A stretch of DNA of 64,000 bases, from the NCBI RefSeq assembly GCF_014200575.1, contig NZ_JACHBZ010000018.1:1-64000 (forward strand). The letters run 5' to 3'. This document shows positions 1 through 64,000 of the stretch, piece by piece. The position numbers and the translations under genes are program-made. Position 1 is the stretch's first letter. Every line of letters begins with the position of its first letter. The notes under the pieces are model-generated. The model worked only from the letters and a program-made list of their open reading frames with translations. It was not told the DNA's origin and did no database searches. This DNA is from Mucilaginibacter saanensis (GTDB lineage: Bacteria > Bacteroidota > Bacteroidia > Sphingobacteriales > Sphingobacteriaceae).

Positions 1-267
1 CTGGGTACCTGGGCCTCTATTTATGAGCTGGCGGATAAGGATTATGTAGGCAATGCGGTGATCCCCTCAGAAAAAGTGATCATGTATGATTCATCCAACT
101 GCATGGTGAATGTACCGGGCGAAAAGCTGGTGATATTACAGGGCCTGCATGACTTTATCGTAGTGGAATCCAACAACACGCTGCTGATTTGCCCGCGTGA
201 TCAGGAGCAGAATGTGAAACAGGTTGTGGCTGATGTAAAAAGCAAGTTTGGTACTAAGTATATTTAA
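1..267 (+). CDS. manC: Mannose-1-phosphate guanylyltransferase, C-terminal 88 residues (partial)
   Basis: The frame is open from base 1 to a TAA at 265-267, so only the 3' end of the gene is present and the start lies outside the window. The fragment starts LGTWASIYEL, resembling the late GTW motif of GDP-mannose pyrophosphorylases, and ends with an ICPRDQEQ segment typical of Bacteroidota ManC. The family makes GDP-mannose from mannose-1-phosphate and GTP in the cytoplasm. The gene for GDP-fucose synthase, which uses a product derived from GDP-mannose, follows 69 bp downstream on the same strand and supports the call. The catalytic N-terminal nucleotidyltransferase domain cannot be checked here. 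Confidence 0.8.
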   Translation: MGTWASIYELADKDYVGNAVIPSEKVIMYDSSNCMVNVPGEKLVILQGLHDFIVVESNNTLLICPRDQEQNVKQVVADVKSKFGTKYI

Positions 268-336
268 GGTTAAAGCATTGATCTGGTTATAAATAAAAGC
301 AGGATCACTACTTCATACTTAAAACCATCACAAACA

Positions 337-1281
337 ATGGAAAAAAACAGTAAAATATATATAGCCGGGCATAATGGAATGGTAGGTTCGGCCATTACAC
401 GTAAACTGCGTGAAAATGGTTTTGAAAACCTGTTGCTCAAAAACTCTAAGGAACTTGATTTACGTAGCCAGCAGGCAGTTGCAGACTTTTTTGAAACCGA
501 AAAGCCTGATTATGTTTTTTTGGCGGCAGCAAAGGTTGGCGGCATTATAGCCAACAATACCTACCGGGCCGATTTTTTGTATGAAAACCTGCTCATGGAA
601 TGTAATATTATACATTCTGCCTATGTTGCGGGTGTAAAAAAACTAATGTTCCTGGGCAGTTCATGTATCTACCCTAAAATGGCTCCCCAGCCGTTAAAAG
701 AAGAATACCTGCTCACCGGACCGCTTGAATACACCAATGAGCCTTATGCCATAGCAAAAATTGCCGGCATAAAGCTTTGCGAAACTTATCGTGACCAATA
801 TGGTTGCAATTTTATCAGTGTAATGCCTACTAACTTGTATGGTATTGGTGATAATTACCACCCCACTAATTCACATGTTTTGCCCGCCATGATCCGCAAA
901 TTTCATGAGGCAAAGATTAATGGAGATAAGACGGTTACCATTTGGGGTACAGGAACTCCCCAAAGAGAGTTCTTATATGCCGATGATCTGGCCGAAGCCT
1001 GCTTATTCCTGATGGAGCAATACAATGAGAAGGAATTGATCAACGTAGGGACAGGCGATGACCTGAGTATTGCTGAATTGGCAACCCTTGTTAAAAAGGT
1101 ATTGGGTTATGAAGGCGACCTGGTTTTTGATACTACCAAACCTGATGGCACACCCCGTAAATTAATGGATGTATCAAAATTGCACAGCCTAGGCTGGCAG
1201 CATCACACTACCCTGGCCGATGGTATTTTATCGGCCTATAATGATTTTACAGATAAGCATACCGCTAATCACGAGCGCTAA
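337..1281 (+). CDS. fcl: GDP-L-fucose synthase (GDP-4-keto-6-deoxymannose epimerase/reductase)
   Basis: This 314-residue extended SDR is the usual length for Fcl/WcaG. It has the nucleotide-binding GHNGMVG motif at residues 11-17. The catalytic triad region is visible as GSSCIYP (Ser around 108-109) and YAIAK with Tyr137 and Lys141. The enzyme converts GDP-4-keto-6-deoxy-D-mannose to GDP-L-fucose using NADPH in the cytosol. The gmd dehydratase that should precede it biochemically is not in the window. It lies between manC and rfbC in a same-strand run of nucleotide-sugar genes, which points to a role in polysaccharide or surface-glycan synthesis. The start is the only ATG near the conserved N-terminus. 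Confidence 0.93.
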
Positions 1282-1360
1282 TAGCTTATTTGTTTTAAAT
1301 AATAATCTGATAGCTTACACTACCGCCGGTTATTAACCGGTATAAATATTCAATAAGTAT

Positions 1361-1915
1361 ATGACCCTTACCCCAACCCCCATCCAGGGACTTATTATTT
1401 TAACCCCACGTGTTTTTAATGACGACAGAGGTTATTTTTTTGAATCGTTTAACGAAACATCTTTTAATGATTTAGCCGGTTACAAAGTGAATTTTGTTCA
1501 GGACAATCAATCTTTTTCAACCAAAGGAGTACTGCGCGGGCTGCATTTGCAAAAAGGCGAACATGCCCAGGCTAAACTGGTTAGGGTAACACAAGGCGAG
1601 GTGTTAGACGTAGCTGTTGATTTGCGTAAAGACTCGGCTACTTATGGACAACATTACAGCGTATTACTTTCTGCAGAAAATAACCAGCAGTTTTTTATCC
1701 CCCGCGGCTTTGGGCACGGTTTTGTTGTGTTGAGCGATACCGCTGTTTTCCAATACAAATGTGATAACTATTACAACAAACAATCTGAAGGTGGCTTACA
1801 CTATGCCGACCCAGGTTTGGCTATCGACTGGAAGTTGCCTCAGGATGAGTTGCTGGTATCTGAAAAGGATGCAGAGCTGCCATTCTTAAAGGACGCCGCT
1901 GACTTTGGATTTTAA
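1361..1915 (+). CDS. rfbC: dTDP-4-dehydrorhamnose 3,5-epimerase
   Basis: The 184-residue protein matches the usual RmlC length. Family signatures are DDRGYFFE at residues 21-28, VLRGLHLQ at 57-64 with the catalytic His62, PRGFGHGF at 114-121, and Tyr132 in the position of the catalytic acid. RmlC is a cupin-fold epimerase that acts on dTDP-4-keto-6-deoxyglucose in the third step of dTDP-L-rhamnose synthesis. It is followed 44 bp later by rfbD, the next step. The first two pathway genes, rfbA and rfbB, are not in this window, so they must lie elsewhere or upstream if the pathway is complete. Confidence 0.95.
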   Translation: MTLTPTPIQGLIILTPRVFNDDRGYFFESFNETSFNDLAGYKVNFVQDNQSFSTKGVLRGLHLQKGEHAQAKLVRVTQGEVLDVAVDLRKDSATYGQHYSVLLSAENNQQFFIPRGFGHGFVVLSDTAVFQYKCDNYYNKQSEGGLHYADPGLAIDWKLPQDELLVSEKDAELPFLKDAADFGF

Positions 1916-1959
1916 TAATAACAACAATTAATAAGTTTTAAACTTACGTACCTACTGAT

Positions 1960-2814
1960 ATGCAAAACATTGTAGTTTTTGGAGCTTCGGGACAATTAGG
2001 GCAGTGCCTTAAAAATGTAGCGGAGCTAAAACAAATAAATTCAATTATATTTCCTCCCGAAACGGAAGCAAATATTTTGGATATGGATGCCATAACCCAA
2101 ATATTTGAACAATATAAACCTGCTTATGTAATTAATTGCGCAGCCTATACTGCGGTTGATAAAGCAGAGGACGACGTTGACATGGCCCGCAAAATAAACA
2201 GGACTGGTGCCGCTAACCTTGCTGCACAGTGCAGGGAACATGGCGCCGTGCTGGTTCATATATCAACAGATTTTATTTTTAAGGGTGATAAACCTTATCC
2301 GCTTGTTGAAAGTGATGTTGCTGAACCTGTAAGTATTTACGGTCTTACCAAATTAGAGGGTGAGCAGGATATCATTAGCATATTGCCGCAGCATTATATT
2401 TTACGCACCAGCTGGTTGTACTCAGAATATGGCAATAACTTTGCTAAAACTATGCTCAAATTAGGTACCGAGCGCGACGAACTGAAAATTATTGCCGACC
2501 AGGTAGGTACACCTACTTACGCCATTGACCTGGCAGGTGCAGTACTTGATATTATTGCTTCTGGAAGCGAAAGCTATGGCGTTTACCATTACAGCAACGA
2601 GGGCGTAACCTCCTGGTATGATTTTGCTAAGGGAATATTTGATTTGGCTGGCAGTAAGGTAAAAGCTTATCCTATCCGTACCAGCGAATACCCTACAAAG
2701 GCGACGCGCCCAGCTTTTTCGGTGATGGACAAGGCAAAGATCAAAAGCACATTTAACATACAAATACCATACTGGCGGGATAGCCTGGCAATATGTCTGG
2801 AAAAGCTGAAATAA
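1960..2814 (+). CDS. rfbD: dTDP-4-dehydrorhamnose reductase
   Basis: This 284-residue extended SDR has the nucleotide-binding GASGQLG motif at residues 8-14, an ISTDFIFKG segment at 101-109 and the catalytic YGLTK pair Tyr127/Lys131. A late RTSWLYSEYGNNF segment is characteristic of RmlD. It reduces dTDP-4-keto-rhamnose to dTDP-L-rhamnose with NAD(P)H. It is the last gene of the plus-strand nucleotide-sugar run and ends 16 bp before a very long perfect palindrome that looks like a bidirectional terminator, with cysN convergent on the other side. Confidence 0.95.
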   Translation: MQNIVVFGASGQLGQCLKNVAELKQINSIIFPPETEANILDMDAITQIFEQYKPAYVINCAAYTAVDKAEDDVDMARKINRTGAANLAAQCREHGAVLVHISTDFIFKGDKPYPLVESDVAEPVSIYGLTKLEGEQDIISILPQHYILRTSWLYSEYGNNFAKTMLKLGTERDELKIIADQVGTPTYAIDLAGAVLDIIASGSESYGVYHYSNEGVTSWYDFAKGIFDLAGSKVKAYPIRTSEYPTKATRPAFSVMDKAKIKSTFNIQIPYWRDSLAICLEKLK

Positions 2815-2830
2815 GTGGAAATCAGTCCTG

Positions 2831-2889
2831 TTCTTAGGTAATAAAAAAGGCCTTAGCGATTCGCTAAGGCCTTTTTTATTACCTAAGAA
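2831..2889. terminator. Bidirectional terminator with 29-bp perfect arms
   Basis: Bases 2831-2859 are exactly complementary to 2861-2889, with a single base at the centre. The stem core GGCCTTAGCGA is flanked on both sides by A/T runs, so each strand presents a GC-rich hairpin followed by a U tract. It sits between the convergent genes rfbD and cysN, 16 bp and 6 bp from their stop codons. Confidence 0.9.
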
Positions 2890-2895
2890 TTGTCT

Positions 2896-4140
2896 TTATA
2901 AAAAGATGGTTCCGGCGGCTACGGTTTCATTAGTAGCTTCGTCAACAAGTATCAATGATCCGGTGATGCGGTTTTTGCGGTATTCATCAAAAACTACGGG
3001 TTGGGTGGTGCGCAGGCGCACACGGGCCATCTCGTTCATTTTAATGTCGCCACCATTCTCCAGCTTTTCCATCGTGTTAATATCCAGTTTATAATAAACT
3101 TCTTTAATAATGGCCATTACCTCGCGGGTGGTGTTCTTTAAATGATATTTAGCACCCGGGCGCGGACCTCTGGAACCCATCCAGCAAATCATGGCATCAA
3201 TATCCTGGCTTACCTGCGGCTCGCTGTCGTCTTTCACAATCATGTCACCGCGGCTTACGTCAATATCATCTTCTAAAGTAATAGAAACCGACATCGGAGC
3301 AAAAGCCTCATCAACCGGGCCCGAAAATGTATCAATTGATTTGATAGCTGATGTTAAGCCGGAAGGCAAAACAGTTATTTTATCGCCCGGTTTAAATATA
3401 CCGCCAGCTATACGGCCTGCATAGCCCCGGTAATCATGGTATTCTGCCGCGTGCGGGCGTATTACCGTTTGTACCGGGAAACGTGCGTCTGAGTGGTTCT
3501 CATCACTCCCTATATGGATGGTTTCCAGGGTGTGCAGCAAGCTTTCGCCTTTATACCAGGGCATGTTTACTGAATCATTTACCACGTTATCACCTTCCAG
3601 CGCACTGATAGGCACATAACGAATATCGGTAACATCAATTTTGGCTGCAAAATCCTCGTATTGTTCAACTACCTTGTTAAAGGCCTCCTCAGAGTAATCA
3701 ACCAGGTCCATTTTATTAATACAAACAATAATGTGAGGTATTTTTAAAAGGGACGCAATGTAGGAGTGGCGGCAGGTTTGCTCAACCACACCTTTACGGG
3801 CGTCAACAAGTACCAGGGCCAGGTTGGCGGTTGATGCACCTGTAACCATGTTGCGGGTGTACTGGATGTGTCCCGGGGTATCGGCAATAATAAATTTACG
3901 TTTTGGGGTGGCAAAATAGCGGTAAGCAACATCAATGGTGATGCCCTGTTCTCTTTCAGACCGCAGACCATCGGTTAGCAAGGAAAGGTCAATATGTTGT
4001 AAGCCTTTTCTTTCGCTTGATTGTTTTACGGCTGCCATCTGATCCTCAAAGATCGACTTGGAGTCGTATAATAATCTTCCGATGAGTGTACTTTTGCCAT
4101 CATCCACACTACCGGCTGTTGTAAAACGTAATAGTTCCAT
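2896..4140 (-). CDS. cysN: Sulfate adenylyltransferase subunit 1 (GTPase)
   Basis: This 414-residue translation-factor-like GTPase has G1 GSVDDGKS at residues 10-17, G3 DTPGH at 87-91 and G4 NKMD at 142-145, followed by EF-Tu-like beta-barrel domains. CysN couples GTP hydrolysis to ATP sulfurylase activity of CysD, making adenosine 5'-phosphosulfate from sulfate and ATP in the cytoplasm. It ends where the beta barrels end, so there is no fused APS kinase as in CysNC proteins. It lies 76 bp downstream of cysD on the same strand, the usual cysDN arrangement. cysH, cysC and sulfite reductase genes are not in the window. Confidence 0.95.
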   Translation of the reverse strand: MELLRFTTAGSVDDGKSTLIGRLLYDSKSIFEDQMAAVKQSSERKGLQHIDLSLLTDGLRSEREQGITIDVAYRYFATPKRKFIIADTPGHIQYTRNMVTGASTANLALVLVDARKGVVEQTCRHSYIASLLKIPHIIVCINKMDLVDYSEEAFNKVVEQYEDFAAKIDVTDIRYVPISALEGDNVVNDSVNMPWYKGESLLHTLETIHIGSDENHSDARFPVQTVIRPHAAEYHDYRGYAGRIAGGIFKPGDKITVLPSGLTSAIKSIDTFSGPVDEAFAPMSVSITLEDDIDVSRGDMIVKDDSEPQVSQDIDAMICWMGSRGPRPGAKYHLKNTTREVMAIIKEVYYKLDINTMEKLENGGDIKMNEMARVRLRTTQPVVFDEYRKNRITGSLILVDEATNETVAAGTIFL

Positions 4141-4216
4141 AATTTATGCGTGGCGCAATGTCAATGCTGATATTACGCTTTATATTGTTTATAGCTAAGC
4201 AGCTAAGTTGATCAAA

Positions 4217-5122
4217 TTAAAAATAACCTTGTTTCTTCCTGTCTTCCATTGATGTATCAGAGCGTTTATCATCGCTCCTGTTACCACGCTCGGTGCTGCG
4301 GGTGGCAGATACTTCAGCTACAATTTTTTCCAGTGTATCCGCATCAGATTCAATACCGCCGGTAATGGTGATATCGCCCAGGGTACGGAAACGCATCAGT
4401 TTGTTTTCAACAGTTTCGCCGTCACGCAGTACCAAAAATTCTGATGCCGGTAACCAGGTACCATCGCGATAAACGGCATTGCGGTTATGGGCAAAATACA
4501 GCGACGGGATGGCAATATTTTCCTGCAGGATATAGTTCCATATATCCATTTCAGTCCAGTTACTGATTGGGAACACCCTAAAGTGCTCGCCCATTCTTTT
4601 ACGGCCGTTAAAAATATTCCAAAGCTCAGGGCGCTGATTTTTGGGATCCCACTGACCAAACTCATCGCGGTGCGAAAAGAAACGCTCCTTTGAACGTGCT
4701 TTTTCTTCGTCGCGGCGGGCGCCACCTATGGCTGCATCAATTTTATTGTTCTCAATAGTATCCAGTAATGAAACTATCTGCAGCTCGTTACGGCTGGCGT
4801 TAATGCCGCTTTCTTCAACCGCACGGCCTTTATCAATAGCTTCCTGTACCGAGCCTACAATAAGCTGTACACCTAAATCGGCTACCAGCTTATCCCTGAA
4901 TTCCATTGTTTCGGGGAAATTGTGCCCGGTATCTATATGGATAAGAGGCATCGGGATTTTGGCGGGCCAAAAAGCTTTACGGGCCAGGTGGGTTACAACT
5001 ATGGAATCTTTTCCGCCTGAGAACAGTATAGCAGGACGATCAAACTGGGCCACAACTTCGCGTATAACGTATATAGCCTCTGATTCTAATTCCTGCAGAT
5101 GAGTAAGATAATATTTGTGCAT
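4217..5122 (-). CDS. cysD: Sulfate adenylyltransferase subunit 2
   Basis: The protein carries the PP-loop motif FSGGKDS near residue 35, then a HIDTGHNFPE segment and a DEEKARSKERFFSHRDEFGQ stretch characteristic of CysD. It is the catalytic ATP sulfurylase subunit that works with CysN. I chose the ATG at 5122, giving 301 residues beginning MHKYYLTHLQELE, because family members start with this segment. An in-frame GTG at 5149 would add nine residues without family support. The last roughly 30 residues are rich in charged residues (ERGNRSDDKRSD) and end KKQGYF, as in other CysD proteins. Confidence 0.95.
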   Translation of the reverse strand: MHKYYLTHLQELESEAIYVIREVVAQFDRPAILFSGGKDSIVVTHLARKAFWPAKIPMPLIHIDTGHNFPETMEFRDKLVADLGVQLIVGSVQEAIDKGRAVEESGINASRNELQIVSLLDTIENNKIDAAIGGARRDEEKARSKERFFSHRDEFGQWDPKNQRPELWNIFNGRKRMGEHFRVFPISNWTEMDIWNYILQENIAIPSLYFAHNRNAVYRDGTWLPASEFLVLRDGETVENKLMRFRTLGDITITGGIESDADTLEKIVAEVSATRSTERGNRSDDKRSDTSMEDRKKQGYF

Positions 5123-5253
5123 GTTCAATGAAAAACCCGCTAAATCCACCTAAATAGTAGTATTTAGCAATCAAACTACAATATTAGCAATTTATGCTCA
5201 TTAATTTGTAATCTAATGTATTTTAACCTTTAAAATTAACGGGAGTATAAGCT

Positions 5254-6171
5254 TTACCTTTCGGAAGCCACCGTATTTATCATTTTAGCTATAATATCAG
5301 GGTCGCTGGCCTGCAGCCAATGGAAAGTGGTATCTTTTCTGAACCAGGTGAGCTGCCGTTTGGCAAAACGCCTGGTATTTTGTTTTATCATTTCAATGGC
5401 CTTTTCAAGGGTGATGTTGCCATCAAAATAATCAAATAGTTCGCTATAGCCCACAGTATTCAGGGCATTAAGATGGCGGTAGGAGGCCAGTGCGCTTACT
5501 TCGGCTATGAGGCCCTGTTGCAGCATCATATCAACCCGTTCATTAATGCGGTTATATAATACCTCGCGCGGCAGGTTGAGCGCCAGTTTAACGATGTTGA
5601 AAGGGCGTTTATTTACGGTAGATTGCCTGAACGAGGAAATCGGTTTACCCGATGCTTCAAAAACTTCGAGCGCCCTGATGATGCGTTGAGGATTGCCGAG
5701 GTCAACTTCATCATAATAAATTGGGTCGGCAAGTTTTAGCTTTTGTTGTAGGCTCTCGATTCCGTTTTCTTCCAGTTGCTGGTTTAGTTTTTCCCTGATA
5801 ACCGGATCGGCAGTTGGCAGTTCGTCAAAGCCCTCGCAAATGGCTTTAATATATAAACCTGATCCTCCTGCTAAAATAACATGATCATGAGTTTTAAAAA
5901 GTTCATGGAGCAGGGCCAGACCTTGTTTTTCAAAGTCTCCGACAGAAAACGGTTCGGTAATGGAGTGCGAGTTAATAAAGTAATGTTTTACAGCTGCTAA
6001 CTCTTCGGCGTTGGGTTTGGCGGTGCCGATAGACATTTCCCGGAAAAACTGCCTGGAATCTGCCGATACCACTACCGTATTAAAGTGCCTGGCCAACTCA
6101 ATGGCAGCGGCTGTTTTACCCACCGCCGTAGGGCCTGCAACTATAATAAGGGTTTTAATAGGGCGTGACAT
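5254..6171 (-). CDS. miaA: tRNA dimethylallyltransferase
   Basis: The P-loop GPTAVGKT lies at residues 13-20 of the version starting MSRPIKTL, followed by the SADSRQFF substrate-binding motif and GGSGLYIKA. The 305-residue length is typical. MiaA transfers dimethylallyl to A37 of tRNAs that read UNN codons. A longer reading from 6201 is possible but its extra ten residues are encoded inside an intergenic palindromic repeat, so the ATG at 6171 is preferred. It is the last gene of a minus-strand housekeeping block, and the next gene downstream is cysD. Confidence 0.95.
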   Translation of the reverse strand: MSRPIKTLIIVAGPTAVGKTAAAIELARHFNTVVVSADSRQFFREMSIGTAKPNAEELAAVKHYFINSHSITEPFSVGDFEKQGLALLHELFKTHDHVILAGGSGLYIKAICEGFDELPTADPVIREKLNQQLEENGIESLQQKLKLADPIYYDEVDLGNPQRIIRALEVFEASGKPISSFRQSTVNKRPFNIVKLALNLPREVLYNRINERVDMMLQQGLIAEVSALASYRHLNALNTVGYSELFDYFDGNITLEKAIEMIKQNTRRFAKRQLTWFRKDTTFHWLQASDPDIIAKMINTVASER

Positions 6172-6188
6172 CGTGATAACCTTAAATA

Positions 6189-6264
6189 AAAAGTTTGTCA
6201 TTCTGAGCTTCGCGAAGAATCTATTTTGTGATTAGATCCTTGGTTCCTCAGGATGACAAACTTT
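6189..6264. repeat. REP-like palindromic element, CATTCTGAG type
   Basis: The arms 6189-6206 and 6247-6264 are complementary over 18 bp with one mismatch. An inner CTTCGCGAAG palindrome begins right after the left arm. The sequence resembles dispersed elements containing GTCATTCTGAG and GAAGAATCT that I associate with many Bacteroidota genomes. It lies just upstream of miaA. Confidence 0.75.
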
Positions 6265-6322
6265 AGTGACGTGCTACGTCAATTAATGACGTGCGGATAT
6301 AAATATTTATTCTATTGATCAA

Positions 6323-6979
6323 TTAATAATCGTCGCCACCACCGCGGTGTGGCCTGTCTTCATCATCAAAGCCTTCGTCATCGGCAAACTCGTTTCCAAA
6401 TTCATCTTCTTCTTCCTCCTCTGCATGTTTTTCTTCAGGCAATTCATCAACTCCGGTATCTGTTACTTCCGAAAAATCTTCGGCATCTTCCGGGTTAAAG
6501 GCCATCTCATTCAGGAAGTCAAAATCCTCGTTAGTTGGCGGTATAACAGTTGGATTAAATACATTACCAAATTGTTTAGGCGCCTCGCCAACAGATTTTA
6601 TAACAGCCGGGTAAACCGTACCCGGTGTTTCGTCCAGAATAATTTTCATCAGTTCCACATGGAAATCAAACGGCCGGTCGAAATTGAAGGTGTAATAAAA
6701 TTTCTGATGCGGATCATCAATAAAACTCAGCAGTTTTACATTGCTCATTAATGATACGCCACGGTCAATTCTTTTTTGATTAGGTAAATAAGTTATCTCT
6801 TCGCCTTTGGTCCATTGATCATTGCTGATATAGAAAGAAGAAGAAAAATCGGGATTATACCCGGTTGACTGGTGTATTGCGCGGTGAAGATCCTCGAAGG
6901 TTTGATTAGATTTTACATCAATCTCTCTTATCACATCATCATAATCCTCGAAAGTAATCCTAAACCTGTATAGTGCCAT
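6323..6979 (-). CDS. Plasmid pRiA4b ORF-3-like protein with acidic tail
   Basis: The N-terminal part, beginning MALYRFRITFED and containing FYYTFNFDRPFDF around residues 95-107, resembles the plasmid pRiA4b ORF-3 / IS1096 TnpR-like domain family. That family name reflects early sightings on mobile elements and no enzymatic role is established. The last 50 or so residues are extremely acidic (runs of Glu and Asp) and end RGGGDDY. The ATG at 6979 is preferred over 7003 because it starts the conserved domain and lies 22 bp downstream of a TATTTTTG box. It sits between miaA and the CCA-adding-type enzyme on the same strand, so a link to RNA metabolism is possible but only inferred. Confidence 0.7.
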   Translation of the reverse strand: MALYRFRITFEDYDDVIREIDVKSNQTFEDLHRAIHQSTGYNPDFSSSFYISNDQWTKGEEITYLPNQKRIDRGVSLMSNVKLLSFIDDPHQKFYYTFNFDRPFDFHVELMKIILDETPGTVYPAVIKSVGEAPKQFGNVFNPTVIPPTNEDFDFLNEMAFNPEDAEDFSEVTDTGVDELPEEKHAEEEEEDEFGNEFADDEGFDDEDRPHRGGGDDY

Positions 6980-7000
6980 TGTTTTTGTAAATTTGGGGGA

Positions 7001-7008
7001 CAAAAATA
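7001..7008 (-). promoter_or_regulatory. Putative -7 element TATTTTTG
   Basis: The minus strand reads TATTTTTG, fitting the Bacteroidota TAnnTTTG box, 21 bp before the ATG at 6979. I see no TTG at the normal -33 spacing, so the promoter is tentative. Confidence 0.35.
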
Positions 7009-7018
7009 ATCTTTTATT

Positions 7019-8431
7019 TTAATTTGTGTTTGCCACAACTTTTAAGCCAATTTCCAAACCTTTGGCAATTGTAAAGTTAATGGCAGCTTCGCGTGTATTC
7101 GGAATTTCGCCTTCAAGTATGGCTTCGCGTATCTGATTTTTGATAATTCCTACCTCCCGGCCTTCTCTTAAGCCAAAAAGCTGCATAATATCGGTTCCGG
7201 TAACTGGAGGTTGCCAGTTTCTGATACTATCGCGCTCTTCAACATCTTTTAATTTTTGTTGAACAAGCTCAAAATTGTTACGGTATTTTTTTACCTTATA
7301 TTCATTTTTTGTTGTTATGTCTGCTTTACACAACAGCATCAGGCCTTCAATGTCATCTCCGGCTTCAAAAAGTAACCTGCGCACTGCCGAGTCGGTAACG
7401 ATGGATTGCGACAGTACAATAGGACGTAAATGCAGTTGCACCAGTTTTTGCACCTGCTTCATTTTTTCGTTCAGGGGGAGTTTTAACTGGGCAAATATTT
7501 TAGGCACCATGCGCGCGCCGCGATCTTCGTGACCGTGAAAGGTCCAGCCGTGACCGGGCTCAAAACGTTTGGTGGCAGGTTTGGCAATATCATGTAATAT
7601 AGCAGCCCAGCGCAGCCAAAGATCGGTTGTGGTTTCGCAAATATTGTCAAGCACTTGCAGTGTATGATAAAAATTGTCCTTGTGCCCCTTGCCGTCAATG
7701 TAATCAACACCATAAAGATTGGTCATCTGCGGGAATATTTTGTGCAGCAGGCCGGTATCAAACAAATAATTAAAGCCGATAGATGGCACTGGCGACAAGA
7801 TGATCTTATTCAGCTCGTCGGTAATGCGCTCCTGCGATATGATGCTGATGCGGTCGGTATTGTTTTTAATGGCGGCTACGGCTATGGCATCAATCCTGAA
7901 ATTAAGCTGCGATGCAAACCTGATGGCCCTCATCATACGCAGCGGATCATCAGAAAAAGTTTCCTCGGGATTAAGCGGTGTCCTGATCAGTTTTTGCTCC
8001 AGGTCGGCAATACCACCGAAAGGGTCAAGCAAATCGCCAAAGGTATCCGGATGGAGGGATATAGCCAAGGCGTTGATGGTAAAATCGCGGCGTTTCTGGT
8101 CATCCTCCAGTGTTCCGTTTTCTACGATGGGTTTCCGGGAGTCCAGGCGGTATGATTCTTTTCGTGCACCAACAAATTCAATTTCAAGGTCATGATATTT
8201 GAGCGATGCCGTACCAAAGTTTTTATACACTGCAACTTTTACTTTAAGTTTAGCTGCTACGGCCTCGGCAAAGGCAATGCCGTTGCCTATAATTACAATA
8301 TCAATATCCTTTGACGGACGATTTAAAAAAATATCGCGCACAAAGCCACCAATAGCATAAACCGGCAGCTGGTGTTGAGCCGCGAGTTTTGATATTACAG
8401 AAAATACAGGATGCTGCAGATGTGCTTTCAT
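7019..8431 (-). CDS. cca: CCA tRNA nucleotidyltransferase / poly(A) polymerase family protein with HD domain
   Basis: Counting from the ATG at 8431, the class II nucleotidyltransferase head has GGFVRD at residues 28-33, the metal-binding DID at 42-44, RRDFTINALA at 114-123 and a DDPLRMMRAIRF segment at 161-172. An HD metal-dependent phosphohydrolase motif (LHDIAKP) is at about 279-285. The 470-residue length fits the Bacteroidota CCA-adding type with HD domain, which adds or repairs tRNA 3' CCA ends. Poly(A) polymerase activity cannot be excluded from sequence alone. A longer frame from 8518 would overlap tsaC and has no family support. Confidence 0.85.
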   Translation of the reverse strand: MKAHLQHPVFSVISKLAAQHQLPVYAIGGFVRDIFLNRPSKDIDIVIIGNGIAFAEAVAAKLKVKVAVYKNFGTASLKYHDLEIEFVGARKESYRLDSRKPIVENGTLEDDQKRRDFTINALAISLHPDTFGDLLDPFGGIADLEQKLIRTPLNPEETFSDDPLRMMRAIRFASQLNFRIDAIAVAAIKNNTDRISIISQERITDELNKIILSPVPSIGFNYLFDTGLLHKIFPQMTNLYGVDYIDGKGHKDNFYHTLQVLDNICETTTDLWLRWAAILHDIAKPATKRFEPGHGWTFHGHEDRGARMVPKIFAQLKLPLNEKMKQVQKLVQLHLRPIVLSQSIVTDSAVRRLLFEAGDDIEGLMLLCKADITTKNEYKVKKYRNNFELVQQKLKDVEERDSIRNWQPPVTGTDIMQLFGLREGREVGIIKNQIREAILEGEIPNTREAAINFTIAKGLEIGLKVVANTN

Positions 8432-8466
8432 AATAAACGGTGCGCAATAACAACGGGTGATTTGCG

Positions 8467-8474
8467 CAAATTTA
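8467..8474 (-). promoter_or_regulatory. Putative -7 element TAAATTTG
   Basis: The minus strand reads TAAATTTG, 35 bp before the ATG at 8431 of the CCA-type gene. The box lies in the gap left by using that shorter start and therefore also supports it. Confidence 0.4.
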
Positions 8475-8489
8475 ACATATTGAGCCGTA

Positions 8490-9056
8490 TTATCGGCGTA
8501 TAAACTCAAACCGACCATCGGGTGCCAGTTTCATAATGGTTGAGGGGTTTTTAATTTCCTTGCTATGCTGGTCAATATCAACTACATAATCAACCCCATC
8601 AATGATCTCCTGATCAATCTGCGAAAAATATTGCGGTGATGGTTTACCACTGATATTGGCTGATGTTGATACCAGCGGCTTGCGCAGTCTTTGTATAAGT
8701 TGCTGGCAAAACTGGTTACTGGTTACCCTTATGGCAATACTGCCATCGGCGGCTATTAAGGCCGGCGAAACATTTTTTGCCCCGGGCATTATCAGCGTTA
8801 AGGGATTTTCGGCATATTCAATAAGGTCATAAGCCAGGGGATTTACCTCACTCACATAGCTTTCCAGCTTGTTTTCGGTATCCAGCAAAATGATCATGCT
8901 TTTGGCTTCATCGCGCTGTTTAAGCCGGTATATTTTTTGTATGGCTTCGGTATTGGTGGCATCGCAGCCAATACCCCAAATGGTATCAGTAGGGTACAGG
9001 ATTATTCCGCCGTTCTGTAATATTTTAAAAGCTTTGGCAACTTCGTCTCTAAGCAT
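8490..9056 (-). CDS. tsaC: L-threonylcarbamoyladenylate synthase
   Basis: This 188-residue YrdC-domain protein has the YPTDTIWGIGCDA nucleotide-binding segment near residues 21-33, the KQRDEAKSM motif and STSANISG near the C-terminus. TsaC makes threonylcarbamoyl-AMP from threonine, bicarbonate and ATP for the t6A37 modification of tRNA. It is the short YrdC form without the Sua5 C-terminal domain. Its start overlaps the stop codon of the upstream GT9 gene by 8 bp, so the two are probably translationally coupled. miaA and the CCA-adding-type enzyme lie further downstream, giving a tRNA-maturation cluster. Confidence 0.92.
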   Translation of the reverse strand: MLRDEVAKAFKILQNGGIILYPTDTIWGIGCDATNTEAIQKIYRLKQRDEAKSMIILLDTENKLESYVSEVNPLAYDLIEYAENPLTLIMPGAKNVSPALIAADGSIAIRVTSNQFCQQLIQRLRKPLVSTSANISGKPSPQYFSQIDQEIIDGVDYVVDIDQHSKEIKNPSTIMKLAPDGRFEFIRR

Positions 9057-10038
9057 GATTGGTATATAAGCTTAATGTGTTTATAATTTGTAATTCGTCC
9101 AGTTGTTCCATGCATTTGGGTACACCATACAATTTACAGGTATTGCGTACACAAGGCTCGCAGGTTAGTTTACCATAACGCAGTACGGTTAAGTTTTGTT
9201 TATTGTAGGGCGCGGTATTGTGCTCATTACCCGCACCAAACAAAGCTATAACCGGACTGCCTACACTGTTGGCTAAATGTGCAGGCCCCGAATCTGTGGT
9301 GAGTACAGCGGCACTTTGCGCCATCAGGCTGCATAAACCGGGCAGATCTGTTTGGCCGGCGTAATTCTGTAGCCGGTCGGCATTTTCAGAGCCGATGATA
9401 AGCTGGCTCACATACACGGCCTCCTTTGGCGCACCAATAAGGCAAAAGGTAGTATTGGTGAAAGTACTGGTAAGCTTATTGAGCAATGCGCGGCCCTTAT
9501 CCAACGGCATCCGTCGCGATGACGCTTCGGAATTGAAATTGATAATTACCTGGTTGGGGTGTTTTAGGCCTTGCACTGCCGCGTTTAGCCTAACCTGTTT
9601 GTGCGGAATAGTTTTACCGGTAAATTGTTCTACCAGGGATACGTATTCGTCAACACGGTGCAGGTTTGCGGACTTTTTATAGGAGTTGGTGAGCAAAAAA
9701 AAGCCGCCCTCTTTACCAAAGCCAACGCGCTTTTTTGCTGATGTAGCCCAACCCATAACCGCTGATGACAGTGATTGCGGCAGGTTAAAAAAGATGTCGT
9801 ATTTTTCGGCCTTTAGTTTTTTGCCGAAGCGGTAAACACCTGTCAGGCCGCCAAATTCCTGCTTTGAAAAGGAGTGGATTTGTGTTAAGCCGGGTATGAG
9901 CGGAGCAATATTGCTCAGTTCTTTCTTGATGATAACATCAATCCGGGCATCAGGATAAAGCTGCTTTACTGCCGCGACGAAAGCTGTACTCATTACTACA
10001 TCGCCGAGCCAGTTAGGCAGCCTTATCAGTATCTTCAT
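9049..10038 (-). CDS. Glycosyltransferase family 9 protein (heptosyltransferase-like)
   Basis: The 329-residue protein begins MKILIRLPNWLGDVVM, the GT9 N-terminal signature, and has the C-terminal donor-site segment TTDSGPAHLANSVG followed by VIALFGAGNEH. GT9 enzymes add ADP-heptose or related sugars to lipopolysaccharide core on the cytoplasmic side of the inner membrane. A Cys-rich tail (CEPCVRNTC) resembles WaaF proteins, which often have such cysteines. The exact acceptor is unknown, so no symbol is given. The gene overlaps tsaC by 8 bp and follows dapD in the same direction. Confidence 0.85.
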   Translation of the reverse strand: MKILIRLPNWLGDVVMSTAFVAAVKQLYPDARIDVIIKKELSNIAPLIPGLTQIHSFSKQEFGGLTGVYRFGKKLKAEKYDIFFNLPQSLSSAVMGWATSAKKRVGFGKEGGFFLLTNSYKKSANLHRVDEYVSLVEQFTGKTIPHKQVRLNAAVQGLKHPNQVIINFNSEASSRRMPLDKGRALLNKLTSTFTNTTFCLIGAPKEAVYVSQLIIGSENADRLQNYAGQTDLPGLCSLMAQSAAVLTTDSGPAHLANSVGSPVIALFGAGNEHNTAPYNKQNLTVLRYGKLTCEPCVRNTCKLYGVPKCMEQLDELQIINTLSLYTNHA

Positions 10039-10137
10039 GTTATGTTGATCAGGTGAGTGGTTGATTAAGTGAATGATTAATGAGGCGAACAGGTTAAAAT
10101 TTAACTACTCACCTAATCCAGCTTAATCAACCAATTA
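10039..10137. repeat. Word-repeat spacer between dapD and GT9 genes
   Basis: The 99-bp spacer contains GGTTGATTAAG at 10059-10069 and its exact complement at 10122-10132, plus AGGTGAGT at 10051-10058 and its complement at 10107-10114. The arm order is not nested, so only one pairing can form at a time. GTGGTTGATTA (10057-10067) recurs exactly at 63185-63195. Confidence 0.7.
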
Positions 10138-10953
10138 CTAAACCGCTACATTGTTTTCGCGCAGGGCGTCATTCAATGATGTTTTTTTATCTGTTGATTC
10201 TTTACGGGTACCAATGATCAGGGCACAAGGTACCTGGAAATCACCAGCAGGGAATTTTTTGGTGTATGAACCAGGAATAACTACCGAACGGGCAGGTACA
10301 CGGCCTTTGTATTCAACAGGAGTTGATCCTGTTACATCAATAATTTTGGTTGACGCGGTTAAAACCACATTTGCACCTAATACAGCTTCGTGCTCTACGT
10401 GTACACCTTCAACCACAATAGCGCGCGAACCAATAAAACAGTTGTCTTCAATAATAACAGGAGCAGCTTGTAATGGCTCCAATACACCGCCAATACCAAC
10501 ACCACCACTTAAATGCACATGCTTGCCTATTTGCGCGCATGAACCTACAGTAGCCCAGGTATCAACCATAGTGCCTTCATCAACATAAGCGCCAATGTTA
10601 ACATACGATGGCATCATGATAACACCTTTGGCCAAAAACGCGCCATAACGGGCTATACCGTGAGGTACCACACGTACACCTGCCGCTTTATAATTGGTTT
10701 TCAGTTTCATTTTATCATGAAACACAAAAGGGCCAACTTTAATTTCTTCCATGCTGCGGGTGGGGAAATATAGCACTACTGCTTTTTTAATCCACTCGTT
10801 TACATGCCAGCGTGAGCCAATTGGTTCGGCCACGCGGATCTCGCCTTTATCTAACCGTTCAATAACGGTTTCAATGGCGTTGGTATATTCGTTATAATTC
10901 AGCAGATTCCTGTCATCCCAGGCATCTTCAATCAGTTTTTTAAGATCTTGCAT
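10138..10953 (-). CDS. dapD: 2,3,4,5-tetrahydropyridine-2,6-dicarboxylate N-succinyltransferase
   Basis: The 271-residue protein has the DapD N-terminal helical domain followed by a left-handed beta-helix of hexapeptide repeats from about residue 105 to 215 (for example VNIGAYVDEGTMVDTWATVG), and ends with the ACALIIGTR-like strand. DapD succinylates tetrahydrodipicolinate in the lysine and meso-diaminopimelate pathway, so it supports both protein and peptidoglycan synthesis. Its length and motifs match the E. coli-type enzyme. It is the first gene of the minus-strand block 10953 to 7019, preceded by an AT-rich region holding unknown genes. Confidence 0.95.
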   Translation of the reverse strand: MQDLKKLIEDAWDDRNLLNYNEYTNAIETVIERLDKGEIRVAEPIGSRWHVNEWIKKAVVLYFPTRSMEEIKVGPFVFHDKMKLKTNYKAAGVRVVPHGIARYGAFLAKGVIMMPSYVNIGAYVDEGTMVDTWATVGSCAQIGKHVHLSGGVGIGGVLEPLQAAPVIIEDNCFIGSRAIVVEGVHVEHEAVLGANVVLTASTKIIDVTGSTPVEYKGRVPARSVVIPGSYTKKFPAGDFQVPCALIIGTRKESTDKKTSLNDALRENNVAV

Positions 10954-11115
10954 TGGTAAAATTAAACTTTTGGCAAATTAAAGGAATTTTGGGGAGAAAT
11001 GCTTGAAATTAGCTCAATGTGTTGTGATTGGTTATTTGCGTGTTACCATTGCCGCGTACGTCATAATTCCCCAAGGTTATTGTTTTAACAAATGCAGTAG
11101 AATAATAACAAGTGG

Positions 11116-11442
11116 TTAACCTTTTGATAAGGTAAGCAATTTTATAACGTTTAAATATTCACTGAAAGGATTGTCAAGCAGTTTAATTTTATCAGTAGTA
11201 TAAAGTGAAGCGTATATGGTTTCGTTATTAATATATACTTCAAATATGCCTTTGGCGATAAAACCGTTACTATGTTTAAACTCAACAGTACCAGAGTTTG
11301 GCTGTCCTTCAGTTACTGAAAATGTAACTACATAGTTACCCAAGTGGTAACTTTTATCCACTAATTCATTTAAAGCATCTATCCTTAGTTGGATTAACTT
11401 AGGATCGGCAGTTTCTTTAAGAAGGTTTATTGGAATAGTCAT
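11116..11442 (-). CDS. Hypothetical protein, paralogue of the 11568-11888 product
   Basis: I do not recognise this 108-residue protein. It has no signal peptide or membrane segment and no obvious catalytic motif. From KSYHL to DNPF (64 residues) it aligns without gaps to the neighbouring product at 11568-11888, with about half of the positions identical by eye; the shared core includes KSYHL, VTF, SG.V.F, IF.VYI, TIY.SL and IKL.D.PF. The pattern of alternating hydrophobic residues suggests a small beta-rich cytoplasmic fold. The coding and flanking DNA is more AT-rich than neighbouring genes. The conserved repeat of the same fold in tandem is the best evidence that it is a real gene. Confidence 0.7.
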   Translation of the reverse strand: MTIPINLLKETADPKLIQLRIDALNELVDKSYHLGNYVVTFSVTEGQPNSGTVEFKHSNGFIAKGIFEVYINNETIYASLYTTDKIKLLDNPFSEYLNVIKLLTLSKG

Positions 11443-11567
11443 AAAATTTATGCTGTAAGATACATCTAATTAAATGTGTGTACATAAAATGAGATATAAA
11501 TTATTTTGTACAAGGCATAGCGCTTATTTTAAAAAAAAAATAATTAATAATAGTTTAAAAAAATAGA

Positions 11568-11888
11568 TTAATTAGAAATGTAATGTTCTACCTCGGATAT
11601 AAAGTATATAAACGGAACGTCTATAAGCTTTATCATATCCAATGTTAATAATGATGTATATATGGTATTATCAAATATATAAACATTAAATATGGCTTTT
11701 AATTCTTCGCCATCATCGTCTGTAAATTTTACAATACCCGAATATAAAGCATCTGCAGACTGGTGAAAAGTAACGGTATAGGTACTGAGATGATAACTTT
11801 TACCGAACAATGTCTGTAGCGCTTCATTCCTTTTATCAGCCAGCGCGCGTTCGGCTTCTGTTGTTAAAATTTTAAGGAAATCGGACAT
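11568..11888 (-). CDS. Hypothetical protein, paralogue of the 11116-11442 product
   Basis: This 106-residue protein is unrecognised. It shares with the next downstream product the segments KSYHL, VTF, IF.VYI, TIY.SL.T.D.IKL.D.PF, so the two arose by tandem duplication. The N-terminal stretch (LTTEAERALADKRNEALQTLFG) is predicted by composition to be helical, followed by a beta-rich region. No secretion signal is visible. The ORF pair lies in an AT-rich patch between dapD and the S4-domain gene, with 125 bp between the two. Immunity-protein or adaptor roles are conceivable but nothing in the sequence demonstrates them. Confidence 0.7.
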   Translation of the reverse strand: MSDFLKILTTEAERALADKRNEALQTLFGKSYHLSTYTVTFHQSADALYSGIVKFTDDDGEELKAIFNVYIFDNTIYTSLLTLDMIKLIDVPFIYFISEVEHYISN

Positions 11889-12134
11889 ATAATACAGGTT
11901 TATTAATTACAAACTGCAACTTAAAATGTTTAAAGTTAATTTAAATAACTGTTTTTTAACACCATATATTACAAGTGAATTAAATGGTTGGTACATATGC
12001 TGCTGTATTTGTAGTAAAATTATACTTGATCAGATTATTAAATTAGCTTATCCAATTTAATGAAATTTATCAAAAAAGAGCATGTTAAAAACAGCTTTAT
12101 TTGAACAGTTTTACCGCATGTTAGGAAAATCAGT

Positions 12135-12142
12135 TAATTTTG
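12135..12142 (+). promoter_or_regulatory. Putative -7 element TAATTTTG
   Basis: TAATTTTG matches TAnnTTTG and lies 42 bp before the ATG at 12185. It overlaps the TTG that would be the start of the longer reading of the S4 gene, which argues for the downstream ATG. Confidence 0.45.
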
Positions 12143-12184
12143 GATGCAGATAGTGCAGTAGAAATTCAGGAGCAAAATAATACT

Positions 12185-12598
12185 ATGCCCGAAAAGGAAA
12201 AACTTAGAATAGACAAATATCTTTGGGCCATCAGGCTTTTTAAAACCCGTACCCTGGCATCAGATGCCTGTAAAGCGGGACGCGTAAAACTGGATACTAA
12301 AAATATCAAGGCATCGCACGAGGTTAAGATTGGGGAAACTTACCAGGTATCAAAGGGGCCTGATCGGCGCGTGATTCGCGTTACCGGCTTGCTTGAAAAC
12401 CGGGTTGATGCCAAAAAGGCGATTGATTTTTACCTGGATGTTACCCCGGTTGAGCAAACACCAGCCTTTAAATCCATGTTTCATGCGCCGATACTAAAAC
12501 GCGACCGCGGTACAGGCAGGCCAACTAAACTTGACCGCAGGGAAATTGATGACCTGAAGGACAATTTTTTTGAAACCAAAAATGAAGAAGAAGATTAA
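12185..12598 (+). CDS. S4-domain RNA-binding protein (Hsp15/HslR-like)
   Basis: The protein (137 residues from the ATG at 12185) begins with an S4 domain: LRIDKYLWAIRLFKTRTLA followed by CKAGRVKL and later GPDRRVIRV. Hsp15-type proteins bind stalled 50S subunits carrying nascent peptidyl-tRNA. The C-terminal half is basic (LKRDRGTGRPTKLDRREID) and ends in an acidic tail. A TTG-initiated extension from 12140 is possible but overlaps a promoter-like box. The gene is convergent with guaD, the two stop codons being only 5 bp apart, so transcripts must overlap or stop within coding sequence. Confidence 0.85.
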   Translation: MPEKEKLRIDKYLWAIRLFKTRTLASDACKAGRVKLDTKNIKASHEVKIGETYQVSKGPDRRVIRVTGLLENRVDAKKAIDFYLDVTPVEQTPAFKSMFHAPILKRDRGTGRPTKLDRREIDDLKDNFFETKNEEED

Positions 12599-12603
12599 TT
12601 AAA

Positions 12604-13083
12604 TTAATAGTCGGTTTTATTCTCGGTTGTATCCCAAAGTTTAAAGGCGCTTAAAGCTTCATCGCGCAGTAATTGTATAAATGGGAGTTTGCGTTTGGTC
12701 ATGGGCGTTTCCAGCTCACCGTAAATTGCATGGTCGTCAAAACCTATTTCAGCTGCATCAGCTTTGGTGTTGGCGTAATAAACTTTATCAATATGGGCCC
12801 AGTAAATAGCTCCCAGGCACATGGGGCAGGGTTCGCAGCTGGTATAAATTTCGCAGCCGCTTAAATCATGGGTGCCCAATTCCTGACAAGCCAGGCGTAT
12901 TACTGAAACTTCAGCATGTGCGGTAGGGTCATTTGTTGATACTACGCGATTGGCACTTCGGGCCAATATCATTCCGTCTTTAACTATAACAGCACCAAAC
13001 GGGCCCCCCATACCTTGCTTTACATTATATTCAGACAGCTCAATAGCTATCCGCATAAATTTTTCATGTGCTGTGTTTTCCAT
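12604..13083 (-). CDS. guaD: Guanine deaminase (nucleoside/nucleotide deaminase family)
   Basis: The 159-residue protein has the zinc deaminase motifs HAE (His56, Glu58) in DPTAHAEV and PCPMC (Cys86, Cys89) in TSCEPCPMCLGAIYWA. The later TKADAAEIGFDD segment and overall length match Bacillus-type GuaD, which converts guanine to xanthine, rather than the tRNA adenosine deaminase TadA. Specificity is inferred from resemblance. It is separated from the upstream Skp-like gene by a terminator hairpin, so it probably has its own promoter. Confidence 0.85.
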   Translation of the reverse strand: MENTAHEKFMRIAIELSEYNVKQGMGGPFGAVIVKDGMILARSANRVVSTNDPTAHAEVSVIRLACQELGTHDLSGCEIYTSCEPCPMCLGAIYWAHIDKVYYANTKADAAEIGFDDHAIYGELETPMTKRKLPFIQLLRDEALSAFKLWDTTENKTDY

Positions 13084-13097
13084 AGACCCCTAAATTA

Positions 13098-13125
13098 AAA
13101 AACCTCAACGATTGTTGAGGTTTTT
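13098..13125 (-). terminator. Rho-independent terminator after the Skp-like gene
   Basis: AAAAACCTCAAC (13098-13109) pairs exactly with GTTGAGGTTTTT (13114-13125) around a 4-base loop. On the minus strand the hairpin is followed by a T-rich stretch. It lies between the Skp-like gene and guaD. Confidence 0.8.
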
Positions 13126-13188
13126 ACATATTAATATTTTATAATTTTTATTGACACCCGCTTTGATCTTATCTCCACAGCTGCAATA

Positions 13189-13788
13189 TTATTTTTTGTC
13201 TTTAGCGTAAGCGTCGTTTAGTTTTTTTACAACATCAGCAGTAACATCTAATGATGCATCGCCATATAAAACAGTTGGGTTAGCTTTTGAAAAAGTTAAT
13301 ACCAGTTTGTAACCTTTTTCTTTAGCATAGCTTTTAGTGAAATCGGAGATTTTATCATAAAGCTTGGTGTTTTCAGTAGCTTGTGATTGTTGAAACTCGG
13401 CAGTAGCATTTTGCTGGTAACCTTGTAACTCCTGTTGTTTACGTTGTAAAAGCTGCTCCTGTGTCTGACGTTGATCCGCTGGCATAGTAGCTGCATTTTT
13501 TTGGTATTCAGCAACCTGACGTTGAAAAGCCTGGCCCTTAGCCTGCAGATCGCTCTGTGATGATTTACCTTTATCTTCAAGACGCTTGTTCATATCTTTT
13601 GCATAATCATATTTGCTCAGCAACGAGTCTGAATTGATATAAACGATAGTTTCTTTACTGTCAACAGTTGTTGCAGCAGTTGAAGAGGCCGGTTTGTCGG
13701 CTGTTTTATTTTGATTGCAGGCGGCTATGCTTCCGGCAATTAATATCCCTAATGTGAATTTTGTTAAAGTTGAAGCCGTAGTTTTCAT
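13189..13788 (-). CDS. OmpH/Skp-like periplasmic chaperone, predicted lipoprotein
   Basis: The 199-residue protein has an N-terminal signal with lipobox AGSIAAC (Cys24), a Ser/Thr/Ala-rich linker, then the OmpH/Skp pattern IVYINSDSLLSKYDYAKDM at about 48-66, a long Gln-rich coiled-coil (roughly 70-145) and a C-terminal beta segment (GYKLVLTFSKANPTVLYGD). Skp-type chaperones hold unfolded outer-membrane proteins in the periplasm. A lipid anchor, likely to the periplasmic face of a membrane, distinguishes it from soluble Skp. It is transcribed alone between a divergent region and a terminator. Confidence 0.85.
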   Translation of the reverse strand: MKTTASTLTKFTLGILIAGSIAACNQNKTADKPASSTAATTVDSKETIVYINSDSLLSKYDYAKDMNKRLEDKGKSSQSDLQAKGQAFQRQVAEYQKNAATMPADQRQTQEQLLQRKQQELQGYQQNATAEFQQSQATENTKLYDKISDFTKSYAKEKGYKLVLTFSKANPTVLYGDASLDVTADVVKKLNDAYAKDKK

Positions 13789-14267
13789 CTAATTAATTGA
13801 TTTTTTCGTTTTATGTAAGCTGGCGTATTTTATTTTTATGACGCCTTTTTTGTTTTTTTTATTGAACTTCTGGGTGCAATTATAACATTTTGTAAGTCTG
13901 CACACGAAGGTTTATCTTTTTTAAGTAAAAATTTTGACAAAGATAATCTTTCATTACAAGTATCCTAATCGGATGTGCAGATGTGAATTTCAAAATCAAC
14001 AAGTGTGCATGTATCTGCGAATGATTATAAAACAGGCTGGTTTAGCAAAAAGAGTGGATTATTCCCGAATCCATAACCTTTTCTTTTTACTTCCGTATTA
14101 AGTCAAAATTAATTTATTAGTTTATATAATTTCAAATATATAAATAATAATAATCAATAGTTTACTTCGTTGTTAAAGCTTCCATGCTAACTATGGTTGC
14201 TGCAGGCAAAGTGCAAAGTAAACACCAGCCTGCTTTATTACCCCTTTTAATTTAAACTATTTTGAAC
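13789..14267. other. 479-bp divergent intergenic region
   Basis: No gene is evident. The region is AT-rich and separates the divergent Skp-like and barrel genes. A TATCTTTG box on the minus strand (13938-13945) fits TAnnTTTG but would give a leader of about 140 nt. ATGTGCAGATGTG at 13973-13985 shares TGCAGATGTG with the word-repeat spacer at 57451-57460. Short GGCGT/ACGCC arms flank an A/T stretch near 13833-13856. Confidence 0.5.
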
Positions 14268-14951
14268 ATGAAAAAACTATTCCTGGTGTTTTTTTTAGCG
14301 CTATTTGTACTCACTAAGCGCTCAAATGCACAAGGCGAGCCATTCACAGGCCCGATTTTAAATCAAAAATCACTTCATTTTAACGCCGGTACACAGGGTT
14401 TGGGTGCCGAGTTTAGCTACGGTGTTTTATCCCGAGCTGCGTTAAGACTGGGCGTAAACTTTATCCCGGTAGCTGCTAATAACCCATTTGAAATTTCGGG
14501 CTTTAACTCTACCTCAAAACTCACGGCCAGTTTTTCCAATATTCATTTACTGGCCGATTTTACACCTTTTGAAAACGCCTCAGGGTTCAGACTGGTAGGG
14601 GGCGCCGCTTATTTTATGAATGCCAACGGTAACCTACAGGTACAACCAACTGATAAATATACTTATGGCGATATTGTTTTAAGCCCAAATGATGTAGGTA
14701 AGTTGAACATGAATGTTAACTGGAAAGGTGTGGCTCCTTATCTGGGTATTGGTTTATTAAAGGCTTTCCCTAACCACGCCTTTAACGTTAACCTTGATTT
14801 AGGGAGCTATTACCTCAGGCAGCCTGCGGCACGTATTTCAGGTACGGGTATTTTAGAAAGTAATTCATCGCAAACAGGGCAGTTTCAGCAAAATATTAAA
14901 GGCTACAGGTTTCTGCCGGTAGTACAGGTAAACTTCAATTTTAAAATATAA
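14268..14951 (+). CDS. Predicted outer-membrane beta-barrel protein
   Basis: The 227-residue protein starts MKKLFLVFFLALFVLT with a signal peptide ending near SNAQG. The rest alternates hydrophobic and polar residues in strands such as AALRLGVNFIPVA, FRLVGGAAYF and HAFNVNLDLGSYYL and ends FNFKI with a terminal aromatic strand, all typical of a small outer-membrane barrel. No specific family is recognised. An upstream TTG at 14262 would add two residues; the ATG directly before the Lys-Lys signal is preferred. The next gene, a lipoprotein, begins 10 bp after its stop, suggesting a two-gene operon. Confidence 0.75.
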   Translation: MKKLFLVFFLALFVLTKRSNAQGEPFTGPILNQKSLHFNAGTQGLGAEFSYGVLSRAALRLGVNFIPVAANNPFEISGFNSTSKLTASFSNIHLLADFTPFENASGFRLVGGAAYFMNANGNLQVQPTDKYTYGDIVLSPNDVGKLNMNVNWKGVAPYLGIGLLKAFPNHAFNVNLDLGSYYLRQPAARISGTGILESNSSQTGQFQQNIKGYRFLPVVQVNFNFKI

Positions 14952-14961
14952 ACTATTCCTT

Positions 14962-15696
14962 ATGGTAACCTTAAAAAGAGCGTTTTTTGTAGTGTTGTTG
15001 CTGGTAACTGCCTGTAAAAAACCTACCGAAAATTTAAAAATAGTTGTAAATACTGATATTATTAAATATACCGCACTTATTCATGTTACGGATGCTGCCA
15101 AGCCAGGGGTTTCGCCTGCAAATGCTACTATAAGTATTACAGGCAACAATGCCGATGATATTTATGAGGTATCGGGTAAAAAGCAGTTTAAACTTACCGG
15201 CGGCATTATTGCCATAGGCCCTGGCCCGGCTGCCACACCAACAGCTGCCGATCCGGAAAGTTGCATTGTGCAAATTAAGGCGCCGGGTTATGTTACCGTT
15301 TCGCAACCGGTTACATTTAATGCGGGGCAGCAGCAACAGGTTGTTAATATTAGTCTTGTAAAATCAGGTTCGGTAAACACCAGTGTGCCGGCTCCTAAAC
15401 CGCCGCCTGTTTATGAACCGGTGACTTTAAATTTTACAGGCACCTGTAAAAGCAGGACCGATGTAGAAATTAAGCCAAGCATTTATGTGTTTTACCGGGA
15501 AACTGGTACCGATGCCGCTTATCAATACCTGGGGTATATGGATAAAGGAAACATTAGTGTAACGGCGCTTGCACAAGGCAAAACTTATGATTTTCAACTC
15601 ACTTACGGCGGGCAAAATTATATGGTAAGCCAGCAAATTAATCTGCAGAGTTATGATCTGACTATTGATATGGGCACGGTTTGCAATGATTTTTGA
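14962..15696 (+). CDS. Predicted lipoprotein of unknown function
   Basis: The 244-residue product has a short signal and lipobox LVTAC (Cys18). The mature part has a carboxypeptidase-regulatory-like or Ig-like stretch near 32-135 (ending VVNISLVKSG), a Pro-rich linker PAPKPPPVYEPV at about 145-156, and a second beta-rich domain. No family is recognised with confidence. The gene is 10 bp downstream of the barrel gene, so the two products may function together at the outer membrane. The next gene on the same strand is gyrB, which has its own promoter box. Confidence 0.7.
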   Translation: MVTLKRAFFVVLLLVTACKKPTENLKIVVNTDIIKYTALIHVTDAAKPGVSPANATISITGNNADDIYEVSGKKQFKLTGGIIAIGPGPAATPTAADPESCIVQIKAPGYVTVSQPVTFNAGQQQQVVNISLVKSGSVNTSVPAPKPPPVYEPVTLNFTGTCKSRTDVEIKPSIYVFYRETGTDAAYQYLGYMDKGNISVTALAQGKTYDFQLTYGGQNYMVSQQINLQSYDLTIDMGTVCNDF

Positions 15697-15850
15697 TGAT
15701 TAGAAATTGGAGAATGGGGTAATTGTGTAATGAGGTTGCCGGGTATGTTCCGGCGGCTTCCATCCATTTTTATATCCTCAAATCTGCTCATTCTCAAATC
15801 TATCCACACCTGCATTTTTATCAACAACTAATCGTTAATTCGGAGTTAAT
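15697..15850. repeat. Word-repeat spacer upstream of gyrB
   Basis: ATTGGAGAATG at 15706-15716 pairs with CATTCTCAAAT at 15789-15799 with one mismatch, around a smaller GCCGG/CCGGC hairpin. AAATCTGCTCATTCTCAAATCT repeats the words CAAATCT and CTCA directly. It is the least regular of the word-repeat spacers. Confidence 0.5.
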
Positions 15851-15854
15851 TTCG

Positions 15855-15862
15855 TATTTTTG
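15855..15862 (+). promoter_or_regulatory. gyrB -7 element TATTTTTG
   Basis: TATTTTTG lies 22 bp before the gyrB ATG. A TTA sits 17 bp upstream where TTG is expected at -33, so the promoter is a near match to the Bacteroidota consensus. Confidence 0.5.
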
Positions 15863-15878
15863 AAGGTTGTTGTATTAA

Positions 15879-17843
<1,965 letters not shown>

Positions 17844-17875
17844 GCTTTAGGTTTTATAACCAAAAGCTAATAAAT

Positions 17876-17913
17876 AAACGGGCTGTCTTATTATCTGATA
17901 AGGCAGCCCGTTT
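17876..17913 (+). terminator. gyrB terminator
   Basis: AAACGGGCTGTCTTAT (17876-17891) pairs with ATAAGGCAGCCCGTTT (17898-17913) with one G-U type mismatch, followed by TTTTGTTTTA on the plus strand, 32 bp after the gyrB stop. Confidence 0.85.
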
Positions 17914-17942
17914 TGTTTTATGCTAAATAAGCTTAAATTTAA

Positions 17943-18563
17943 ATGATTATAAAAGCGCTCATGAACATCGAGTCAGATTCCTTATCAATATTTAACTATC
18001 ACCGGGGTATGATAGGTATGCACGGTAATAAAGATAGTGCCGCCCTGGGTTGGAAGGATGCTCAAAGCCAGATGGTGCGCTTTGAGATACTGGCCCAAAT
18101 TGCCGACCTGAGTTATCACTCTGTACTGGATGCCGGATGCGGGCACGGCGATCTGAAAACTTTTCTGTATGATATTTATCCCGGTATCAGTTATTGGGGA
18201 ATAGAGCAAATTCCTGAATTGATCAAAGTGGCTGTGGACCGTTATGGTCATTGTATGGATACTCATTTTTATACAGGTAATTTTTTAACCGACTCTTTGC
18301 CTGTTGTTGATTATGTTATGGCCAGTGGTTCGCTTAATTACCGGAGCCATGATCCTGATTTTATTTTTAAAGCGATCAAAAAAATATATGACTGCTGTAC
18401 TATGGGGGTGGGGTTTAACCTGCTGAGTAAAATACCTGAGAACGGTATTATTGTAGCATACGATGCACTTAAAATTATTGATTATTGTAATACCTTAAGT
18501 ACAAAGGTCATTTTAAAAAGAGATTATTCTGACGAGGATTTTACTGTTTTTATTTATCATTAA
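17943..18563 (+). CDS. Class I SAM-dependent methyltransferase
   Basis: The 206-residue protein has motif I VLDAGCGHGD at about 61-70, an acidic residue after the second strand (YWGIEQ) and a motif IV-like segment VVDYVMASGSLNY. These are the SAM-binding features of class I methyltransferases. The substrate cannot be inferred. The first ATG is used, but Met7 (17961) starts an equally plausible MNIESDS protein. It sits between gyrB and a convergent retropepsin-like gene, with only 24 bp between the stop codons, so no functional partner is suggested by context. Confidence 0.75.
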   Translation: MIIKALMNIESDSLSIFNYHRGMIGMHGNKDSAALGWKDAQSQMVRFEILAQIADLSYHSVLDAGCGHGDLKTFLYDIYPGISYWGIEQIPELIKVAVDRYGHCMDTHFYTGNFLTDSLPVVDYVMASGSLNYRSHDPDFIFKAIKKIYDCCTMGVGFNLLSKIPENGIIVAYDALKIIDYCNTLSTKVILKRDYSDEDFTVFIYH

Positions 18564-18587
18564 GTTGCGGGATTGACCCTGCCCTGA

Positions 18588-19013
18588 TTAATCATGAAGG
18601 GTAAGGAGCTGATTGCCGTAATCAATTATCGCTTGATATTTCATCAATATATCGCCGCCTAAAACACCTAAAACCTGCGGGTGGCCCATCTGGCTGTAAG
18701 CAATGTTAATGGTCGACAGATCTAAAACGGCTACTTCAAAATCGCCAATTTTCATATCGCCGATAAACATACCGCTTATAACGGCCGTAAATGATTCCAT
18801 GGTGCTTGTACCCAACCCTGTTGATACCCTGTCGGTAGCAAATATATCGGTGGTTTCATTGGCTTCAAAAAGTTCGGTACGGTCAAAAGCTGTTTTTGAT
18901 GCACCGGTATCTAATACCACGATAAAAGCTTTGCCAAATAAAAAAATTTCGAGCAAAGGGTGAAAGCCATCGTCATGCAGATCAATGATCTGGAGCGGTA
19001 TAGATGTAGTCAT
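18588..19013 (-). CDS. Retropepsin-like aspartic protease family protein
   Basis: The 141-residue protein has the aspartic-protease-type motif VVLDTGASKTAFD near residue 33 and a later GVLGGDILMKYQAIIDY segment, as in clan AA single-domain proteins that dimerise to build an active site. No signal peptide is present, so it is likely cytoplasmic. The ATG at 19013 begins MTTSIPLQIIDL directly before the first strand; the 19040 start adds nine residues of unclear value. Proteolytic activity is inferred from the DTGAS motif only, and many such bacterial proteins lack known substrates. Confidence 0.75.
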   Translation of the reverse strand: MTTSIPLQIIDLHDDGFHPLLEIFLFGKAFIVVLDTGASKTAFDRTELFEANETTDIFATDRVSTGLGTSTMESFTAVISGMFIGDMKIGDFEVAVLDLSTINIAYSQMGHPQVLGVLGGDILMKYQAIIDYGNQLLTLHD

Positions 19014-19137
19014 CCGATAATGATCGGTAATTTTATTCAATAATCCTTTATTTTTCTACGATTCCCACCGCCTTCAATAAAATATTGCTTGAACCAAAAT
19101 TATAATTAAAAAAACATAGTTTTAAGCAGTTATTTTC

Positions 19138-21399
19138 TTAAAATGGATACCCTATAGCCAGGTTAAACACACTCCTGCGGAAGTTCAAGTTCCATTCCTG
19201 ATCCCCCGCCTGCCTGAAAGGAGCCCTTAGCGGTACACCAAGATCGGTACGCAGTACCAATACAGACAGGTCAAAACGCAGCCCAAAACCTGCATCAATG
19301 GCAATATCGTTTAAAAAGTTCCGGGTAAACACCGCTCCCGGTTGCCCGCCGTTTGAGTTAAGTAGCCATATATTACCGGCATCTACAAATAAGGCTCCCC
19401 GCACTATACTAAACAACTTTGGCCGGTACTCAATGTTGGCTTCAATCTTTATATCGCCAGATTCATCAGGCAGGAAATCGCCGGCATGAAGCTTTGAGGT
19501 AGGGTTATAAGATCCCGGCCCTATCGAGCGTGCCTGAAAACCCCTTAAACTGTTTGGCCCGCCAATAAAAAATTGCTGGCTGTAAGGCAGCTGGGTTGAG
19601 TTTCCGTAGGGTAAACCAACGCCCACTATCAGCCTGCTGGCAAAGGTGCTGTTGGTATTGATTTTATGAAAATATCTTAGCTCGTTTTCAAGTTTTACGT
19701 ACTGGTTAAATACAGCACCAAACAATTTGCGCACTTTACCGGCTGTGGTATCGGCACCGGTAACTAAACCATATAGGTTATTTGATAAGCTTACCTTACC
19801 ATTGTAATAAATAGTGTTGGTACGGTAATCTTCGGTGGTGTTAGTAAAGGTGTAGCTGTAACTTGGCCCAAAGGTAAATTGCTTGTCAATAACGTGCTTT
19901 AAAGTAGGATTGCCTGTGTTGTTGATACTGTCAAGGTAAAGCTTTGATACTTCCTGAGGGTTTACAAAAGTTAAGTTAATGATATTCAATTCATGTGTAC
20001 GGTGAACAGACTCTTTCCACTGGTAACCAAACGATGCATTAAAAGAGTTTAACCGGTATAGTTTTTGGCGGTCAACCAGGGTGTAGCCCAGCGTAAGGTT
20101 GGTATGCGGTATATAGGCATTATCAGATTTTGGATACACCGGACTTATAAAGCGCGGCCATGACAGTGTTGTTTGTATACCGGCCTGGTATACGTTAAAC
20201 CCGTTGTTGTTGCCGCCAAACTGCACATCAGTACTGCCAAAAAGGGTTACTTTTAGCGCCTCGCCGCCTTTAAAAGCATTGCGGTTAAGCCAGTTAAGGT
20301 TTACCTGTGTGCCGGTATAATTTGCCGATGTGGTGCGTCCCAGTACCTCTAGCTGTAGCGATTTCTTTTTATACGGTGTTAAAAAGTAATAAACATCAAG
20401 CTTTGACGAGTCTTCAGAAACATCTTCAAACCTGTTTTTAACAAACTTGTATGGCCCAAGGTTAACAAAACGATTCAGTGAATTATTATGATTGGTACGG
20501 TTATACACATCGCCCGGATGCAGTAAAACTGTATTGGCGAAAATATAATTGTTTACCGTTTTTCTTTTTTCAACTACGTTGTACCAGCGGTATTTTTGAG
20601 CTTTATCCAGATTAAGGGAAGTATCGCGCAGGGAGTAGCTGGGGTATACGTAAATATTATCAATAGTATATATTTCTTTTGCGCGCTCAGAGATATCATT
20701 TTTAACGGCTACAAAAATATCCACCTGATGGCCAGTTATGGTACTGTCAACCCGCATAATCAGGTTTTCGGGAGAAAAATAATAGTAACCCTCTTCCTTT
20801 AAGCGGGCATCAATACGCAGGCGCTCATTTTTAATCACATCCAGGTTGTAGTTATTGCCCGGCTTTAAAATGGTTAGGGGAGCTGCACCTGCAACGGCTG
20901 TGTCAATACTTTCTTTTCCCTGCGGGAAAATTACTTTTCTTATTTTATAACCGGGACCCGTGGCGACCGTATAAACGGCTTTAGCCGTTTTGCTTTTACT
21001 TACTGTATCGCCGTTAACTTGTGCCTGAAAATAGCTCTCGTTCTGTAACCTGTTTTGTAATATGTTACTGTTCTTGTCCAGGTCAACAGCACTTGCCAGT
21101 ACAGGCGGCTCGCCGAAGCTGTTAAGCCAATGGGCAATACCTTTGGTTTTTTTAGTTTTTGTTTTGTTATATATCCATAGTTTAATCCTTAAGCCCAATA
21201 AGGAACTATTAGGTTTAGGACGAAGTAAGGCTCCCAACTCCTCGGTTAATGCATTGGCATCACTTTTTTTAATATCCTTATCCTGAATTTTTACTTCGCC
21301 GCCGGTATACAGTTTCTGACCAGGAGCCAGGTATTTGGTATTACTGCAGGCACTTAGCAAAACAGATAGTATCAATATATATTTAAAGTGTTTATGCAT
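19138..21399 (-). CDS. tamL: Translocation and assembly module lipoprotein TamL (BamA-like)
   Basis: From the ATG at 21399 the 753-residue protein has a signal with lipobox SVLLSAC (Cys18), POTRA-like repeats over roughly residues 50-350, and an Omp85 C-terminal barrel with GGPNSLRGFQARSIG near residue 625 and a final LAIGYPF strand. It is the Bacteroidota TamA counterpart, but as a lipoprotein. It is thought to work with TamB at the outer membrane. A longer reading from 21597 runs through the tamB 3' end in another frame and begins with a highly basic stretch, so it is rejected. The start lies 4 bp after the tamB stop. Confidence 0.9.
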   Translation of the reverse strand: MHKHFKYILILSVLLSACSNTKYLAPGQKLYTGGEVKIQDKDIKKSDANALTEELGALLRPKPNSSLLGLRIKLWIYNKTKTKKTKGIAHWLNSFGEPPVLASAVDLDKNSNILQNRLQNESYFQAQVNGDTVSKSKTAKAVYTVATGPGYKIRKVIFPQGKESIDTAVAGAAPLTILKPGNNYNLDVIKNERLRIDARLKEEGYYYFSPENLIMRVDSTITGHQVDIFVAVKNDISERAKEIYTIDNIYVYPSYSLRDTSLNLDKAQKYRWYNVVEKRKTVNNYIFANTVLLHPGDVYNRTNHNNSLNRFVNLGPYKFVKNRFEDVSEDSSKLDVYYFLTPYKKKSLQLEVLGRTTSANYTGTQVNLNWLNRNAFKGGEALKVTLFGSTDVQFGGNNNGFNVYQAGIQTTLSWPRFISPVYPKSDNAYIPHTNLTLGYTLVDRQKLYRLNSFNASFGYQWKESVHRTHELNIINLTFVNPQEVSKLYLDSINNTGNPTLKHVIDKQFTFGPSYSYTFTNTTEDYRTNTIYYNGKVSLSNNLYGLVTGADTTAGKVRKLFGAVFNQYVKLENELRYFHKINTNSTFASRLIVGVGLPYGNSTQLPYSQQFFIGGPNSLRGFQARSIGPGSYNPTSKLHAGDFLPDESGDIKIEANIEYRPKLFSIVRGALFVDAGNIWLLNSNGGQPGAVFTRNFLNDIAIDAGFGLRFDLSVLVLRTDLGVPLRAPFRQAGDQEWNLNFRRSVFNLAIGYPF

Positions 21400-21403
21400 A
21401 AAC

Positions 21404-24400
21404 TTAGTTTGATGTAGTAGTTTGTTGTTTTTGCTCCTGTTGTTTTTGTTCCTCAGTTTTAGCCGCATCATTTTTTGCTTTGTTGGCGTCGTCCTGTGCT
21501 TTTTTCTTCTCTTTTTGCTGCTCCTGGTATTTGCGGCGCATTTCGCGTTCTTCCGGTGTCCGCTTTCTGAATATTTCCCTGAAGCGGTTATAGTCAACAG
21601 TGAGGGTAAAGCCTAAGCCGGTTTCAATGATTTGCCCTTGTATTACAATGAATTCATCACGGCGGTAAGCGCGTAATGCATAACGGCCATCCTTACTTAG
21701 CTTGTAATTTACGGATACGTCGCCCGCAATATTGGTTGCTTTTTGCCCCTGCTGATTACCTTCCAGATTAAAGTTATTACCTACGTTTACGGTAAGCCTG
21801 TCGTTCAGGAACCGTTTGGAAAGGCCTACGTTAAGGTCCGTTCGGTTGGTTGCCGTGCCCGATGAGTAATCTTCGCCGGAGGTTAGTCCAAAGTTAAGGT
21901 CAACTCCGGCAATCAGGTTACCAGCCAGTTTGTTGAGCTGGTCAGATAGCAGGCTGCTTACACTGTTGCGTACCAGGCCTTCGGCAGTGGTGCTGCCGCC
22001 CTGGCTTTGCAGGGGATTGTCGCCAATAAAGTGGCCCAATACCAGTACGCCCAATACCTGCTTGTTCATTTCGTTAGGATCCTGCCGTACCTGCGCCAAA
22101 CGGGCATTAACGGTGCTGATCACATCGCTTGACACGGTGTAAGAACTATCGGGCAGTATGATGTCAAAGCTGATATCAGGAGTAAGCAATTGGTTTTTAA
22201 GGTTCAGATTAACATTGAAAGGCAGTTTTTGCTTATACATGGTTGCATTTTCTCCTGTTGTCTGACTTTCAACCAGGTCAATAGGAGGTACGTTGGCCAC
22301 ATAAATAGCGGTAAGATTAATATTAGCACTGGTGGGGTCGCCGGTCCAGACTATGGTACTCCCTTGCTTAAAGTTAAAGGTACGTTTTACGGTAGCGTAT
22401 GCCAGGTTATAAGAGCCCGAGTTAACCACATAAGTTCCGGTAAGGTTGGTTTTTCCACTTGGGTCAATACCGCCGTTTAAATGTGCCTCACCTTTTAAAT
22501 GCACTACATCGCCATTGCTTTCATCAATTACAATGGTAAAGGCGGCATTTTTGTCTACATTGATGGTTGCCGATACATCCAGCCCTTTCAAATTTGATTT
22601 TTTCAGGGAGTCAAGCTGTTTGGCTAACAGGATTGAATCCAGCTTGGGTGCGTCTTTATCAATAAACTCTACTACACCCTTGCGATCCTCAACACTTGGA
22701 TCGTCGGTGGGTAATACAATGGTCATGTCGGTTTTTTCATTTACCGTTAAGGTGGCATCAACAACGGGCTTATCCATATTGCCCCGTATTTTAACCCGGG
22801 TGTCCATGAACAGTTTACCGTAATAAAGTTTATTGTCTGCCTGGGTTGAGTTCATTACCCTGAAATTGTCAGCATTAATATCCATGCCGAAAGCAAAATC
22901 GGTATAAGTTTTGGTGAAAATGCTCCCGCTTATAACTGCCTTATTGTTGGTTGAATCAACCAGGGTGAAATCATTAAAGCGAATACCCTGGTCATTAAAG
23001 GTAATGCTCTCCTGCGGCATTCGGAAGTAAGAGTTAAGCATGGCTACGTTAAAACCAACCTTATTAAAGTTGATGTCGCCCCGCACAGCCGGTGCCGTGG
23101 TGGTACCGGCTATTTTTAACTGCCCGGTAATGTTACCGGTAGCGTTTCTGATGCTGCCAAAGCTAAAGCCTTCAATACTCTTCATATTGAGGCTTACAAT
23201 GTTGAGGTTCATATCAAATTTGCTTTCGGGGCTGGTATAATATAAGCCGGTCAGCTCAACCTGGTTACCCTTACCGGTTATGTTTACGTTGGCAGCGTAG
23301 GCATTTTCGGTTTGGTTATTTACCTTAATAGCAATGTTACCAACCGTATCGCCCTTGAAGTTAAAATCCTTAATATCAATGGCCGCAGTAAATAACGGTG
23401 ACTTCTGCAGGTTACTGATCTCGGCGTTGCCATCAATTGTACCGCCTACCAGTAATGAATCTTGCTTGGCTATTTTGGTAAGGGCTTCTATCCTGAAATT
23501 ATTAAAGTTAACCGTAATAGGTGCATTAAACTCCTGCGGGTTGCTGTTAACACTCAATACCTGGTTGGTGTTGGTGATGGTAAAGTTATGTGCCAGTATG
23601 CCTTTGGGGCCATATTGCAGGTAATTATCGGTATTAACAGCCCACGGCATATAATCAAGCAGTAAACCATCCTGTGCAAAGCTAAACTGGTATTGATCTG
23701 GCATAACGCTGAAGATACCGGCAATGCGATAACGCTCCTTTTTTGCCGCGTCACGTACCTGCAGACTTACATCCAGTTTATTATCCTGCGCCTTGCCTGA
23801 TATGCTGGTGTACAGCAAATCTAAAGATGAGCCTACCTTAACTTCGTCAAGCGTAAAATTATAGTTGAGGGCATTGTTGCCGGTGTTGATATTAAGTTTT
23901 GCATTATTAACGGTGTTGGTGCTATAAACCACCTTTGGCATTGATCCGTTGACAACAAGTTCGCCAGTTTGACTATTGAAACTACCTTTTAACAATACCA
24001 GGTCAAGTTGTTTCAGATCGGGTACAAACTGGGTGAGCAGCGGTGTTTTAACCAGGTGCGCATCAAACACAAATTGCTGGGGCGAATACTGTGGTTTTAC
24101 CGCAGGCTTTTTTGTAAGTTTTTTGCCCGTTTTAGTTTTTACAACCACTTGTTGGCCGCCGGCTATAGCCGTATTAAAATATTTGTTAACCACATCCTGC
24201 ATGGCATCACCTATTTGGGTAAGCTTGTATTTGCCCGCCATGTGTGCCGTCATGATAGGCGTTTTTAATTTCAGGGTGCTGCTGTCTGCATTGGCTGTTG
24301 AAATGAGGCTTACCGTATCAAGTTTAATACGCTGACCTTTGTTTACCATCAGCAGGTCGGTAGCTTGTATGTTGGCGTTCAGATAATCGGGATCGGCAGT

Positions 24401-26653
24401 AGGTACATTGGCCACTATTTTGCCATGGAAACGCATGTCGTCGGTAACAAAATGCAATTTTTGCAAATTGATGCTATCAACCGTAAGCGTACCGTTAACT
24501 GAAGGGTATTTTTTATTGAGATTGGCCTTGGCATCCAAACTAAAGTTGATGTTAGGATCCTTCATGCGGGCAACGGCCGTATAGCTGCCATTGCTTGAAC
24601 TTCCCTTTATTGCCAGGTTTTGGTAGGTATAACCTTTAACATAGGCTTTATCCAGGTTACCATTAAATTGTATACTGGCCTTTTTGGGGTCAAGGCTTAT
24701 ACCTGTTAAATTGGCAGTCATGGTTATTTTACCAACCATTTGCGGTTGTTTAGTTAGGGCGCCCACATTTAAATCATTGGCTTTAATGCTGGCTGTGTAA
24801 GTTTCTTTGCCCTTGTGCTGGCCATTTTTCATAGCTGCAATCAAATCAACCGCACCGTAGCTTGATCGCAGGCCCATTTTGGTATTGAAGTTGGTCATGC
24901 TACCCTTGAATGTGCCTTTCAGATTCATGTTTTCAGGGATACTTACATTTGGCGGAATGCTACCGGAGGGTGCCATTTTAGCAATATCGCTGCGGCTGGT
25001 GGTAAAGTCGGCTATGTTTACATCAAAGTATGCCTTGTTTACATCGGGCAGACCTTTCATTTTAGCCGATGCTTTAATATGGGTGCGGCTTAGTCCGGTT
25101 ACTTCCAGGTTAGGGATGTCAAGATTATTCACCTGACCGCTAACCTTGCCATTTATTTTAAAAACCGTACCCGGCGAACTTTTAAATGGCTCCATGGTAG
25201 CCATTGTTGGCATCAGGAGTAAAATATCCTTTAAACCTAAACGGCTGCCATCTAAATTGGCGTTAATACCTAAAACTCCTATGTTTTTGGTAATAGCATC
25301 GATGGAGGGATACCTGACCTGTACCGATTTTTGCAGAACGGTTTGCGGGGTTTCCAACAGCAAATCATTCATATAGGCGTTGGTTGGTCCATAAAAGAAA
25401 GCTGTATGGAACTTATTGATCTTTAAGCCGCTTTTTTCATTGAATGAAAAAGCGTTTATTTTACCCGAGATGGTATCCGGACTGTATGAAATATTTTCTG
25501 CTTCGGCATTCAGGTTGTGCATATCCATGTGCCCAAAATCAAGTCCTTTTGGTATGGCTTTCTGCGCGTTATTGTCAAACTTGATATCGTCATTAGTAAA
25601 GCTCACCTTGCCCAGCGTAACCGCCCATTTTGAGCTCGGGGCTGATGATACCAGGGTATCCAGTTTTTTAACGGTTTTTACAACTGCTTTTTGCACAGTT
25701 TGCGGCTTAGCCAGCCCTAAGCTGGCTTTGGTATCATTCAGTTCAATACTTTTAATGCCTACCTTTTGGTTTTTAAGGTCTATTTTATCCATTTCAACCA
25801 AAAACTTGTTCAGGTCAACATTGGCGGTCATCTCACTGCTTCGGTAGTCAACTCGTATTTTTGATACGTCTATAATACCCAAGTTAAGATCCATGTTGAG
25901 TGGTTTGGTAGCCGTATCCACGGCAGCCGCCTGTGCTACAGATGAGCCCACTGGTGTTTGGATGATGCGGGCGTTAACGTCTGATAAGGTTATTTTGGGT
26001 ATGGTAAACTTCATTTTATCCATGTCAAAATCCTTTATGCGGGTATCAAAGTGTCCCAGTAAAAAACGTACGTCGTTACCGGTAGTGAGATCTTTATATT
26101 TGATGTTGATACGGTCAAGATTGATCTTATCGATAGAGAACTTCATGGTCGATGTAGTGTCCTCGGGCTTCACTTCTTTTTTTTGCTCGCCGGCAAAGGC
26201 TTTCATAATATAATCAAAGTTAAAAACGCTGTCGGCGCCGCGGCTTACATTGGCCGTAATGCCCTGCAGGTTAATTTCATTGATCTCTACCTTATGATCA
26301 AGCAGTTTCAACAGGCTGATATCGACTTTTAACTTATCGCCGGCAATAAGGGTGTCTTTTTTCTGATCTTCAAAATAAACATTCTCCAGTACTAACAGTT
26401 TAGGCAGGCCCAGGCTGATGTGGCCAATTTGTACTTTGGTATGTATTTTTCCTTGTAAAAAACTTACAGCCTTATTTTTGGCGAAATTTTGCACAGCAGG
26501 AATCTGTATTAAAATAACTACAAGCAGCACCATAAAAATGACACTTGCAATTATCCAGAGTATTGTTTTTAGGGCTATTCGTCCAATTTTCTTCAATGGT
26601 ATAAGTATTTCAAAGGTGATAATCGTTTTGTTTTTAGCATGTTCAAATAACAT
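21404..26653 (-). CDS. tamB: Translocation/assembly module protein TamB
   Basis: The 1749-residue protein has one N-terminal membrane helix (about residues 29-51) followed by a very long beta-rich periplasmic region of repeated short strands, and a C-terminal TamB/DUF490 domain around 1300-1640 (for example GTYVVNSGSYNLAYATVKRTFNF). TamB forms a hydrophobic groove between inner and outer membranes and serves envelope protein or phospholipid transport. The last 50 residues are a charged Lys/Glu/Gln-rich tail (REMRRKYQEQQKEKKK). tamL follows after 4 bp, so the two are one operon. The 5' region is divergent from dnaE. Confidence 0.93.
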   Translation of the reverse strand: MLFEHAKNKTIITFEILIPLKKIGRIALKTILWIIASVIFMVLLVVILIQIPAVQNFAKNKAVSFLQGKIHTKVQIGHISLGLPKLLVLENVYFEDQKKDTLIAGDKLKVDISLLKLLDHKVEINEINLQGITANVSRGADSVFNFDYIMKAFAGEQKKEVKPEDTTSTMKFSIDKINLDRINIKYKDLTTGNDVRFLLGHFDTRIKDFDMDKMKFTIPKITLSDVNARIIQTPVGSSVAQAAAVDTATKPLNMDLNLGIIDVSKIRVDYRSSEMTANVDLNKFLVEMDKIDLKNQKVGIKSIELNDTKASLGLAKPQTVQKAVVKTVKKLDTLVSSAPSSKWAVTLGKVSFTNDDIKFDNNAQKAIPKGLDFGHMDMHNLNAEAENISYSPDTISGKINAFSFNEKSGLKINKFHTAFFYGPTNAYMNDLLLETPQTVLQKSVQVRYPSIDAITKNIGVLGINANLDGSRLGLKDILLLMPTMATMEPFKSSPGTVFKINGKVSGQVNNLDIPNLEVTGLSRTHIKASAKMKGLPDVNKAYFDVNIADFTTSRSDIAKMAPSGSIPPNVSIPENMNLKGTFKGSMTNFNTKMGLRSSYGAVDLIAAMKNGQHKGKETYTASIKANDLNVGALTKQPQMVGKITMTANLTGISLDPKKASIQFNGNLDKAYVKGYTYQNLAIKGSSSNGSYTAVARMKDPNINFSLDAKANLNKKYPSVNGTLTVDSINLQKLHFVTDDMRFHGKIVANVPTADPDYLNANIQATDLLMVNKGQRIKLDTVSLISTANADSSTLKLKTPIMTAHMAGKYKLTQIGDAMQDVVNKYFNTAIAGGQQVVVKTKTGKKLTKKPAVKPQYSPQQFVFDAHLVKTPLLTQFVPDLKQLDLVLLKGSFNSQTGELVVNGSMPKVVYSTNTVNNAKLNINTGNNALNYNFTLDEVKVGSSLDLLYTSISGKAQDNKLDVSLQVRDAAKKERYRIAGIFSVMPDQYQFSFAQDGLLLDYMPWAVNTDNYLQYGPKGILAHNFTITNTNQVLSVNSNPQEFNAPITVNFNNFRIEALTKIAKQDSLLVGGTIDGNAEISNLQKSPLFTAAIDIKDFNFKGDTVGNIAIKVNNQTENAYAANVNITGKGNQVELTGLYYTSPESKFDMNLNIVSLNMKSIEGFSFGSIRNATGNITGQLKIAGTTTAPAVRGDINFNKVGFNVAMLNSYFRMPQESITFNDQGIRFNDFTLVDSTNNKAVISGSIFTKTYTDFAFGMDINADNFRVMNSTQADNKLYYGKLFMDTRVKIRGNMDKPVVDATLTVNEKTDMTIVLPTDDPSVEDRKGVVEFIDKDAPKLDSILLAKQLDSLKKSNLKGLDVSATINVDKNAAFTIVIDESNGDVVHLKGEAHLNGGIDPSGKTNLTGTYVVNSGSYNLAYATVKRTFNFKQGSTIVWTGDPTSANINLTAIYVANVPPIDLVESQTTGENATMYKQKLPFNVNLNLKNQLLTPDISFDIILPDSSYTVSSDVISTVNARLAQVRQDPNEMNKQVLGVLVLGHFIGDNPLQSQGGSTTAEGLVRNSVSSLLSDQLNKLAGNLIAGVDLNFGLTSGEDYSSGTATNRTDLNVGLSKRFLNDRLTVNVGNNFNLEGNQQGQKATNIAGDVSVNYKLSKDGRYALRAYRRDEFIVIQGQIIETGLGFTLTVDYNRFREIFRKRTPEEREMRRKYQEQQKEKKKAQDDANKAKNDAAKTEEQKQQEQKQQTTTSN

Positions 26654-26794
26654 GCTAAAAATAGCTGTACTGCTTAGTCCGGTTTAAGTTACATCATAAC
26701 CTACGTAATTAACAGATTCTGCAACCTATAGATTTAAAAAAATTATTCAGGTACTTAGTTTTTCAACACATGATAACCCCAAGTTGTTTTTTAA

Positions 26795-26802
26795 TAACTT
26801 TG
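26795..26802 (+). promoter_or_regulatory. dnaE -7 element TAACTTTG
   Basis: TAACTTTG fits TAnnTTTG and lies 35 bp before the dnaE ATG at 26838. No TTG at standard spacing was seen. It also supports the shorter dnaE start, because the longer one would begin upstream of the box. Confidence 0.45.
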
Positions 26803-26837
26803 TATTTCTACAGGATTTTGCTGAAAAGGATACAACT

Positions 26838-29800
26838 ATGCCAGATTTTTCTCACTTACACGTACATACCCAGTTCTCTTTACTTGATGGTGCTGCCGAT
26901 ATATCAAAACTATATAAAAAGGCTGCAAAAGATGGAATGAAAGCACTGGCCATAACCGATCATGGTAACATGTTTGGCGTGTTTAAGTTTGTTGCCGAAG
27001 CGGGGAAGCATAACGTTAAACCCATAGTTGGCTGCGAGTTTTATGTAGTGGAAGACCGCCATAAAAAGCAGTTTACCAAAGAGAAAAAAGATTTGCGCCG
27101 CCATCAGCTGATGCTGGCCAAAAACCCCGAAGGTTATAAAAACCTTGTAAAGTTATGTTCCCTGGGGTATATGGAGGGTTTGTACAGCAAATGGCCCCGT
27201 ATTGATAAGGAACTGATATTAAAATACCATAAAGGGTTAATAGCTACCACCTGCTGCATAGGCGCATCGGTACCACAAGCTATACTAAAAGATACGCCTG
27301 AGGCTGCAGAAACAGAATTTAAATGGTGGCTTGACCTGTTTGGCGAAGATTTTTATATTGAGCTGCAGCGCCATGATATTCCTGACCAGAATGTGGTAAA
27401 TAAGGTGTTGCTCACCTATGCTAAAAAGTATAACGTAAAGGTAATATGCTCCAATGATTCGCATTATGTTGATCAGCAGGATTCTAATGCGCATGATATT
27501 TTGCTGTGTGTAAATACCGGCGATATGCAGAGCACGCCCATAGCTACCGATGAAGAGGGGGGACGTGGTTATCGTTTCGGTTTTCCGAATGATCAATTTT
27601 ACTTTAAAACACAGGCAGAAATGGGCAGCCTGTTCAATGATCTGCCGGAATCTCTTGACAATACCAATGAGATAGTTGACAAGGTAGAAGTACTGAAGCT
27701 AAAGCGTGATATTTTACTGCCCAACTTTATTATTCCGGATGAATTTAAGATACATAGTACGCCGGATGCCGATACCCTTAACCAGTGGGAGTATTTAAAG
27801 CACTTAACATTTACCGGCGCTAAAGAGCGCTATATAGATATTTCGCCCGAGGTAGAGGAGCGTATCAACTTTGAGTTGTTCACCATACGCACCATGGGCT
27901 TTGCCGGTTACTTTTTAATTGTAGCCGACTTTATTAAACACGGGCGCGATATAGGGGTGTTTATTGGTCCGGGTCGTGGTTCGGCGGCGGGGTCAGTGGT
28001 GGCCTATTGTACAGGGATCACCAATATTGATCCCATGAAGTACAACTTGCTGTTTGAGCGTTTCCTGAACCCTGACCGAAAGTCGATGCCCGATATTGAT
28101 ACTGACTTTGACGACTCTGGCCGCCAAAAAGTTATCGATTACGTAGTAGATAAATATGGAAAAAACCAGGTAGCACAAATTATTACCTATGGTTCCATGG
28201 CTGCCCGTACCAGTATACAGGATGTGGGCCGGGTGCTGGATATGCCGCTGTCTGAAATGAGTGCCATTAAAAAGCTGGTGCCCGACACGCTGGGTATTAC
28301 CCTGCGCGAAGCTATTGAACAGGTACCCGAGTTAAAGGAAATAGTAAATGGGAACGACCTGCGCGGACAGGTACTGCGTGAGGCCGAAAAGCTGGAGGGC
28401 TCGGTACGCAACACAGGGGTACACGCAGCAGGTATCATTATTGCCCCTTATGATTTAACAGATATTGTTCCGGTAGCAGTAGCTAAGGACTCTGATCTGT
28501 TGGTTACCCAATATGACGGTCGTGTAATTGAAGACGCCGGGGTTATCAAGATGGACTTTTTGGGCCTGAAAACATTAACCATTTTGAAGGATGCGCTAAG
28601 GATGATCAAACAGAACCATGGCGTACACATTGATATTGATTACATTCCGCTTGATGATAAAGAAACGTATGAGCTTTATCAAAGGGGCGATACCAACGGT
28701 ACATTCCAGTTTGAAAGTGACGGTATGCAGATGTACCTGCGCGAGCTTAAGCCCGATAAGTTTGAGGATTTAATTGCCATGAACGCCTTGTACCGCCCCG
28801 GTCCGATAGAGTATATCCCCAATTTTATTAGTCGTAAGCATGGCCGCGAACCCATTGTGTTTGACCTTCCTGACATGGAAGAGTACCTGGGCGAAACTTA
28901 TGGTATTACCGTTTACCAGGAGCAGGTGATGCTTCTGTCGCAAAAACTGGCAGGCTTTAGTAAAGGGGATGCCGACGTATTGCGTAAAGCGATGGGTAAA
29001 AAGCAAATTGAGATACTGAATAAAATGGAGGCTCAGTTTATGGATGGGGCCATAGCCAAAGGGCACCCCAAAGATAAACTCACCAAAATATGGACAGACT
29101 GGAAGGCTTTTGCTCAGTATGCCTTTAATAAATCGCACTCAACGTGTTATGCCTTTGTGGCCTATCAAACTGCTTATTTAAAGGCGCATTATCCATCAGA
29201 GTATATGGCTGCGGTTTTAAACAATCAGAACAATATGGAAAAGATAACCTTTTTCATGGAGGAGTGCCGCCGTATGGGAGTGGAGGTTTTAGGGCCGGAT
29301 ATCAATGAGTCGGACATGGCGTTTGCAGTAAACAAAAAGGGCCAGGTGCGTTTTGGATTAACAGGGGTTAAAGGTGTGGGCGATAAAGCGGTTGAGAGTA
29401 TTATTGAGGAGCGCCAAAACGGTCCTTATGTTTCGGTTTATGATTTTGCCCGCCGGTCCAATACCCGGAGCGTAAACCGTAAATCATACGAAAACCTGGT
29501 GTATGGCGGTGCCTTTGACGAGTTTGGTATTTGCCGGGCACAGTTTTTTGCCAAAACAGAGCTGGGAGTTTTAACCGGTGTTGAACGACTTATCAAATAC
29601 GCCAATGATTATCAAAACGTACAGAGCAGTTCACAATCATCGTTATTTGGTGGTTCTGTAGCATCATACGTTCCTGAACCCGCGATGCCCGATGCTGAAG
29701 AATGGCCGCTGATTGAGAAACTCAAATATGAAAAAACGGTGATCGGGATATACTTGACCGGACACCCGCTTGATAATTACAAAGTAGAACTTGACCGCTT

Positions 29801-30419
29801 TTGTAATAGCACCATCAGTGATTTAAAGTTAATGCAAAAAGCCCGCTCAGGCGAAGGTGGCGAGGATATCATGAGTGCGTTTAATGAGCTGCGTAAACGA
29901 GGTGAGATCAGGATAGGTGGCCTGGTGGGTAACGTGCAGCATAAAATGACCAAAACCGGTAAGCCCTTTGGCACCTTTGTGCTGGAAGATTACAATGAAT
30001 CATACGAGTTTGCCATGTTTGGCGAGGATTACGTAAAGTTCCGCAACCTGATGATGGATGGTTATTTTCTGCACATTAAGGGTAACATCGAAGAAAAATT
30101 CAGGCAGAAAGATAACTGGGACCTGCGGATACAGGTAATGAGTCTGCTGTCTGAAATGCGCGATAAAATGACCAAATCATTAACCGTGTGTATAGACGTA
30201 AATATGCTGAACAGCAAACTGCTGGATGATATACAGCGCGCAATAAATGACAATAATCAGAAATACCCGGTGCAGAACTGTAAGCTGCGTTTCCAGATCA
30301 AGGACAGGGAAGAAGCCATGCTGGTTGAGCTGGCCTCTAAAAACTTTAAAGTAAACCCCAGCGACGATCTGATGGCTGATATTTTTAACTTAACCAACAC
30401 ACAGCCGGTACTGAATTAA
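26838..30419 (+). CDS. dnaE: DNA polymerase III subunit alpha
   Basis: From the ATG at 26838 the 1193-residue protein has an N-terminal PHP domain (FSHLHVHTQFSLLDG, residues 4-18, and AITDHGNMFG), the palm motif FIGPGRGSAAGSV, the catalytic PDIDTDFDD aspartates near residue 418, and a C-terminal OB-fold (IRIGGLVGNVQHKMTKTGK). It is the replicative polymerase catalytic subunit of the DnaE1 type. The frame is open upstream to 26784 but family members begin at MPDFSHLHVH. It is divergent from tamB and followed by a REP-like element, then trxA. Confidence 0.96.
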   Translation: MPDFSHLHVHTQFSLLDGAADISKLYKKAAKDGMKALAITDHGNMFGVFKFVAEAGKHNVKPIVGCEFYVVEDRHKKQFTKEKKDLRRHQLMLAKNPEGYKNLVKLCSLGYMEGLYSKWPRIDKELILKYHKGLIATTCCIGASVPQAILKDTPEAAETEFKWWLDLFGEDFYIELQRHDIPDQNVVNKVLLTYAKKYNVKVICSNDSHYVDQQDSNAHDILLCVNTGDMQSTPIATDEEGGRGYRFGFPNDQFYFKTQAEMGSLFNDLPESLDNTNEIVDKVEVLKLKRDILLPNFIIPDEFKIHSTPDADTLNQWEYLKHLTFTGAKERYIDISPEVEERINFELFTIRTMGFAGYFLIVADFIKHGRDIGVFIGPGRGSAAGSVVAYCTGITNIDPMKYNLLFERFLNPDRKSMPDIDTDFDDSGRQKVIDYVVDKYGKNQVAQIITYGSMAARTSIQDVGRVLDMPLSEMSAIKKLVPDTLGITLREAIEQVPELKEIVNGNDLRGQVLREAEKLEGSVRNTGVHAAGIIIAPYDLTDIVPVAVAKDSDLLVTQYDGRVIEDAGVIKMDFLGLKTLTILKDALRMIKQNHGVHIDIDYIPLDDKETYELYQRGDTNGTFQFESDGMQMYLRELKPDKFEDLIAMNALYRPGPIEYIPNFISRKHGREPIVFDLPDMEEYLGETYGITVYQEQVMLLSQKLAGFSKGDADVLRKAMGKKQIEILNKMEAQFMDGAIAKGHPKDKLTKIWTDWKAFAQYAFNKSHSTCYAFVAYQTAYLKAHYPSEYMAAVLNNQNNMEKITFFMEECRRMGVEVLGPDINESDMAFAVNKKGQVRFGLTGVKGVGDKAVESIIEERQNGPYVSVYDFARRSNTRSVNRKSYENLVYGGAFDEFGICRAQFFAKTELGVLTGVERLIKYANDYQNVQSSSQSSLFGGSVASYVPEPAMPDAEEWPLIEKLKYEKTVIGIYLTGHPLDNYKVELDRFCNSTISDLKLMQKARSGEGGEDIMSAFNELRKRGEIRIGGLVGNVQHKMTKTGKPFGTFVLEDYNESYEFAMFGEDYVKFRNLMMDGYFLHIKGNIEEKFRQKDNWDLRIQVMSLLSEMRDKMTKSLTVCIDVNMLNSKLLDDIQRAINDNNQKYPVQNCKLRFQIKDREEAMLVELASKNFKVNPSDDLMADIFNLTNTQPVLN

Positions 30420-30444
30420 GCTTATAAAGGAATTCATACTCCAT

Positions 30445-30536
30445 ACGTCATTGCGAGGTACGAAGCAATTCCCGATTTACAGATCGGCTCTGTATAGCAT
30501 AGAGGTTGCTTTGTCGTTCCTCCTCAGCAATGATGT
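30445..30536. repeat. REP-like palindromic element, CGTCATTGCGAG type
   Basis: ACGTCATTGCGAGGTACGAAGC at the left and GCTTTGTCGTTCCTCC plus CAGCAATGATG at the right form a long imperfect inverted repeat. The sequence resembles a dispersed Bacteroidota element with CATTGCGAGG and GAAGCAAT words. It follows dnaE. Confidence 0.65.
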
Positions 30537-30716
30537 GTTTTATATTTACTACAGGTAATAAATCTCAAGTAGATTGTTTGATTTTTATAATTTTGACCGA
30601 AATATTCAAATGGTCAGCAGTGGATGAAATGTTAATAAATCAGCTGTAATCAATCGTCAGGCCTATGTTAGGTGAATAAGTTATATTAATATAATTGTCA
30701 CATTGTCAGGTGTAAC

Positions 30717-30748
30717 TTGTGGCAAGCTATTTGAATAGTATATATTTG
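30717..30748 (+). promoter_or_regulatory. trxA promoter, Bacteroidota sigma-A type
   Basis: TTG at 30717-30719 (-33) and TATATTTG at 30741-30748 (-7) are spaced by 21 bp, fitting the Bacteroidota consensus. The -7 box ends 27 bp before the trxA ATG, leaving a short A-rich leader. It is the best-formed promoter in the window. Confidence 0.65.
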
Positions 30749-30775
30749 TAATACAAAATTTAAAAAATAGAAATC

Positions 30776-31096
30776 ATGGCTTTAGAAATAACTGATGCAA
30801 ACTTTGACGAACTTGTGCTGAAATCAGACAAACCTGTACTTATTGACTTTTGGGCAGAATGGTGTGGTCCGTGTAGGATGGTGGGTCCGGTTGTTGAAGA
30901 TATTGCAAAAGAATACGAAGGCAAAGCGGTTGTTGGTAAAGTTAATGTTGACAACAATCCAGGCATATCAATGAAATTCGGAATCCGTAATATCCCTGCT
31001 TTATTATTCTTTAAAAATGGCGAAATTGTTGATAAACAAATTGGCGCAGTTCCAAAATCAGTATTAACTGATAAATTAGCTAAGCAATTAGCTTAA
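30776..31096 (+). CDS. trxA: Thioredoxin
   Basis: The 106-residue protein has the redox motif WCGPC (Cys30, Cys33) in DFWAEWCGPCRM and the cis-proline region RNIPALLFF near residue 73. It reduces protein disulfides in the cytoplasm and accepts electrons from thioredoxin reductase. Length and lack of signal peptide fit a classical TrxA. It has a good promoter upstream and a terminator downstream, so it is monocistronic. A thioredoxin-dependent peroxidase, bcp, is encoded at 44983-45444 and could be one of its clients. Confidence 0.95.
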   Translation: MALEITDANFDELVLKSDKPVLIDFWAEWCGPCRMVGPVVEDIAKEYEGKAVVGKVNVDNNPGISMKFGIRNIPALLFFKNGEIVDKQIGAVPKSVLTDKLAKQLA

Positions 31097-31153
31097 TTAG
31101 CAAAGGCAAAAATTAAGTTTATTGATAACTTAATTCACCATATTTTTTACTTC

Positions 31154-31187
31154 AAAAAGCGTTACCTATTTGGTGACGCTTTTTTTA
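31154..31187 (+). terminator. trxA terminator
   Basis: AAAAAGCGTTACC (31154-31166) pairs with GGTGACGCTTTTT (from 31172) with one mismatch and is followed by further T residues. It lies 57 bp after trxA and 17 bp before the DUF58 gene. Confidence 0.8.
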
Positions 31188-31203
31188 TGCCCTATATTAG
31201 CCT

Positions 31204-32124
31204 ATGCCCAAATTAAATGATGATCAGCAAATAAGGCAACTGGCCAACTTGGAGTTACTGGCCCGTCAGGTAGTTGAAGGCTTTATTACCGGCCTGCATC
31301 AGAGTCCGTTTCATGGGTTTTCTGTAGAGTTTGCTGAGCATCGTTTGTACAATAATGGCGAATCAGTAAAAAACATTGACTGGAAACTGTTTGCCCGCAC
31401 CGAAAAACTGTTTGTAAAGCAGTTTCAAGAAGAAACCAATTTGCGGTGCTACTTATTGCTGGATACTTCCTCGTCCATGAATTTCCCTGAAAAGGGATTA
31501 AATAAACTGCAGTTTTCAACGTATGCCATTGCTTCGTTAATGCACCTGTTTAAAAAACAGCGTGATGCTTTTGGTTTGTGTCTTTTTTCAGATAAGATTG
31601 ATTGGTTGAGTGCCGCAAAATCAACCACCACACATCTGTTTTATTTGTATGCCGAGCTCGAAAAAATGTATGGTAACCCAAAGCCAAACACAGTTACCAA
31701 TATAGCAGATGTGCTACATCACATTGCCCAGGAAATTCATCAGCGCTCTATGGTGATCATTTTTAGCGATATGCTGGAGAATAATCTTAATCCGGATAAA
31801 CTGCAGGCACTGTTTGCGGCAGTACAGCATTTAAAATTTAATAAGCACGAGGTGATTATTTTTAATGTGCATGATAAGCAAACCGAGCTTGATTTTAATT
31901 TTGATAATCGCCCGCATCACTTTGTTGATATAGAAACTGGTGCCGAAATAAAGATACATCCGGGTAAGGTACGTGATGCTTATCGTGCATCACTGGCAGC
32001 TTACCGCCACGAACTGGATCAAAAATGTAAACAGTATCATATCGACTTAATTGATGCGGATATACAGGAGGGTTATCATGATATACTCAAAGCTTACCTG
32101 GCAAAAAGAAACAAAATGATATAA
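31204..32124 (+). CDS. DUF58 / von Willebrand A-like domain protein
   Basis: The 306-residue protein contains the DUF58 hallmark FAEHRLYNNGESVKNIDWK (43-61) and a MIDAS-type LDTSSSM beginning with Asp87. DUF58 proteins usually act with MoxR AAA+ ATPases in envelope stress or protein maturation. No moxR or Bat-type genes flank it here, which is unusual. It has no signal peptide or membrane helix. It starts after the trxA terminator and ends at a hairpin facing the convergent histidine kinase gene. Confidence 0.85.
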   Translation: MPKLNDDQQIRQLANLELLARQVVEGFITGLHQSPFHGFSVEFAEHRLYNNGESVKNIDWKLFARTEKLFVKQFQEETNLRCYLLLDTSSSMNFPEKGLNKLQFSTYAIASLMHLFKKQRDAFGLCLFSDKIDWLSAAKSTTTHLFYLYAELEKMYGNPKPNTVTNIADVLHHIAQEIHQRSMVIIFSDMLENNLNPDKLQALFAAVQHLKFNKHEVIIFNVHDKQTELDFNFDNRPHHFVDIETGAEIKIHPGKVRDAYRASLAAYRHELDQKCKQYHIDLIDADIQEGYHDILKAYLAKRNKMI

Positions 32125-32128
32125 AAAA

Positions 32129-32156
32129 AGGCTATTCTTTACTAAAAAATAGCCTC
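32129..32156. terminator. Hairpin between convergent DUF58 and histidine kinase genes
   Basis: AGGCTATT and AATAGCCT form an 8-bp stem around an A/T loop, preceded by a run of A. On the minus strand the A run becomes a T tract after the stem; on the plus strand only CTTAAT follows, so it favours the kinase side. Confidence 0.55.
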
Positions 32157-32223
32157 TTAATAGGGGTAACACTTACTAAAACTATTTGCAAAGCAATAAA
32201 ATAAGCATGAAGATTTAGTGAAG

Positions 32224-33546
32224 TTATGCCTGGTGATTAAATATCAGTTTAACCGATGTGCCTTTACCCTTAACAGAGTTTATTTTAACCTTAATATCAT
32301 GAAAAGCAGTAATACTTTTTACAATGGCAAGGCCTAAACCATAGCTTTCCTTTTCGTCGGTATCAAACTTTTCAAAGCGGTTAAAGGCACTTTCTATCTG
32401 TTTTTGATCCATACCAGCACCCGTATCGGTAATGTTGATGGTATAAGTGTCATCAGTAAAATCGTCGCTAATGGTAATGGAACCTTTGATGTTGTTGTAT
32501 TTAATGGAGTTGTTAATAATATTAAACAGCAGCGTGTGCATCAAGGGGCGGTTACCTTGTATAGAGTAAATGTATTTGAGGTGATTGGTGAATTTTAGTT
32601 GTTTTTCATCCATACGGTCTTCCAGTTCTTCATGTATCTCCTTCACAACGCCTGCAATCATTACTACATCAGCCTTATCAAACTGGTTGTTTTCAACTTT
32701 TGAAATCAGTAGCAAGCTATTGATGATTGATTTTAAGCGGTTAAGTGTTTTGAGCGATGCATGCATTTTGTTTTCGCTGCCTTCGCTAAGGTCTTCATGC
32801 AGCAATACATTCTCGAGCCTTGAACTGATGATGGATATGGGGGTTAGCAGCTCGTGCGATACATTGGCGATAAACTGTTTTTCAAGTATGAAAAGATTTG
32901 ATATCTTTTTCATCAGCGAACTTATGCTGTCGTCAAGCAGTTCAAAGTCCTGGGTAGTTGTTTTAATTTTTTCGTAATCGAAGTTCATTGGGTCGTTCAC
33001 CCTGATTAGTTTACGATCAATGATCTTGTAAAATGGAGCAAGCAAAAATTTGGTAAACACCAGATCGCTGATCAATGTAAGCACCAGAGCAATAAATAAT
33101 ACCAGTAAAGTAAACTTTTTGATGATCGACTTCAGCTCCTCCACAGATTCAATGGCCTCGCCAATCTCAAGCTTGTAGGTATGCCCGTTAAAGTTAAAAT
33201 GATGGGTAAGGATGCGGTAAGTTTGCATGTTTTTATCAACCTTACGTGTTTCAGTAGTAAATTTTACAGCATTGCTAACATCAGCATTATAGATAGCCGG
33301 GGTTATGGTAATGTACTCTTCCTTTAAAATGTTATAATCGGTGTAAACCTTTTGGCTGCTTAAAAAGCTGTTGATATCGCCCGATGAAAGGCTTTTCAGC
33401 GTTTCTTCCTTATCATCCTCCAAACGCACCTCAATGTGGTTATAGGATATTTTCTCTATGGATAGCAGAATGAGCAAGCCGGTAAATAAAATAATAGCCA
33501 CCTTGGTTAAGGTATTATATAAGGCCAGTTTTACCTGTAGTTTCAT
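32224..33546 (-). CDS. Two-component sensor histidine kinase
   Basis: The 440-residue protein has two membrane helices (about 12-32 and 143-163) enclosing a periplasmic sensor segment of some 110 residues. The cytoplasmic part has the H box FIANVSHELLTP with His231, N box NIINNSIKYNN (Asn346), G1 DTGAGMD (374-380) and G2 GLGLAIV (403-409). It should autophosphorylate and pass phosphate to the response regulator encoded just upstream on the same strand. The sensed signal is unknown. The gene is separated from the regulator by a word-repeat spacer. Confidence 0.93.
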   Translation of the reverse strand: MKLQVKLALYNTLTKVAIILFTGLLILLSIEKISYNHIEVRLEDDKEETLKSLSSGDINSFLSSQKVYTDYNILKEEYITITPAIYNADVSNAVKFTTETRKVDKNMQTYRILTHHFNFNGHTYKLEIGEAIESVEELKSIIKKFTLLVLFIALVLTLISDLVFTKFLLAPFYKIIDRKLIRVNDPMNFDYEKIKTTTQDFELLDDSISSLMKKISNLFILEKQFIANVSHELLTPISIISSRLENVLLHEDLSEGSENKMHASLKTLNRLKSIINSLLLISKVENNQFDKADVVMIAGVVKEIHEELEDRMDEKQLKFTNHLKYIYSIQGNRPLMHTLLFNIINNSIKYNNIKGSITISDDFTDDTYTINITDTGAGMDQKQIESAFNRFEKFDTDEKESYGLGLAIVKSITAFHDIKVKINSVKGKGTSVKLIFNHQA

Positions 33547-33667
33547 CCGTGAATAATTATTGAATTACTGAGTTATTGAATTAGTGATTTCATGCCCCTG
33601 TGTAAAAATAATTCAGTAAGTAATTAGAGGTTATTTTATTACTCCGCGTTCATCACTCACCACTCAC
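33547..33667. repeat. Word-repeat spacer between response regulator and kinase genes
   Basis: TTGAATTA(C/G)TGA words occur directly twice (near 33560 and 33575), with a partial inverse AATTCAGTAAGTAATT at about 33609-33624. TATTGAATTAGTGA (33574-33587) recurs exactly at 40839-40852. GAGTGA-type words close the spacer near the regulator stop. Confidence 0.65.
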
Positions 33668-34345
33668 TTAAATATTAATGCGGTAACCGATGCTCCTTAC
33701 GGTTTCAAACCAGTCAATAGGAATGTATTGCGATAATTTTTTGCGCAGGTTTTTAACATGCACATCCACAAAGTTCGAGTCGGAGTTTATTTCCAGTACA
33801 TCGCCCCAAACATGCTCGGTTAAGTTGGTGCGTGATATTACCCTGTTTTTATTTAATACCAGGTAGTTGAATATCTCGAACTCCTTTTTGGTAAGGTTAA
33901 TACGTTCATCATTATACATTACCGTTCTGTTTTGAATATTAACGCGCAGGCCTTTAATATTAATATCGTTACTCTCCAGTCGGTGTTTGCGGCGTGTTAT
34001 AGCGTGCATACGTGCCAAAAGCTCGCTTAATGAAAATGGCTTGGCCAGGTAATCATCGGCACCTTGTTCAAGGCCCATTACGCGGTCATCAACGGCCCCC
34101 CGTGCGGTTAATATGATAACGGCATCCTCACGTTTGTCAAGGCCTTTCAGCATTTTTAAAAGGTCAAAGCCGTCACCGTCAGGCAGGCCAAGGTCAAGCA
34201 ATATAAAATCGTAGTTGTTTACGAAAATTTTTTCTTCAGCCGATTTTTTGGTGCGTGCATGTTCAACCGTAAAACCCTCATGGCTTAAAAATTCATCAAC
34301 TTCAAGGGCTAAGCCTTTTTCGTCTTCAACAATTAATACATTCAT
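33668..34345 (-). CDS. Response regulator, OmpR/PhoB type
   Basis: From the ATG at 34345 (MNVLIVEDEK) the 225-residue protein has a receiver domain with the acidic pair Glu7/Asp8, phosphoacceptor Asp51 in LLDLGLPDGDG and Lys in AKPFSL, followed by a winged-helix output domain (NLTKKEFEIFNYLV, VDVHVKNLRKKL). The longer reading from 34357 adds four residues. It pairs with the kinase downstream. The gene is divergent from the GH130 gene, 201 bp apart, so it may also control that locus; this is inference. Confidence 0.93.
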   Translation of the reverse strand: MNVLIVEDEKGLALEVDEFLSHEGFTVEHARTKKSAEEKIFVNNYDFILLDLGLPDGDGFDLLKMLKGLDKREDAVIILTARGAVDDRVMGLEQGADDYLAKPFSLSELLARMHAITRRKHRLESNDINIKGLRVNIQNRTVMYNDERINLTKKEFEIFNYLVLNKNRVISRTNLTEHVWGDVLEINSDSNFVDVHVKNLRKKLSQYIPIDWFETVRSIGYRINI

Positions 34346-34546
34346 ACAGGAGCGCAATTTACGTTATTTGGTACAATCAAAGGTTAAGATACAAGAATCA
34401 GGATAAAAACGATTCAAAGCAAGTGGCTTGGGATATATTAGAGATTTTAGTCCCTTGGCCGGGAATATTTACCTCGGTTCTTTTTATCAAATTAGCGAAA
34501 TCAATTTTGCTTAAATGCTGTTAACAATTAAACGCTATCTATTAAT

Positions 34547-36016
34547 ATGAGACTATCTATCGAACGCAAGCCCATAAGAGTTAATCCCGATCCGAAGCGT
34601 GTTATTGCAAGATTCTTTTTTAATGGGAATGATCGTGCCAAAGAAGTAATTGAACGGGTAATGGATATCACCGAAGAGGTAGCCTTCGGCATTGTATCCC
34701 CGCTGTTGCAGGAGTACTCCAAAAGACACCGTAATATCACCCGGGTTTTAAACCGGCATTGCAGTAAGCTAAAGCCACTTTTTCAGGAACTGCATATTGA
34801 TTATGATACACTTACAGTTTATCGTAAACTGTTAATAGGATCGTATTTTACCCATGAATATTCTATTGAGTCGGCGGCATTCTTTAATCCATCTATAGTA
34901 GAAGATCCCGACCAAACGGAACTGGAAGACGGGCAAAAGCGGGTAATTATCAGTTTCAGGGCGGTAGGTGAGGGGCATATCTCGTCTATCACTTTCAGAA
35001 GAGCTTTAATTGATAAGTTTAATAATATTACTATACAGCCATCCGGCAGTTATATTGACGAGGCCGAAATTGTGCGCAATGCCGTTTATAATAAAAAACT
35101 GTTTTTTGAAAAGGCCGCCATCACCCAGATCAATATTGATGTAATAAGTGAACTGGAATCAAAACTTGACCATCACTTTGAATATGCCAATCTGCGCCGT
35201 ATCATCCTTGATTCGCAAAAGCTGCAGGAAAGTGACATGAAGCGCCTGGAATACGATAAGGTGCTTTGGCTGGCAGATTCATACTACGAAATTGTTTTTT
35301 CGTTGGATACCGATATATCTGACCGCGTAATATTCCCGATATCTGAATATGAGCGCAAGGGTATTGAAGATGCCCGCTTTGTAAGGTTTATTAATGACGA
35401 TGGTAGCTACGTATATTATGCCACCTATACCGCTTATGATGGCTCGCTTATTATGCCTAAGCTATTGCAAACTACCGATTTTTATAACTTTAAAATAATG
35501 CCGCTATACGGTGCCGGTGCCCAGAATAAAAATCTGGCCCTGTTTCCGCGTAAGGTAAACGGTAAGTTCGTCATGATATCACGTATTGATGGTTGCAACA
35601 ACTACATCATGTACTCTGATAAAATAAACATATGGGAAAAGCCTATACCCTTGCAGCGACCAAAATTTTCATGGGAGTTTATACAGATAGGTAATTGCGG
35701 CTCGCCGATAGAAACCAAAGACGGATGGATCATGATAACCCATGGCGTAGGGCCCATGAGGCGCTACGTGCTGGGAGCAAGCTTACTGAAACTGGATGAC
35801 CCCGCCGTTGAGATTGGCAGATTGCGTGAACCTCTATTGATCCCCAACAGCGATGAACGTGAAGGGTATGTACCTAATGTGCTTTACTCTTGCGGGGCCA
35901 TTGTTCATAACGAAAAACTGATTATACCTTATGGCGTATCAGACTCCTCAACCGCCTTTGCCGAAGTTTGCCTGGACGAACTCCTGGCAAAGTTGAAAGA
36001 AGATGTAAGCGAATGA
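34547..36016 (+). CDS. Glycoside hydrolase family 130-like protein
   Basis: This 489-residue protein resembles the long form of GH130, with about 120 N-terminal helical residues before a five-bladed beta-propeller: IISFRAVGEGHISSITFR near residue 143, GIEDARFVRF, and IQIGNCGSPIETKDGWIMITHG. GH130 enzymes are beta-mannoside phosphorylases or, in some subfamilies, hydrolases. There is no signal peptide, so it should act in the cytosol. Its catalytic residue could not be assigned by eye. It faces two convergent GT4 genes, suggesting that synthesis and turnover of one glycoside are encoded together. Confidence 0.8.
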   Translation: MRLSIERKPIRVNPDPKRVIARFFFNGNDRAKEVIERVMDITEEVAFGIVSPLLQEYSKRHRNITRVLNRHCSKLKPLFQELHIDYDTLTVYRKLLIGSYFTHEYSIESAAFFNPSIVEDPDQTELEDGQKRVIISFRAVGEGHISSITFRRALIDKFNNITIQPSGSYIDEAEIVRNAVYNKKLFFEKAAITQINIDVISELESKLDHHFEYANLRRIILDSQKLQESDMKRLEYDKVLWLADSYYEIVFSLDTDISDRVIFPISEYERKGIEDARFVRFINDDGSYVYYATYTAYDGSLIMPKLLQTTDFYNFKIMPLYGAGAQNKNLALFPRKVNGKFVMISRIDGCNNYIMYSDKINIWEKPIPLQRPKFSWEFIQIGNCGSPIETKDGWIMITHGVGPMRRYVLGASLLKLDDPAVEIGRLREPLLIPNSDEREGYVPNVLYSCGAIVHNEKLIIPYGVSDSSTAFAEVCLDELLAKLKEDVSE

Positions 36017-36087
36017 AGCTGAATGCCTAAAGCCAAAGGCTAAAAGCTTTTTTCTTTGAGCTTTAAGTATAAACCTTGCATTAAGCT

Positions 36088-37092
36088 TTAACTCAATATT
36101 CGCTTATATAATTCAAAATAATCTCCCGTCATTTTATCGCAAGAGAATTGTGAGGATGCCCAATGGTAACAATCCACACGTTTAATGCTACCGATGCTAT
36201 TAACTGCATAAACCGCTTCATCAACGGTGTTAACTAAAAAGCCTGTTTCACCATCCTTGATCAGTTCCGGCATCGATCCGCGGTTAAAGGCAATAACTGG
36301 TGTGCCGCAAAGCATGGCTTCAGCTACGCTCATGCCAAATGGCTCATCAAAACTGATAGGATGCAGCAGGGCAAATGCCTTACCCAAAAGCTGCTTTCTG
36401 TCGTTTGGTCCGGCGTTGCCAAGGTATTGTATATCGTGAGATAGTAAGGGTTCAACCTTTTCGCGGTAATAGTTTTCATCCTGTATAAGGCCGGCTATCA
36501 GTAGTTTTCGTTTACTTTTTCTTGCTATAGCAATGGCTTCGGCAGTGCCTTTATGAGGATGGATGCGGCCAAAATAAAGCAGGTACTCATCCGGATTGGG
36601 ATAAAACTCAAAATCATTAGTATCCAGTCCGTTGTATACCGTTGCTATATAGTCCAGCTCAGGGCTGCGGTCGGCGTTGCTGATAGATACATAATAACCA
36701 GTGTGATTATACTTTTTATAAACCGGGATAATCCTGGGCGACGAAAAACCATGTATTGTGGTCAGCATCGGCGTTTTTATCAATCCGGAATAAGTGAGCG
36801 GTAAAAAGTCAAAATTATTATGAATGATGTCAAATTCATTTGCCTTTTCCATCAGGTTACTGATATGCAGGCATTCCAGCACTTTGGCGTCCTGGCTACG
36901 GTTTTCTTCATAGCCAGAGGCGCAAACGGCATCAAGTTTACCGGAGGTTATTGAGTCACCTGTAGCAAAAAGAGTTACGTCGGCACCAAGCTTTATCAGG
37001 CCCTCTGCAATATTTGATGCAATTTGCTCCCATGGTCCGTAGTGCCTGGGCGGTGTGCGCCAGGCAACAGGGGCTAATACGGCTATCTTCAT
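36088..37092 (-). CDS. Glycosyltransferase family 4 protein
   Basis: The 334-residue GT-B protein begins MKIAVLAPVAWRTPP, has GPWEQIASNIAEGL near residue 19-32, and the donor-site segment LHPISFDEPFGMSVAEAMLCGTPVIAF with the EX7E pattern. It is likely a retaining transferase using a nucleotide sugar, with unknown acceptor. No signal or membrane segment is present. Its ATG begins directly before the stop codon of the upstream GT4 fusion gene (adjacent bases 37092/37093), so the two are co-translated. It converges on the GH130 gene with 71 bp between stops. Confidence 0.88.
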   Translation of the reverse strand: MKIAVLAPVAWRTPPRHYGPWEQIASNIAEGLIKLGADVTLFATGDSITSGKLDAVCASGYEENRSQDAKVLECLHISNLMEKANEFDIIHNNFDFLPLTYSGLIKTPMLTTIHGFSSPRIIPVYKKYNHTGYYVSISNADRSPELDYIATVYNGLDTNDFEFYPNPDEYLLYFGRIHPHKGTAEAIAIARKSKRKLLIAGLIQDENYYREKVEPLLSHDIQYLGNAGPNDRKQLLGKAFALLHPISFDEPFGMSVAEAMLCGTPVIAFNRGSMPELIKDGETGFLVNTVDEAVYAVNSIGSIKRVDCYHWASSQFSCDKMTGDYFELYKRILS

Positions 37093-39372
37093 TTAACAGG
37101 TTTCCAGTTTCTGGTCGCCGTATTTATTGTATTCGTACTCCAGCTCAAATGCCTTTAATACCGTTAAGTGCGATATTAAATAGGCTAAAGTACTTTCGGC
37201 GCCCTGGTTGCGGTTAATACCGCCGGGGAGCAAGCCATCGCAGCAGCCCTTGGTTTCATGGTCATAAAGTGGTGCCCGCAGGGTGTTTTCGCCCAGGAAC
37301 CATTTATAGCTCAGGAACATTTTTTCAATATACTGTGGTATTCTGAATATTTGATAAGCCTGAAAATGCATCAGCACCATAGCCATAGTTTCAATAGCCT
37401 GCTGATCAAAGGTTGGGAAGGTACCACCACGATAATACCAGCCATCGTTACCAACCGGACTTAAATAACCGTTTGACAGGGTTAGTTTATCTAAAAATGC
37501 CATGGTGTTCAGCGCTATCCGTTTGGCATTTTCGTTACCTGTAATTTCGCAGGAGTGTAGTAATGCTAACGGGAGTATGGCATTGTCATAGGTCATTTTT
37601 TCTTCAAACCACTGCCAATCTACGGATTGTGTTTTTTCATAGGCATCAATAAGCGGCTGGGTAAGGTCTGCCAATATTTTTACCATACCCTCATCACTCG
37701 GAAATACCTGTAGGTATAAACTGATACCAATAATGGTATTAGCCTGGCCTCTTAAATGTTCTAATTTATCAAAGTGCGGTACCGATTTATGGAATATTTC
37801 CAGGGCAAATTCCCGGTAGGAATTACTGGCTGCACAGCCAATTAAATGACCCAATGCCCAAATGGTGCGCCCAAACGAATCTTCAGAACCTACTTCGTCA
37901 AGATAACGGCGGTCAAAACTTAAAAAGTTACGGAAGTTACCATCATCAGTTTGCATGTAGTGAATGTAGCTCAGATATACCGGCAGCAGTTCAAATGCTT
38001 CCCTGCTTTTGCTGCGCTGGTAGGCCATCAGTGCCATAATAAGCGCCCTGGCATTATCATCTAAACAATAACCCTCCTTTAAATTAGGTATACCGTATTT
38101 AGCATGCTGTACAATGCCAGTATCATCTGTTAAACGCAATACATGAGTTAGGCTGAACTTAGGCAGTATCTCCGGATCAACGATGCTGTTTTTCAGTATT
38201 TTATCGCTAAAGTCAAATTGAGCGCTCGATTCCTGCGCCACTTTTATAAACTCGGCACCAATAACCGGCCAGCGTAGGTGTAAGCCGTATTGATAGGCAT
38301 TTTCCTTAAGTTCTTTTAATACACGATCCTGGTCAAGTAGCTCAATTACGGTGTCGGCAAGTGCTTCGGAGTTCTTAAAATCAAACAGGCGCCCGCGTTT
38401 GTCGGCCAATAATTCGGTAGCATGCCAGTAAGGGGTTGATACCACTGCGGCACCGGCACCCACAGCATAAGAAAGCGTACCGCTGGTAATTTGAGCCTCA
38501 TTAAGATATGGCGTAACATAAATTTCAGTAGCAGTGAGGTAATTTACCAGCTCCTCTTCCGAAACAAATTTATTGATGAACGACAGGTTGCGGGATACAC
38601 CAAGCTGGGTTGCGAGGGTTTTTAAATGATCGCGATATTCTTCACCCGAATTTTTGATAACGCCCGGGTGCGTATTGCCCAAAATCACATACATTACGTC
38701 TGGGTGTTTTTCAACTATCCGGGGTAAAGCCTTTACTACGGTTTCCAAACCTTTATTGCGGCTAAGTAAGCCAAAGGTGAGTAAAACACGGTGGTTTTTA
38801 AATGACGATAGATTTTTAACAGGGTTATCTACAGGCGCTTCCACATCCGGTACCCCATGCTCTATGATCTGGATCTTTTCGGTAGGGATATCATAAATGG
38901 TAGTTAAAAACTCTACCGCACGCTGGCTCATTACAATTATTTTGGATGACTGCTCTGCAATTTCGCGGATGATGATGCGCTGTACATAGCTGGGATCTTT
39001 GAGTATGGTATGCAGTATAGAAATTAATGGTTTTTCGAGCCGGTTTATCAGCGGCAATATATATATACCGCTTTCGCCCCCGTATATGCCAAACTCATGC
39101 TCCATGATACAAACATCGGCACTGCTGGTATTGATGTAATTGGCAGCCTTGATGTAATCTTTCTGATGATCCTGACGGATAATGTATTTCACCTCTTCGG
39201 GATATTCATACTGCTGCAGATCTTCGGAATCATTCAGCGCGACCACAAAACCACCATGTGCAAGCGAAGTTCTTTCTGGAAAATTTGCATTAATGGCACG
39301 CATTAAATTTTGGTTGAAGGTGGCTAAGCCACATTCGCGGGGAGGGTAGGTGGATATATATGCTATTTTCAT
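37093..39372 (-). CDS. GT4 glycosyltransferase fused to a large alpha-helical C-terminal domain
   Basis: From the ATG at 39372 the protein has 759 residues. The N-terminal 375 or so form a GT4 transferase (IAYISTYPPRECGLATF at the start, LLTFGLLSRNKGLETV, and YVTPYLNEAQITSGTLSYAVGAG). Residues of about 385-759 form a helical domain with regularly spaced segments (LDDNARALIMALMAYQRS, SFGRTIWALGHLI, TFDQQAIETMAMVL), resembling an (alpha/alpha)-barrel seen in glycosidases and epimerases. I cannot name that domain. The fusion with the GT4 partner and the adjacent GH130 gene suggests one pathway. The ORF from 39411 adds 13 residues without support. Confidence 0.82.
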   Translation of the reverse strand: MKIAYISTYPPRECGLATFNQNLMRAINANFPERTSLAHGGFVVALNDSEDLQQYEYPEEVKYIIRQDHQKDYIKAANYINTSSADVCIMEHEFGIYGGESGIYILPLINRLEKPLISILHTILKDPSYVQRIIIREIAEQSSKIIVMSQRAVEFLTTIYDIPTEKIQIIEHGVPDVEAPVDNPVKNLSSFKNHRVLLTFGLLSRNKGLETVVKALPRIVEKHPDVMYVILGNTHPGVIKNSGEEYRDHLKTLATQLGVSRNLSFINKFVSEEELVNYLTATEIYVTPYLNEAQITSGTLSYAVGAGAAVVSTPYWHATELLADKRGRLFDFKNSEALADTVIELLDQDRVLKELKENAYQYGLHLRWPVIGAEFIKVAQESSAQFDFSDKILKNSIVDPEILPKFSLTHVLRLTDDTGIVQHAKYGIPNLKEGYCLDDNARALIMALMAYQRSKSREAFELLPVYLSYIHYMQTDDGNFRNFLSFDRRYLDEVGSEDSFGRTIWALGHLIGCAASNSYREFALEIFHKSVPHFDKLEHLRGQANTIIGISLYLQVFPSDEGMVKILADLTQPLIDAYEKTQSVDWQWFEEKMTYDNAILPLALLHSCEITGNENAKRIALNTMAFLDKLTLSNGYLSPVGNDGWYYRGGTFPTFDQQAIETMAMVLMHFQAYQIFRIPQYIEKMFLSYKWFLGENTLRAPLYDHETKGCCDGLLPGGINRNQGAESTLAYLISHLTVLKAFELEYEYNKYGDQKLETC

Positions 39373-39633
39373 ATTTGGGTAGAAATATTTGAAATTGATG
39401 ATTGCAGGCATAAGCAGGAACTCTTACATAACCGTTTAAACCAGTGACTATAAAAAAGTGCAGAAAGTGATCTGTTTTAAAAGGAAATACAGCTTAGCAG
39501 CCCATTTTTTATGGTACACATCATAAATGCATAAATCATACCAATTTAACTCAAACTAAATATTATAAGATATTATTTAAGTACCGTAGCCTGAAAGTTA
39601 CATTTTGTAAAAGGTGCGTTTTTTTATTCAGTG

Positions 39634-40827
39634 TTAAGAAACTGAATAAAACCCAATGGCCTCTACTATTATTTCGCAGGCATGTTTGATCTGGTCGTTA
39701 CTGATAATAAGCGGGGGAGCTATGCGCATGGAGTTGCTGCAATGTAAAAACCAGTCGGTAATAACGCCATGTTCAATACAACGGTCAATTATTTTTTTAT
39801 TGAGGTCAAAGTTGTCCAGTTCAACAGCCAGCATCAGTCCCTTACCCCTAACCTGTTTAATAGCCGGGTGAACCAGCAGCTTGCGGAAAATGGCTTCTTT
39901 TTCGGCTACGGCGGATACCAGGTTTTCATCCAGTAGCACTTCCAGTGCCGCTAAACCGGCAGCACAACATACCGGGTGACCGCCAAAGGTGGTGATGTGG
40001 CCGAGTATGGGGTTTTCCTTCAAGCTATCCATAATGGTGCTTGATGATATGAAGGCACCAACAGGCATCCCGCCGCCCAGGGCCTTGGCCAGTAGCAGTA
40101 TATCAGGTACTATACCAAAATGTTCAAAGGCGAATAATTTACCGGTGCGACCAAATGCGGCCTGTATTTCATCAAGAATCAGTAAGGTGCCGGTTTGATT
40201 ACAACGGTTTCGCAATGCTCGCATATAATCTGTGTTGGGTACGCGGATACCGGCTTCGCCTTGGATGGTTTCTATAATAACGCAGGCAGTTTGTTCGGTT
40301 ATCAGATCAAGATCGGCAGGTTCATTAAAGCGGATAAAGCTTACCCCCGGCAACAGGGGACGGTAGGCTTGTTTAAATTCCTCATTACCCATTATGCTAA
40401 GGGCGCCATGGGTGCTGCCGTGATAGGAGTGCTGGCAAGCCACAATTTGCTGCCGGCCTGTAAATCTTTTGGCCAGCTTTAAGGCTCCTTCTACCGCTTC
40501 GGCGCCAGAGTTTGTAAAATACACCGATTGCAGGTTTTCAGGAAGTACCGAGATTAATTTTTCGGCAAAGCGAACTTGTGGCGTCTGTACATATTCACCA
40601 TAAACCATCAGGTGCATATATTTATCAACCTGTTGTTTGATGGCCTCAATAACTTTTGGATTACCATGCCCCAGGCTGCTTACGCCAATGCCTGATATCA
40701 GATCAGTAAAGGTTTTACCGGCTGCATCATACATATAAATACCTTCCGCACGTTCAAACTCAAGCAAAAGCGGGAAATTGGTGGTTTGTGCATTATTGGC
40801 CAAAAAAAGCTGACGAAGGGTGGGCAT
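39634..40827 (-). CDS. Class III PLP-dependent aminotransferase
   Basis: The 397-residue protein has the class III features: NSGAEAVEGALKLA (106-119), the PLP-phosphate site, LILDEIQAAFGRTG (216-229) and Lys248 in LLLAKALGGGMPVG as the Schiff-base lysine. It resembles the acetylornithine/ornithine and 4-aminobutyrate aminotransferase group, but the substrate cannot be fixed from sequence and no arginine-pathway genes flank it. It is followed downstream by a 261-bp AT-rich gap and then the GT4 fusion gene. A nested inverted-repeat spacer lies upstream. Confidence 0.88.
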   Translation of the reverse strand: MPTLRQLFLANNAQTTNFPLLLEFERAEGIYMYDAAGKTFTDLISGIGVSSLGHGNPKVIEAIKQQVDKYMHLMVYGEYVQTPQVRFAEKLISVLPENLQSVYFTNSGAEAVEGALKLAKRFTGRQQIVACQHSYHGSTHGALSIMGNEEFKQAYRPLLPGVSFIRFNEPADLDLITEQTACVIIETIQGEAGIRVPNTDYMRALRNRCNQTGTLLILDEIQAAFGRTGKLFAFEHFGIVPDILLLAKALGGGMPVGAFISSSTIMDSLKENPILGHITTFGGHPVCCAAGLAALEVLLDENLVSAVAEKEAIFRKLLVHPAIKQVRGKGLMLAVELDNFDLNKKIIDRCIEHGVITDWFLHCSNSMRIAPPLIISNDQIKHACEIIVEAIGFYSVS

Positions 40828-40838
40828 GGGTAACAGTA

Positions 40839-40937
40839 TATTGAATTAGTGAGTTATTGATAGTAATAACGCAAAAATCAACATTCTAATTAATACTTCT
40901 GTAATTAATTGGAATGTTGATTCAATAACTTACTAAT
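40839..40937. repeat. Nested word-repeat hairpin upstream of the aminotransferase gene
   Basis: Outer arms 40845-40860 and 40922-40937 match in 15 of 16 positions and inner arms 40876-40894 and 40904-40922 in 18 of 19, so a single long two-stage hairpin can form over 93 bp. TATTGAATTAGTGA at 40839-40852 is identical to 33574-33587. Confidence 0.8.
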
Positions 40938-40944
40938 GCGATAA

Positions 40945-41436
40945 TTAATTCCCAGCCCGTTCGCTGCGCTCGCTAAGTTGTTTAATGAGCTCGTCGTTAA
41001 ATTCGCGTTCGCTTTTATAAAGCTCGCTTACTTTTTCGGGTGGCAATATTTTCAGGAAAGAATCTTTATAGCGTTTGCGGATAGCCACCAGTTGGCTTTC
41101 ATAATAAATTTCTTTATCAATTTGCTCGGTACCATTGGTTGCTGAACTGGAATTATTCAGGCGCTTTAATATCCTTACAGCAGTAAGTTCTTGCTGGTAA
41201 TGGCTGTATATAGGCCAAAACTTAGCCGATTCTTCATCGGTAAGATTAAGTTGATGACTGATAAACCTGTTGCGTGCAGCCTCGAGCCTTTTGCCCATAT
41301 TGGCTTTTTTATTCCTGTTCCCATTGGACATATTCCTTTGCCCAGGCACCAGTTGGTTAGGGACCTGTGCAAAAGATTCATAACCAGCTGCTACAATAAA
41401 TAATATAAAAAAAATATGCCTGATCAATTTACTCAT
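40945..41436 (-). CDS. Exported protein, putative sensor of the ECF sigma system
   Basis: The 163-residue protein has a signal peptide ending near ESFAQ and a helical mature part with LNLTDEESAKFWPIYSHYQQ near residue 64-83, a motif that resembles the periplasmic LTxxQ-type or ECF-sensor proteins of Bacteroidota. A C-terminal helix includes ILPPEKVSELYKSEREF. It is the third gene after the ECF sigma and anti-sigma genes, with 12 bp between it and the anti-sigma gene, so it is likely part of the same regulatory operon. The name as a sensor is inferred from this pattern and context. Confidence 0.75.
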   Translation of the reverse strand: MSKLIRHIFFILFIVAAGYESFAQVPNQLVPGQRNMSNGNRNKKANMGKRLEAARNRFISHQLNLTDEESAKFWPIYSHYQQELTAVRILKRLNNSSSATNGTEQIDKEIYYESQLVAIRKRYKDSFLKILPPEKVSELYKSEREFNDELIKQLSERSERAGN

Positions 41437-41448
41437 TAAAATGTATCG

Positions 41449-42387
41449 TTAATTAGTATCCAAATAATCGGACAGATCTTCATCCAAACTTTCGCCGTTA
41501 ATTTGCTGTCCGCCATCCATCAGGGTACGGGTATCACCTGCATCCATGTGTAATTGCAGGTAGCTTTTAATTTCATCAACAGGTACGGTTGAAAGCTGTT
41601 CATGTAAAAAAGACTGATCATGCCTTACCACTGGGGTATCCGCATTTTTAATAACTACGCCAATGCCCAATATAAGGGCAAAGCAAGCGGCTGTAGCATA
41701 CCTTAAGGTGGGTGTTGCAAAAAGCCTGCGTACAATACCTTTCTTTTTAACGGCGCCGGGCATCGTAACAACCCGGGCAGGCTCCTGATTAACAGTCTTA
41801 TTTAAAATGTTTTGATTTAACTGCTCAAAATAATTTTCAGGAACAGTAAAATCTTCGGCCTCAGCATTTATGTGCTGCTCCACGGTTATCCTGCTCTGGA
41901 TATTGTTACTGAGCTCTTCAAAATAATTTTCAGGAACAGTAAAGCTTTCAGTTTCATTATTTACGTGCTGTTCAATAGCTATCCTGCTCAGGATATTATT
42001 GCCAAGCTCTTCAAAATAATTTTCAGGCACATCAAATGGCGGTTGCTCCGGGTTTAATGCCTGTTCAATTGCTATTCTGCTCCGAATGTTGCTGCCAAGC
42101 CCATCAAAATAATTTTCGGGTACGGTAAAACCTGCGTTTTCCGTAGGCACAGCCTCCTCAATACGTATACGGCTCTGTATGTTGCTGCTTAATTGTTCAA
42201 AGTAGTTTTCAGGCAAAGTAAGCCCAGTGGATGAGCTTTTTAGCTCTTCCAGCCTTATGCGTGATGTTATGTGCTGCGCTAATTCGTTGAAATAGCCAGA
42301 CGGCACTGTAAACGGATTATTGGCATTGATCCGTTTAAGTGATTCATAATCATCCAGCCACTCCCTATTGTCCATATCGCTTTTCAT
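41449..42387 (-). CDS. Putative anti-sigma factor with six 31-residue repeats
   Basis: The 312-residue protein is encoded immediately after an ECF sigma factor. It has no ZAS-type Cys motif. A single membrane helix at about 228-248 separates a cytoplasmic N-terminus from a short C-terminal region. The N-terminus has six copies of a unit beginning F-T-V-P-E-N-Y-F-E-x-L-x-x-N-I-x-S-R-I, starting at residues 26, 56, 87, 118, 149 and 180, so the spacing is 30 then 31 four times. A single such motif is common in Bacteroidota anti-sigma-like proteins; six copies are unusual. An ATG at 42375 is an alternative start. Confidence 0.8.
   Translation of the reverse strand: MKSDMDNREWLDDYESLKRINANNPFTVPSGYFNELAQHITSRIRLEELKSSSTGLTLPENYFEQLSSNIQSRIRIEEAVPTENAGFTVPENYFDGLGSNIRSRIAIEQALNPEQPPFDVPENYFEELGNNILSRIAIEQHVNNETESFTVPENYFEELSNNIQSRITVEQHINAEAEDFTVPENYFEQLNQNILNKTVNQEPARVVTMPGAVKKKGIVRRLFATPTLRYATAACFALILGIGVVIKNADTPVVRHDQSFLHEQLSTVPVDEIKSYLQLHMDAGDTRTLMDGGQQINGESLDEDLSDYLDTN
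41788..42312 (-). repeat. Six-copy 93-bp coding repeat in the anti-sigma gene
   Basis: Direct repeats with a 93-bp period encode the VPENYFE unit six times (the first spacing is 90 bp). The nucleotide copies keep CAAAATAATTTTC on the plus strand in five of the six units, so the expansion is probably fairly recent, though spacer residues have diverged. Confidence 0.85.
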
Positions 42388-42436
42388 ACATAACTATAGA
42401 TGAACATAGTGCTAAAAGGTTTAATGCAAATTAAAA

Positions 42437-42991
42437 TTAATCTTTAGAAAGCAAAAAAGCCTCAATTTTTTTAACCGCCAGGTGAAAAGATGCCTTTAAA
42501 GCACCTACACTTGTACCCAAAACCTGCGAAATTTCTTCATATTTCATATCATCATAATACTTCATATTGAATACTAAACGCTGTTTTTCGGGCAGGGTTA
42601 ACAAAGCTTCCTGTAGTTTGCGCTGCGCCTGATCGCCGTTAAAGTAGGTTGAGTCGGCCAGGGTATCGGCCAGCTCATAAGCTACATCATCCAACGAAAC
42701 ATTATTTTTTTGTTTTTTCTTGTTCAAAAAGGTAATGCACTCGTTGGATGCTATCCTGTACATCCAGGTGTATAGCTGCGCGTCATTTCTAAAACCCAGC
42801 AGGTTTTTCCAAACCTTGATAAAAACATCCTGCACCAAGTCGTCCGCATCGTCATGATCAATAACCATGCGGCGTATGTGCCAGTAAATTTTTTGCTGGT
42901 ATTTTTTTAATAACAGGTTAAACGCTTCGTTACGTGTTTTCTCGTCCTGGAACTTGCTTAAAATCTCTGAATCTTCAACCTGCAACGACAT
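42437..42991 (-). CDS. ECF-type RNA polymerase sigma factor
   Basis: The 184-residue protein has sigma region 2 (DADDLVQDVFIKVWKNL near residue 45-61 and WMYRIASNECI) and region 4 (LPEKQRLVFNMKYYDDMKYEEIS and a helix-turn-helix LGTSVGALKAS), without region 1 or 3, as in ECF sigma factors. It should direct RNA polymerase to its own regulon and be held by the downstream anti-sigma protein. The gap to the anti-sigma gene is 49 bp. It starts 16 bp after the stop of the transketolase C-terminal subunit gene on the same strand. Confidence 0.93.
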   Translation of the reverse strand: MSLQVEDSEILSKFQDEKTRNEAFNLLLKKYQQKIYWHIRRMVIDHDDADDLVQDVFIKVWKNLLGFRNDAQLYTWMYRIASNECITFLNKKKQKNNVSLDDVAYELADTLADSTYFNGDQAQRKLQEALLTLPEKQRLVFNMKYYDDMKYEEISQVLGTSVGALKASFHLAVKKIEAFLLSKD

Positions 42992-43007
42992 TTTTCAATT
43001 TTTATAG

Positions 43008-43982
43008 TTAAATGCTAATTTCGCATTTTTGTTTTCTTTCCATAACCTTTTTTGCAGCAAGTACAATATGCTCTGCATCAAGGCCATATTTGGTCATCAG
43101 CTGTTCTGGAGTTCCGCTTTCGCCAAAACTATCATTAACAGCAATGTATTCCTGTGGTGCAGGTGTGTGGGTTGCCAGTAATTGCGCAATGCTATCACCT
43201 AAACCACCCAGGCGGTTATGCTCTTCGGCAGTAACCACGCAGCCTGTTTTTGCTACCGATTGTAAAACAGCCCCGGCATCCAAAGGTTTTATGGTGTGTA
43301 TATTAATAATCTCAGCATCAATGCCTTGCTCGGCTAATATTTCGCCGGCAAGTATAGCCTGCCATACCAAATGGCCCGTAGCAAATATACTCACATCAGC
43401 GCCTTCATTTACCATCCATGCCTTGCCAATCTCAAATTTTTGATCAGGGTCAGTAAAAATTGGTACAACAGGGCGGCCAAAACGTAAATAAACGGGGCCC
43501 TCATACTCGGCAATGGCAATGGTCGCAGCTTTGGTTTGGTTATAGTCGCAGGTGTTGATCACTGTCATACCGGGCAGCATTTTCATCAGACCTATATCTT
43601 CCAGTATCTGGTGGGTGGCACCATCCTCGCCCAGGGTTAAACCCGCGTGTGATGCACATACCTTTACGTTTTTGTTAGAGTATGCTATTGACTGGCGTAT
43701 TTGGTCATAAACACGACCGGTTGAAAAGTTGGCAAAAGTACCGGTGAAAGGTATTTTACCACCAATGGTCATGCCGGCGGCAATGCACATCATGTTGGCT
43801 TCGGCAATACCTACCTGTACAAAACGCTCAGGAAATTCTTTTATAAAATCATTCATTTTTAATGAACCAATCAAATCGGCGCAAAGGGCCACTACCTGAT
43901 CGTTTTTTCTGCCGGCTTCCAGCAACCCGGCGCCAAAGCCCGAGCGGGTATCTTTTTTTTCTGTGTAAGTATATTTTTTCAT
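43008..43982 (-). CDS. Transketolase C-terminal (pyrimidine-binding) subunit
   Basis: The 324-residue protein matches the C-terminal half of transketolase: SGFGAGLLEAGRKND, VQVGIAEANMMCIAAGM, the Glu-containing pyrimidine contact region, and ATGHLVWQAILAGEIL near residue 200. It forms the thiamine-diphosphate site together with the N-terminal subunit encoded next upstream. The enzyme moves two-carbon units in the pentose phosphate pathway. The ATG at 43982 is preferred to one at 43991. Splitting into two genes is common in Bacteroidota. A 105-bp gap with two palindromes lies between the halves. Confidence 0.9.
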   Translation of the reverse strand: MKKYTYTEKKDTRSGFGAGLLEAGRKNDQVVALCADLIGSLKMNDFIKEFPERFVQVGIAEANMMCIAAGMTIGGKIPFTGTFANFSTGRVYDQIRQSIAYSNKNVKVCASHAGLTLGEDGATHQILEDIGLMKMLPGMTVINTCDYNQTKAATIAIAEYEGPVYLRFGRPVVPIFTDPDQKFEIGKAWMVNEGADVSIFATGHLVWQAILAGEILAEQGIDAEIINIHTIKPLDAGAVLQSVAKTGCVVTAEEHNRLGGLGDSIAQLLATHTPAPQEYIAVNDSFGESGTPEQLMTKYGLDAEHIVLAAKKVMERKQKCEISI

Positions 43983-43995
43983 GAGCCTCACCCAA

Positions 43996-44077
43996 CCCTC
44001 TCCTTCAGGAGAGGGCTTTTTGATTTTTTTATTGTGATTTGATTCTTGTTGGTTTTTAATGCTCCCCCTTCAGGGGG
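43996..44077. repeat. CT-rich palindromes between the transketolase halves
   Basis: CCCTCTCCTTCAGGAGAGGG (43996-44015) is an 8-bp perfect stem with a TTCA loop, followed on the plus strand by a T-rich stretch. A second stem CCCCCTTCAGGGGG lies at 44064-44077 with a long G run. A related copy is at 55664-55690. Confidence 0.75.
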
Positions 44078-44087
44078 GCAGGGGGGC

Positions 44088-44933
44088 TTAATAATCGCCC
44101 AGTGTTTCTTCCAGCTGACCAAGGGCCAGTTGCAGTTGCTCGTCATTTGGCGCTATACCGTGCCATTTGTGGCTGCCCGCCATAAAATCAACGCCATAAC
44201 CCATTTCCGTATGCATTAATATCATGATAGGTTTACCTTGTCCGCTACGGCTTTTAGCCAGCTCCAGGGTTTTAACCACATCGGCCATGTCATTACCTTT
44301 CATTTCCAAAACATCCCAGCCAAAAGCTTCCCATTTAGCATGCAGATCGCCTAAAGATAGCACCAGTTTGGTTGGGCCATCAATTTGCTGTCCGTTAACG
44401 TCAATGGTTGATATCAGGTTGTCGACCTGGTTATGAGGTGCAAACATCGCTGCTTCCCATATTTGGCCTTCCTGCAGTTCGCCGTCACCATGCAGGGTAA
44501 ATACCAATGATTTATCGCCATTTAGCTTTTTTGCAAGCGCTGCGCCAATAGCTACTGAAAGTCCCTGGCCTAATGAGCCCGATGCAATGCGAATGCCCGG
44601 TAAATGCTCATGGGTGGTTGGGTGGCCTTGTAAACGCGAATTAAGCTTGCGGAAGGTAGCCAGCTCGGCTTTGTCAAAGTAACCGGCATGTGCCAGTGTA
44701 CTGTAAAATACCGGCGAAATATGACCGTTTGATAAAAAGAAGATATCCTCACCAACACCATCCATATTAAACTTTGGATCGTGGTTCATCACCGAAAAAT
44801 ATAGGGCGGTAAAAAAATCGGTACAACCTAATGAACCACCCGGGTGGCCCGACTGGCAACCATGTACCATGCGTACAATGTCGCGTCTGATCTGTGACGC
44901 GGTCTTTTCTAATTCTTGAATATCTGCTTTCAT
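44088..44933 (-). CDS. Transketolase N-terminal (diphosphate-binding) subunit
   Basis: The 281-residue protein has the TPP-binding core: GHPGGSLGCTDFFTALYF near residue 29-46, GSLGQGLSVAIGAAL and the GDGELQEGQIWEAA motif with a later Asn (DVNGQQID). It is the N-terminal half of transketolase and precedes the C-terminal subunit gene on the same strand. The two together equal the length of a normal transketolase. Upstream lies bcp, 49 bp away. Confidence 0.92.
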   Translation of the reverse strand: MKADIQELEKTASQIRRDIVRMVHGCQSGHPGGSLGCTDFFTALYFSVMNHDPKFNMDGVGEDIFFLSNGHISPVFYSTLAHAGYFDKAELATFRKLNSRLQGHPTTHEHLPGIRIASGSLGQGLSVAIGAALAKKLNGDKSLVFTLHGDGELQEGQIWEAAMFAPHNQVDNLISTIDVNGQQIDGPTKLVLSLGDLHAKWEAFGWDVLEMKGNDMADVVKTLELAKSRSGQGKPIMILMHTEMGYGVDFMAGSHKWHGIAPNDEQLQLALGQLEETLGDY

Positions 44934-44982
44934 TATAAAATTTAGGAGCGCTAAAATAAAATTATTATTGTGTTTTTAACAC

Positions 44983-45444
44983 TTATTTAATAAGGTCCAA
45001 TACCTGTTGCGATGAATTTTTGGTATCAACCTTATTGATAAGGTGGGTGATAGTACCCCCTGCATCAATAATAAACGTGGTACGCGCTGTGCCCATGTAT
45101 TGTTTGCCGTACATGTTTTTTTCAACCCAAACGCCGTAAGCTTCTACAATTTGCTTTTCATTATCAGCAATCAGGGTAAAGGGAAGGCTGTATTTGGTTT
45201 CGAATTTTTTATGTGATTTTTCGTCATCGGTGCTTACACCAATAACTTCAAAGCCTTTGCTCAGCAACGATTGATAGTTATCCCTGAAATCGCATGATTC
45301 TGCTGTGCAACCCGGGGTGTCATCTTTTGGATAAAAATAAAGGATCACATTTTTGCCTTTATAATCTGCCAGGGAAACGGTTTTTCCATTTTGGTCTTTC
45401 GCTGTAAAATCAGGGGCTTTGTCGCCTTCTTTTAGTGTTGCCAT
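44983..45444 (-). CDS. bcp: Thioredoxin-dependent thiol peroxidase (bacterioferritin comigratory protein)
   Basis: The 153-residue peroxiredoxin has the peroxidatic Cys46 and resolving Cys51 in KDDTPGCTAESCDFRD, the PrxQ/BCP arrangement with five residues spacing, and a GTARTTFIIDAGG segment near the C-terminus. It reduces hydroperoxides in the cytoplasm, taking electrons from thioredoxin. It lies upstream of the transketolase genes on the same strand, a plausible link to NADPH supply, but the gap contains no clear shared regulation. A word-repeat spacer separates it from the upstream M23 gene. Confidence 0.95.
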   Translation of the reverse strand: MATLKEGDKAPDFTAKDQNGKTVSLADYKGKNVILYFYPKDDTPGCTAESCDFRDNYQSLLSKGFEVIGVSTDDEKSHKKFETKYSLPFTLIADNEKQIVEAYGVWVEKNMYGKQYMGTARTTFIIDAGGTITHLINKVDTKNSSQQVLDLIK

Positions 45445-45471
45445 AGTTTTAGTTTTTGGGTATCAAGATTC

Positions 45472-45559
45472 AGTATCAAGTAGTAAGTATCAAGTATCAC
45501 GACTTCTAAACGTGGTATTTATAGTTAGCAAAAAATCTTGATACTTACTACTTGATACT
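45472..45559. repeat. Word-repeat hairpin between bcp and the M23 peptidase gene
   Basis: A perfect 23-bp inverted repeat has arms at 45472-45494 and 45537-45559. Each arm is made from the words AGTATCAAG, TAGTA and AGTATCAAG. The right arm overlaps the M23 stop codon (45558-45560). Another TATCAAG copy lies outside at 45461-45467. Confidence 0.85.
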
Positions 45560-47270
45560 ACCTATAAAAATCTGCTGTAAATTCCGAAAAATTGTTCTTG
45601 TTATCGCCAACGGTTAATTTAAACATGTGCTTGCCAGGAGCAATTTCGCCGTTAAAGGTATAACTTAGTACCTTACTTTTATAATCCCATTCCATTAAAA
45701 CCCATTTATTATCAATGGTGCCCGCGTAACTTTTTATGCCCGACAGGTTGTCGCTCATCCGGAAGTTAATACTTTTAGCCAAAGCCATATTACTGCCGTT
45801 GTGGATGTTGAGGGGATGGATAACAGGAGCCAAGGTATCAATTTTGATAAAGAAATCGCCAAAGCTGCTTGGTTTTGCTTTCACGTAGCCATCCTGATAG
45901 TACCCGCCCTGACAACCGCCTGTAGTGCTTACTACTACAGCCTTATCGGCATATTTGCCCAGATCAGCATCGGGTTTTATCCACAGATCATAATTTTCAT
46001 GGATAGGGGTAAGCCTGTTATGGATGTGGTGCACCTGCGAAAAGCCGCCGGCCGGTTTTGCTGATACGGAGTATATAAAATCCAAATCGTCATACAAATT
46101 GCCGGGCATAATGGTAACCTTTACCTTATCGGTACTAAACTCGTTTTTGGTATCGTAATGGAATAACGTGCCTGCTATTTTGTTGGCAGCAACGTTAAAA
46201 GTAGCCGATTGTACTTTTAGTTTTAATGAGGACGTATTACCTGCAACATCCTTAACTACATACTCCACCTCGTGCAATGCATTGTCATTAAAAGTGATAA
46301 TGCCCCGGTTTATAGATTGGGGGTATAGTGATATGTGGCTGCCCGGTAATATAAAGCACTTTTGCATCCACCTGCGCGATGATTCAAATGCAGGGTAGTC
46401 AATATAAGCGTTAATAGCGTGGGTTTGATCAAATGCAAAGCGCTCTACCGTAAAAGTATATACCGTTTGCCCATCCAGTTTTAACTCCAATGAGTAGATA
46501 CCGTTATGATTAGCTGAGGTGCTGTTCATATCGGTAGTATTGATGCCAAAGCCTATATAGCCGTTTAAATGCAGCACCTGCGGTTTGGTTAAATGATAAT
46601 TGCCTGCAGCGCCAGTAACCTGTAAAAAATCACGCGGTGTTTTTTCGCTGAAGGGGTTGCCGTCAAGGTGGTAAATACCAATAGAACTGATGGATGGTGG
46701 CACCCTATCTGGTATAGTTAAACCAAATAGCTGCGGGTTAATGGTTTCTTCAGTTTTGGTATCCCTGATCTCAAAATGTACATGTGGCCCCGCTGATGCC
46801 CCCGCGTTACCAGATATAGCCACCACATCATCTTTATGAACAGGAACCTGAGTAGCCTCCAGATTAAAATCGGCCTCGTACGTCTGGTGATCATACTGGT
46901 AGGCTTTTACTAAGGCCGCAACAGTTGGTGTAAAGCTTTGCAGGTGCCCATAAACCGTGGTATAGCCATTGGGGTGGGTAATGTAAATAGCCCGGCCAAA
47001 GCCGCCAAATTGTACACGTACCCTTGAAATATAACCATCATTAGCAGCATGTACCGGGTAGCCGGTGCGCTGGTTAGTTTTAAAATCAAGCCCGGAGTGA
47101 AAATGTGCAGGTCTTAACTCGCCAAATGATCCGGCGGTGGTGGGCGGCAGATCAAGCGGGTAACGAAAATAATTTTGAGGATACTGCCTGCTTTGTATGG
47201 GGCTTTGTGCCATTACACCCCAGTTTAAGCCCAGGCATAATGCAGCTATAAGGAAACTCTTTTTAATCAT
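45558..47270 (-). CDS. M23 family metallopeptidase (LytM-like), exported
   Basis: The 570-residue protein has a signal peptide ending near VMAQS. The LytM domain has the zinc ligands His58 and Asp62 in HFHSGLD, His109 in YGHL and the HVH motif (His163, His165), so an active site is complete. The remainder (about 180-570) is beta-rich with Ig-like segments. M23 enzymes cut peptidoglycan cross-bridges or lytic peptides in the periplasm. It starts an operon with the FAH gene, whose stop lies 3 bp upstream of this start. Confidence 0.9.
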   Translation of the reverse strand: MIKKSFLIAALCLGLNWGVMAQSPIQSRQYPQNYFRYPLDLPPTTAGSFGELRPAHFHSGLDFKTNQRTGYPVHAANDGYISRVRVQFGGFGRAIYITHPNGYTTVYGHLQSFTPTVAALVKAYQYDHQTYEADFNLEATQVPVHKDDVVAISGNAGASAGPHVHFEIRDTKTEETINPQLFGLTIPDRVPPSISSIGIYHLDGNPFSEKTPRDFLQVTGAAGNYHLTKPQVLHLNGYIGFGINTTDMNSTSANHNGIYSLELKLDGQTVYTFTVERFAFDQTHAINAYIDYPAFESSRRWMQKCFILPGSHISLYPQSINRGIITFNDNALHEVEYVVKDVAGNTSSLKLKVQSATFNVAANKIAGTLFHYDTKNEFSTDKVKVTIMPGNLYDDLDFIYSVSAKPAGGFSQVHHIHNRLTPIHENYDLWIKPDADLGKYADKAVVVSTTGGCQGGYYQDGYVKAKPSSFGDFFIKIDTLAPVIHPLNIHNGSNMALAKSINFRMSDNLSGIKSYAGTIDNKWVLMEWDYKSKVLSYTFNGEIAPGKHMFKLTVGDNKNNFSEFTADFYR

Positions 47271-47273
47271 GTT

Positions 47274-47885
47274 TTATTTAACGTAAAAGTCAAGCAATTT
47301 TTCATCCTCTAAGTATCCTTCAAGCCTGTCGCCAACTTTTACTTTTGATACACCCGGAGGGGTGCCTGTAAATATAAGGTCGCCCTTTTTTAGGGTGATG
47401 TATTGAGAAACGAATGCAATAATGTATTCAAAGGAAAATAGCAGATTGCGGGTGTTGCCCTGCTGGCGGGTTTCGCCGTTAATATTCAGTTTAAAGTTCA
47501 GATCATAAATAGCAGCAAATTTGCTTTTGGGCACAAAAGTGCTGATGGGGGCCGAGCCGTCAAAAGCCTTAGCCAACTCCCAGGGCAGTCCTTTTTCTTT
47601 ATGCCGGCTTTGGATGTCACGGGCTGTAAAATCAATACCAAGGGCAATTTCCTCGTAATAGCTGGCCGCAAATTTTTCGCTGATATGTTTGCCTTCCTTG
47701 CTTACTTTTAATACGATCTCGATTTCGTGGTGTACATCGTCAGAAAAATCAGGATGGTAAAAAGGCTTATTATCCTTTATAATGGCAGTTTCGGGTTTCA
47801 TGAAAATAACCGGAACAGTTGGTACCGGATTATTTAATTCTTTGGCGTGCTCGGCATAGTTGCGGCCAATGGCAATTATCTTCAT
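47274..47885 (-). CDS. Fumarylacetoacetate hydrolase family protein
   Basis: The 203-residue protein has the FAH metal-binding pattern HHEIEIVL (Glu54, Glu56) and GIDFTARD (Asp85), and KGLPWELAKAFDGSAP. Its short length fits the FAHD1/acylpyruvase group or related oxaloacetate decarboxylases; the substrate is not fixed by sequence. It has no signal peptide. It lies 3 bp before the M23 gene on the same strand, an operon-like spacing without an obvious functional link. Confidence 0.88.
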   Translation of the reverse strand: MKIIAIGRNYAEHAKELNNPVPTVPVIFMKPETAIIKDNKPFYHPDFSDDVHHEIEIVLKVSKEGKHISEKFAASYYEEIALGIDFTARDIQSRHKEKGLPWELAKAFDGSAPISTFVPKSKFAAIYDLNFKLNINGETRQQGNTRNLLFSFEYIIAFVSQYITLKKGDLIFTGTPPGVSKVKVGDRLEGYLEDEKLLDFYVK

Positions 47886-47904
47886 AAGTGAAAGCTATAA
47901 ACGC

Positions 47905-47912
47905 CAAAGCTA
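47905..47912 (-). promoter_or_regulatory. Putative -7 element TAGCTTTG
   Basis: The minus strand has TAGCTTTG 19 bp before the FAH gene ATG. The spacing to a possible TTG is too long (27 bp), so it is tentative. Confidence 0.35.
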
Positions 47913-47990
47913 AAAAAATAGCTTGGTTTGTAGCAGGTACAAAGAAGGTAAATGAATTTCTTGACCGTCAAAAAGAGGGGGCAAATTGTA

Positions 47991-48512
47991 TTACAGCACA
48001 GAAATACGTTTAATAACCGATTCAGTACCGGCTACAACGCGTACAAAGTAAAAGCCCCTGGTAAGTTTATTGTTGATGGGGTAGTTGATGTTATGATCGC
48101 CGGAATCAACCCGTGACGAAAACATGGTGGTAATATCGTTACCCAATACATCCATTATTTTAATGGTAACATTGGTATTGCGTGATATGGTATATTTTAA
48201 ATTGATTTGATCAGTAACCGGATTAGGGTACAGTTGTACGTCATTAAGCAATTTATCTTCGGGGCGTGATACGCTTACCTTTACGCTTGAGGTTACGGCT
48301 GGCTTTAATGGCGGTAATACTAAATGCAGTCCATTTTTTAAGTAGGAAGCTTTGCCTTGCTTGCCCTTTGAAACGCGCAGGTAAGTAGTATCGTTCCTGA
48401 GTTTAGTTAAATGGGTTTCTGAGGCAAAGGCGAAATTCATAAAAATTGTCATTGCAATTAGTATGAACCACGCATAGGTGTAAATAAATGAATAAGTTAT
48501 TTTTCGCCTCAT
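47991..48512 (-). CDS. Small protein with type IX secretion sorting domain
   Basis: The 173-residue protein has an N-terminal signal (about 1-31) and a Por secretion tail: LNDVQLYPNPVTDQINLKY near residue 89-107, TIKIMDVLGNDI and a RGFYFVRVV-KRISVL end. The tail is the type A sorting domain that T9SS uses to export and attach proteins at the cell surface. Only about 60 residues of unremarkable sequence precede it, so the cargo is very small. T9SS is specific to Bacteroidota, which supports the taxonomic assignment. Confidence 0.88.
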   Translation of the reverse strand: MRRKITYSFIYTYAWFILIAMTIFMNFAFASETHLTKLRNDTTYLRVSKGKQGKASYLKNGLHLVLPPLKPAVTSSVKVSVSRPEDKLLNDVQLYPNPVTDQINLKYTISRNTNVTIKIMDVLGNDITTMFSSRVDSGDHNINYPINNKLTRGFYFVRVVAGTESVIKRISVL

Positions 48513-48528
48513 TTTTAAGTTTCGCCTA

Positions 48529-48536
48529 CAAAAGTA
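48529..48536 (-). promoter_or_regulatory. Putative -7 element TACTTTTG
   Basis: The minus strand has TACTTTTG 16 bp before the T9SS cargo ATG. It and the kup box at 48680 face away from each other in the same divergent gap. Confidence 0.4.
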
Positions 48537-48679
48537 TAAATAAAGCCCTCATCTATTAAAAAAATGATGTTTTTGTAAAACTTTTTAACAAAATTTAACA
48601 AAAGCGGCCTGTATAACAGTTTAGACTCTTTTTTTGTTTATACGTTTAATGATTATATAAGTTTAACCGAAAAATTTAA

Positions 48680-48687
48680 TATTTTTG
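48680..48687 (+). promoter_or_regulatory. kup -7 element TATTTTTG
   Basis: TATTTTTG lies 25 bp before the kup GTG start. No TTG with the usual 17-23 bp spacing was found. Confidence 0.45.
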
Positions 48688-48712
48688 CAGCTTTTAAACT
48701 ATTTAAGTTAAA

Positions 48713-50662
48713 GTGTCAAACCATAAAGATCTGCAAAAGCTGACGGCCGCTGGCCTGCTTATCAGTTTAGGAATAATTTACGGTGATATTGGTACCTCTC
48801 CATTATACGTATTTAAGGCTATTGTTGGTCAGCAAAAAATTTCAGAAACATTAATACTCGGAGGTGTTTCCCTGATTTTCTGGACGCTTACACTGCAAAC
48901 AACCCTAAAGTATGTGGTAATTACCCTGCGTGCCGATAACAAGGGCGAGGGTGGCATCTTTTCATTGTTTTCCCTGGTACGCCGTAAGGCAAAATGGCTC
49001 ATAGTACCTGCCGTTGTAGGTGGTTGCGCCTTACTTGCCGACGGTATCATTACTCCGCCAATCACCATTTCGTCAGCAATTGAAGGGCTGCAAACGTATT
49101 ATCCTACGCTACCTACTGTAGAGATTGTAATGGCTATCATTACGGTGCTGTTCATTATTCAGCAGTTTGGTACATCCCTTGTAGGTAAGGCCTTTGGGCC
49201 TATCATGTTTATATGGTTTACCATGATGGGGGTGTTGGGTATCAGTTACATTATACATTCGCCAACTATTATAAGGGCGCTAAACCCATATTATGCGTAT
49301 GAATTACTCAGCACCAGTACCAGCAGCAACGCATTTATTGTACTGGGTGCCGTGTTTTTATGTACCACCGGGGCCGAGGCTTTATACTCTGACCTTGGTC
49401 ATTGTGGTAAGGATAATATCCGCGTTAGCTGGATATATGTTAAAACCTGTCTTATACTAAATTACCTGGGCCAAGCCGTTTGGTTGTTACAACGTAATGG
49501 CAGCGTTATTAACCTTAACGTTAATAATCCCTTTTATAAGATCATGCCTGAGTGGTTCCTGATATTTGGTATTGGTATAGCCACGGTAGCAGCTGTAATT
49601 GCCAGTCAGGCCCTTATTTCAGGCTCATTTACCCTGATTGCTGAGGCGGTAAGGTTAAACCTTTGGCCAAAGGTGCGTATCAATTACCCATCAGAGCAAA
49701 AGGGGCAATTATATGTGCCCAGTGTTAACTGGATACTTTGGGCAGGCTGTTTAGGTGTGGTATTGATATTTCGTCACTCAGACAAGATGGAGGCGGCTTA
49801 TGGCTTAAGTATTACCGTGGCCATGTTGATGACCACCATATTGGTATCTAAATTTTTAAAGCGCAAAAAGGTACCTTCTTATATTATTACCACGTTTTTA
49901 ATTGTTTACCTGATTATTGAAGGTACATTTTTGGCCGGTAACCTGGTTAAGTTTGTACACGGCGGCTGGTTTACGTTATCCATTGGCTTTGTACTGTTCA
50001 CCGTAATGTGGACATGGCATACCGCCCGTAAGATCAGAAACCGCTATGTAAAGTTTGTTGGTATTGATGATTACTTTGATATTTTGAAAGAGCTGAGTGC
50101 AGATGAAACTGTGCCTAAATATGCATCGCAACTGGTGTATCTGACCAGTGCCAATTTCAACTCAGAGATTGAATCAAAAATAGTTTACTCTATATTACAG
50201 AAACAACCTAAACGTGCCGATGTATACTGGCTGGTACACGTTGATGTGGTTGATGAGCCCTACAAACGCGAATATGAAGTAGAATCACTGGTGCCTAATA
50301 AGGTGATCAGGATAGACTTTAAATTAGGTTTCAGGGTTGAGCAGCAAATAAACCTGTTATTCAGAAAAGTAGTAGAAGACCTGGTTAAAAAGGGCGAGGT
50401 TGATATTACCAGTAACTACAAATCATTAAACAAACACAAGATTGTGGGCGATTTTAGATTTGTGGTAATTGAGAAAGTATTGTCGCGTTCACACAGCTTA
50501 TCGTTCTACGAACGGTTTATCATGGATTTTTACGTGCAGCTTAAAAAGGTGAGTTTATCAGAAGAACGTGGTTTTGGGCTTGACCTGAGCTTTGTTACGG
50601 TTGAAAAAGTGCCGCTGATGCTATCAATCCCTGAAGCTATAGAAATACACCGCGTAAATTAG
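48713..50662 (+). CDS. kup: KUP/HAK/KT family potassium transporter
   Basis: The 649-residue protein begins (GTG start) MSNHKDLQKL and has the KUP signature GIIYGDIGTSPLYVFKAI (residue 21-38), EGGIFSLFSLV, and 12 predicted membrane helices to about residue 450, followed by a cytoplasmic C-terminal domain (LVHVDVVDEPYKREYEVES). It imports potassium, driven by protons. The only nearby start is GTG at 48713, preceded by an A-rich leader. A perfect-like terminator follows. Confidence 0.95.
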   Translation: MSNHKDLQKLTAAGLLISLGIIYGDIGTSPLYVFKAIVGQQKISETLILGGVSLIFWTLTLQTTLKYVVITLRADNKGEGGIFSLFSLVRRKAKWLIVPAVVGGCALLADGIITPPITISSAIEGLQTYYPTLPTVEIVMAIITVLFIIQQFGTSLVGKAFGPIMFIWFTMMGVLGISYIIHSPTIIRALNPYYAYELLSTSTSSNAFIVLGAVFLCTTGAEALYSDLGHCGKDNIRVSWIYVKTCLILNYLGQAVWLLQRNGSVINLNVNNPFYKIMPEWFLIFGIGIATVAAVIASQALISGSFTLIAEAVRLNLWPKVRINYPSEQKGQLYVPSVNWILWAGCLGVVLIFRHSDKMEAAYGLSITVAMLMTTILVSKFLKRKKVPSYIITTFLIVYLIIEGTFLAGNLVKFVHGGWFTLSIGFVLFTVMWTWHTARKIRNRYVKFVGIDDYFDILKELSADETVPKYASQLVYLTSANFNSEIESKIVYSILQKQPKRADVYWLVHVDVVDEPYKREYEVESLVPNKVIRIDFKLGFRVEQQINLLFRKVVEDLVKKGEVDITSNYKSLNKHKIVGDFRFVVIEKVLSRSHSLSFYERFIMDFYVQLKKVSLSEERGFGLDLSFVTVEKVPLMLSIPEAIEIHRVN

Positions 50663-50685
50663 GATACAAATTTACGCTCCTGTTT

Positions 50686-50729
50686 AAAGGACATGTTAGC
50701 AGTTTTTTAGCTGTTAACATGTCCTTTTT
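50686..50729 (+). terminator. kup terminator
   Basis: AAAGGACATGTTAGCAG (50686-50702) pairs with CTGTTAACATGTCCTTT (50711-50727) in 16 of 17 positions, followed by two more T residues, 23 bp after the kup stop. Confidence 0.88.
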
Positions 50730-50820
50730 GCATTTTGGGTAAAAATGATGTTAAGCTAATATTAATCCAGTATTGCTACAGAATGTTTTATGACCTTTGC
50801 TGCGTTTTGAACTAAGCGAA

Positions 50821-51441
50821 GTGAAGAAAAAAATACAGTTAACCCTTTGTACCCTGCTTTTTGCTACTGGTTTGTATGCACAGGGACTTGATCTGAATAT
50901 TCTGAAAGGCATTAATGGTCCGGTAAATCCCGGAGCCGACAAAACCTGGCGATTTGTTACAAAAAAAGCCATTTTTATTGATGCAGCAGTACCTGCAAGT
51001 TTACTGATAGCTGGGTTTATAAATCACGATGATGACCTTAAAATAAGCGGTTTGCAGGCAGGCGCATCATTGCTTGTGGCAGGCGGATCAACCTTTGTAC
51101 TAAAAAAGATATTTAACCGTACCCGCCCATTTGTAGCTCACCCTGATGTAATCACGCTAAAAGAATTTCCTGGGCCTACTGACGCATCATTTCCGTCGGG
51201 CCATACGGCCTTTGCTTTTGCTGCAGCTACTTCATTAAGTTTGGCTGTACCTAAATGGTATGTTATAGCTCCTTCATTTGCATACGCAAGTGCTGTAGGT
51301 TATTCGCGTTTGTACCTTGGTGTGCATTATCCGAGTGATGTATTGGCTGGGGCCGTAGTAGGCGCGGGATCAGCTTATATTACCTGGAAAGCCCAAAAGT
51401 GGCTTATGGGTAAAAAGAAACATAAAACGTACCCGGAATAA
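50821..51441 (+). CDS. PAP2 family phosphatase, exported
   Basis: The protein (206 residues from a GTG at 50821) begins VKKKIQLTLCTLLFATGLYAQ, a signal peptide, and has the PAP2 signature KKIFNRTRP, SFPSGHTAF and SRLYLGVHYPSD. It should dephosphorylate lipid or polyprenyl phosphates at the periplasmic face. A TTG at 50797 would add eight residues before the signal, so the GTG is preferred. It has a second, membrane-spanning PAP2 paralogue at 53930-54595, beyond two minus-strand genes. Confidence 0.85.
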   Translation: MKKKIQLTLCTLLFATGLYAQGLDLNILKGINGPVNPGADKTWRFVTKKAIFIDAAVPASLLIAGFINHDDDLKISGLQAGASLLVAGGSTFVLKKIFNRTRPFVAHPDVITLKEFPGPTDASFPSGHTAFAFAAATSLSLAVPKWYVIAPSFAYASAVGYSRLYLGVHYPSDVLAGAVVGAGSAYITWKAQKWLMGKKKHKTYPE

Positions 51442-51494
51442 GTGTTCAATATAAGGCAGAGATGCATGCAATGCGTCTTATTCATCCAGCGATT

Positions 51495-51908
51495 TTATTT
51501 CCCTTTTTCATAGGCCATTTTCATGTATTTCCTGATCTCATCGTTAAGGTCATCTTTAAAATACATCCGGAAATGGTGATTATGGTCATTAGTACCCGGT
51601 ACCGTTTTTATTTTGGTAAAACAGAGATTGTCGTCATATACCTCTTTAAAGGGAAATACTACATCAATAAAGTTTTTGCCTAATTGCGTAATGTAGGCAA
51701 AGTTTACCCTTGCACCCACCGCTATCATGCTTTTGGTAGCATATACCTTAATTGGGGCTATCTGCAAGTATTCAGTAACCAGATGATCAAATAATTCAAC
51801 GGTATGTGCCGGTTTACCCTTTAAAAAATCGCTCAGGTTGCGCTCACGGCAGGAATGTATCTGGTTAATACTTGTAAATTCACGATTGCATACAGGACAT
51901 ATCCACAT
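51495..51908 (-). CDS. DUF5655 domain-containing protein with zinc-finger-like N-terminus
   Basis: The 137-residue protein starts MWICPVCNREFTSINQIHSC, with Cys4, Cys7, His18 and Cys20 in a pattern that could bind zinc. The rest (KPAHTVELFDHLVTEYLQIAP and FAYITQLGKNFIDVVFPF) matches DUF5655, a small domain of unknown function. No signal peptide is present. It lies 11 bp downstream of the amino-acid permease gene on the same strand and 54 bp from the convergent PAP2 gene, so co-transcription with the permease is possible. Confidence 0.8.
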   Translation of the reverse strand: MWICPVCNREFTSINQIHSCRERNLSDFLKGKPAHTVELFDHLVTEYLQIAPIKVYATKSMIAVGARVNFAYITQLGKNFIDVVFPFKEVYDDNLCFTKIKTVPGTNDHNHHFRMYFKDDLNDEIRKYMKMAYEKGK

Positions 51909-51919
51909 AGGGCCGATAT

Positions 51920-53851
51920 TTATGCCGTTTTTACTTCCCGGCCCAGTACACTGTTTTTATAGCTATAAGTAAAGTAAATAACCAAACCTATCACGAGCCA
52001 TATTAAAAACCTGAGCCAGTTGGTGTAGCCAAGCTCTGTCATTAAATAAAAGCAACTCATTAGCCCCAGTACAGGTATCAATGAAAAGTTTTTGATGAAA
52101 CTGTAAATGCTAATAACGATGATGAGGATAAAGAACAGGTAGTTAGGGAAATTGTACAAAAAGCCATCCACACCCAGGTAATATTTTTTTGCATCGTTAA
52201 TGGAGCTTGTGGCTCGTAATGCCGTGTTAAATTTGTCTTCTTCCAGGTTTTTGAAATATTTGATTGCGCCGGCGTTGTCCAGTGTTTGTTTACCATAAAG
52301 CGTAGTACATGAATTGAGCAGCGCTGTATTATCGGCAGCACTCAAATCATCAATAATTGCTGTTTTATCCTTGATTTTTTTAAACTGCATCATCTCTACC
52401 TGCGGGGCCGGTTTAAAGTAAATGCAGGAACCCAAAATGATAAGTGTTATCAACGGAATAATAATTTTTCCGTTAACATAAGGCAAGTGGAACCTTCCGG
52501 CCTGTGCTTCCTCGCGAGGTAATAAAAGTACGCCGCCACATACCAATACAAATGCAAACAGGGTACCTATGCTGGTAAGATCGGTAACCTCGGTAAGGTT
52601 CATGAATAAGGCTGGTATAGCCACTACAAAGCCGGTGACTACGGTAGCAAAGGCAGGAGTATGAAACTTAGGGTGGATGCGTGAAAAGGCCTTTGGCAGC
52701 AAGCCATCACGGCTCATGCTCATCCAGATGCGCGGTTGCCCCAACTGAAATATCAATAGAACGCTTGCAGTTGCAATAACAGCACTGATAGAAATGGCAT
52801 AACTGATATTATGCAAACCAACTTTGGCAAATACAAAAGCCAGCGGATCGCCCACCTGCAAATCTTTATAGCTCACCATGCCGGTAAGCACCAGTGCTAT
52901 CAGGATATAAAGTACGGTACAAATAATCAATGAATAGATCATGCCACGGGGCAGATCTCTTTGCGGTTTTTCACACTCTTCGGCAGTGGTTGATATGGCA
53001 TCAAAACCGATGTAAGCAAAAAATACGCCGGATACGCCTTTCATTACCCCACTAAAGCCATTAGGCATAAATGGGTGCCAGTTTGCTGGTGTTACGTAAA
53101 AAAAGCCGATAACTATGACCGCGATTACGATTACAATTTTTAAAATAACCATGGCATTTGTTGCCTTTTTGGTTTCGCGTATGCCTATGTAAACCAGGTA
53201 GGTAATAACAAATACAATACCCAGAGCAGGCAGATTGGCGATAAGCTTAAAATTACCAATACCGGGGGCGCTGTTCCAGGCCAGGGCGGCAATTTTTACG
53301 CGATCGCTAATGTCGGCTAACTGACTGCCCGCGACCTGTACCTGCTCATGCCCGCGCAGTGCCGAAACATAATCCATCGTAAGGTATTTGGGCAGGTGAA
53401 TGTTGAAGCCTTCCAGCAGGTTTACAAAGTATTCGCTCCAGGATATAGCTACGGCAATGTTGCCTATGGCGTATTCCATTAAAAGATCCCAGCCTATTAT
53501 CCAGGCAATTAATTCGCCAAATGAGGCATAAGCATAGGTGTAGGCACTGCCGGCGACCGGTATGCGCGATGCAAACTCGGCGTAACAAAGTGCCGAAAAC
53601 CCACAGGTAATGGCGGTAACTACAAATAAAATGGAAACGGCCGGGCCGCCATGAAATGATGCCTCGCCAATGGTTGAAAATATACCTGCACCTACCACAG
53701 CGGCTATACCCATTAGGGTCAGGTCCTTAACATTTAATTCTTTTTTGAGTTGTGATGTTGCTGTACCCGGGTGCTCGCTATCACTAAATCCACACTCAAC
53801 ATCATGTAATATTTTTTCTACAGATTTCTTACGAAATATACTTTTCGACAT
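51920..53851 (-). CDS. APC family amino-acid permease
   Basis: The 643-residue protein has the APC-superfamily N-terminal signature LTLMGIAAVVGAGIFSTIG near residue 43-61 and CAEF-like and PVAGSAYTYAYASFGE segments, with 12 or more predicted membrane helices. It resembles the CAT subgroup by length. An insertion of about 110 residues (490-570, KKIKDKTAIIDDL and the following soluble stretch) lies before the last two helices, an unusual feature. Substrate is unknown. A -7 box is upstream. Confidence 0.88.
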   Translation of the reverse strand: MSKSIFRKKSVEKILHDVECGFSDSEHPGTATSQLKKELNVKDLTLMGIAAVVGAGIFSTIGEASFHGGPAVSILFVVTAITCGFSALCYAEFASRIPVAGSAYTYAYASFGELIAWIIGWDLLMEYAIGNIAVAISWSEYFVNLLEGFNIHLPKYLTMDYVSALRGHEQVQVAGSQLADISDRVKIAALAWNSAPGIGNFKLIANLPALGIVFVITYLVYIGIRETKKATNAMVILKIVIVIAVIVIGFFYVTPANWHPFMPNGFSGVMKGVSGVFFAYIGFDAISTTAEECEKPQRDLPRGMIYSLIICTVLYILIALVLTGMVSYKDLQVGDPLAFVFAKVGLHNISYAISISAVIATASVLLIFQLGQPRIWMSMSRDGLLPKAFSRIHPKFHTPAFATVVTGFVVAIPALFMNLTEVTDLTSIGTLFAFVLVCGGVLLLPREEAQAGRFHLPYVNGKIIIPLITLIILGSCIYFKPAPQVEMMQFKKIKDKTAIIDDLSAADNTALLNSCTTLYGKQTLDNAGAIKYFKNLEEDKFNTALRATSSINDAKKYYLGVDGFLYNFPNYLFFILIIVISIYSFIKNFSLIPVLGLMSCFYLMTELGYTNWLRFLIWLVIGLVIYFTYSYKNSVLGREVKTA

Positions 53852-53879
53852 TTAATTAATCAGTTAATCTAACTCAATT

Positions 53880-53887
53880 CAAACATA
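53880..53887 (-). promoter_or_regulatory. Putative -7 element TATGTTTG
   Basis: The minus strand has TATGTTTG 28 bp before the permease ATG. No clear TTG at -33 was found. Confidence 0.4.
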
Positions 53888-53929
53888 ATCATTTTTTTGC
53901 ATTGAATAAGTATATGCTTATTTTGCGCC

Positions 53930-54595
53930 ATGAACAAAAGTATAAAAGATGTTTTGTATAGGATAAGGCCGTTTTTTATACTTTATCTGCTGGTACTTTG
54001 CACCTGTATAATTATCAAATTTATTTACACCCGCAGGGAAATATATTTTGCTGTAAATGGATTAAACAGTGACTGGGCCGATGTTATTATGCCTTACATT
54101 ACTGATATCGGTAATGGGTTTACGGCTATTATTTTATCGGTTGTGATGGCCCTGTTCAGTTATCGTAAAGCACTGTTACTGGCTACCAGTTATGCGGTTA
54201 CCAGTATAGCTGCACAGATATTAAAGTTTATTTTTGATGCTCCCAGACCAAAGGTATATTTCAGCAATGAGCTAAGCCATATCCATTTTGTTAAGGGATT
54301 GTATATTTTAAGTGTTCACAGTTTTCCGTCCGGGCATTCCGTTTCTATATTTTCGGCCACGGTGGTTGTTACTTATCTGTGTAAAAACAAAGGCTGGGGG
54401 ATACCTGCATTGCTGATTGCTATGCTGGTTGGTTATTCAAGAATGTACCTGAGCCAGCATTTTTTTGAAGATGTAATGGCCGGATCTGTAATAGGGGTAA
54501 TGGTAACCATTTTTTGGCTCAGCTGGCTTGATAGTAAACAGTTTATACATGCCAGTAAATGGAGCAAAGGATTAATACATACGTGGGGTAAATAA
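53930..54595 (+). CDS. Membrane-bound PAP2 family phosphatase
   Basis: The 221-residue protein has an N-terminal membrane helix (about 14-30) and further helices to residue 195, with KFIFDAPRP, SFPSGHSVS and SRMYLSQHFFED as PAP2 motifs. It should act on lipid phosphates, for example undecaprenyl diphosphate, on the outer side of the inner membrane. It differs from the exported PAP2 at 50821-51441 in having multiple membrane helices. It ends 11 bp before a REP-like element and terminator. Confidence 0.85.
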   Translation: MNKSIKDVLYRIRPFFILYLLVLCTCIIIKFIYTRREIYFAVNGLNSDWADVIMPYITDIGNGFTAIILSVVMALFSYRKALLLATSYAVTSIAAQILKFIFDAPRPKVYFSNELSHIHFVKGLYILSVHSFPSGHSVSIFSATVVVTYLCKNKGWGIPALLIAMLVGYSRMYLSQHFFEDVMAGSVIGVMVTIFWLSWLDSKQFIHASKWSKGLIHTWGK

Positions 54596-54606
54596 TATAT
54601 ATTCAA

Positions 54607-54670
54607 GTCATCCTGAACTTGTTTCAGGATCTCTCAGGGCGACTTCATGGGGTACCGAAAAAGTTCGGTA
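54607..54670. repeat. REP-like palindromic element, CATCCTGAACTTG type
   Basis: TCCTGAA and TTCAGGA around CTTGT form an inverted repeat in GTCATCCTGAACTTG followed by TTTCAGGATCT (54607-54632), and TACCGAA/TTCGGTA form a second hairpin at 54653-54670. The first part resembles dispersed Bacteroidota elements and is related in its CATCCTGA word to the arm at 6189-6264. Confidence 0.65.
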
Positions 54671-54679
54671 TGATGTGAA

Positions 54680-54725
54680 GAAAGTAAAAGAGGCCTGGTT
54701 TTGAAACCAGGCCTCTTTTACTTTC
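54680..54725. terminator. Bidirectional terminator with 22-bp perfect arms
   Basis: Bases 54680-54701 and 54704-54725 are exact complements around a TG centre. The core AGAGGCCTGG is flanked by A/T tracts on both sides. It separates the convergent PAP2 and hypothetical genes, ending 2 bp before the latter's stop codon. Confidence 0.88.
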
Positions 54726-54727
54726 AA

Positions 54728-55396
54728 TTAAGCTTCTTCCGCTAACCGCTTCTTTCTGCGGTTTACAACAATCAGGACTATAATAATAACCAAGGGGAGG
54801 CCGCCGTAAATACCCACTTTGGCACCAAAGGATAAACCTTTGGCATTAGAAATATACTGATCATTACGTTTTAGGTCTGGAGCCAGTTTAATGGAGCTCG
54901 AAAATGCTTTTAAGTCGGCTTTAACTAATTCTGACCGTTGTTCCGGATAATTATATTCAAAAGTGTAAGTAACCTCCTGGGTATACAGCAATATAAAATA
55001 TTTTAATTGCGGCGACTCACCGGTAGAGCCACTGTTATCAATCCTTAGGGTAAATACTTTGGCTTTTAATGATCCAATGGTGGTATCGCGCGGGTTCATA
55101 ACGCTGCCCGTATGCGATTGATGCTGTATCCCGTCTATATAAGTTTTAAGCACGTGGTTCAGATCCCGTTCCTTGTTTAGTGGTTTGTTGTTGGGTGCGT
55201 TTGGGGCCCGTATAACCACGATATAACCCAGACTACCGTTAGCAGAATATATCTGCTGACCTAAAGTATCCTTTTTTACAAAGTTACTGGGTATTGAAAC
55301 CGTAACCAGGCTATCTATCTTTACAGGTTTTAACACCTGGCTAAAACCGATTGTAGCGAACAATATAAATGTTAAGCTTAAAATGATCTTTTTCAT
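54728..55396 (-). CDS. Exported protein with C-terminal membrane anchor
   Basis: I do not recognise this 222-residue protein. It has a signal peptide ending near IGFSQ, a beta-rich luminal part (for example VKIDSLVTVSIPSNF and YFILLYTQEVTYTFEYNYP), and a C-terminal membrane helix (about 197-213, GGLPLVIIIVLIVV) followed by RRKKR. The layout suggests a type I membrane protein with the main domain in the periplasm. The segment resembles PsbP/DUF1795-like folds only in overall pattern, not enough for a call. It follows a 302-bp gene-free gap. Confidence 0.7.
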   Translation of the reverse strand: MKKIILSLTFILFATIGFSQVLKPVKIDSLVTVSIPSNFVKKDTLGQQIYSANGSLGYIVVIRAPNAPNNKPLNKERDLNHVLKTYIDGIQHQSHTGSVMNPRDTTIGSLKAKVFTLRIDNSGSTGESPQLKYFILLYTQEVTYTFEYNYPEQRSELVKADLKAFSSSIKLAPDLKRNDQYISNAKGLSFGAKVGIYGGLPLVIIIVLIVVNRRKKRLAEEA

Positions 55397-55698
55397 AGAT
55401 GAATTAACTCCAAAAAGAGCATTTGGTTTTAATAAAAGCTATGTCATTTGTTTTTTATAGTTTGTATGGTGTTGATTTACAGTGTTATTGGTGGTTTTTT
55501 AAAACGGTAAACTTTTGTAACTGGAGGGTAGGGCGTAGAAATTATATTGAATAAGAGAGATGACTTTGCCACAATAGGCGCTTATCGACATGGGTATACC
55601 TAACACAGGGTGCCGGAATAAATTTGGGACAGATAATAGTAAAAAAGCAATTTGGAATTAAAAACCCCCTCCTGAAAAGGAGAGGGGTGAGTAAGGTT
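55397..55698. other. 302-bp intergenic region
   Basis: No gene is supported. It includes a CT-rich palindrome of the 43996 family at 55664-55690. No -7 box for the minus-strand gene was found. Confidence 0.5.
55664..55690. repeat. CT-rich palindrome downstream of pepF
   Basis: CCCCTCCT-GAAA-AGGAGAGGGG forms a hairpin with one two-base bulge, 9 bp past the pepF stop codon. On the minus strand, in the sense of pepF, it is followed by a T-rich stretch, so it may terminate pepF. It resembles the palindrome at 43996-44015. Confidence 0.7.
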
Positions 55699-57402
55699 TT
55701 AAACCAATTTATCCATTTCGGTTTTTACAAACTCGGCCAGTTCTTTTACGTAAGCAGCACTAAAATCAAATTTGATGCCGGCGGTTTCGTAAATTTCCTT
55801 GATGGTTTTGGTATAGCCCAGTTTTAATGCATCCAGGTATTGTTGCAGACCTTTTTCAGGATTCTCTTTATAGTTTTTCCATACAGCAATAGCGCCTAAC
55901 TGGGCCATGCCATACTCAATGTAGTAAAACGGAACTTCAAAAATATGCAGCTGTTTTTGCCATAGATTAGCTTCGGCATCAGGATGCTCGCTCCAGTCAA
56001 CAAAGCCAGCGCCAAATGGTTCATATATCTTGATCCATGCTTCGGTACGCTCGGCATCGGTATGGTCAGGGTTGGTATATATCCAGTGCTGAAATTGGTC
56101 AACCACGGCTACCCATGGCAAGGTTTTTAAAACATCAAAAAGCTGATCGCGTTTGGCGCGTTTAAGGTCTTCTTCGTTATCAAAAAATACATTCCATTTA
56201 TCCATTGATATTAGCTCCATTGACATAGAGGCCAGTTCTGCAACCTCTGAGGGGCAATGCTTAAAATCATTCAGTTCCAGATCGGCAGTCAAAAATGTGT
56301 GTACCGCATGGCCGCCTTCGTGCACCATAGTGGTGAGGTCGCGGAAGGTATTGGCCGAGTTCATGAAAATGAAAGGCGCACCGGTTTCAGACAGCGGATA
56401 GTTGTAACCACCCGGAGCTTTACCCTTACGGCTCTCTACATCAAACAGGTTATTGTCCTTCATGATCTCCAAACGTTCACCCAGGTAACGGTTAATATTG
56501 CTGAAACACTGTATTGATTTTTCAATCAGTTCGTTACCGTTTTCAAATGGTTTTAATGCCGGTTTGCCAGATACATCAACATCCATATCCCATGGTTTTA
56601 AAGCCGGGAGGTTAAGGGCTGTTTTACGCTTTTCTGCCTGTTCGTGCAGTATGGGGACTATTTCTTTTTCTATAGCTTCATGAAAGGCATAACAATCCTG
56701 CGGGGTATAATCAAACCTGCCTAACGCCTGGAACATGTAATCCCTGAAGTTTTCAAACTCGGCATTCAAGGCAACGGTATGCCTTAATTTGCGCAGGTGG
56801 TCAAAAAGCTCATTGAGCTGTTCTTTATCCTGTAGGCGGCGGGCGGTTATCTTTTCCCAAACCTCCTGGCGTTTAGGCCGGTCGGTGCCCTTTAAAAATA
56901 CCGAAGCCTGCTCTAAGGTAAACTCCTTATCATCAATATGAACCGACATGGAGCCGGTGATAGATTGATATTTTTGTTGTTCAACCTGTATCTGGGTTTG
57001 TACCGGAATATTCTCTTCCCTGAACAGCTCAAGCGCTTTTTTAACGGCACGTAAAAAAATAAAGTACTTGTCGTTGTCAAGCTTGTCCACGTATTCGCTG
57101 GCTACCAGTTTTTTGTTAAGCTCGTTGCCATAAGGAGCAATTTTAGGTTCAATTTCGGTAGCAAAATACTGGAAATTTTGTAACAGTTCTTCACTGGCCG
57201 TATCACAGGTCATGCGTATGTAGCGCCATGCAAAATCTTCTTCTAAGGCAGCTTCGAGCTCGCTTTTATCATGCAGCCATTTCTCCAGTTCTTCAACCGA
57301 ATTAATAGGCCGGTCAAGTAATTCTTTATAAATAGGTTCCAGGTTTTCCCACTTAATATCAAGTGTAGCCGGGATGTATGTTCTTGTTTTTTTGTGGATC
57401 AT
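55699..57402 (-). CDS. pepF: M3 family oligoendopeptidase F
   Basis: The 567-residue protein has the zinc site HEGGHAVH (His361, Glu362, His365) and the third ligand region ELASMSMELIS, with the N-terminal helical domain typical of M3 peptidases (residues 10-200). It degrades oligopeptides in the cytoplasm. Its length agrees with short PepF proteins of Bacteroidota (M3B). The C-terminal CT-rich palindrome probably terminates it. A word-repeat spacer and an epimerase gene lie upstream. Confidence 0.92.
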   Translation of the reverse strand: MIHKKTRTYIPATLDIKWENLEPIYKELLDRPINSVEELEKWLHDKSELEAALEEDFAWRYIRMTCDTASEELLQNFQYFATEIEPKIAPYGNELNKKLVASEYVDKLDNDKYFIFLRAVKKALELFREENIPVQTQIQVEQQKYQSITGSMSVHIDDKEFTLEQASVFLKGTDRPKRQEVWEKITARRLQDKEQLNELFDHLRKLRHTVALNAEFENFRDYMFQALGRFDYTPQDCYAFHEAIEKEIVPILHEQAEKRKTALNLPALKPWDMDVDVSGKPALKPFENGNELIEKSIQCFSNINRYLGERLEIMKDNNLFDVESRKGKAPGGYNYPLSETGAPFIFMNSANTFRDLTTMVHEGGHAVHTFLTADLELNDFKHCPSEVAELASMSMELISMDKWNVFFDNEEDLKRAKRDQLFDVLKTLPWVAVVDQFQHWIYTNPDHTDAERTEAWIKIYEPFGAGFVDWSEHPDAEANLWQKQLHIFEVPFYYIEYGMAQLGAIAVWKNYKENPEKGLQQYLDALKLGYTKTIKEIYETAGIKFDFSAAYVKELAEFVKTEMDKLV

Positions 57403-57410
57403 AATTTATA

Positions 57411-57490
57411 ATATGCAGCTATGTGCTTATGCAAATGTGCAGATTATGGATGCAGATGTGCAAATTATAAAAGGGCAAATGTGCAGATAA
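57411..57490. repeat. Word-repeat spacer of the GCAAATGTGCAGAT type
   Basis: The 14-mer GCAAATGTGCAGAT occurs at 57431-57444 and 57475-57488, and its word-swapped form GCAGATGTGCAAAT is at 57452-57465. ATATGCAGCTATGTGC at 57411 is a looser copy. The words are in direct order, unlike the inverted spacers. Confidence 0.75.
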
Positions 57491-57500
57491 AATAAAAAAG

Positions 57501-57548
57501 AAAAGTCCGGAAGCATGAAGAGGACACACCTTTTACTTCCTGACTTTT
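57501..57548 (-). terminator. Terminator of the SDR gene
   Basis: AAAAGTCCGGAAG (57501-57513) pairs with CTTCCTGACTTTT (57536-57548) with one mismatch. On the minus strand the hairpin ends in a long T-rich run, 18 bp after the SDR stop. Confidence 0.8.
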
Positions 57549-57566
57549 ACCTGGCCGACTAAAAAT

Positions 57567-58490
57567 CTACTTGTACAGGGTTTGTGACATGTGCCTGATA
57601 CCATCCTTATAACTGGTCGGCTTAAAGTTAAAGGCCTTTTCAAATTTGCTGCTGTCAAAAATGTAGTCGTGATCATATTGATAATACATTTCAACAGTTC
57701 CCATTACTACTTTCTGGAACAAGCCTATCAGCCACAACATGAATTTTCTGATGCGCGTGTATTTAGGTTCAACGCCATATACGCTTGCAGCAATATCAAT
57801 AAATTGTTTGCCTGTTATGGCAGGGGCGGTTGGCATGTGCCATATCTGGTTATCGCTATCGGGGTTTTGACCGAGTAAAAACATAGCCTTGCCTGCATCA
57901 GGTATGTAAATAAAATTGTGTTTCTTCTCCGGATCACCAATCCACTGAGCCGATTGCTTTTTGGCATATTTGCCGAGTACCATCATATCAATAAAGCTGT
58001 TGGTTGAGTCGGTGCCATAAAAGTCGGGTGCACGGGCTATAGAGGCATTGATGTTTCCGGCTGCAACCTCATCCATGATCATATTGGCAATGTCGGCGCG
58101 TATCTGGCCTTTTACACTGCGCGGATGGTAAGGGGTATCTTCGGTCATCGAGCCGTTAACCAGGCCATACATATAAACATTATCAAAAAATATAAGGCGG
58201 GCTCCTGTTGCTTTGGTAACATTAATTACATTTTGCATAATAATCGGCCATTGCTGCTGCCATATATTTTTGTCATATACCAAACCCGCAACAAGGTAAA
58301 TTACGGTTGATCCTTCTGATGCAGATAAAAGCTCGTCATAATTCAATAAATCTGCCTTTTGCCAGGTTAGGTCTTTTGCGGTTATTGTTAAGGGTTTGCG
58401 ACTAACCAAACGGATGGTTTCGTTGGCGTTTATTAATTCCTGGGTGAGGATGTTGGCTACTGTGCCTCCGGCTCCTAATATAGTATGCAT
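57567..58490 (-). CDS. NAD-dependent epimerase/dehydratase family protein (SDR)
   Basis: The 307-residue protein begins with the nucleotide-binding MHTILGAGGTVAN, then a SDR-type FFDNVYMYG near residue 101-109. The GAGGTVA form and lack of a clear YxxxK in the usual place mark it as an atypical extended SDR. Substrate is not identifiable; no sugar genes flank it. A promoter with matching -33 and -7 boxes lies upstream and a terminator downstream, so it is likely a single-gene unit under its own control, with the Crp-type regulator next upstream. Confidence 0.82.
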   Translation of the reverse strand: MHTILGAGGTVANILTQELINANETIRLVSRKPLTITAKDLTWQKADLLNYDELLSASEGSTVIYLVAGLVYDKNIWQQQWPIIMQNVINVTKATGARLIFFDNVYMYGLVNGSMTEDTPYHPRSVKGQIRADIANMIMDEVAAGNINASIARAPDFYGTDSTNSFIDMMVLGKYAKKQSAQWIGDPEKKHNFIYIPDAGKAMFLLGQNPDSDNQIWHMPTAPAITGKQFIDIAASVYGVEPKYTRIRKFMLWLIGLFQKVVMGTVEMYYQYDHDYIFDSSKFEKAFNFKPTSYKDGIRHMSQTLYK

Positions 58491-58512
58491 ATCTTTTTCG
58501 TTTTGTATATAA

Positions 58513-58540
58513 CAAAGATATCAGGCCTTTGTAAATCAAA
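58513..58540 (-). promoter_or_regulatory. Promoter of the SDR gene
   Basis: On the minus strand TTTG (58537-58540) is followed after 16 bp by TATCTTTG (58513-58520), the Bacteroidota -33 and -7 pattern, with the -7 box ending 22 bp before the ATG at 58490. Confidence 0.55.
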
Positions 58541-58632
58541 ACGTTAACAAAAGATAAGAATTTGGAAAGATTCGGATTTCAAATGTCCGACTTTTGTTTA
58601 TAAAAACTTTGGACTTATGCTTTCAGCTTAAA

Positions 58633-59238
58633 CTAAGCACTTATCTTCATGATCCTTCTGCGAATGCGGGATAGCGAAACTGGTGTTATACCTAAAAAAT
58701 TGGCTATATAATGCTGCGGAATACGTTGTAATACCTCGCCGCCGGTTTCCAATAATTTGTTGTAGCGTTCTTCAGGCGTTTGCGTTACAAAAGCGGTAAC
58801 GCGGTCTTCATAACAAATGAGGTAGTGCTCGGCTATCAGCCTGCCAAAACGTTCCATTTTATGCCCTATTAAAGCATCGGCATAAATTTGTTGCATAGCA
58901 TTGTAGCTTAGCGTTACCATCTGCGTATCTTCTAAGGCTTGTATGTAGTTGGCACAGGGCTGGCGGGTCAAAAAGCTTTTGTAGGAGCTCAGCAACTCGT
59001 TTTCAAAACTGAAATATCCTGTTATTTCTTCACCATCCTTCACGTTGAAATATCTGACAGCTCCTTTTACAACCAGGCCAACCTGATTGCAGACCTTGCC
59101 AGGATCGGCAAAGTTTTTCTTTTTTTTAAGGATACTGATTTCCAGATAAGGTACCAATTGTTGCCATTCCGTTTCATCAAGCAGAACGAACATGGCCACA
59201 TATTCTCTGAACTTGTTAAGAGCGGTTAGTGTATCCAT
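58633..59238 (-). CDS. Crp/Fnr family transcriptional regulator
   Basis: The 201-residue protein has a cyclic-nucleotide-binding-like domain (KVCNQVGLVVKGAVRYF near residue 47-63) and a C-terminal helix-turn-helix (YIANFLGITPVSLSRIRRR, about 177-195). No CysCys cluster for Fe-S binding is obvious. It overlaps the upstream ubiA gene by 13 bp (59226-59238), so translational coupling is likely. The SDR gene follows with its own promoter and may be a target, which is inference. Confidence 0.88.
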   Translation of the reverse strand: MDTLTALNKFREYVAMFVLLDETEWQQLVPYLEISILKKKKNFADPGKVCNQVGLVVKGAVRYFNVKDGEEITGYFSFENELLSSYKSFLTRQPCANYIQALEDTQMVTLSYNAMQQIYADALIGHKMERFGRLIAEHYLICYEDRVTAFVTQTPEERYNKLLETGGEVLQRIPQHYIANFLGITPVSLSRIRRRIMKISA

Positions 59239-60080
59239 ATCCTGTCTAACAGAAACAATACGGCAAATACCACACTGGCAATACCGTTAGTGGTCATAAA
59301 TGCAAAATTAACCCGGCTCAGGTCGTTAGGTTTTACCAGCAGGTGCTGATAAATGAGCATGGCGCAGAAAAACACGATACCTATATAGTACAAAAAGCCA
59401 ACATGTGTAAAAAATACAGGCATTATGATAAACATGGCCGAAAGCACGTGTAAAAACGTGGATAGTCTTAAGGCATTTACTTTGCCCAGGTAAGCCGGAA
59501 TGGAATGGAGGTTTTGGCCGCGGTCAAAATCTTCGTCCTGCAGGGCGTAAATAATGTCAAAGCCGCTTACCCAGCATAAAACCGATAACGAGAAGAATAA
59601 AGGTATTAAAGCAAAAGCGCCTGTTACCACTAAATAAGCACCAATAGGGGCAAGCGATAAGCCTAAACCTAATACCAAATGACAAAGTGCCGTGAAACGT
59701 TTAGTAGCGCTGTAACCCATAACCACAAATAAAGCAACTGGCGATAAATAAAAGCATAATGGGTTGATAAACCACGTAGCCGTAATAAATAACCCGCAAT
59801 TAACCAATGTAAAAGTTAAAGCTGCTGGTGCGCTGATACGTCCTGCAGGAATATCGCGCTGTTTGGTGCGCGGATTTTGAGCGTCGATGTCGCGGTCAAG
59901 ATAGCGGTTAAACGCCATGGCCGAGTTGCGGGCAAATACCATGCATAGTATCATTAAAGCCAGCTTTAACCAGTCAAAGCGGTGTTGGGTTGTTGTTACT
60001 GCCAAAAAAAAGCCAATAAAGGCAAATGGCATAGCAAAAATGGTATGTGCAAATGTTACTAATGAAAGATATTTTTTCAT
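59226..60080 (-). CDS. ubiA: UbiA-type 4-hydroxybenzoate polyprenyltransferase
   Basis: The 284-residue protein has about eight membrane helices and the two acid-rich motifs of UbiA prenyltransferases: NRYLDRDID (Asn58, Asp62, Asp66) and ALQDEDFDR near residue 175-183. It attaches an isoprenoid tail to an aromatic acceptor. In Bacteroidota the family member of this size may be MqnP of futalosine-dependent menaquinone synthesis; that assignment is inferred. It lies 2 bp downstream of ysxC and overlaps the Crp-type gene. Confidence 0.88.
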   Translation of the reverse strand: MKKYLSLVTFAHTIFAMPFAFIGFFLAVTTTQHRFDWLKLALMILCMVFARNSAMAFNRYLDRDIDAQNPRTKQRDIPAGRISAPAALTFTLVNCGLFITATWFINPLCFYLSPVALFVVMGYSATKRFTALCHLVLGLGLSLAPIGAYLVVTGAFALIPLFFSLSVLCWVSGFDIIYALQDEDFDRGQNLHSIPAYLGKVNALRLSTFLHVLSAMFIIMPVFFTHVGFLYYIGIVFFCAMLIYQHLLVKPNDLSRVNFAFMTTNGIASVVFAVLFLLDRIWIH

Positions 60081-60082
60081 TC

Positions 60083-60706
60083 TTAATCTCTTGGTTCAAA
60101 GTGCGGTATTACAAAATCCTTATTGATGTTATCAATAAACGCCAGTATCTCATCGCGGCCCAATTGCGTTTCTGACGAAGTAACAAAATAGCGGGGAGCT
60201 TCTTCAAAAGTAGCCAGTACGGCCTTTTTAAATTTGGCAATGTTCTGATCTGTTTTTATGCTTGATTGCTTATCGGCTTTGGTGAATACCAGCACAAATG
60301 ACAGGCCCTTTTCGCCAAGCCAGTTGCAAAACTCCAGGTCTATTTTTTGAGGCTCCAGGCGGCTGTCAATCAATACCATAACACATTGCAGGCTTTCGCG
60401 TTTATCCAGATAGGTGTGGATAAATTTGTCCCACTTGGCTTTTTCGGTTTTGGATGCACGGGCATAGCCATATCCGGGTAAATCAACAATATACCAGTTT
60501 TCATTAATATAAAAGTGATTAATGAGTTGGGTTTTACCCGGTGTTTGCGATGTTTTGGCCAATCCCTTTTTGGCTACAAGCATATTGATTAGGGATGATT
60601 TGCCCACGTTTGAGCGCCCAATAAAAGCGTATTCCGGTTTTACCGGTGGTGGCAGTTTGGATATCTGGGTGTTGCTGCAAATAAATTCGGCCGATTTAAC
60701 AATCAT
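60083..60706 (-). CDS. ysxC: Ribosome biogenesis GTPase YsxC/YihA (EngB)
   Basis: The 207-residue protein has G1 GRSNVGKSS (30-38), a G2-type threonine in KTSQTPGKTQ, G3 DLPGYGYA and G4 TKADK. This is the EngB family, needed for assembly of the large ribosomal subunit. It starts a minus-strand run with ubiA (2 bp gap) and the Crp-type gene. A TACCTTTG box lies only 4 bp upstream of the ATG, so if it is a promoter the mRNA is nearly leaderless. Confidence 0.94.
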   Translation of the reverse strand: MIVKSAEFICSNTQISKLPPPVKPEYAFIGRSNVGKSSLINMLVAKKGLAKTSQTPGKTQLINHFYINENWYIVDLPGYGYARASKTEKAKWDKFIHTYLDKRESLQCVMVLIDSRLEPQKIDLEFCNWLGEKGLSFVLVFTKADKQSSIKTDQNIAKFKKAVLATFEEAPRYFVTSSETQLGRDEILAFIDNINKDFVIPHFEPRD

Positions 60707-60710
60707 GCTG

Positions 60711-60718
60711 CAAAGGTA
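60711..60718 (-). promoter_or_regulatory. Putative ysxC -7 element TACCTTTG
   Basis: The minus strand has TACCTTTG just 4 bp before the ATG at 60706. The position would make a leaderless message; no TTG at -33 was found, so it may be chance. Confidence 0.3.
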
Positions 60719-60807
60719 ATATTTTTAGTTGTGCGTTTTATAGTTGTTATAACTGATTAGGTTTGTGTTACCAATTTGCTAATACTTGTTTTACAATGCT
60801 TAAACAA

Positions 60808-60834
60808 TTGTAAACGCAATTATACTTAAATTTG
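60808..60834 (+). promoter_or_regulatory. Promoter of the VOC protein gene
   Basis: TTG (60808-60810) and TAAATTTG (60827-60834) are spaced by 16 bp, near the Bacteroidota consensus of 17-23. The box ends 20 bp before the ATG at 60855. Confidence 0.5.
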
Positions 60835-60854
60835 ATGTTTAAACATGTAATATA

Positions 60855-61343
60855 ATGAGCGAATATAAAATACCAGCCCAGACACGTATAGGTCATGTAC
60901 ATTTAAAGGTGAGCGATTTGCAGCAATCCCTTGATTTTTATTGCGGTTTACTGGGTTTTGAAAAAATGATGCTGTATGGCGATCAGGCAGCATTTATATC
61001 TGCCGGTGGTTATCATCACCATATAGGTTTAAATACCTGGCATAGCAAAGGCGCCTTGCCAGCACCTGAGTATGCTCCGGGCTTATATCATACTGCTATA
61101 TTATATCCCGAGCGTAAAGATCTTGCTGCAATTTTGCAAAGGTTAATTGATGCAAAATATCATATAACCGGTGCATCTGATCATGGCGTATCCGAAGCAA
61201 TATACCTGAATGACCCTGACCAAAATGGCGTTGAACTTTATTGGGACAAACCCAGAGAACAATGGCCAACAGATGCCAATGGAGAGCTTACCATGTTTAC
61301 CCGCAGGCTGGACATAGAAGGATTGTTAGGATTGCTGAATTAA
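60855..61343 (+). CDS. VOC family (glyoxalase/extradiol dioxygenase-like) protein
   Basis: The 162-residue protein has two beta-alpha-beta-beta-beta modules: RIGHVHLKVSDLQQSLDFYC (11-30) and YHTAILYPERKDLAAIL (87-103), ending in GVELYWDKP. His and Glu in these modules are in the positions of VOC metal ligands. It resembles the N-terminal half of CatE-type ring-cleavage dioxygenases but is single-unit in length. Its substrate is unknown. It is monocistronic, flanked by promoter and terminator. Confidence 0.82.
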   Translation: MSEYKIPAQTRIGHVHLKVSDLQQSLDFYCGLLGFEKMMLYGDQAAFISAGGYHHHIGLNTWHSKGALPAPEYAPGLYHTAILYPERKDLAAILQRLIDAKYHITGASDHGVSEAIYLNDPDQNGVELYWDKPREQWPTDANGELTMFTRRLDIEGLLGLLN

Positions 61344-61382
61344 CTTAAGCGATATTTTTAAGTTATTTTACAATATATGAAA

Positions 61383-61425
61383 ACACCAACTAAAGGAAGA
61401 GTGTCGATCTCCCTTTAGTTGGTGT
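61383..61425. terminator. Terminator between convergent VOC and unknown genes
   Basis: ACACCAACTAAAGG (61383-61396) pairs exactly with CCTTTAGTTGGTGT (61412-61425). Short A/T stretches follow on both strands, so it can serve both genes. Confidence 0.78.
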
Positions 61426-61446
61426 AAATTTTATAAATATGTAGTA

Positions 61447-62187
61447 TTATTTTGCTGCACTGTTCTTTTGATTATAATCCTTTATAGCGGCTACTATTGA
61501 TTCCCATTGTATAGGCATATAAGTTGCCTTTTTGGCCATGCTCATCATTCTTGCAGCGAGCCCCTTTTTTGCTGAAATAGATTCATTGCCATAGCCGCCT
61601 TTTTGATATTTTTCTAATACCTCTGGTGTATCCTCAAAATACTTTTGAAGATCATAGTCAAAAACATTTCTGTATTTGGCGTCATCGCCTTTTTGGGCCA
61701 GCATTTTCCAGCTTTTTAGTTTGTTGTCATGATCTCTTTTTATCTGCTGTCTAACATCTTCTTCAGAAACTAAACTTGCAAATGCGTCCTGAGGATAAGG
61801 ATAAAAGCGGTAGGTATTAATTCGTCCCAGTGCCAATACCTCTAACAGGTGGTCATTTGATCCCAGACTTTTTAGCTGCAGATTTTCCGCGTCCACATAA
61901 TGAATTTTGGTAAAAGTGCGTTCGCCTATTTTATAGTATTTGAGTTCGTCGGCAGTATATTTCTTTGCATTTACATTTTTGGTAGGATCAGCAGCAACTG
62001 CGGCAGAATCCTTAAGATATATAAATCGCTGGTTAAACCACGGGTCTGTATCATATACCGAAATGAGGCCGCTTATGCGGGTTCCATCATTTAATATTGC
62101 AAAGCCGGCCTGGTAGTTATCCTGCGCTTTCGCATTAAAAACACACAGGAAGCACAAGCAAATAAGGATAAGGTGATTTTTTTTCAT
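61447..62187 (-). CDS. Exported protein of unknown function
   Basis: The 246-residue protein has a signal peptide ending near NAKAQ. The mature part has a beta-rich first half (AGFAILNDGTRISGLISVY near residue 28-46, and YYKIGERTFTKIHYV) and a charged helical second half (DVRQQIKRDHDNKLKSWKML onward). No family is recognised. Secretion to the periplasm or outer membrane is inferred from the signal only. It lies between convergent VOC and the upstream DUF1080 terminator, so it is probably monocistronic. Confidence 0.65.
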   Translation of the reverse strand: MKKNHLILICLCFLCVFNAKAQDNYQAGFAILNDGTRISGLISVYDTDPWFNQRFIYLKDSAAVAADPTKNVNAKKYTADELKYYKIGERTFTKIHYVDAENLQLKSLGSNDHLLEVLALGRINTYRFYPYPQDAFASLVSEEDVRQQIKRDHDNKLKSWKMLAQKGDDAKYRNVFDYDLQKYFEDTPEVLEKYQKGGYGNESISAKKGLAARMMSMAKKATYMPIQWESIVAAIKDYNQKNSAAK

Positions 62188-62317
62188 GAAAAAGGTTTAA
62201 GTGTTTGATATTTCGAGGCTAAATATACAGATATGTATCGCCCAAACAGAAAAAATTACCGATGATCTTTCCCGCTATTTGAGTAGTTGCGGAGGGAGTG
62301 AATAAACAAACAAAAAA

Positions 62318-62338
62318 GGGACAGATATAATCTGTCCC
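62318..62338 (-). terminator. Terminator of the DUF1080 gene
   Basis: GGGACAGA (62318-62325) pairs with TCTGTCCC (62331-62338). On the minus strand it is followed by a T-rich run, 62 bp after the DUF1080 stop. Confidence 0.75.
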
Positions 62339-62399
62339 CATATAAAACTTTGGTGAACTTATAGTACGTTTATCAATCGCGGGTCAGGCAAAAGCCTTC

Positions 62400-63137
62400 T
62401 TACAACTCTCGTATCTTAATATCCTTAAAATAAGCCTTGTGCCCATGATCCTGAAGGGCTATTAAGCCGGTTTTGGCATTGCCATAATCCGGGTAATCTT
62501 TCCATTTACCGTCTGCTTTTTTCTTGTTCCAGTCGGGTGTCCATGCTTCAAATTCTAAAATTTTAGCACCGTTAAGCCAGTGTTCTACATGCCCTTTGTT
62601 AAAAACAATTTTACTGGTGTTCCATTCTCCAACCGGCATTACTTTCTTTTTGTCATTGGGCAGGTGCATGGCATAGTCGCAGCCTGTTTTTTGCCAGTCT
62701 TCCAGTTTTTCGGGCCAGCCATTATCATCAATGATCTGATACTCGGGACCTGTATTGTAAGTAGCATGATATTTCGGATCTTCCACTACGTGATATAATA
62801 CTCCACTGTTGCTTCCTTTGTCAATTTTCCATTTCCATGAAAGTTCAAAATTGGCGTAAGGCTTATCGGTAACAATATCGCCGCCGGTATCGCCCTGGGC
62901 TGCACCCAGGCATACCAGTGCGCCATCAATAATGGTCCAGTTTTTTACCGGTTCAGTTTTGTTAAAACCATGCCAGCCTTTGAGGCTTTGGCCGTCAAAC
63001 AAACTTACCCAGCCACCTTTTGCATGATGTGTTTTTTTTGCAGGTACAGGCGCTTTTACCGGGATTCCCGATGTTTGTACACAAACCAGGCCCGCTGCGG
63101 CCAATACCAAACCAATTTTTTTAAGTTGATGTTTCAT
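62400..63137 (-). CDS. DUF1080 (3-keto-disaccharide hydrolase-like) protein, exported
   Basis: The 245-residue protein has a signal peptide (about 1-25, LVLAAAGLVCVQTSG) and the DUF1080 pattern GWVSLFDGQSLKGWHGF near residue 42-58, SGVLYHVVED and GLIALQDHGHKAYFKDIKI at the end. Domain members act on 3-keto-glycosides in the periplasm, with Gfo/Idh/MocA enzymes as partners in sugar oxidation pathways. The downstream gene on the same strand is such an oxidoreductase, consistent with this. A lipobox is not clear, although AGLVC could be one. Confidence 0.88.
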   Translation of the reverse strand: MKHQLKKIGLVLAAAGLVCVQTSGIPVKAPVPAKKTHHAKGGWVSLFDGQSLKGWHGFNKTEPVKNWTIIDGALVCLGAAQGDTGGDIVTDKPYANFELSWKWKIDKGSNSGVLYHVVEDPKYHATYNTGPEYQIIDDNGWPEKLEDWQKTGCDYAMHLPNDKKKVMPVGEWNTSKIVFNKGHVEHWLNGAKILEFEAWTPDWNKKKADGKWKDYPDYGNAKTGLIALQDHGHKAYFKDIKIREL

Positions 63138-63144
63138 ATTTTTT

Positions 63145-63240
63145 AAGTTGATTGAGTGAGTGGTTAATTGAGTTGACTAAGTTGGTGGTTGATTAGGTAA
63201 GTGGTTGATGAAAAACTAATCAACTCAATCAACCAATCCC
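63145..63240. repeat. Word-repeat spacer between Gfo and DUF1080 genes
   Basis: GGTTAATTGAGTTGACT (63162-63178) pairs with AATCAACTCAATCAACC (63218-63234) in 15 of 17 positions. The left half repeats GTGGTTRATT words. GTGGTTGATTA at 63185-63195 is identical to 10057-10067. Confidence 0.75.
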
Positions 63241-63256
63241 CGTCAGCTCCTTAAAT

Positions 63257-64000
63257 TTATTTTTTGATCATCTGCATTTTTTCAGGATCCCAGAACATGG
63301 GGCTATTATTGTAGTAACTATCATTGCATAACAGGGCAGGTGCCGCTGCGCGGTAGCCAAAAACAGCATCCTCAGTTACCTTGCCATTATTGCGAATGGC
63401 CGTAAAAAAGTTATTCATGTGATCATAAGGGCCGCCCAGATAGCCTTTATCAGCATCGAAGGTAATTTCTTCGGGAGGTAGCATTTTTTTACGTTCTGCA
63501 TAGCCGCTGCCCGCTTTTTTGAGCTTATCGAGATAAAACGGATCGTCGGAGCCAAACGTCTTGTTTCTTTTCAGGGTTACCTTATCCCAGGTAATATCCA
63601 TGGAGCCTTCGCTGCCCACCAGTTTTAGATAGGTAGTGCCGCTGGTGCCATCAACAAAGTTGCAGCGTAATGATAGGTTAAAGGCTGGGTGTACCTGCGT
63701 TTTACCATAGTCAAATGTGCCTAATAACACATCCGGAACTTCGCGGCCATCATTCCAGAAACGTAAGCCGCCCGATGCATATATTTTATTGGGACCCATG
63801 GAGCCGGTAATAAAGTGCAAGCTCGAGAACAGGTGTACAAACAGATCACCCGCCATGCCGGTGCCGTAATCGGTATAGTTGCGCCAGCGGAAAAAGCGTT
63901 TAGAGTCATAATCCCGTTTTTTGGTATTGCTGATATAGGTTTCCCAGTCAACCGTTTGCGGCGATGCATCCGCGGGGATGGGGTATTGCCAAACTTCAAG
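63257..64000 (-). CDS. Gfo/Idh/MocA family oxidoreductase, C-terminal part
   Basis: The minus-strand frame is open from base 64000 to the TAA at 63257-63259, so this 247-residue fragment is the C-terminal portion and the NAD(P)-binding N-terminal Rossmann domain lies beyond the window. It reads WETYISNTKKRDYD, then RFFRWRNYTDYGTGMAGDLFVHLF and EITFDADKGYLGGPYDH, typical of secreted Bacteroidota Gfo/Idh/MocA proteins. It is probably exported via Tat, which cannot be checked here. With the next downstream-strand neighbour, the DUF1080 gene upstream in coordinate order, it fits a 3-keto-sugar pathway. Confidence 0.85.
   Translation of the reverse strand, partial: LEVWQYPIPADASPQTVDWETYISNTKKRDYDSKRFFRWRNYTDYGTGMAGDLFVHLFSSLHFITGSMGPNKIYASGGLRFWNDGREVPDVLLGTFDYGKTQVHPAFNLSLRCNFVDGTSGTTYLKLVGSEGSMDITWDKVTLKRNKTFGSDDPFYLDKLKKAGSGYAERKKMLPPEEITFDADKGYLGGPYDHMNNFFTAIRNNGKVTEDAVFGYRAAAPALLCNDSYYNNSPMFWDPEKMQMIKK

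Follow-up and report, generated by a model that had tools for sequence, protein, structure and literature searches.

A glycosyltransferase-toroid fusion gene recurs with GH130 genes in several bacterial phyla and may serve a cytoplasmic mannoside cycle

A gene encoding a GT4-like glycosyltransferase domain fused to an (alpha/alpha)6 toroid (FUS) was found together with a long-form GH130 gene (GHL) and a stand-alone GT4 gene (GTB) in the soil bacterium Mucilaginibacter saanensis (GCF_014200575.1, contig NZ_JACHBZ010000018.1, positions 1-64,000 of the forward strand; this whole stretch of 64,000 nucleotides is the window). The GT4-toroid fusion and GH130 form a module that is conserved, transferable and partly plasmid-borne; the set of genes and the folds and conserved residues of their products were established directly, as was the recurrence of the set in several phyla. 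We put at about even (a probability of roughly 0.5) the chance that the GT4 proteins make a cytoplasmic mannose-containing glycan, that the toroid processes it and that GH130 converts it back to mannose-1-phosphate.

Gene arrangement and recurrence of the module

The following features of the window were considered:

34547..36016, + strand: GHL, long-form GH130 gene (489 aa; PF04041)
36088..37092, - strand: GTB, stand-alone GT4 gene (334 aa; PF00534)
37093..39372, - strand: FUS, fusion gene of a GT4-like domain and an (alpha/alpha)6 toroid (759 aa)
38215..39372, - strand: GT-B fold domain of FUS (residues 13-398, numbered from base 39408)
37117..38193, - strand: toroid domain of FUS, related to 7TEM/YPO2471 (residues 406-764, numbered from base 39408)
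33668..34345, - strand: response regulator, a genus-local neighbour judged to lie outside the system
32224..33546, - strand: histidine kinase, partner of the response regulator, likewise judged outside

Residue numbers of FUS are counted from base 39408 throughout, and subtracting 12 gives the numbering of the 759-aa protein; its start was chosen so that its length agrees with that of most relatives listed, 758-760 aa (the longest ORF begins at 39411). The GHL and GTB genes converge with 71 bp between them, and the gap between FUS and GTB is zero because the TAA stop of FUS occupies 37093-37095 and the ATG of GTB starts at 37092. Coordinates and Pfam matches agree with the sequence-only reading of a GH130 gene converging on two gapless GT4 genes, one of them fused, and hydropathy likewise bore out its statement that the three proteins lack export signals, revealing no membrane segment in any of them. 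No short GH130 gene lies beside GHL in the window. Scans for promoters (19 promoter-like sites, 19.3 expected) and terminators (1 terminator-like site, 7.9 expected) gave counts near or below expectation and were therefore uninformative.

The response regulator gene is divergent from the GH130 gene, as had been read, with about 200 bp between them, and the histidine kinase gene lies downstream of it. Of the 73 Mucilaginibacter loci whose upstream sequence was long enough to judge, only 28 have this two-component system next to GH130; on this ground it was rejected as a general regulator of the module, and no relative of either protein scored above 51 bits in 39 non-window loci. The pair is not a fixed part of the module, and these counts do not support it as the means of the stress control suggested earlier.

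Linkage was counted by tblastn in 247 Bacteroidota genomes, 46 of which carry the fusion (47 loci). GH130 lies within 5 kb at 36 of the 47 loci (five of the remaining 11 are in one genus), for which the binomial tail is 1.6e-48 at an assumed and generous chance of 0.025 per locus, kinship being ignored. A GH130 relative is present in all 46 genomes with the fusion, compared with 35 of the 201 without it, and many relatives pair one long and one short GH130. The co-occurrence on which the sequence-only reading had made a shared system depend is thus widespread in Bacteroidota, and a shared system is therefore likely. Among 59 loci only FUS/toroid (57) and GH130 (47) reach a majority, the next gene family occurring in 18, and GTB was found at only 12 of the 47 fusion loci. 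No mannose-phosphate gene was detected near the Bacteroidota module when the ORFs of the 59 loci were searched with three Sphingobium protein queries at E 1e-4. At one locus (L147) a stop lies between the GT and toroid parts and leaves two separate ORFs in the same frame, although a single open frame of 802 aa is listed there.

Phyla outside Bacteroidota were surveyed through plasmid records only. On plasmids of Fusobacteriota, Alphaproteobacteria and Deinococcus, GH130 lies within about 1.1 kb of 24 of 25 near-complete fusions, and mannose-phosphate or GDP-mannose genes were present at 7 of the 13 plasmid fusion loci read. Ten plasmid records have a partial fusion match; two records from Croceicoccus have about 15 kb between the GT match and the toroid match, and one Nostoc record matched only the GT part. 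Counting within the same record only, a fusion match is missing from 14 of the 40 GH130 plasmid records listed (H80, H82-H87 and H96-H102). Heat-shock genes, found in 5 of the 13 plasmid stretches read (all of them sphingomonad sequences, some being copies of the same element), lend separate, limited support to an association with stress.

Conserved residues and folds of the encoded proteins

GHL matched PF04041 at residues 259-484 with 101.3 bits (cut-off 26) and fell below the NCBIfam equivalog cut-offs (128.1 vs 450 bits for NF052550; 147.8 vs 550 bits for NF050092). Its E274-D275 aligns with the ED of 9FJ8, 7FIP, 5B0P and 9ERH, so that GHL has the invariant Asp with preceding Glu of the GH130_NC type (residue roles from PMC4599007). 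K328 aligns with the NKD-motif lysine of the same four structures and may be the counterpart of Lys199 of BT3780, the lysine marking beta-1,2 specificity. R346 and H399 align with the phosphorylase Arg and His and are candidates for basic phosphate-binding residues in place of glutamates. At these five positions, beta-1,2-mannoside phosphorylases of known structure have the same residue types. The first 250 residues or so are divergent, with predicted helices of low to moderate confidence, and the AlphaFold model of GHL (pLDDT 57) was too poor for use.

GTB matched PF00534 above the cut-off (84.2 bits) and keeps the EX7E motif, the hallmark of GT4, intact (EPFGMSVAE at residue 250). Its best solved relative, to which it is related over its full length, is the glucosylsucrose synthase of Thermosynechococcus, TeGSS (tll1591; 7FG9), which uses UDP-glucose and sucrose according to the available text of PMC9909042. 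The two share conserved donor-site residues, catalytic Tyr18 and Arg179 of TeGSS aligning with Y18 and the Arg of FGRIHPHKG in GTB; they differ in that the sucrose-stacking Trp10 is aligned to Ala in GTB, where a Trp follows at position 11. The GT domain of FUS (72.7 bits against PF00534, cut-off 26.4) resembles PimA and MshA. None of 28 sequences of this domain has a canonical EX7E; QxxSGT[L/F] is conserved in its place (Q306, S309, G310 and T311), and the sugar donor is therefore uncertain.

The C-terminal 360 residues or so of FUS have no Pfam match at E 0.01. The domain is an (alpha/alpha)6 toroid, similar to PDB 7TEM (YPO2471) in sequence and fold across its length, and is thus an ordered fold common to sugar enzymes, neither disordered nor an ordinary regulatory segment. 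The helical domain of roughly 375 residues in the sequence-only reading is therefore real, and it can now be placed where that reading could not name it. Its invariant acidic residues include the candidate catalytic acids D450-D451 (38056-38061), D724 and E738 (37195-37197). Profiles of GH76 (endo-alpha-mannanase, with a catalytic Asp-Asp pair) and AGE (cellobiose 2-epimerase, with catalytic histidines) aligned weakly to the toroid and without the catalytic residues. GH88 (PF07470) had no match in the window FUS at E 0.01 and a precomputed one in 5 of the 120 relatives listed; GH125, GH15, GH63 and MmpH (7QSJ) were absent among the fold-search matches listed, an absence that excludes none of them. 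YPO2471 differs from FUS in being named a putative exported protein and in having no GT fusion, and its name, and with it a described activity, was not found in the open-licence PMC literature. Toroids that stand alone and carry export signals are encoded in ABC-importer operons beside the same GH130 types (13 loci chosen by GH130 or toroid matches, which biases linkage counts there upward), and for this reason the toroid is probably a hydrolase acting on the same glycan as GH130. The toroid half is probably sugar-processing, its catalytic role being putative; of the earlier idea of one enzyme with a transferase and a processing domain, the fusion of a GT4-like domain with a sugar-enzyme fold stands, and the activity of the second half is only probable.

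Alternative explanations

It is hardly credible that the genes are unrelated chance neighbours: their order and spacing are variable (FUS lies within 5.5 kb downstream of GH130 at 49 of the 70 Mucilaginibacter loci with enough sequence), but they adjoin each other across phyla and the 46 genomes with the fusion all have GH130. GT4 enzymes often serve envelope synthesis, and the likeness of the FUS GT domain to PimA and MshA would suit an assembly of envelope glycans in which a lipid-linked or LPS precursor would be the substrate of the GT4s and would be edited by GH130 and the toroid. This seems very unlikely, given that FUS/toroid and GH130 are the only families in more than half of the loci and that hydropathy showed no membrane segment in the three proteins. 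A compatible-solute pathway of the glucosylsucrose type, in which FUS and GTB would make an alpha-linked, glucose-containing stress oligosaccharide and GH130 would uncap mannosyl or be recruited for another sugar, is unlikely in view of the Ala at the Trp10 position of GTB (despite the Trp at 11), the absence of GTB from 35 of the 47 fusion loci at which GH130 is mostly there, and the mannose-phosphate or GDP-mannose genes at the plasmid loci.

Salvage alone has a published parallel in the Thermoanaerobacter cluster Teth514_1786-1789, for which GDP-mannose salvage was proposed by the authors (available text of PMC4264767). GH130 would then supply mannose-1-phosphate, and through it GDP-mannose, from beta-mannosides that are imported or internal, and FUS and GTB would spend that GDP-mannose on an unrelated product. 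The cluster unites a GT4, a mannose-1-phosphate guanylyltransferase and two characterised GH130 beta-1,2-mannoside phosphorylases, and PDB relatives of GHL are also beta-1,2-mannoside phosphorylases; it differs in that the same text names importer genes and a GH5 and does not mention a GT4-toroid fusion. ABC importer genes in the stand-alone toroid operons favour salvage as well, and the fusions at L158 and L159 stand in such operons, so that synthesis and import are not cleanly separate. However, of the 46 non-window fusion loci only these 2 have permeases of the families seen in those operons, the Ilyobacter stretch, which is annotated, lacks importer genes, and in FUS a GT is joined to a domain related to the toroid that accompanies the imported glycan; we consider salvage alone quite improbable.

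A possible mannoside cycle

In the cycle that we propose, the GT4-like half of FUS and GTB would build an alpha-linked oligosaccharide core or chain, at least partly from a GDP-mannose/mannose-1-phosphate pool, and the toroid half would be a glycoside hydrolase cutting or trimming the same chain, resetting its length or freeing primers. GH130 (long and short in many relatives) would add or remove beta-mannosyl units (most probably beta-1,2-linked) in reversible exchange with mannose-1-phosphate. Together with phosphorolysis, synthesis and trimming, which the fusion would hold in a single protein, would make up a closed cycle for a reserve or compatible solute. GT4 enzymes form alpha bonds, whereas GH130 acts on beta-mannosides; neither therefore simply reverses the other, and the picture of an alpha core with beta-mannose is a bridge between them, not a result. 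We infer the identity of the glycan, its linkages and its physiology. Of the intracellular synthesis and recycling system that had been suggested from the sequence, the shared system, the intracellular location and recycling by GH130 fit these data, and control by the adjoining two-component system is not supported.

Two known systems resemble parts of this cycle. Leishmania stores energy as mannogen, a beta-1,2-mannan, and recycles it through proteins that share the five-bladed propeller fold with GH130; this system differs in being eukaryotic and in using GT108, not GH130, and the available text (PMC8950772) makes no mention of GT4 or toroid partners. For the methylmannose polysaccharide of mycobacteria, the GT-B mannosyltransferase ManT works with an (alpha/alpha)6 endomannosidase, MmpH, whose products prime new chains, and changes of Asp47, Asp50 and Glu262 inactivated or impaired MmpH, a pattern of two early Asp and one later Glu that resembles D450/D451 and E738 of FUS (available text of PMC9883506). 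There the enzymes are separate proteins, methyltransferases take part and the chain is alpha-1,4; that text does not mention GH130, and the ManT variants at Glu313 and Glu321 fit, in our reading, the EX7E spacing missing in FUS. No description of the fusion or of the GT4-toroid-GH130 module was found among the best matches in the open-licence PMC literature. If the proposed cycle is right, many bacteria have a mannose-based carbohydrate metabolism of this kind masked by the annotations 'glycosyltransferase family 4' and 'GH130'.

We suggest, tentatively, that the product might be a mannogen-like second reserve or stress polysaccharide of bacteria, plasmid-mobile, which one polypeptide extends and cuts and GH130 degrades by phosphorolysis, the toroid representing a new GH family. 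If true, it would span Bacteroidota (where it is widespread), Alphaproteobacteria, Fusobacteriota and Deinococcus. The four-gene run of Ilyobacter and the short sphingomonad operons are compact and suited to laboratory reconstruction. Under the proposed cycle, GH130 phosphorylases would gain a place in biosynthesis next to their part in digesting imported beta-mannans, a toroid family with a solved structure and no described activity found would gain a function, and a single protein would physically couple the synthesis of a glycan with its cleavage.

The gene cluster and its enzyme relatives

The sequence-only reading had described a GH130 gene converging on two abutting GT4 genes, one of them a fusion, and this arrangement was borne out in the source genome (46 contigs, 6.24 Mb; closest relatives by protein and DNA comparison in Mucilaginibacter) by the coordinates and by Pfam:

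34547-36016, + strand: GHL, long-form GH130 gene (489 aa; Pfam GH130, 101.3 bits, above cut-off)
36088-37092, - strand: GTB, stand-alone GT4 gene (334 aa; Pfam GT4 domain, 84.2 bits, above cut-off)
37093-39372, - strand: FUS, GT4-like and toroid fusion gene (759 aa; Pfam GT4 domain, 72.7 bits, above cut-off)

GHL and GTB are convergent, with 0 bases between GTB and FUS. The Pfam search assigned no domain to the last ~360 residues of FUS, the toroid related to PDB 7TEM (YPO2471). Hydropathy showed no hydrophobic export or membrane segment in GHL, GTB or FUS, which fits the absence of export signals stated in the same reading.

The closest solved protein to GHL is the 1,2-beta-oligomannan phosphorylase 9FJ8 (E 1.6e-32), followed by the beta-1,2-mannobiose phosphorylase 7FIP. 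GHL retains the ED pair and the NKD-motif lysine (the motif reads NKN in GHL), and in the alignment it has Arg and His at positions matching those of phosphorylases. According to PMC4599007, a lysine (Lys199 in BT3780) marks beta-1,2 specificity and hydrolytic GH130 members have lost basic phosphate-binding residues; we infer that K328 of GHL is the counterpart of Lys199. Any exact substrate assigned to GHL is tentative because it scores far under the NCBIfam equivalog cut-offs. GTB matches the glucosylsucrose synthase TeGSS along its length (243 bits) and keeps counterparts of Y18, R179, K184 and E256 as reported in PMC9909042; W10 of TeGSS aligns with Ala in GTB, where Trp is the adjacent residue.

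Elsewhere in the window, the product encoded at positions 1-231, on the contig edge, weakly matches (E 1.7e-6) a mannose-1-phosphate guanylyltransferase/mannose-6-phosphate isomerase over its C-terminal part. A 312-aa protein (41449-42387) beside a sigma-factor-like gene shows, by eye, ~6 occurrences of a VPENYFEELxxNIxSRI-like motif ahead of a putative membrane segment; it may be a tandem-repeat anti-sigma protein.

Recurrence of the fusion and its neighbours

Among 247 Bacteroidota genomes (completeness >= 90%), FUS was found full-length or in two pieces in 46 genomes (47 loci). The co-occurrence of FUS with GH130 held up in this survey: a GH130 gene lies within 5 kb of FUS at 36 of the 47 loci (a short GH130 included in 24, a long one only in 12) and at 7.5 kb at one further locus, and a GH130 relative is present in 46/46 FUS genomes vs 35/201 genomes without FUS, as raw counts ignoring relatedness. 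The remaining 10 loci are 5 from one genus and 5 single loci. GTB is in the locus at 12/47. Two genomes (L147, 8246-10588; L164, 9076-11230) encode the GT half and the toroid half on two adjoining genes, at L147 in one frame with a stop codon between them, representing either a split or the ancestral state.

Among Mucilaginibacter loci, the two-component system (response regulator and histidine kinase) adjoins the GH130 gene in 28 of the 73 whose upstream sequence is long enough, and FUS lies no more than 5.5 kb downstream of that gene in 49 of the 70 whose downstream sequence suffices. No relative of either two-component protein scored above 51 bits in 39 other loci; the system is a genus-local neighbour.

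Loci with other recurrent neighbours include ten with Mla-type lipid-transport genes (L167-L169, L180, L203, L204, L206-L209; nine in one family), six with a P-type-ATPase-like family, L162 with a KdpD/universal-stress protein, and L148. At G000:C1:462189-464366 of the source genome (L004, L255) a GH130 gene adjoins an AGE/cellobiose-epimerase-type gene, which is the layout expected for the known mannobiose epimerase and mannosylglucose phosphorylase route.

The fusion also occurs on plasmids of other phyla. Twenty-five plasmid records cover FUS to 80% or more, and many of those from sphingomonads are near copies. GH130 is within about 1.1 kb in 24 of them; in the other it is 4.5 kb away and FUS was found in pieces. 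Plasmid pILYOP02 of Ilyobacter polytropus carries the run GTB, short GH130, long GH130, FUS (gaps -4, 1 and 12 bp), in Deinococcus sp. KNUC1210 FUS occurs with GTB and with a GH130 whose annotation is hypothetical protein, and the Sphingobium amiense run is mannose-1-phosphate guanylyltransferase/mannose-6-phosphate isomerase, mannose-6-phosphate isomerase, FUS, GH130 and phosphomannomutase. Of 13 plasmid FUS loci read with flanks of 4 to 12 kb, 7 have at least one mannose-phosphate/GDP-mannose-type gene, and two more have an AGE-family epimerase. At 5 of the 13, groESL or dnaK/grpE is close by; these are all from sphingomonads and in part duplicates of a single element. The GHL-FUS pairing is not strict on plasmids, since FUS had no match in 14 of the 40 plasmid records listed for GHL. 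On a Sphingomonas koreensis conjugative plasmid (L190, 9061-10284) a long-type GH130 without adjoining FUS sits amid copper-binding and copper-resistance genes, and the FUS module is at another place.

Conserved residues and stand-alone toroids

Across 28 diverse FUS proteins, some of them encoded on plasmids of Fusobacteriota, Alphaproteobacteria and Deinococcus, 31/388 GT and 23/359 toroid positions are invariant; the two halves are thus under similar constraint. When 13 stand-alone toroids from other operons were added, all 41 sequences kept D451, R454, N494, R514, W600, N609, W703, N708, D724, N734, G736, E738 and S739, and 40 kept D450 (numbering from base 39408; minus 12 gives that of the 759-aa protein). 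All 28 FUS proteins carry R553, E602 and Q670, which are substituted in the stand-alone toroids. By this alignment both forms likely share a single catalytic core with differing substrate contacts, and the best acid and base candidates are D450/D451 and E738. The EX7E motif is missing from the GT half in 28/28 FUS sequences while intact in GTB, which makes the donor of FUS uncertain.

Stand-alone toroids occur in a second operon type, read as catabolic, together with short and long GH130s, a solute-binding protein and two ABC permeases, plus in some cases a GH2-type or GH94/MGH1-like protein; this linkage is biased upward because these loci were chosen via GH130 or toroid matches. Export-type N-termini are present on 12/13 stand-alone toroids (several lipoprotein-like), and on none of the GH130s checked from these operons (12 short, 10 long) or the 28 FUS proteins. 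At two loci (L158, L159) FUS is itself situated within an importer-type operon. Each of the 36 Bacteroidota genomes in which a long-type GH130 (>= 260 bits) was found also has a toroid: in 29 it is part of FUS, and the other 7 have only the stand-alone form. Given this, and the exported stand-alone versus non-exported fused forms, long GH130 and toroid probably share one material, an imported glycan in one setting and a cell-made glycan in the other. The toroid chemistry is most likely hydrolysis, because the exported form cannot depend on nucleotide sugars.

A proposed glycan cycle

The best-supported account of GT4, GH130 and toroid is a closed glycan cycle, in which GT4 activities would build an alpha-linked core or chain, GH130 would add or remove beta-mannosyl units using mannose-1-phosphate, and the toroid would cut the chain, resetting its length or releasing primers. 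Its main weaknesses are the mismatch between GT4 (alpha) and GH130 (beta), the EX7E motif missing from FUS, and the failure to find mannose-phosphate genes at Bacteroidota loci (ORFs of 59 loci, three Sphingobium proteins as queries).

A working precedent is the mycobacterial methylmannose polysaccharide system, of which FUS is no member: there the (alpha/alpha)6 endomannosidase MmpH (Asp47/Asp50, Glu262) supplies primers to the GT-B mannosyltransferase ManT (PMC9883506). FUS would put such an endomannosidase/mannosyltransferase-like pair into a single polypeptide. In the nearest published cluster, Thermoanaerobacter Teth514_1786-1789, a GT4 and a guanylyltransferase accompany two beta-1,2-mannoside phosphorylases; its authors proposed GDP-mannose salvage (PMC4264767). 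Mannogen, the known beta-1,2-mannan reserve of Leishmania, is turned over by a fold related to GH130 (PMC8950772). No description of a GT4-toroid fusion with GH130 was found among the best matches in the open-licence literature. The FUS module brings known enzyme classes into a widely shared and apparently undescribed arrangement that includes a fused enzyme and a toroid, a putative hydrolase.
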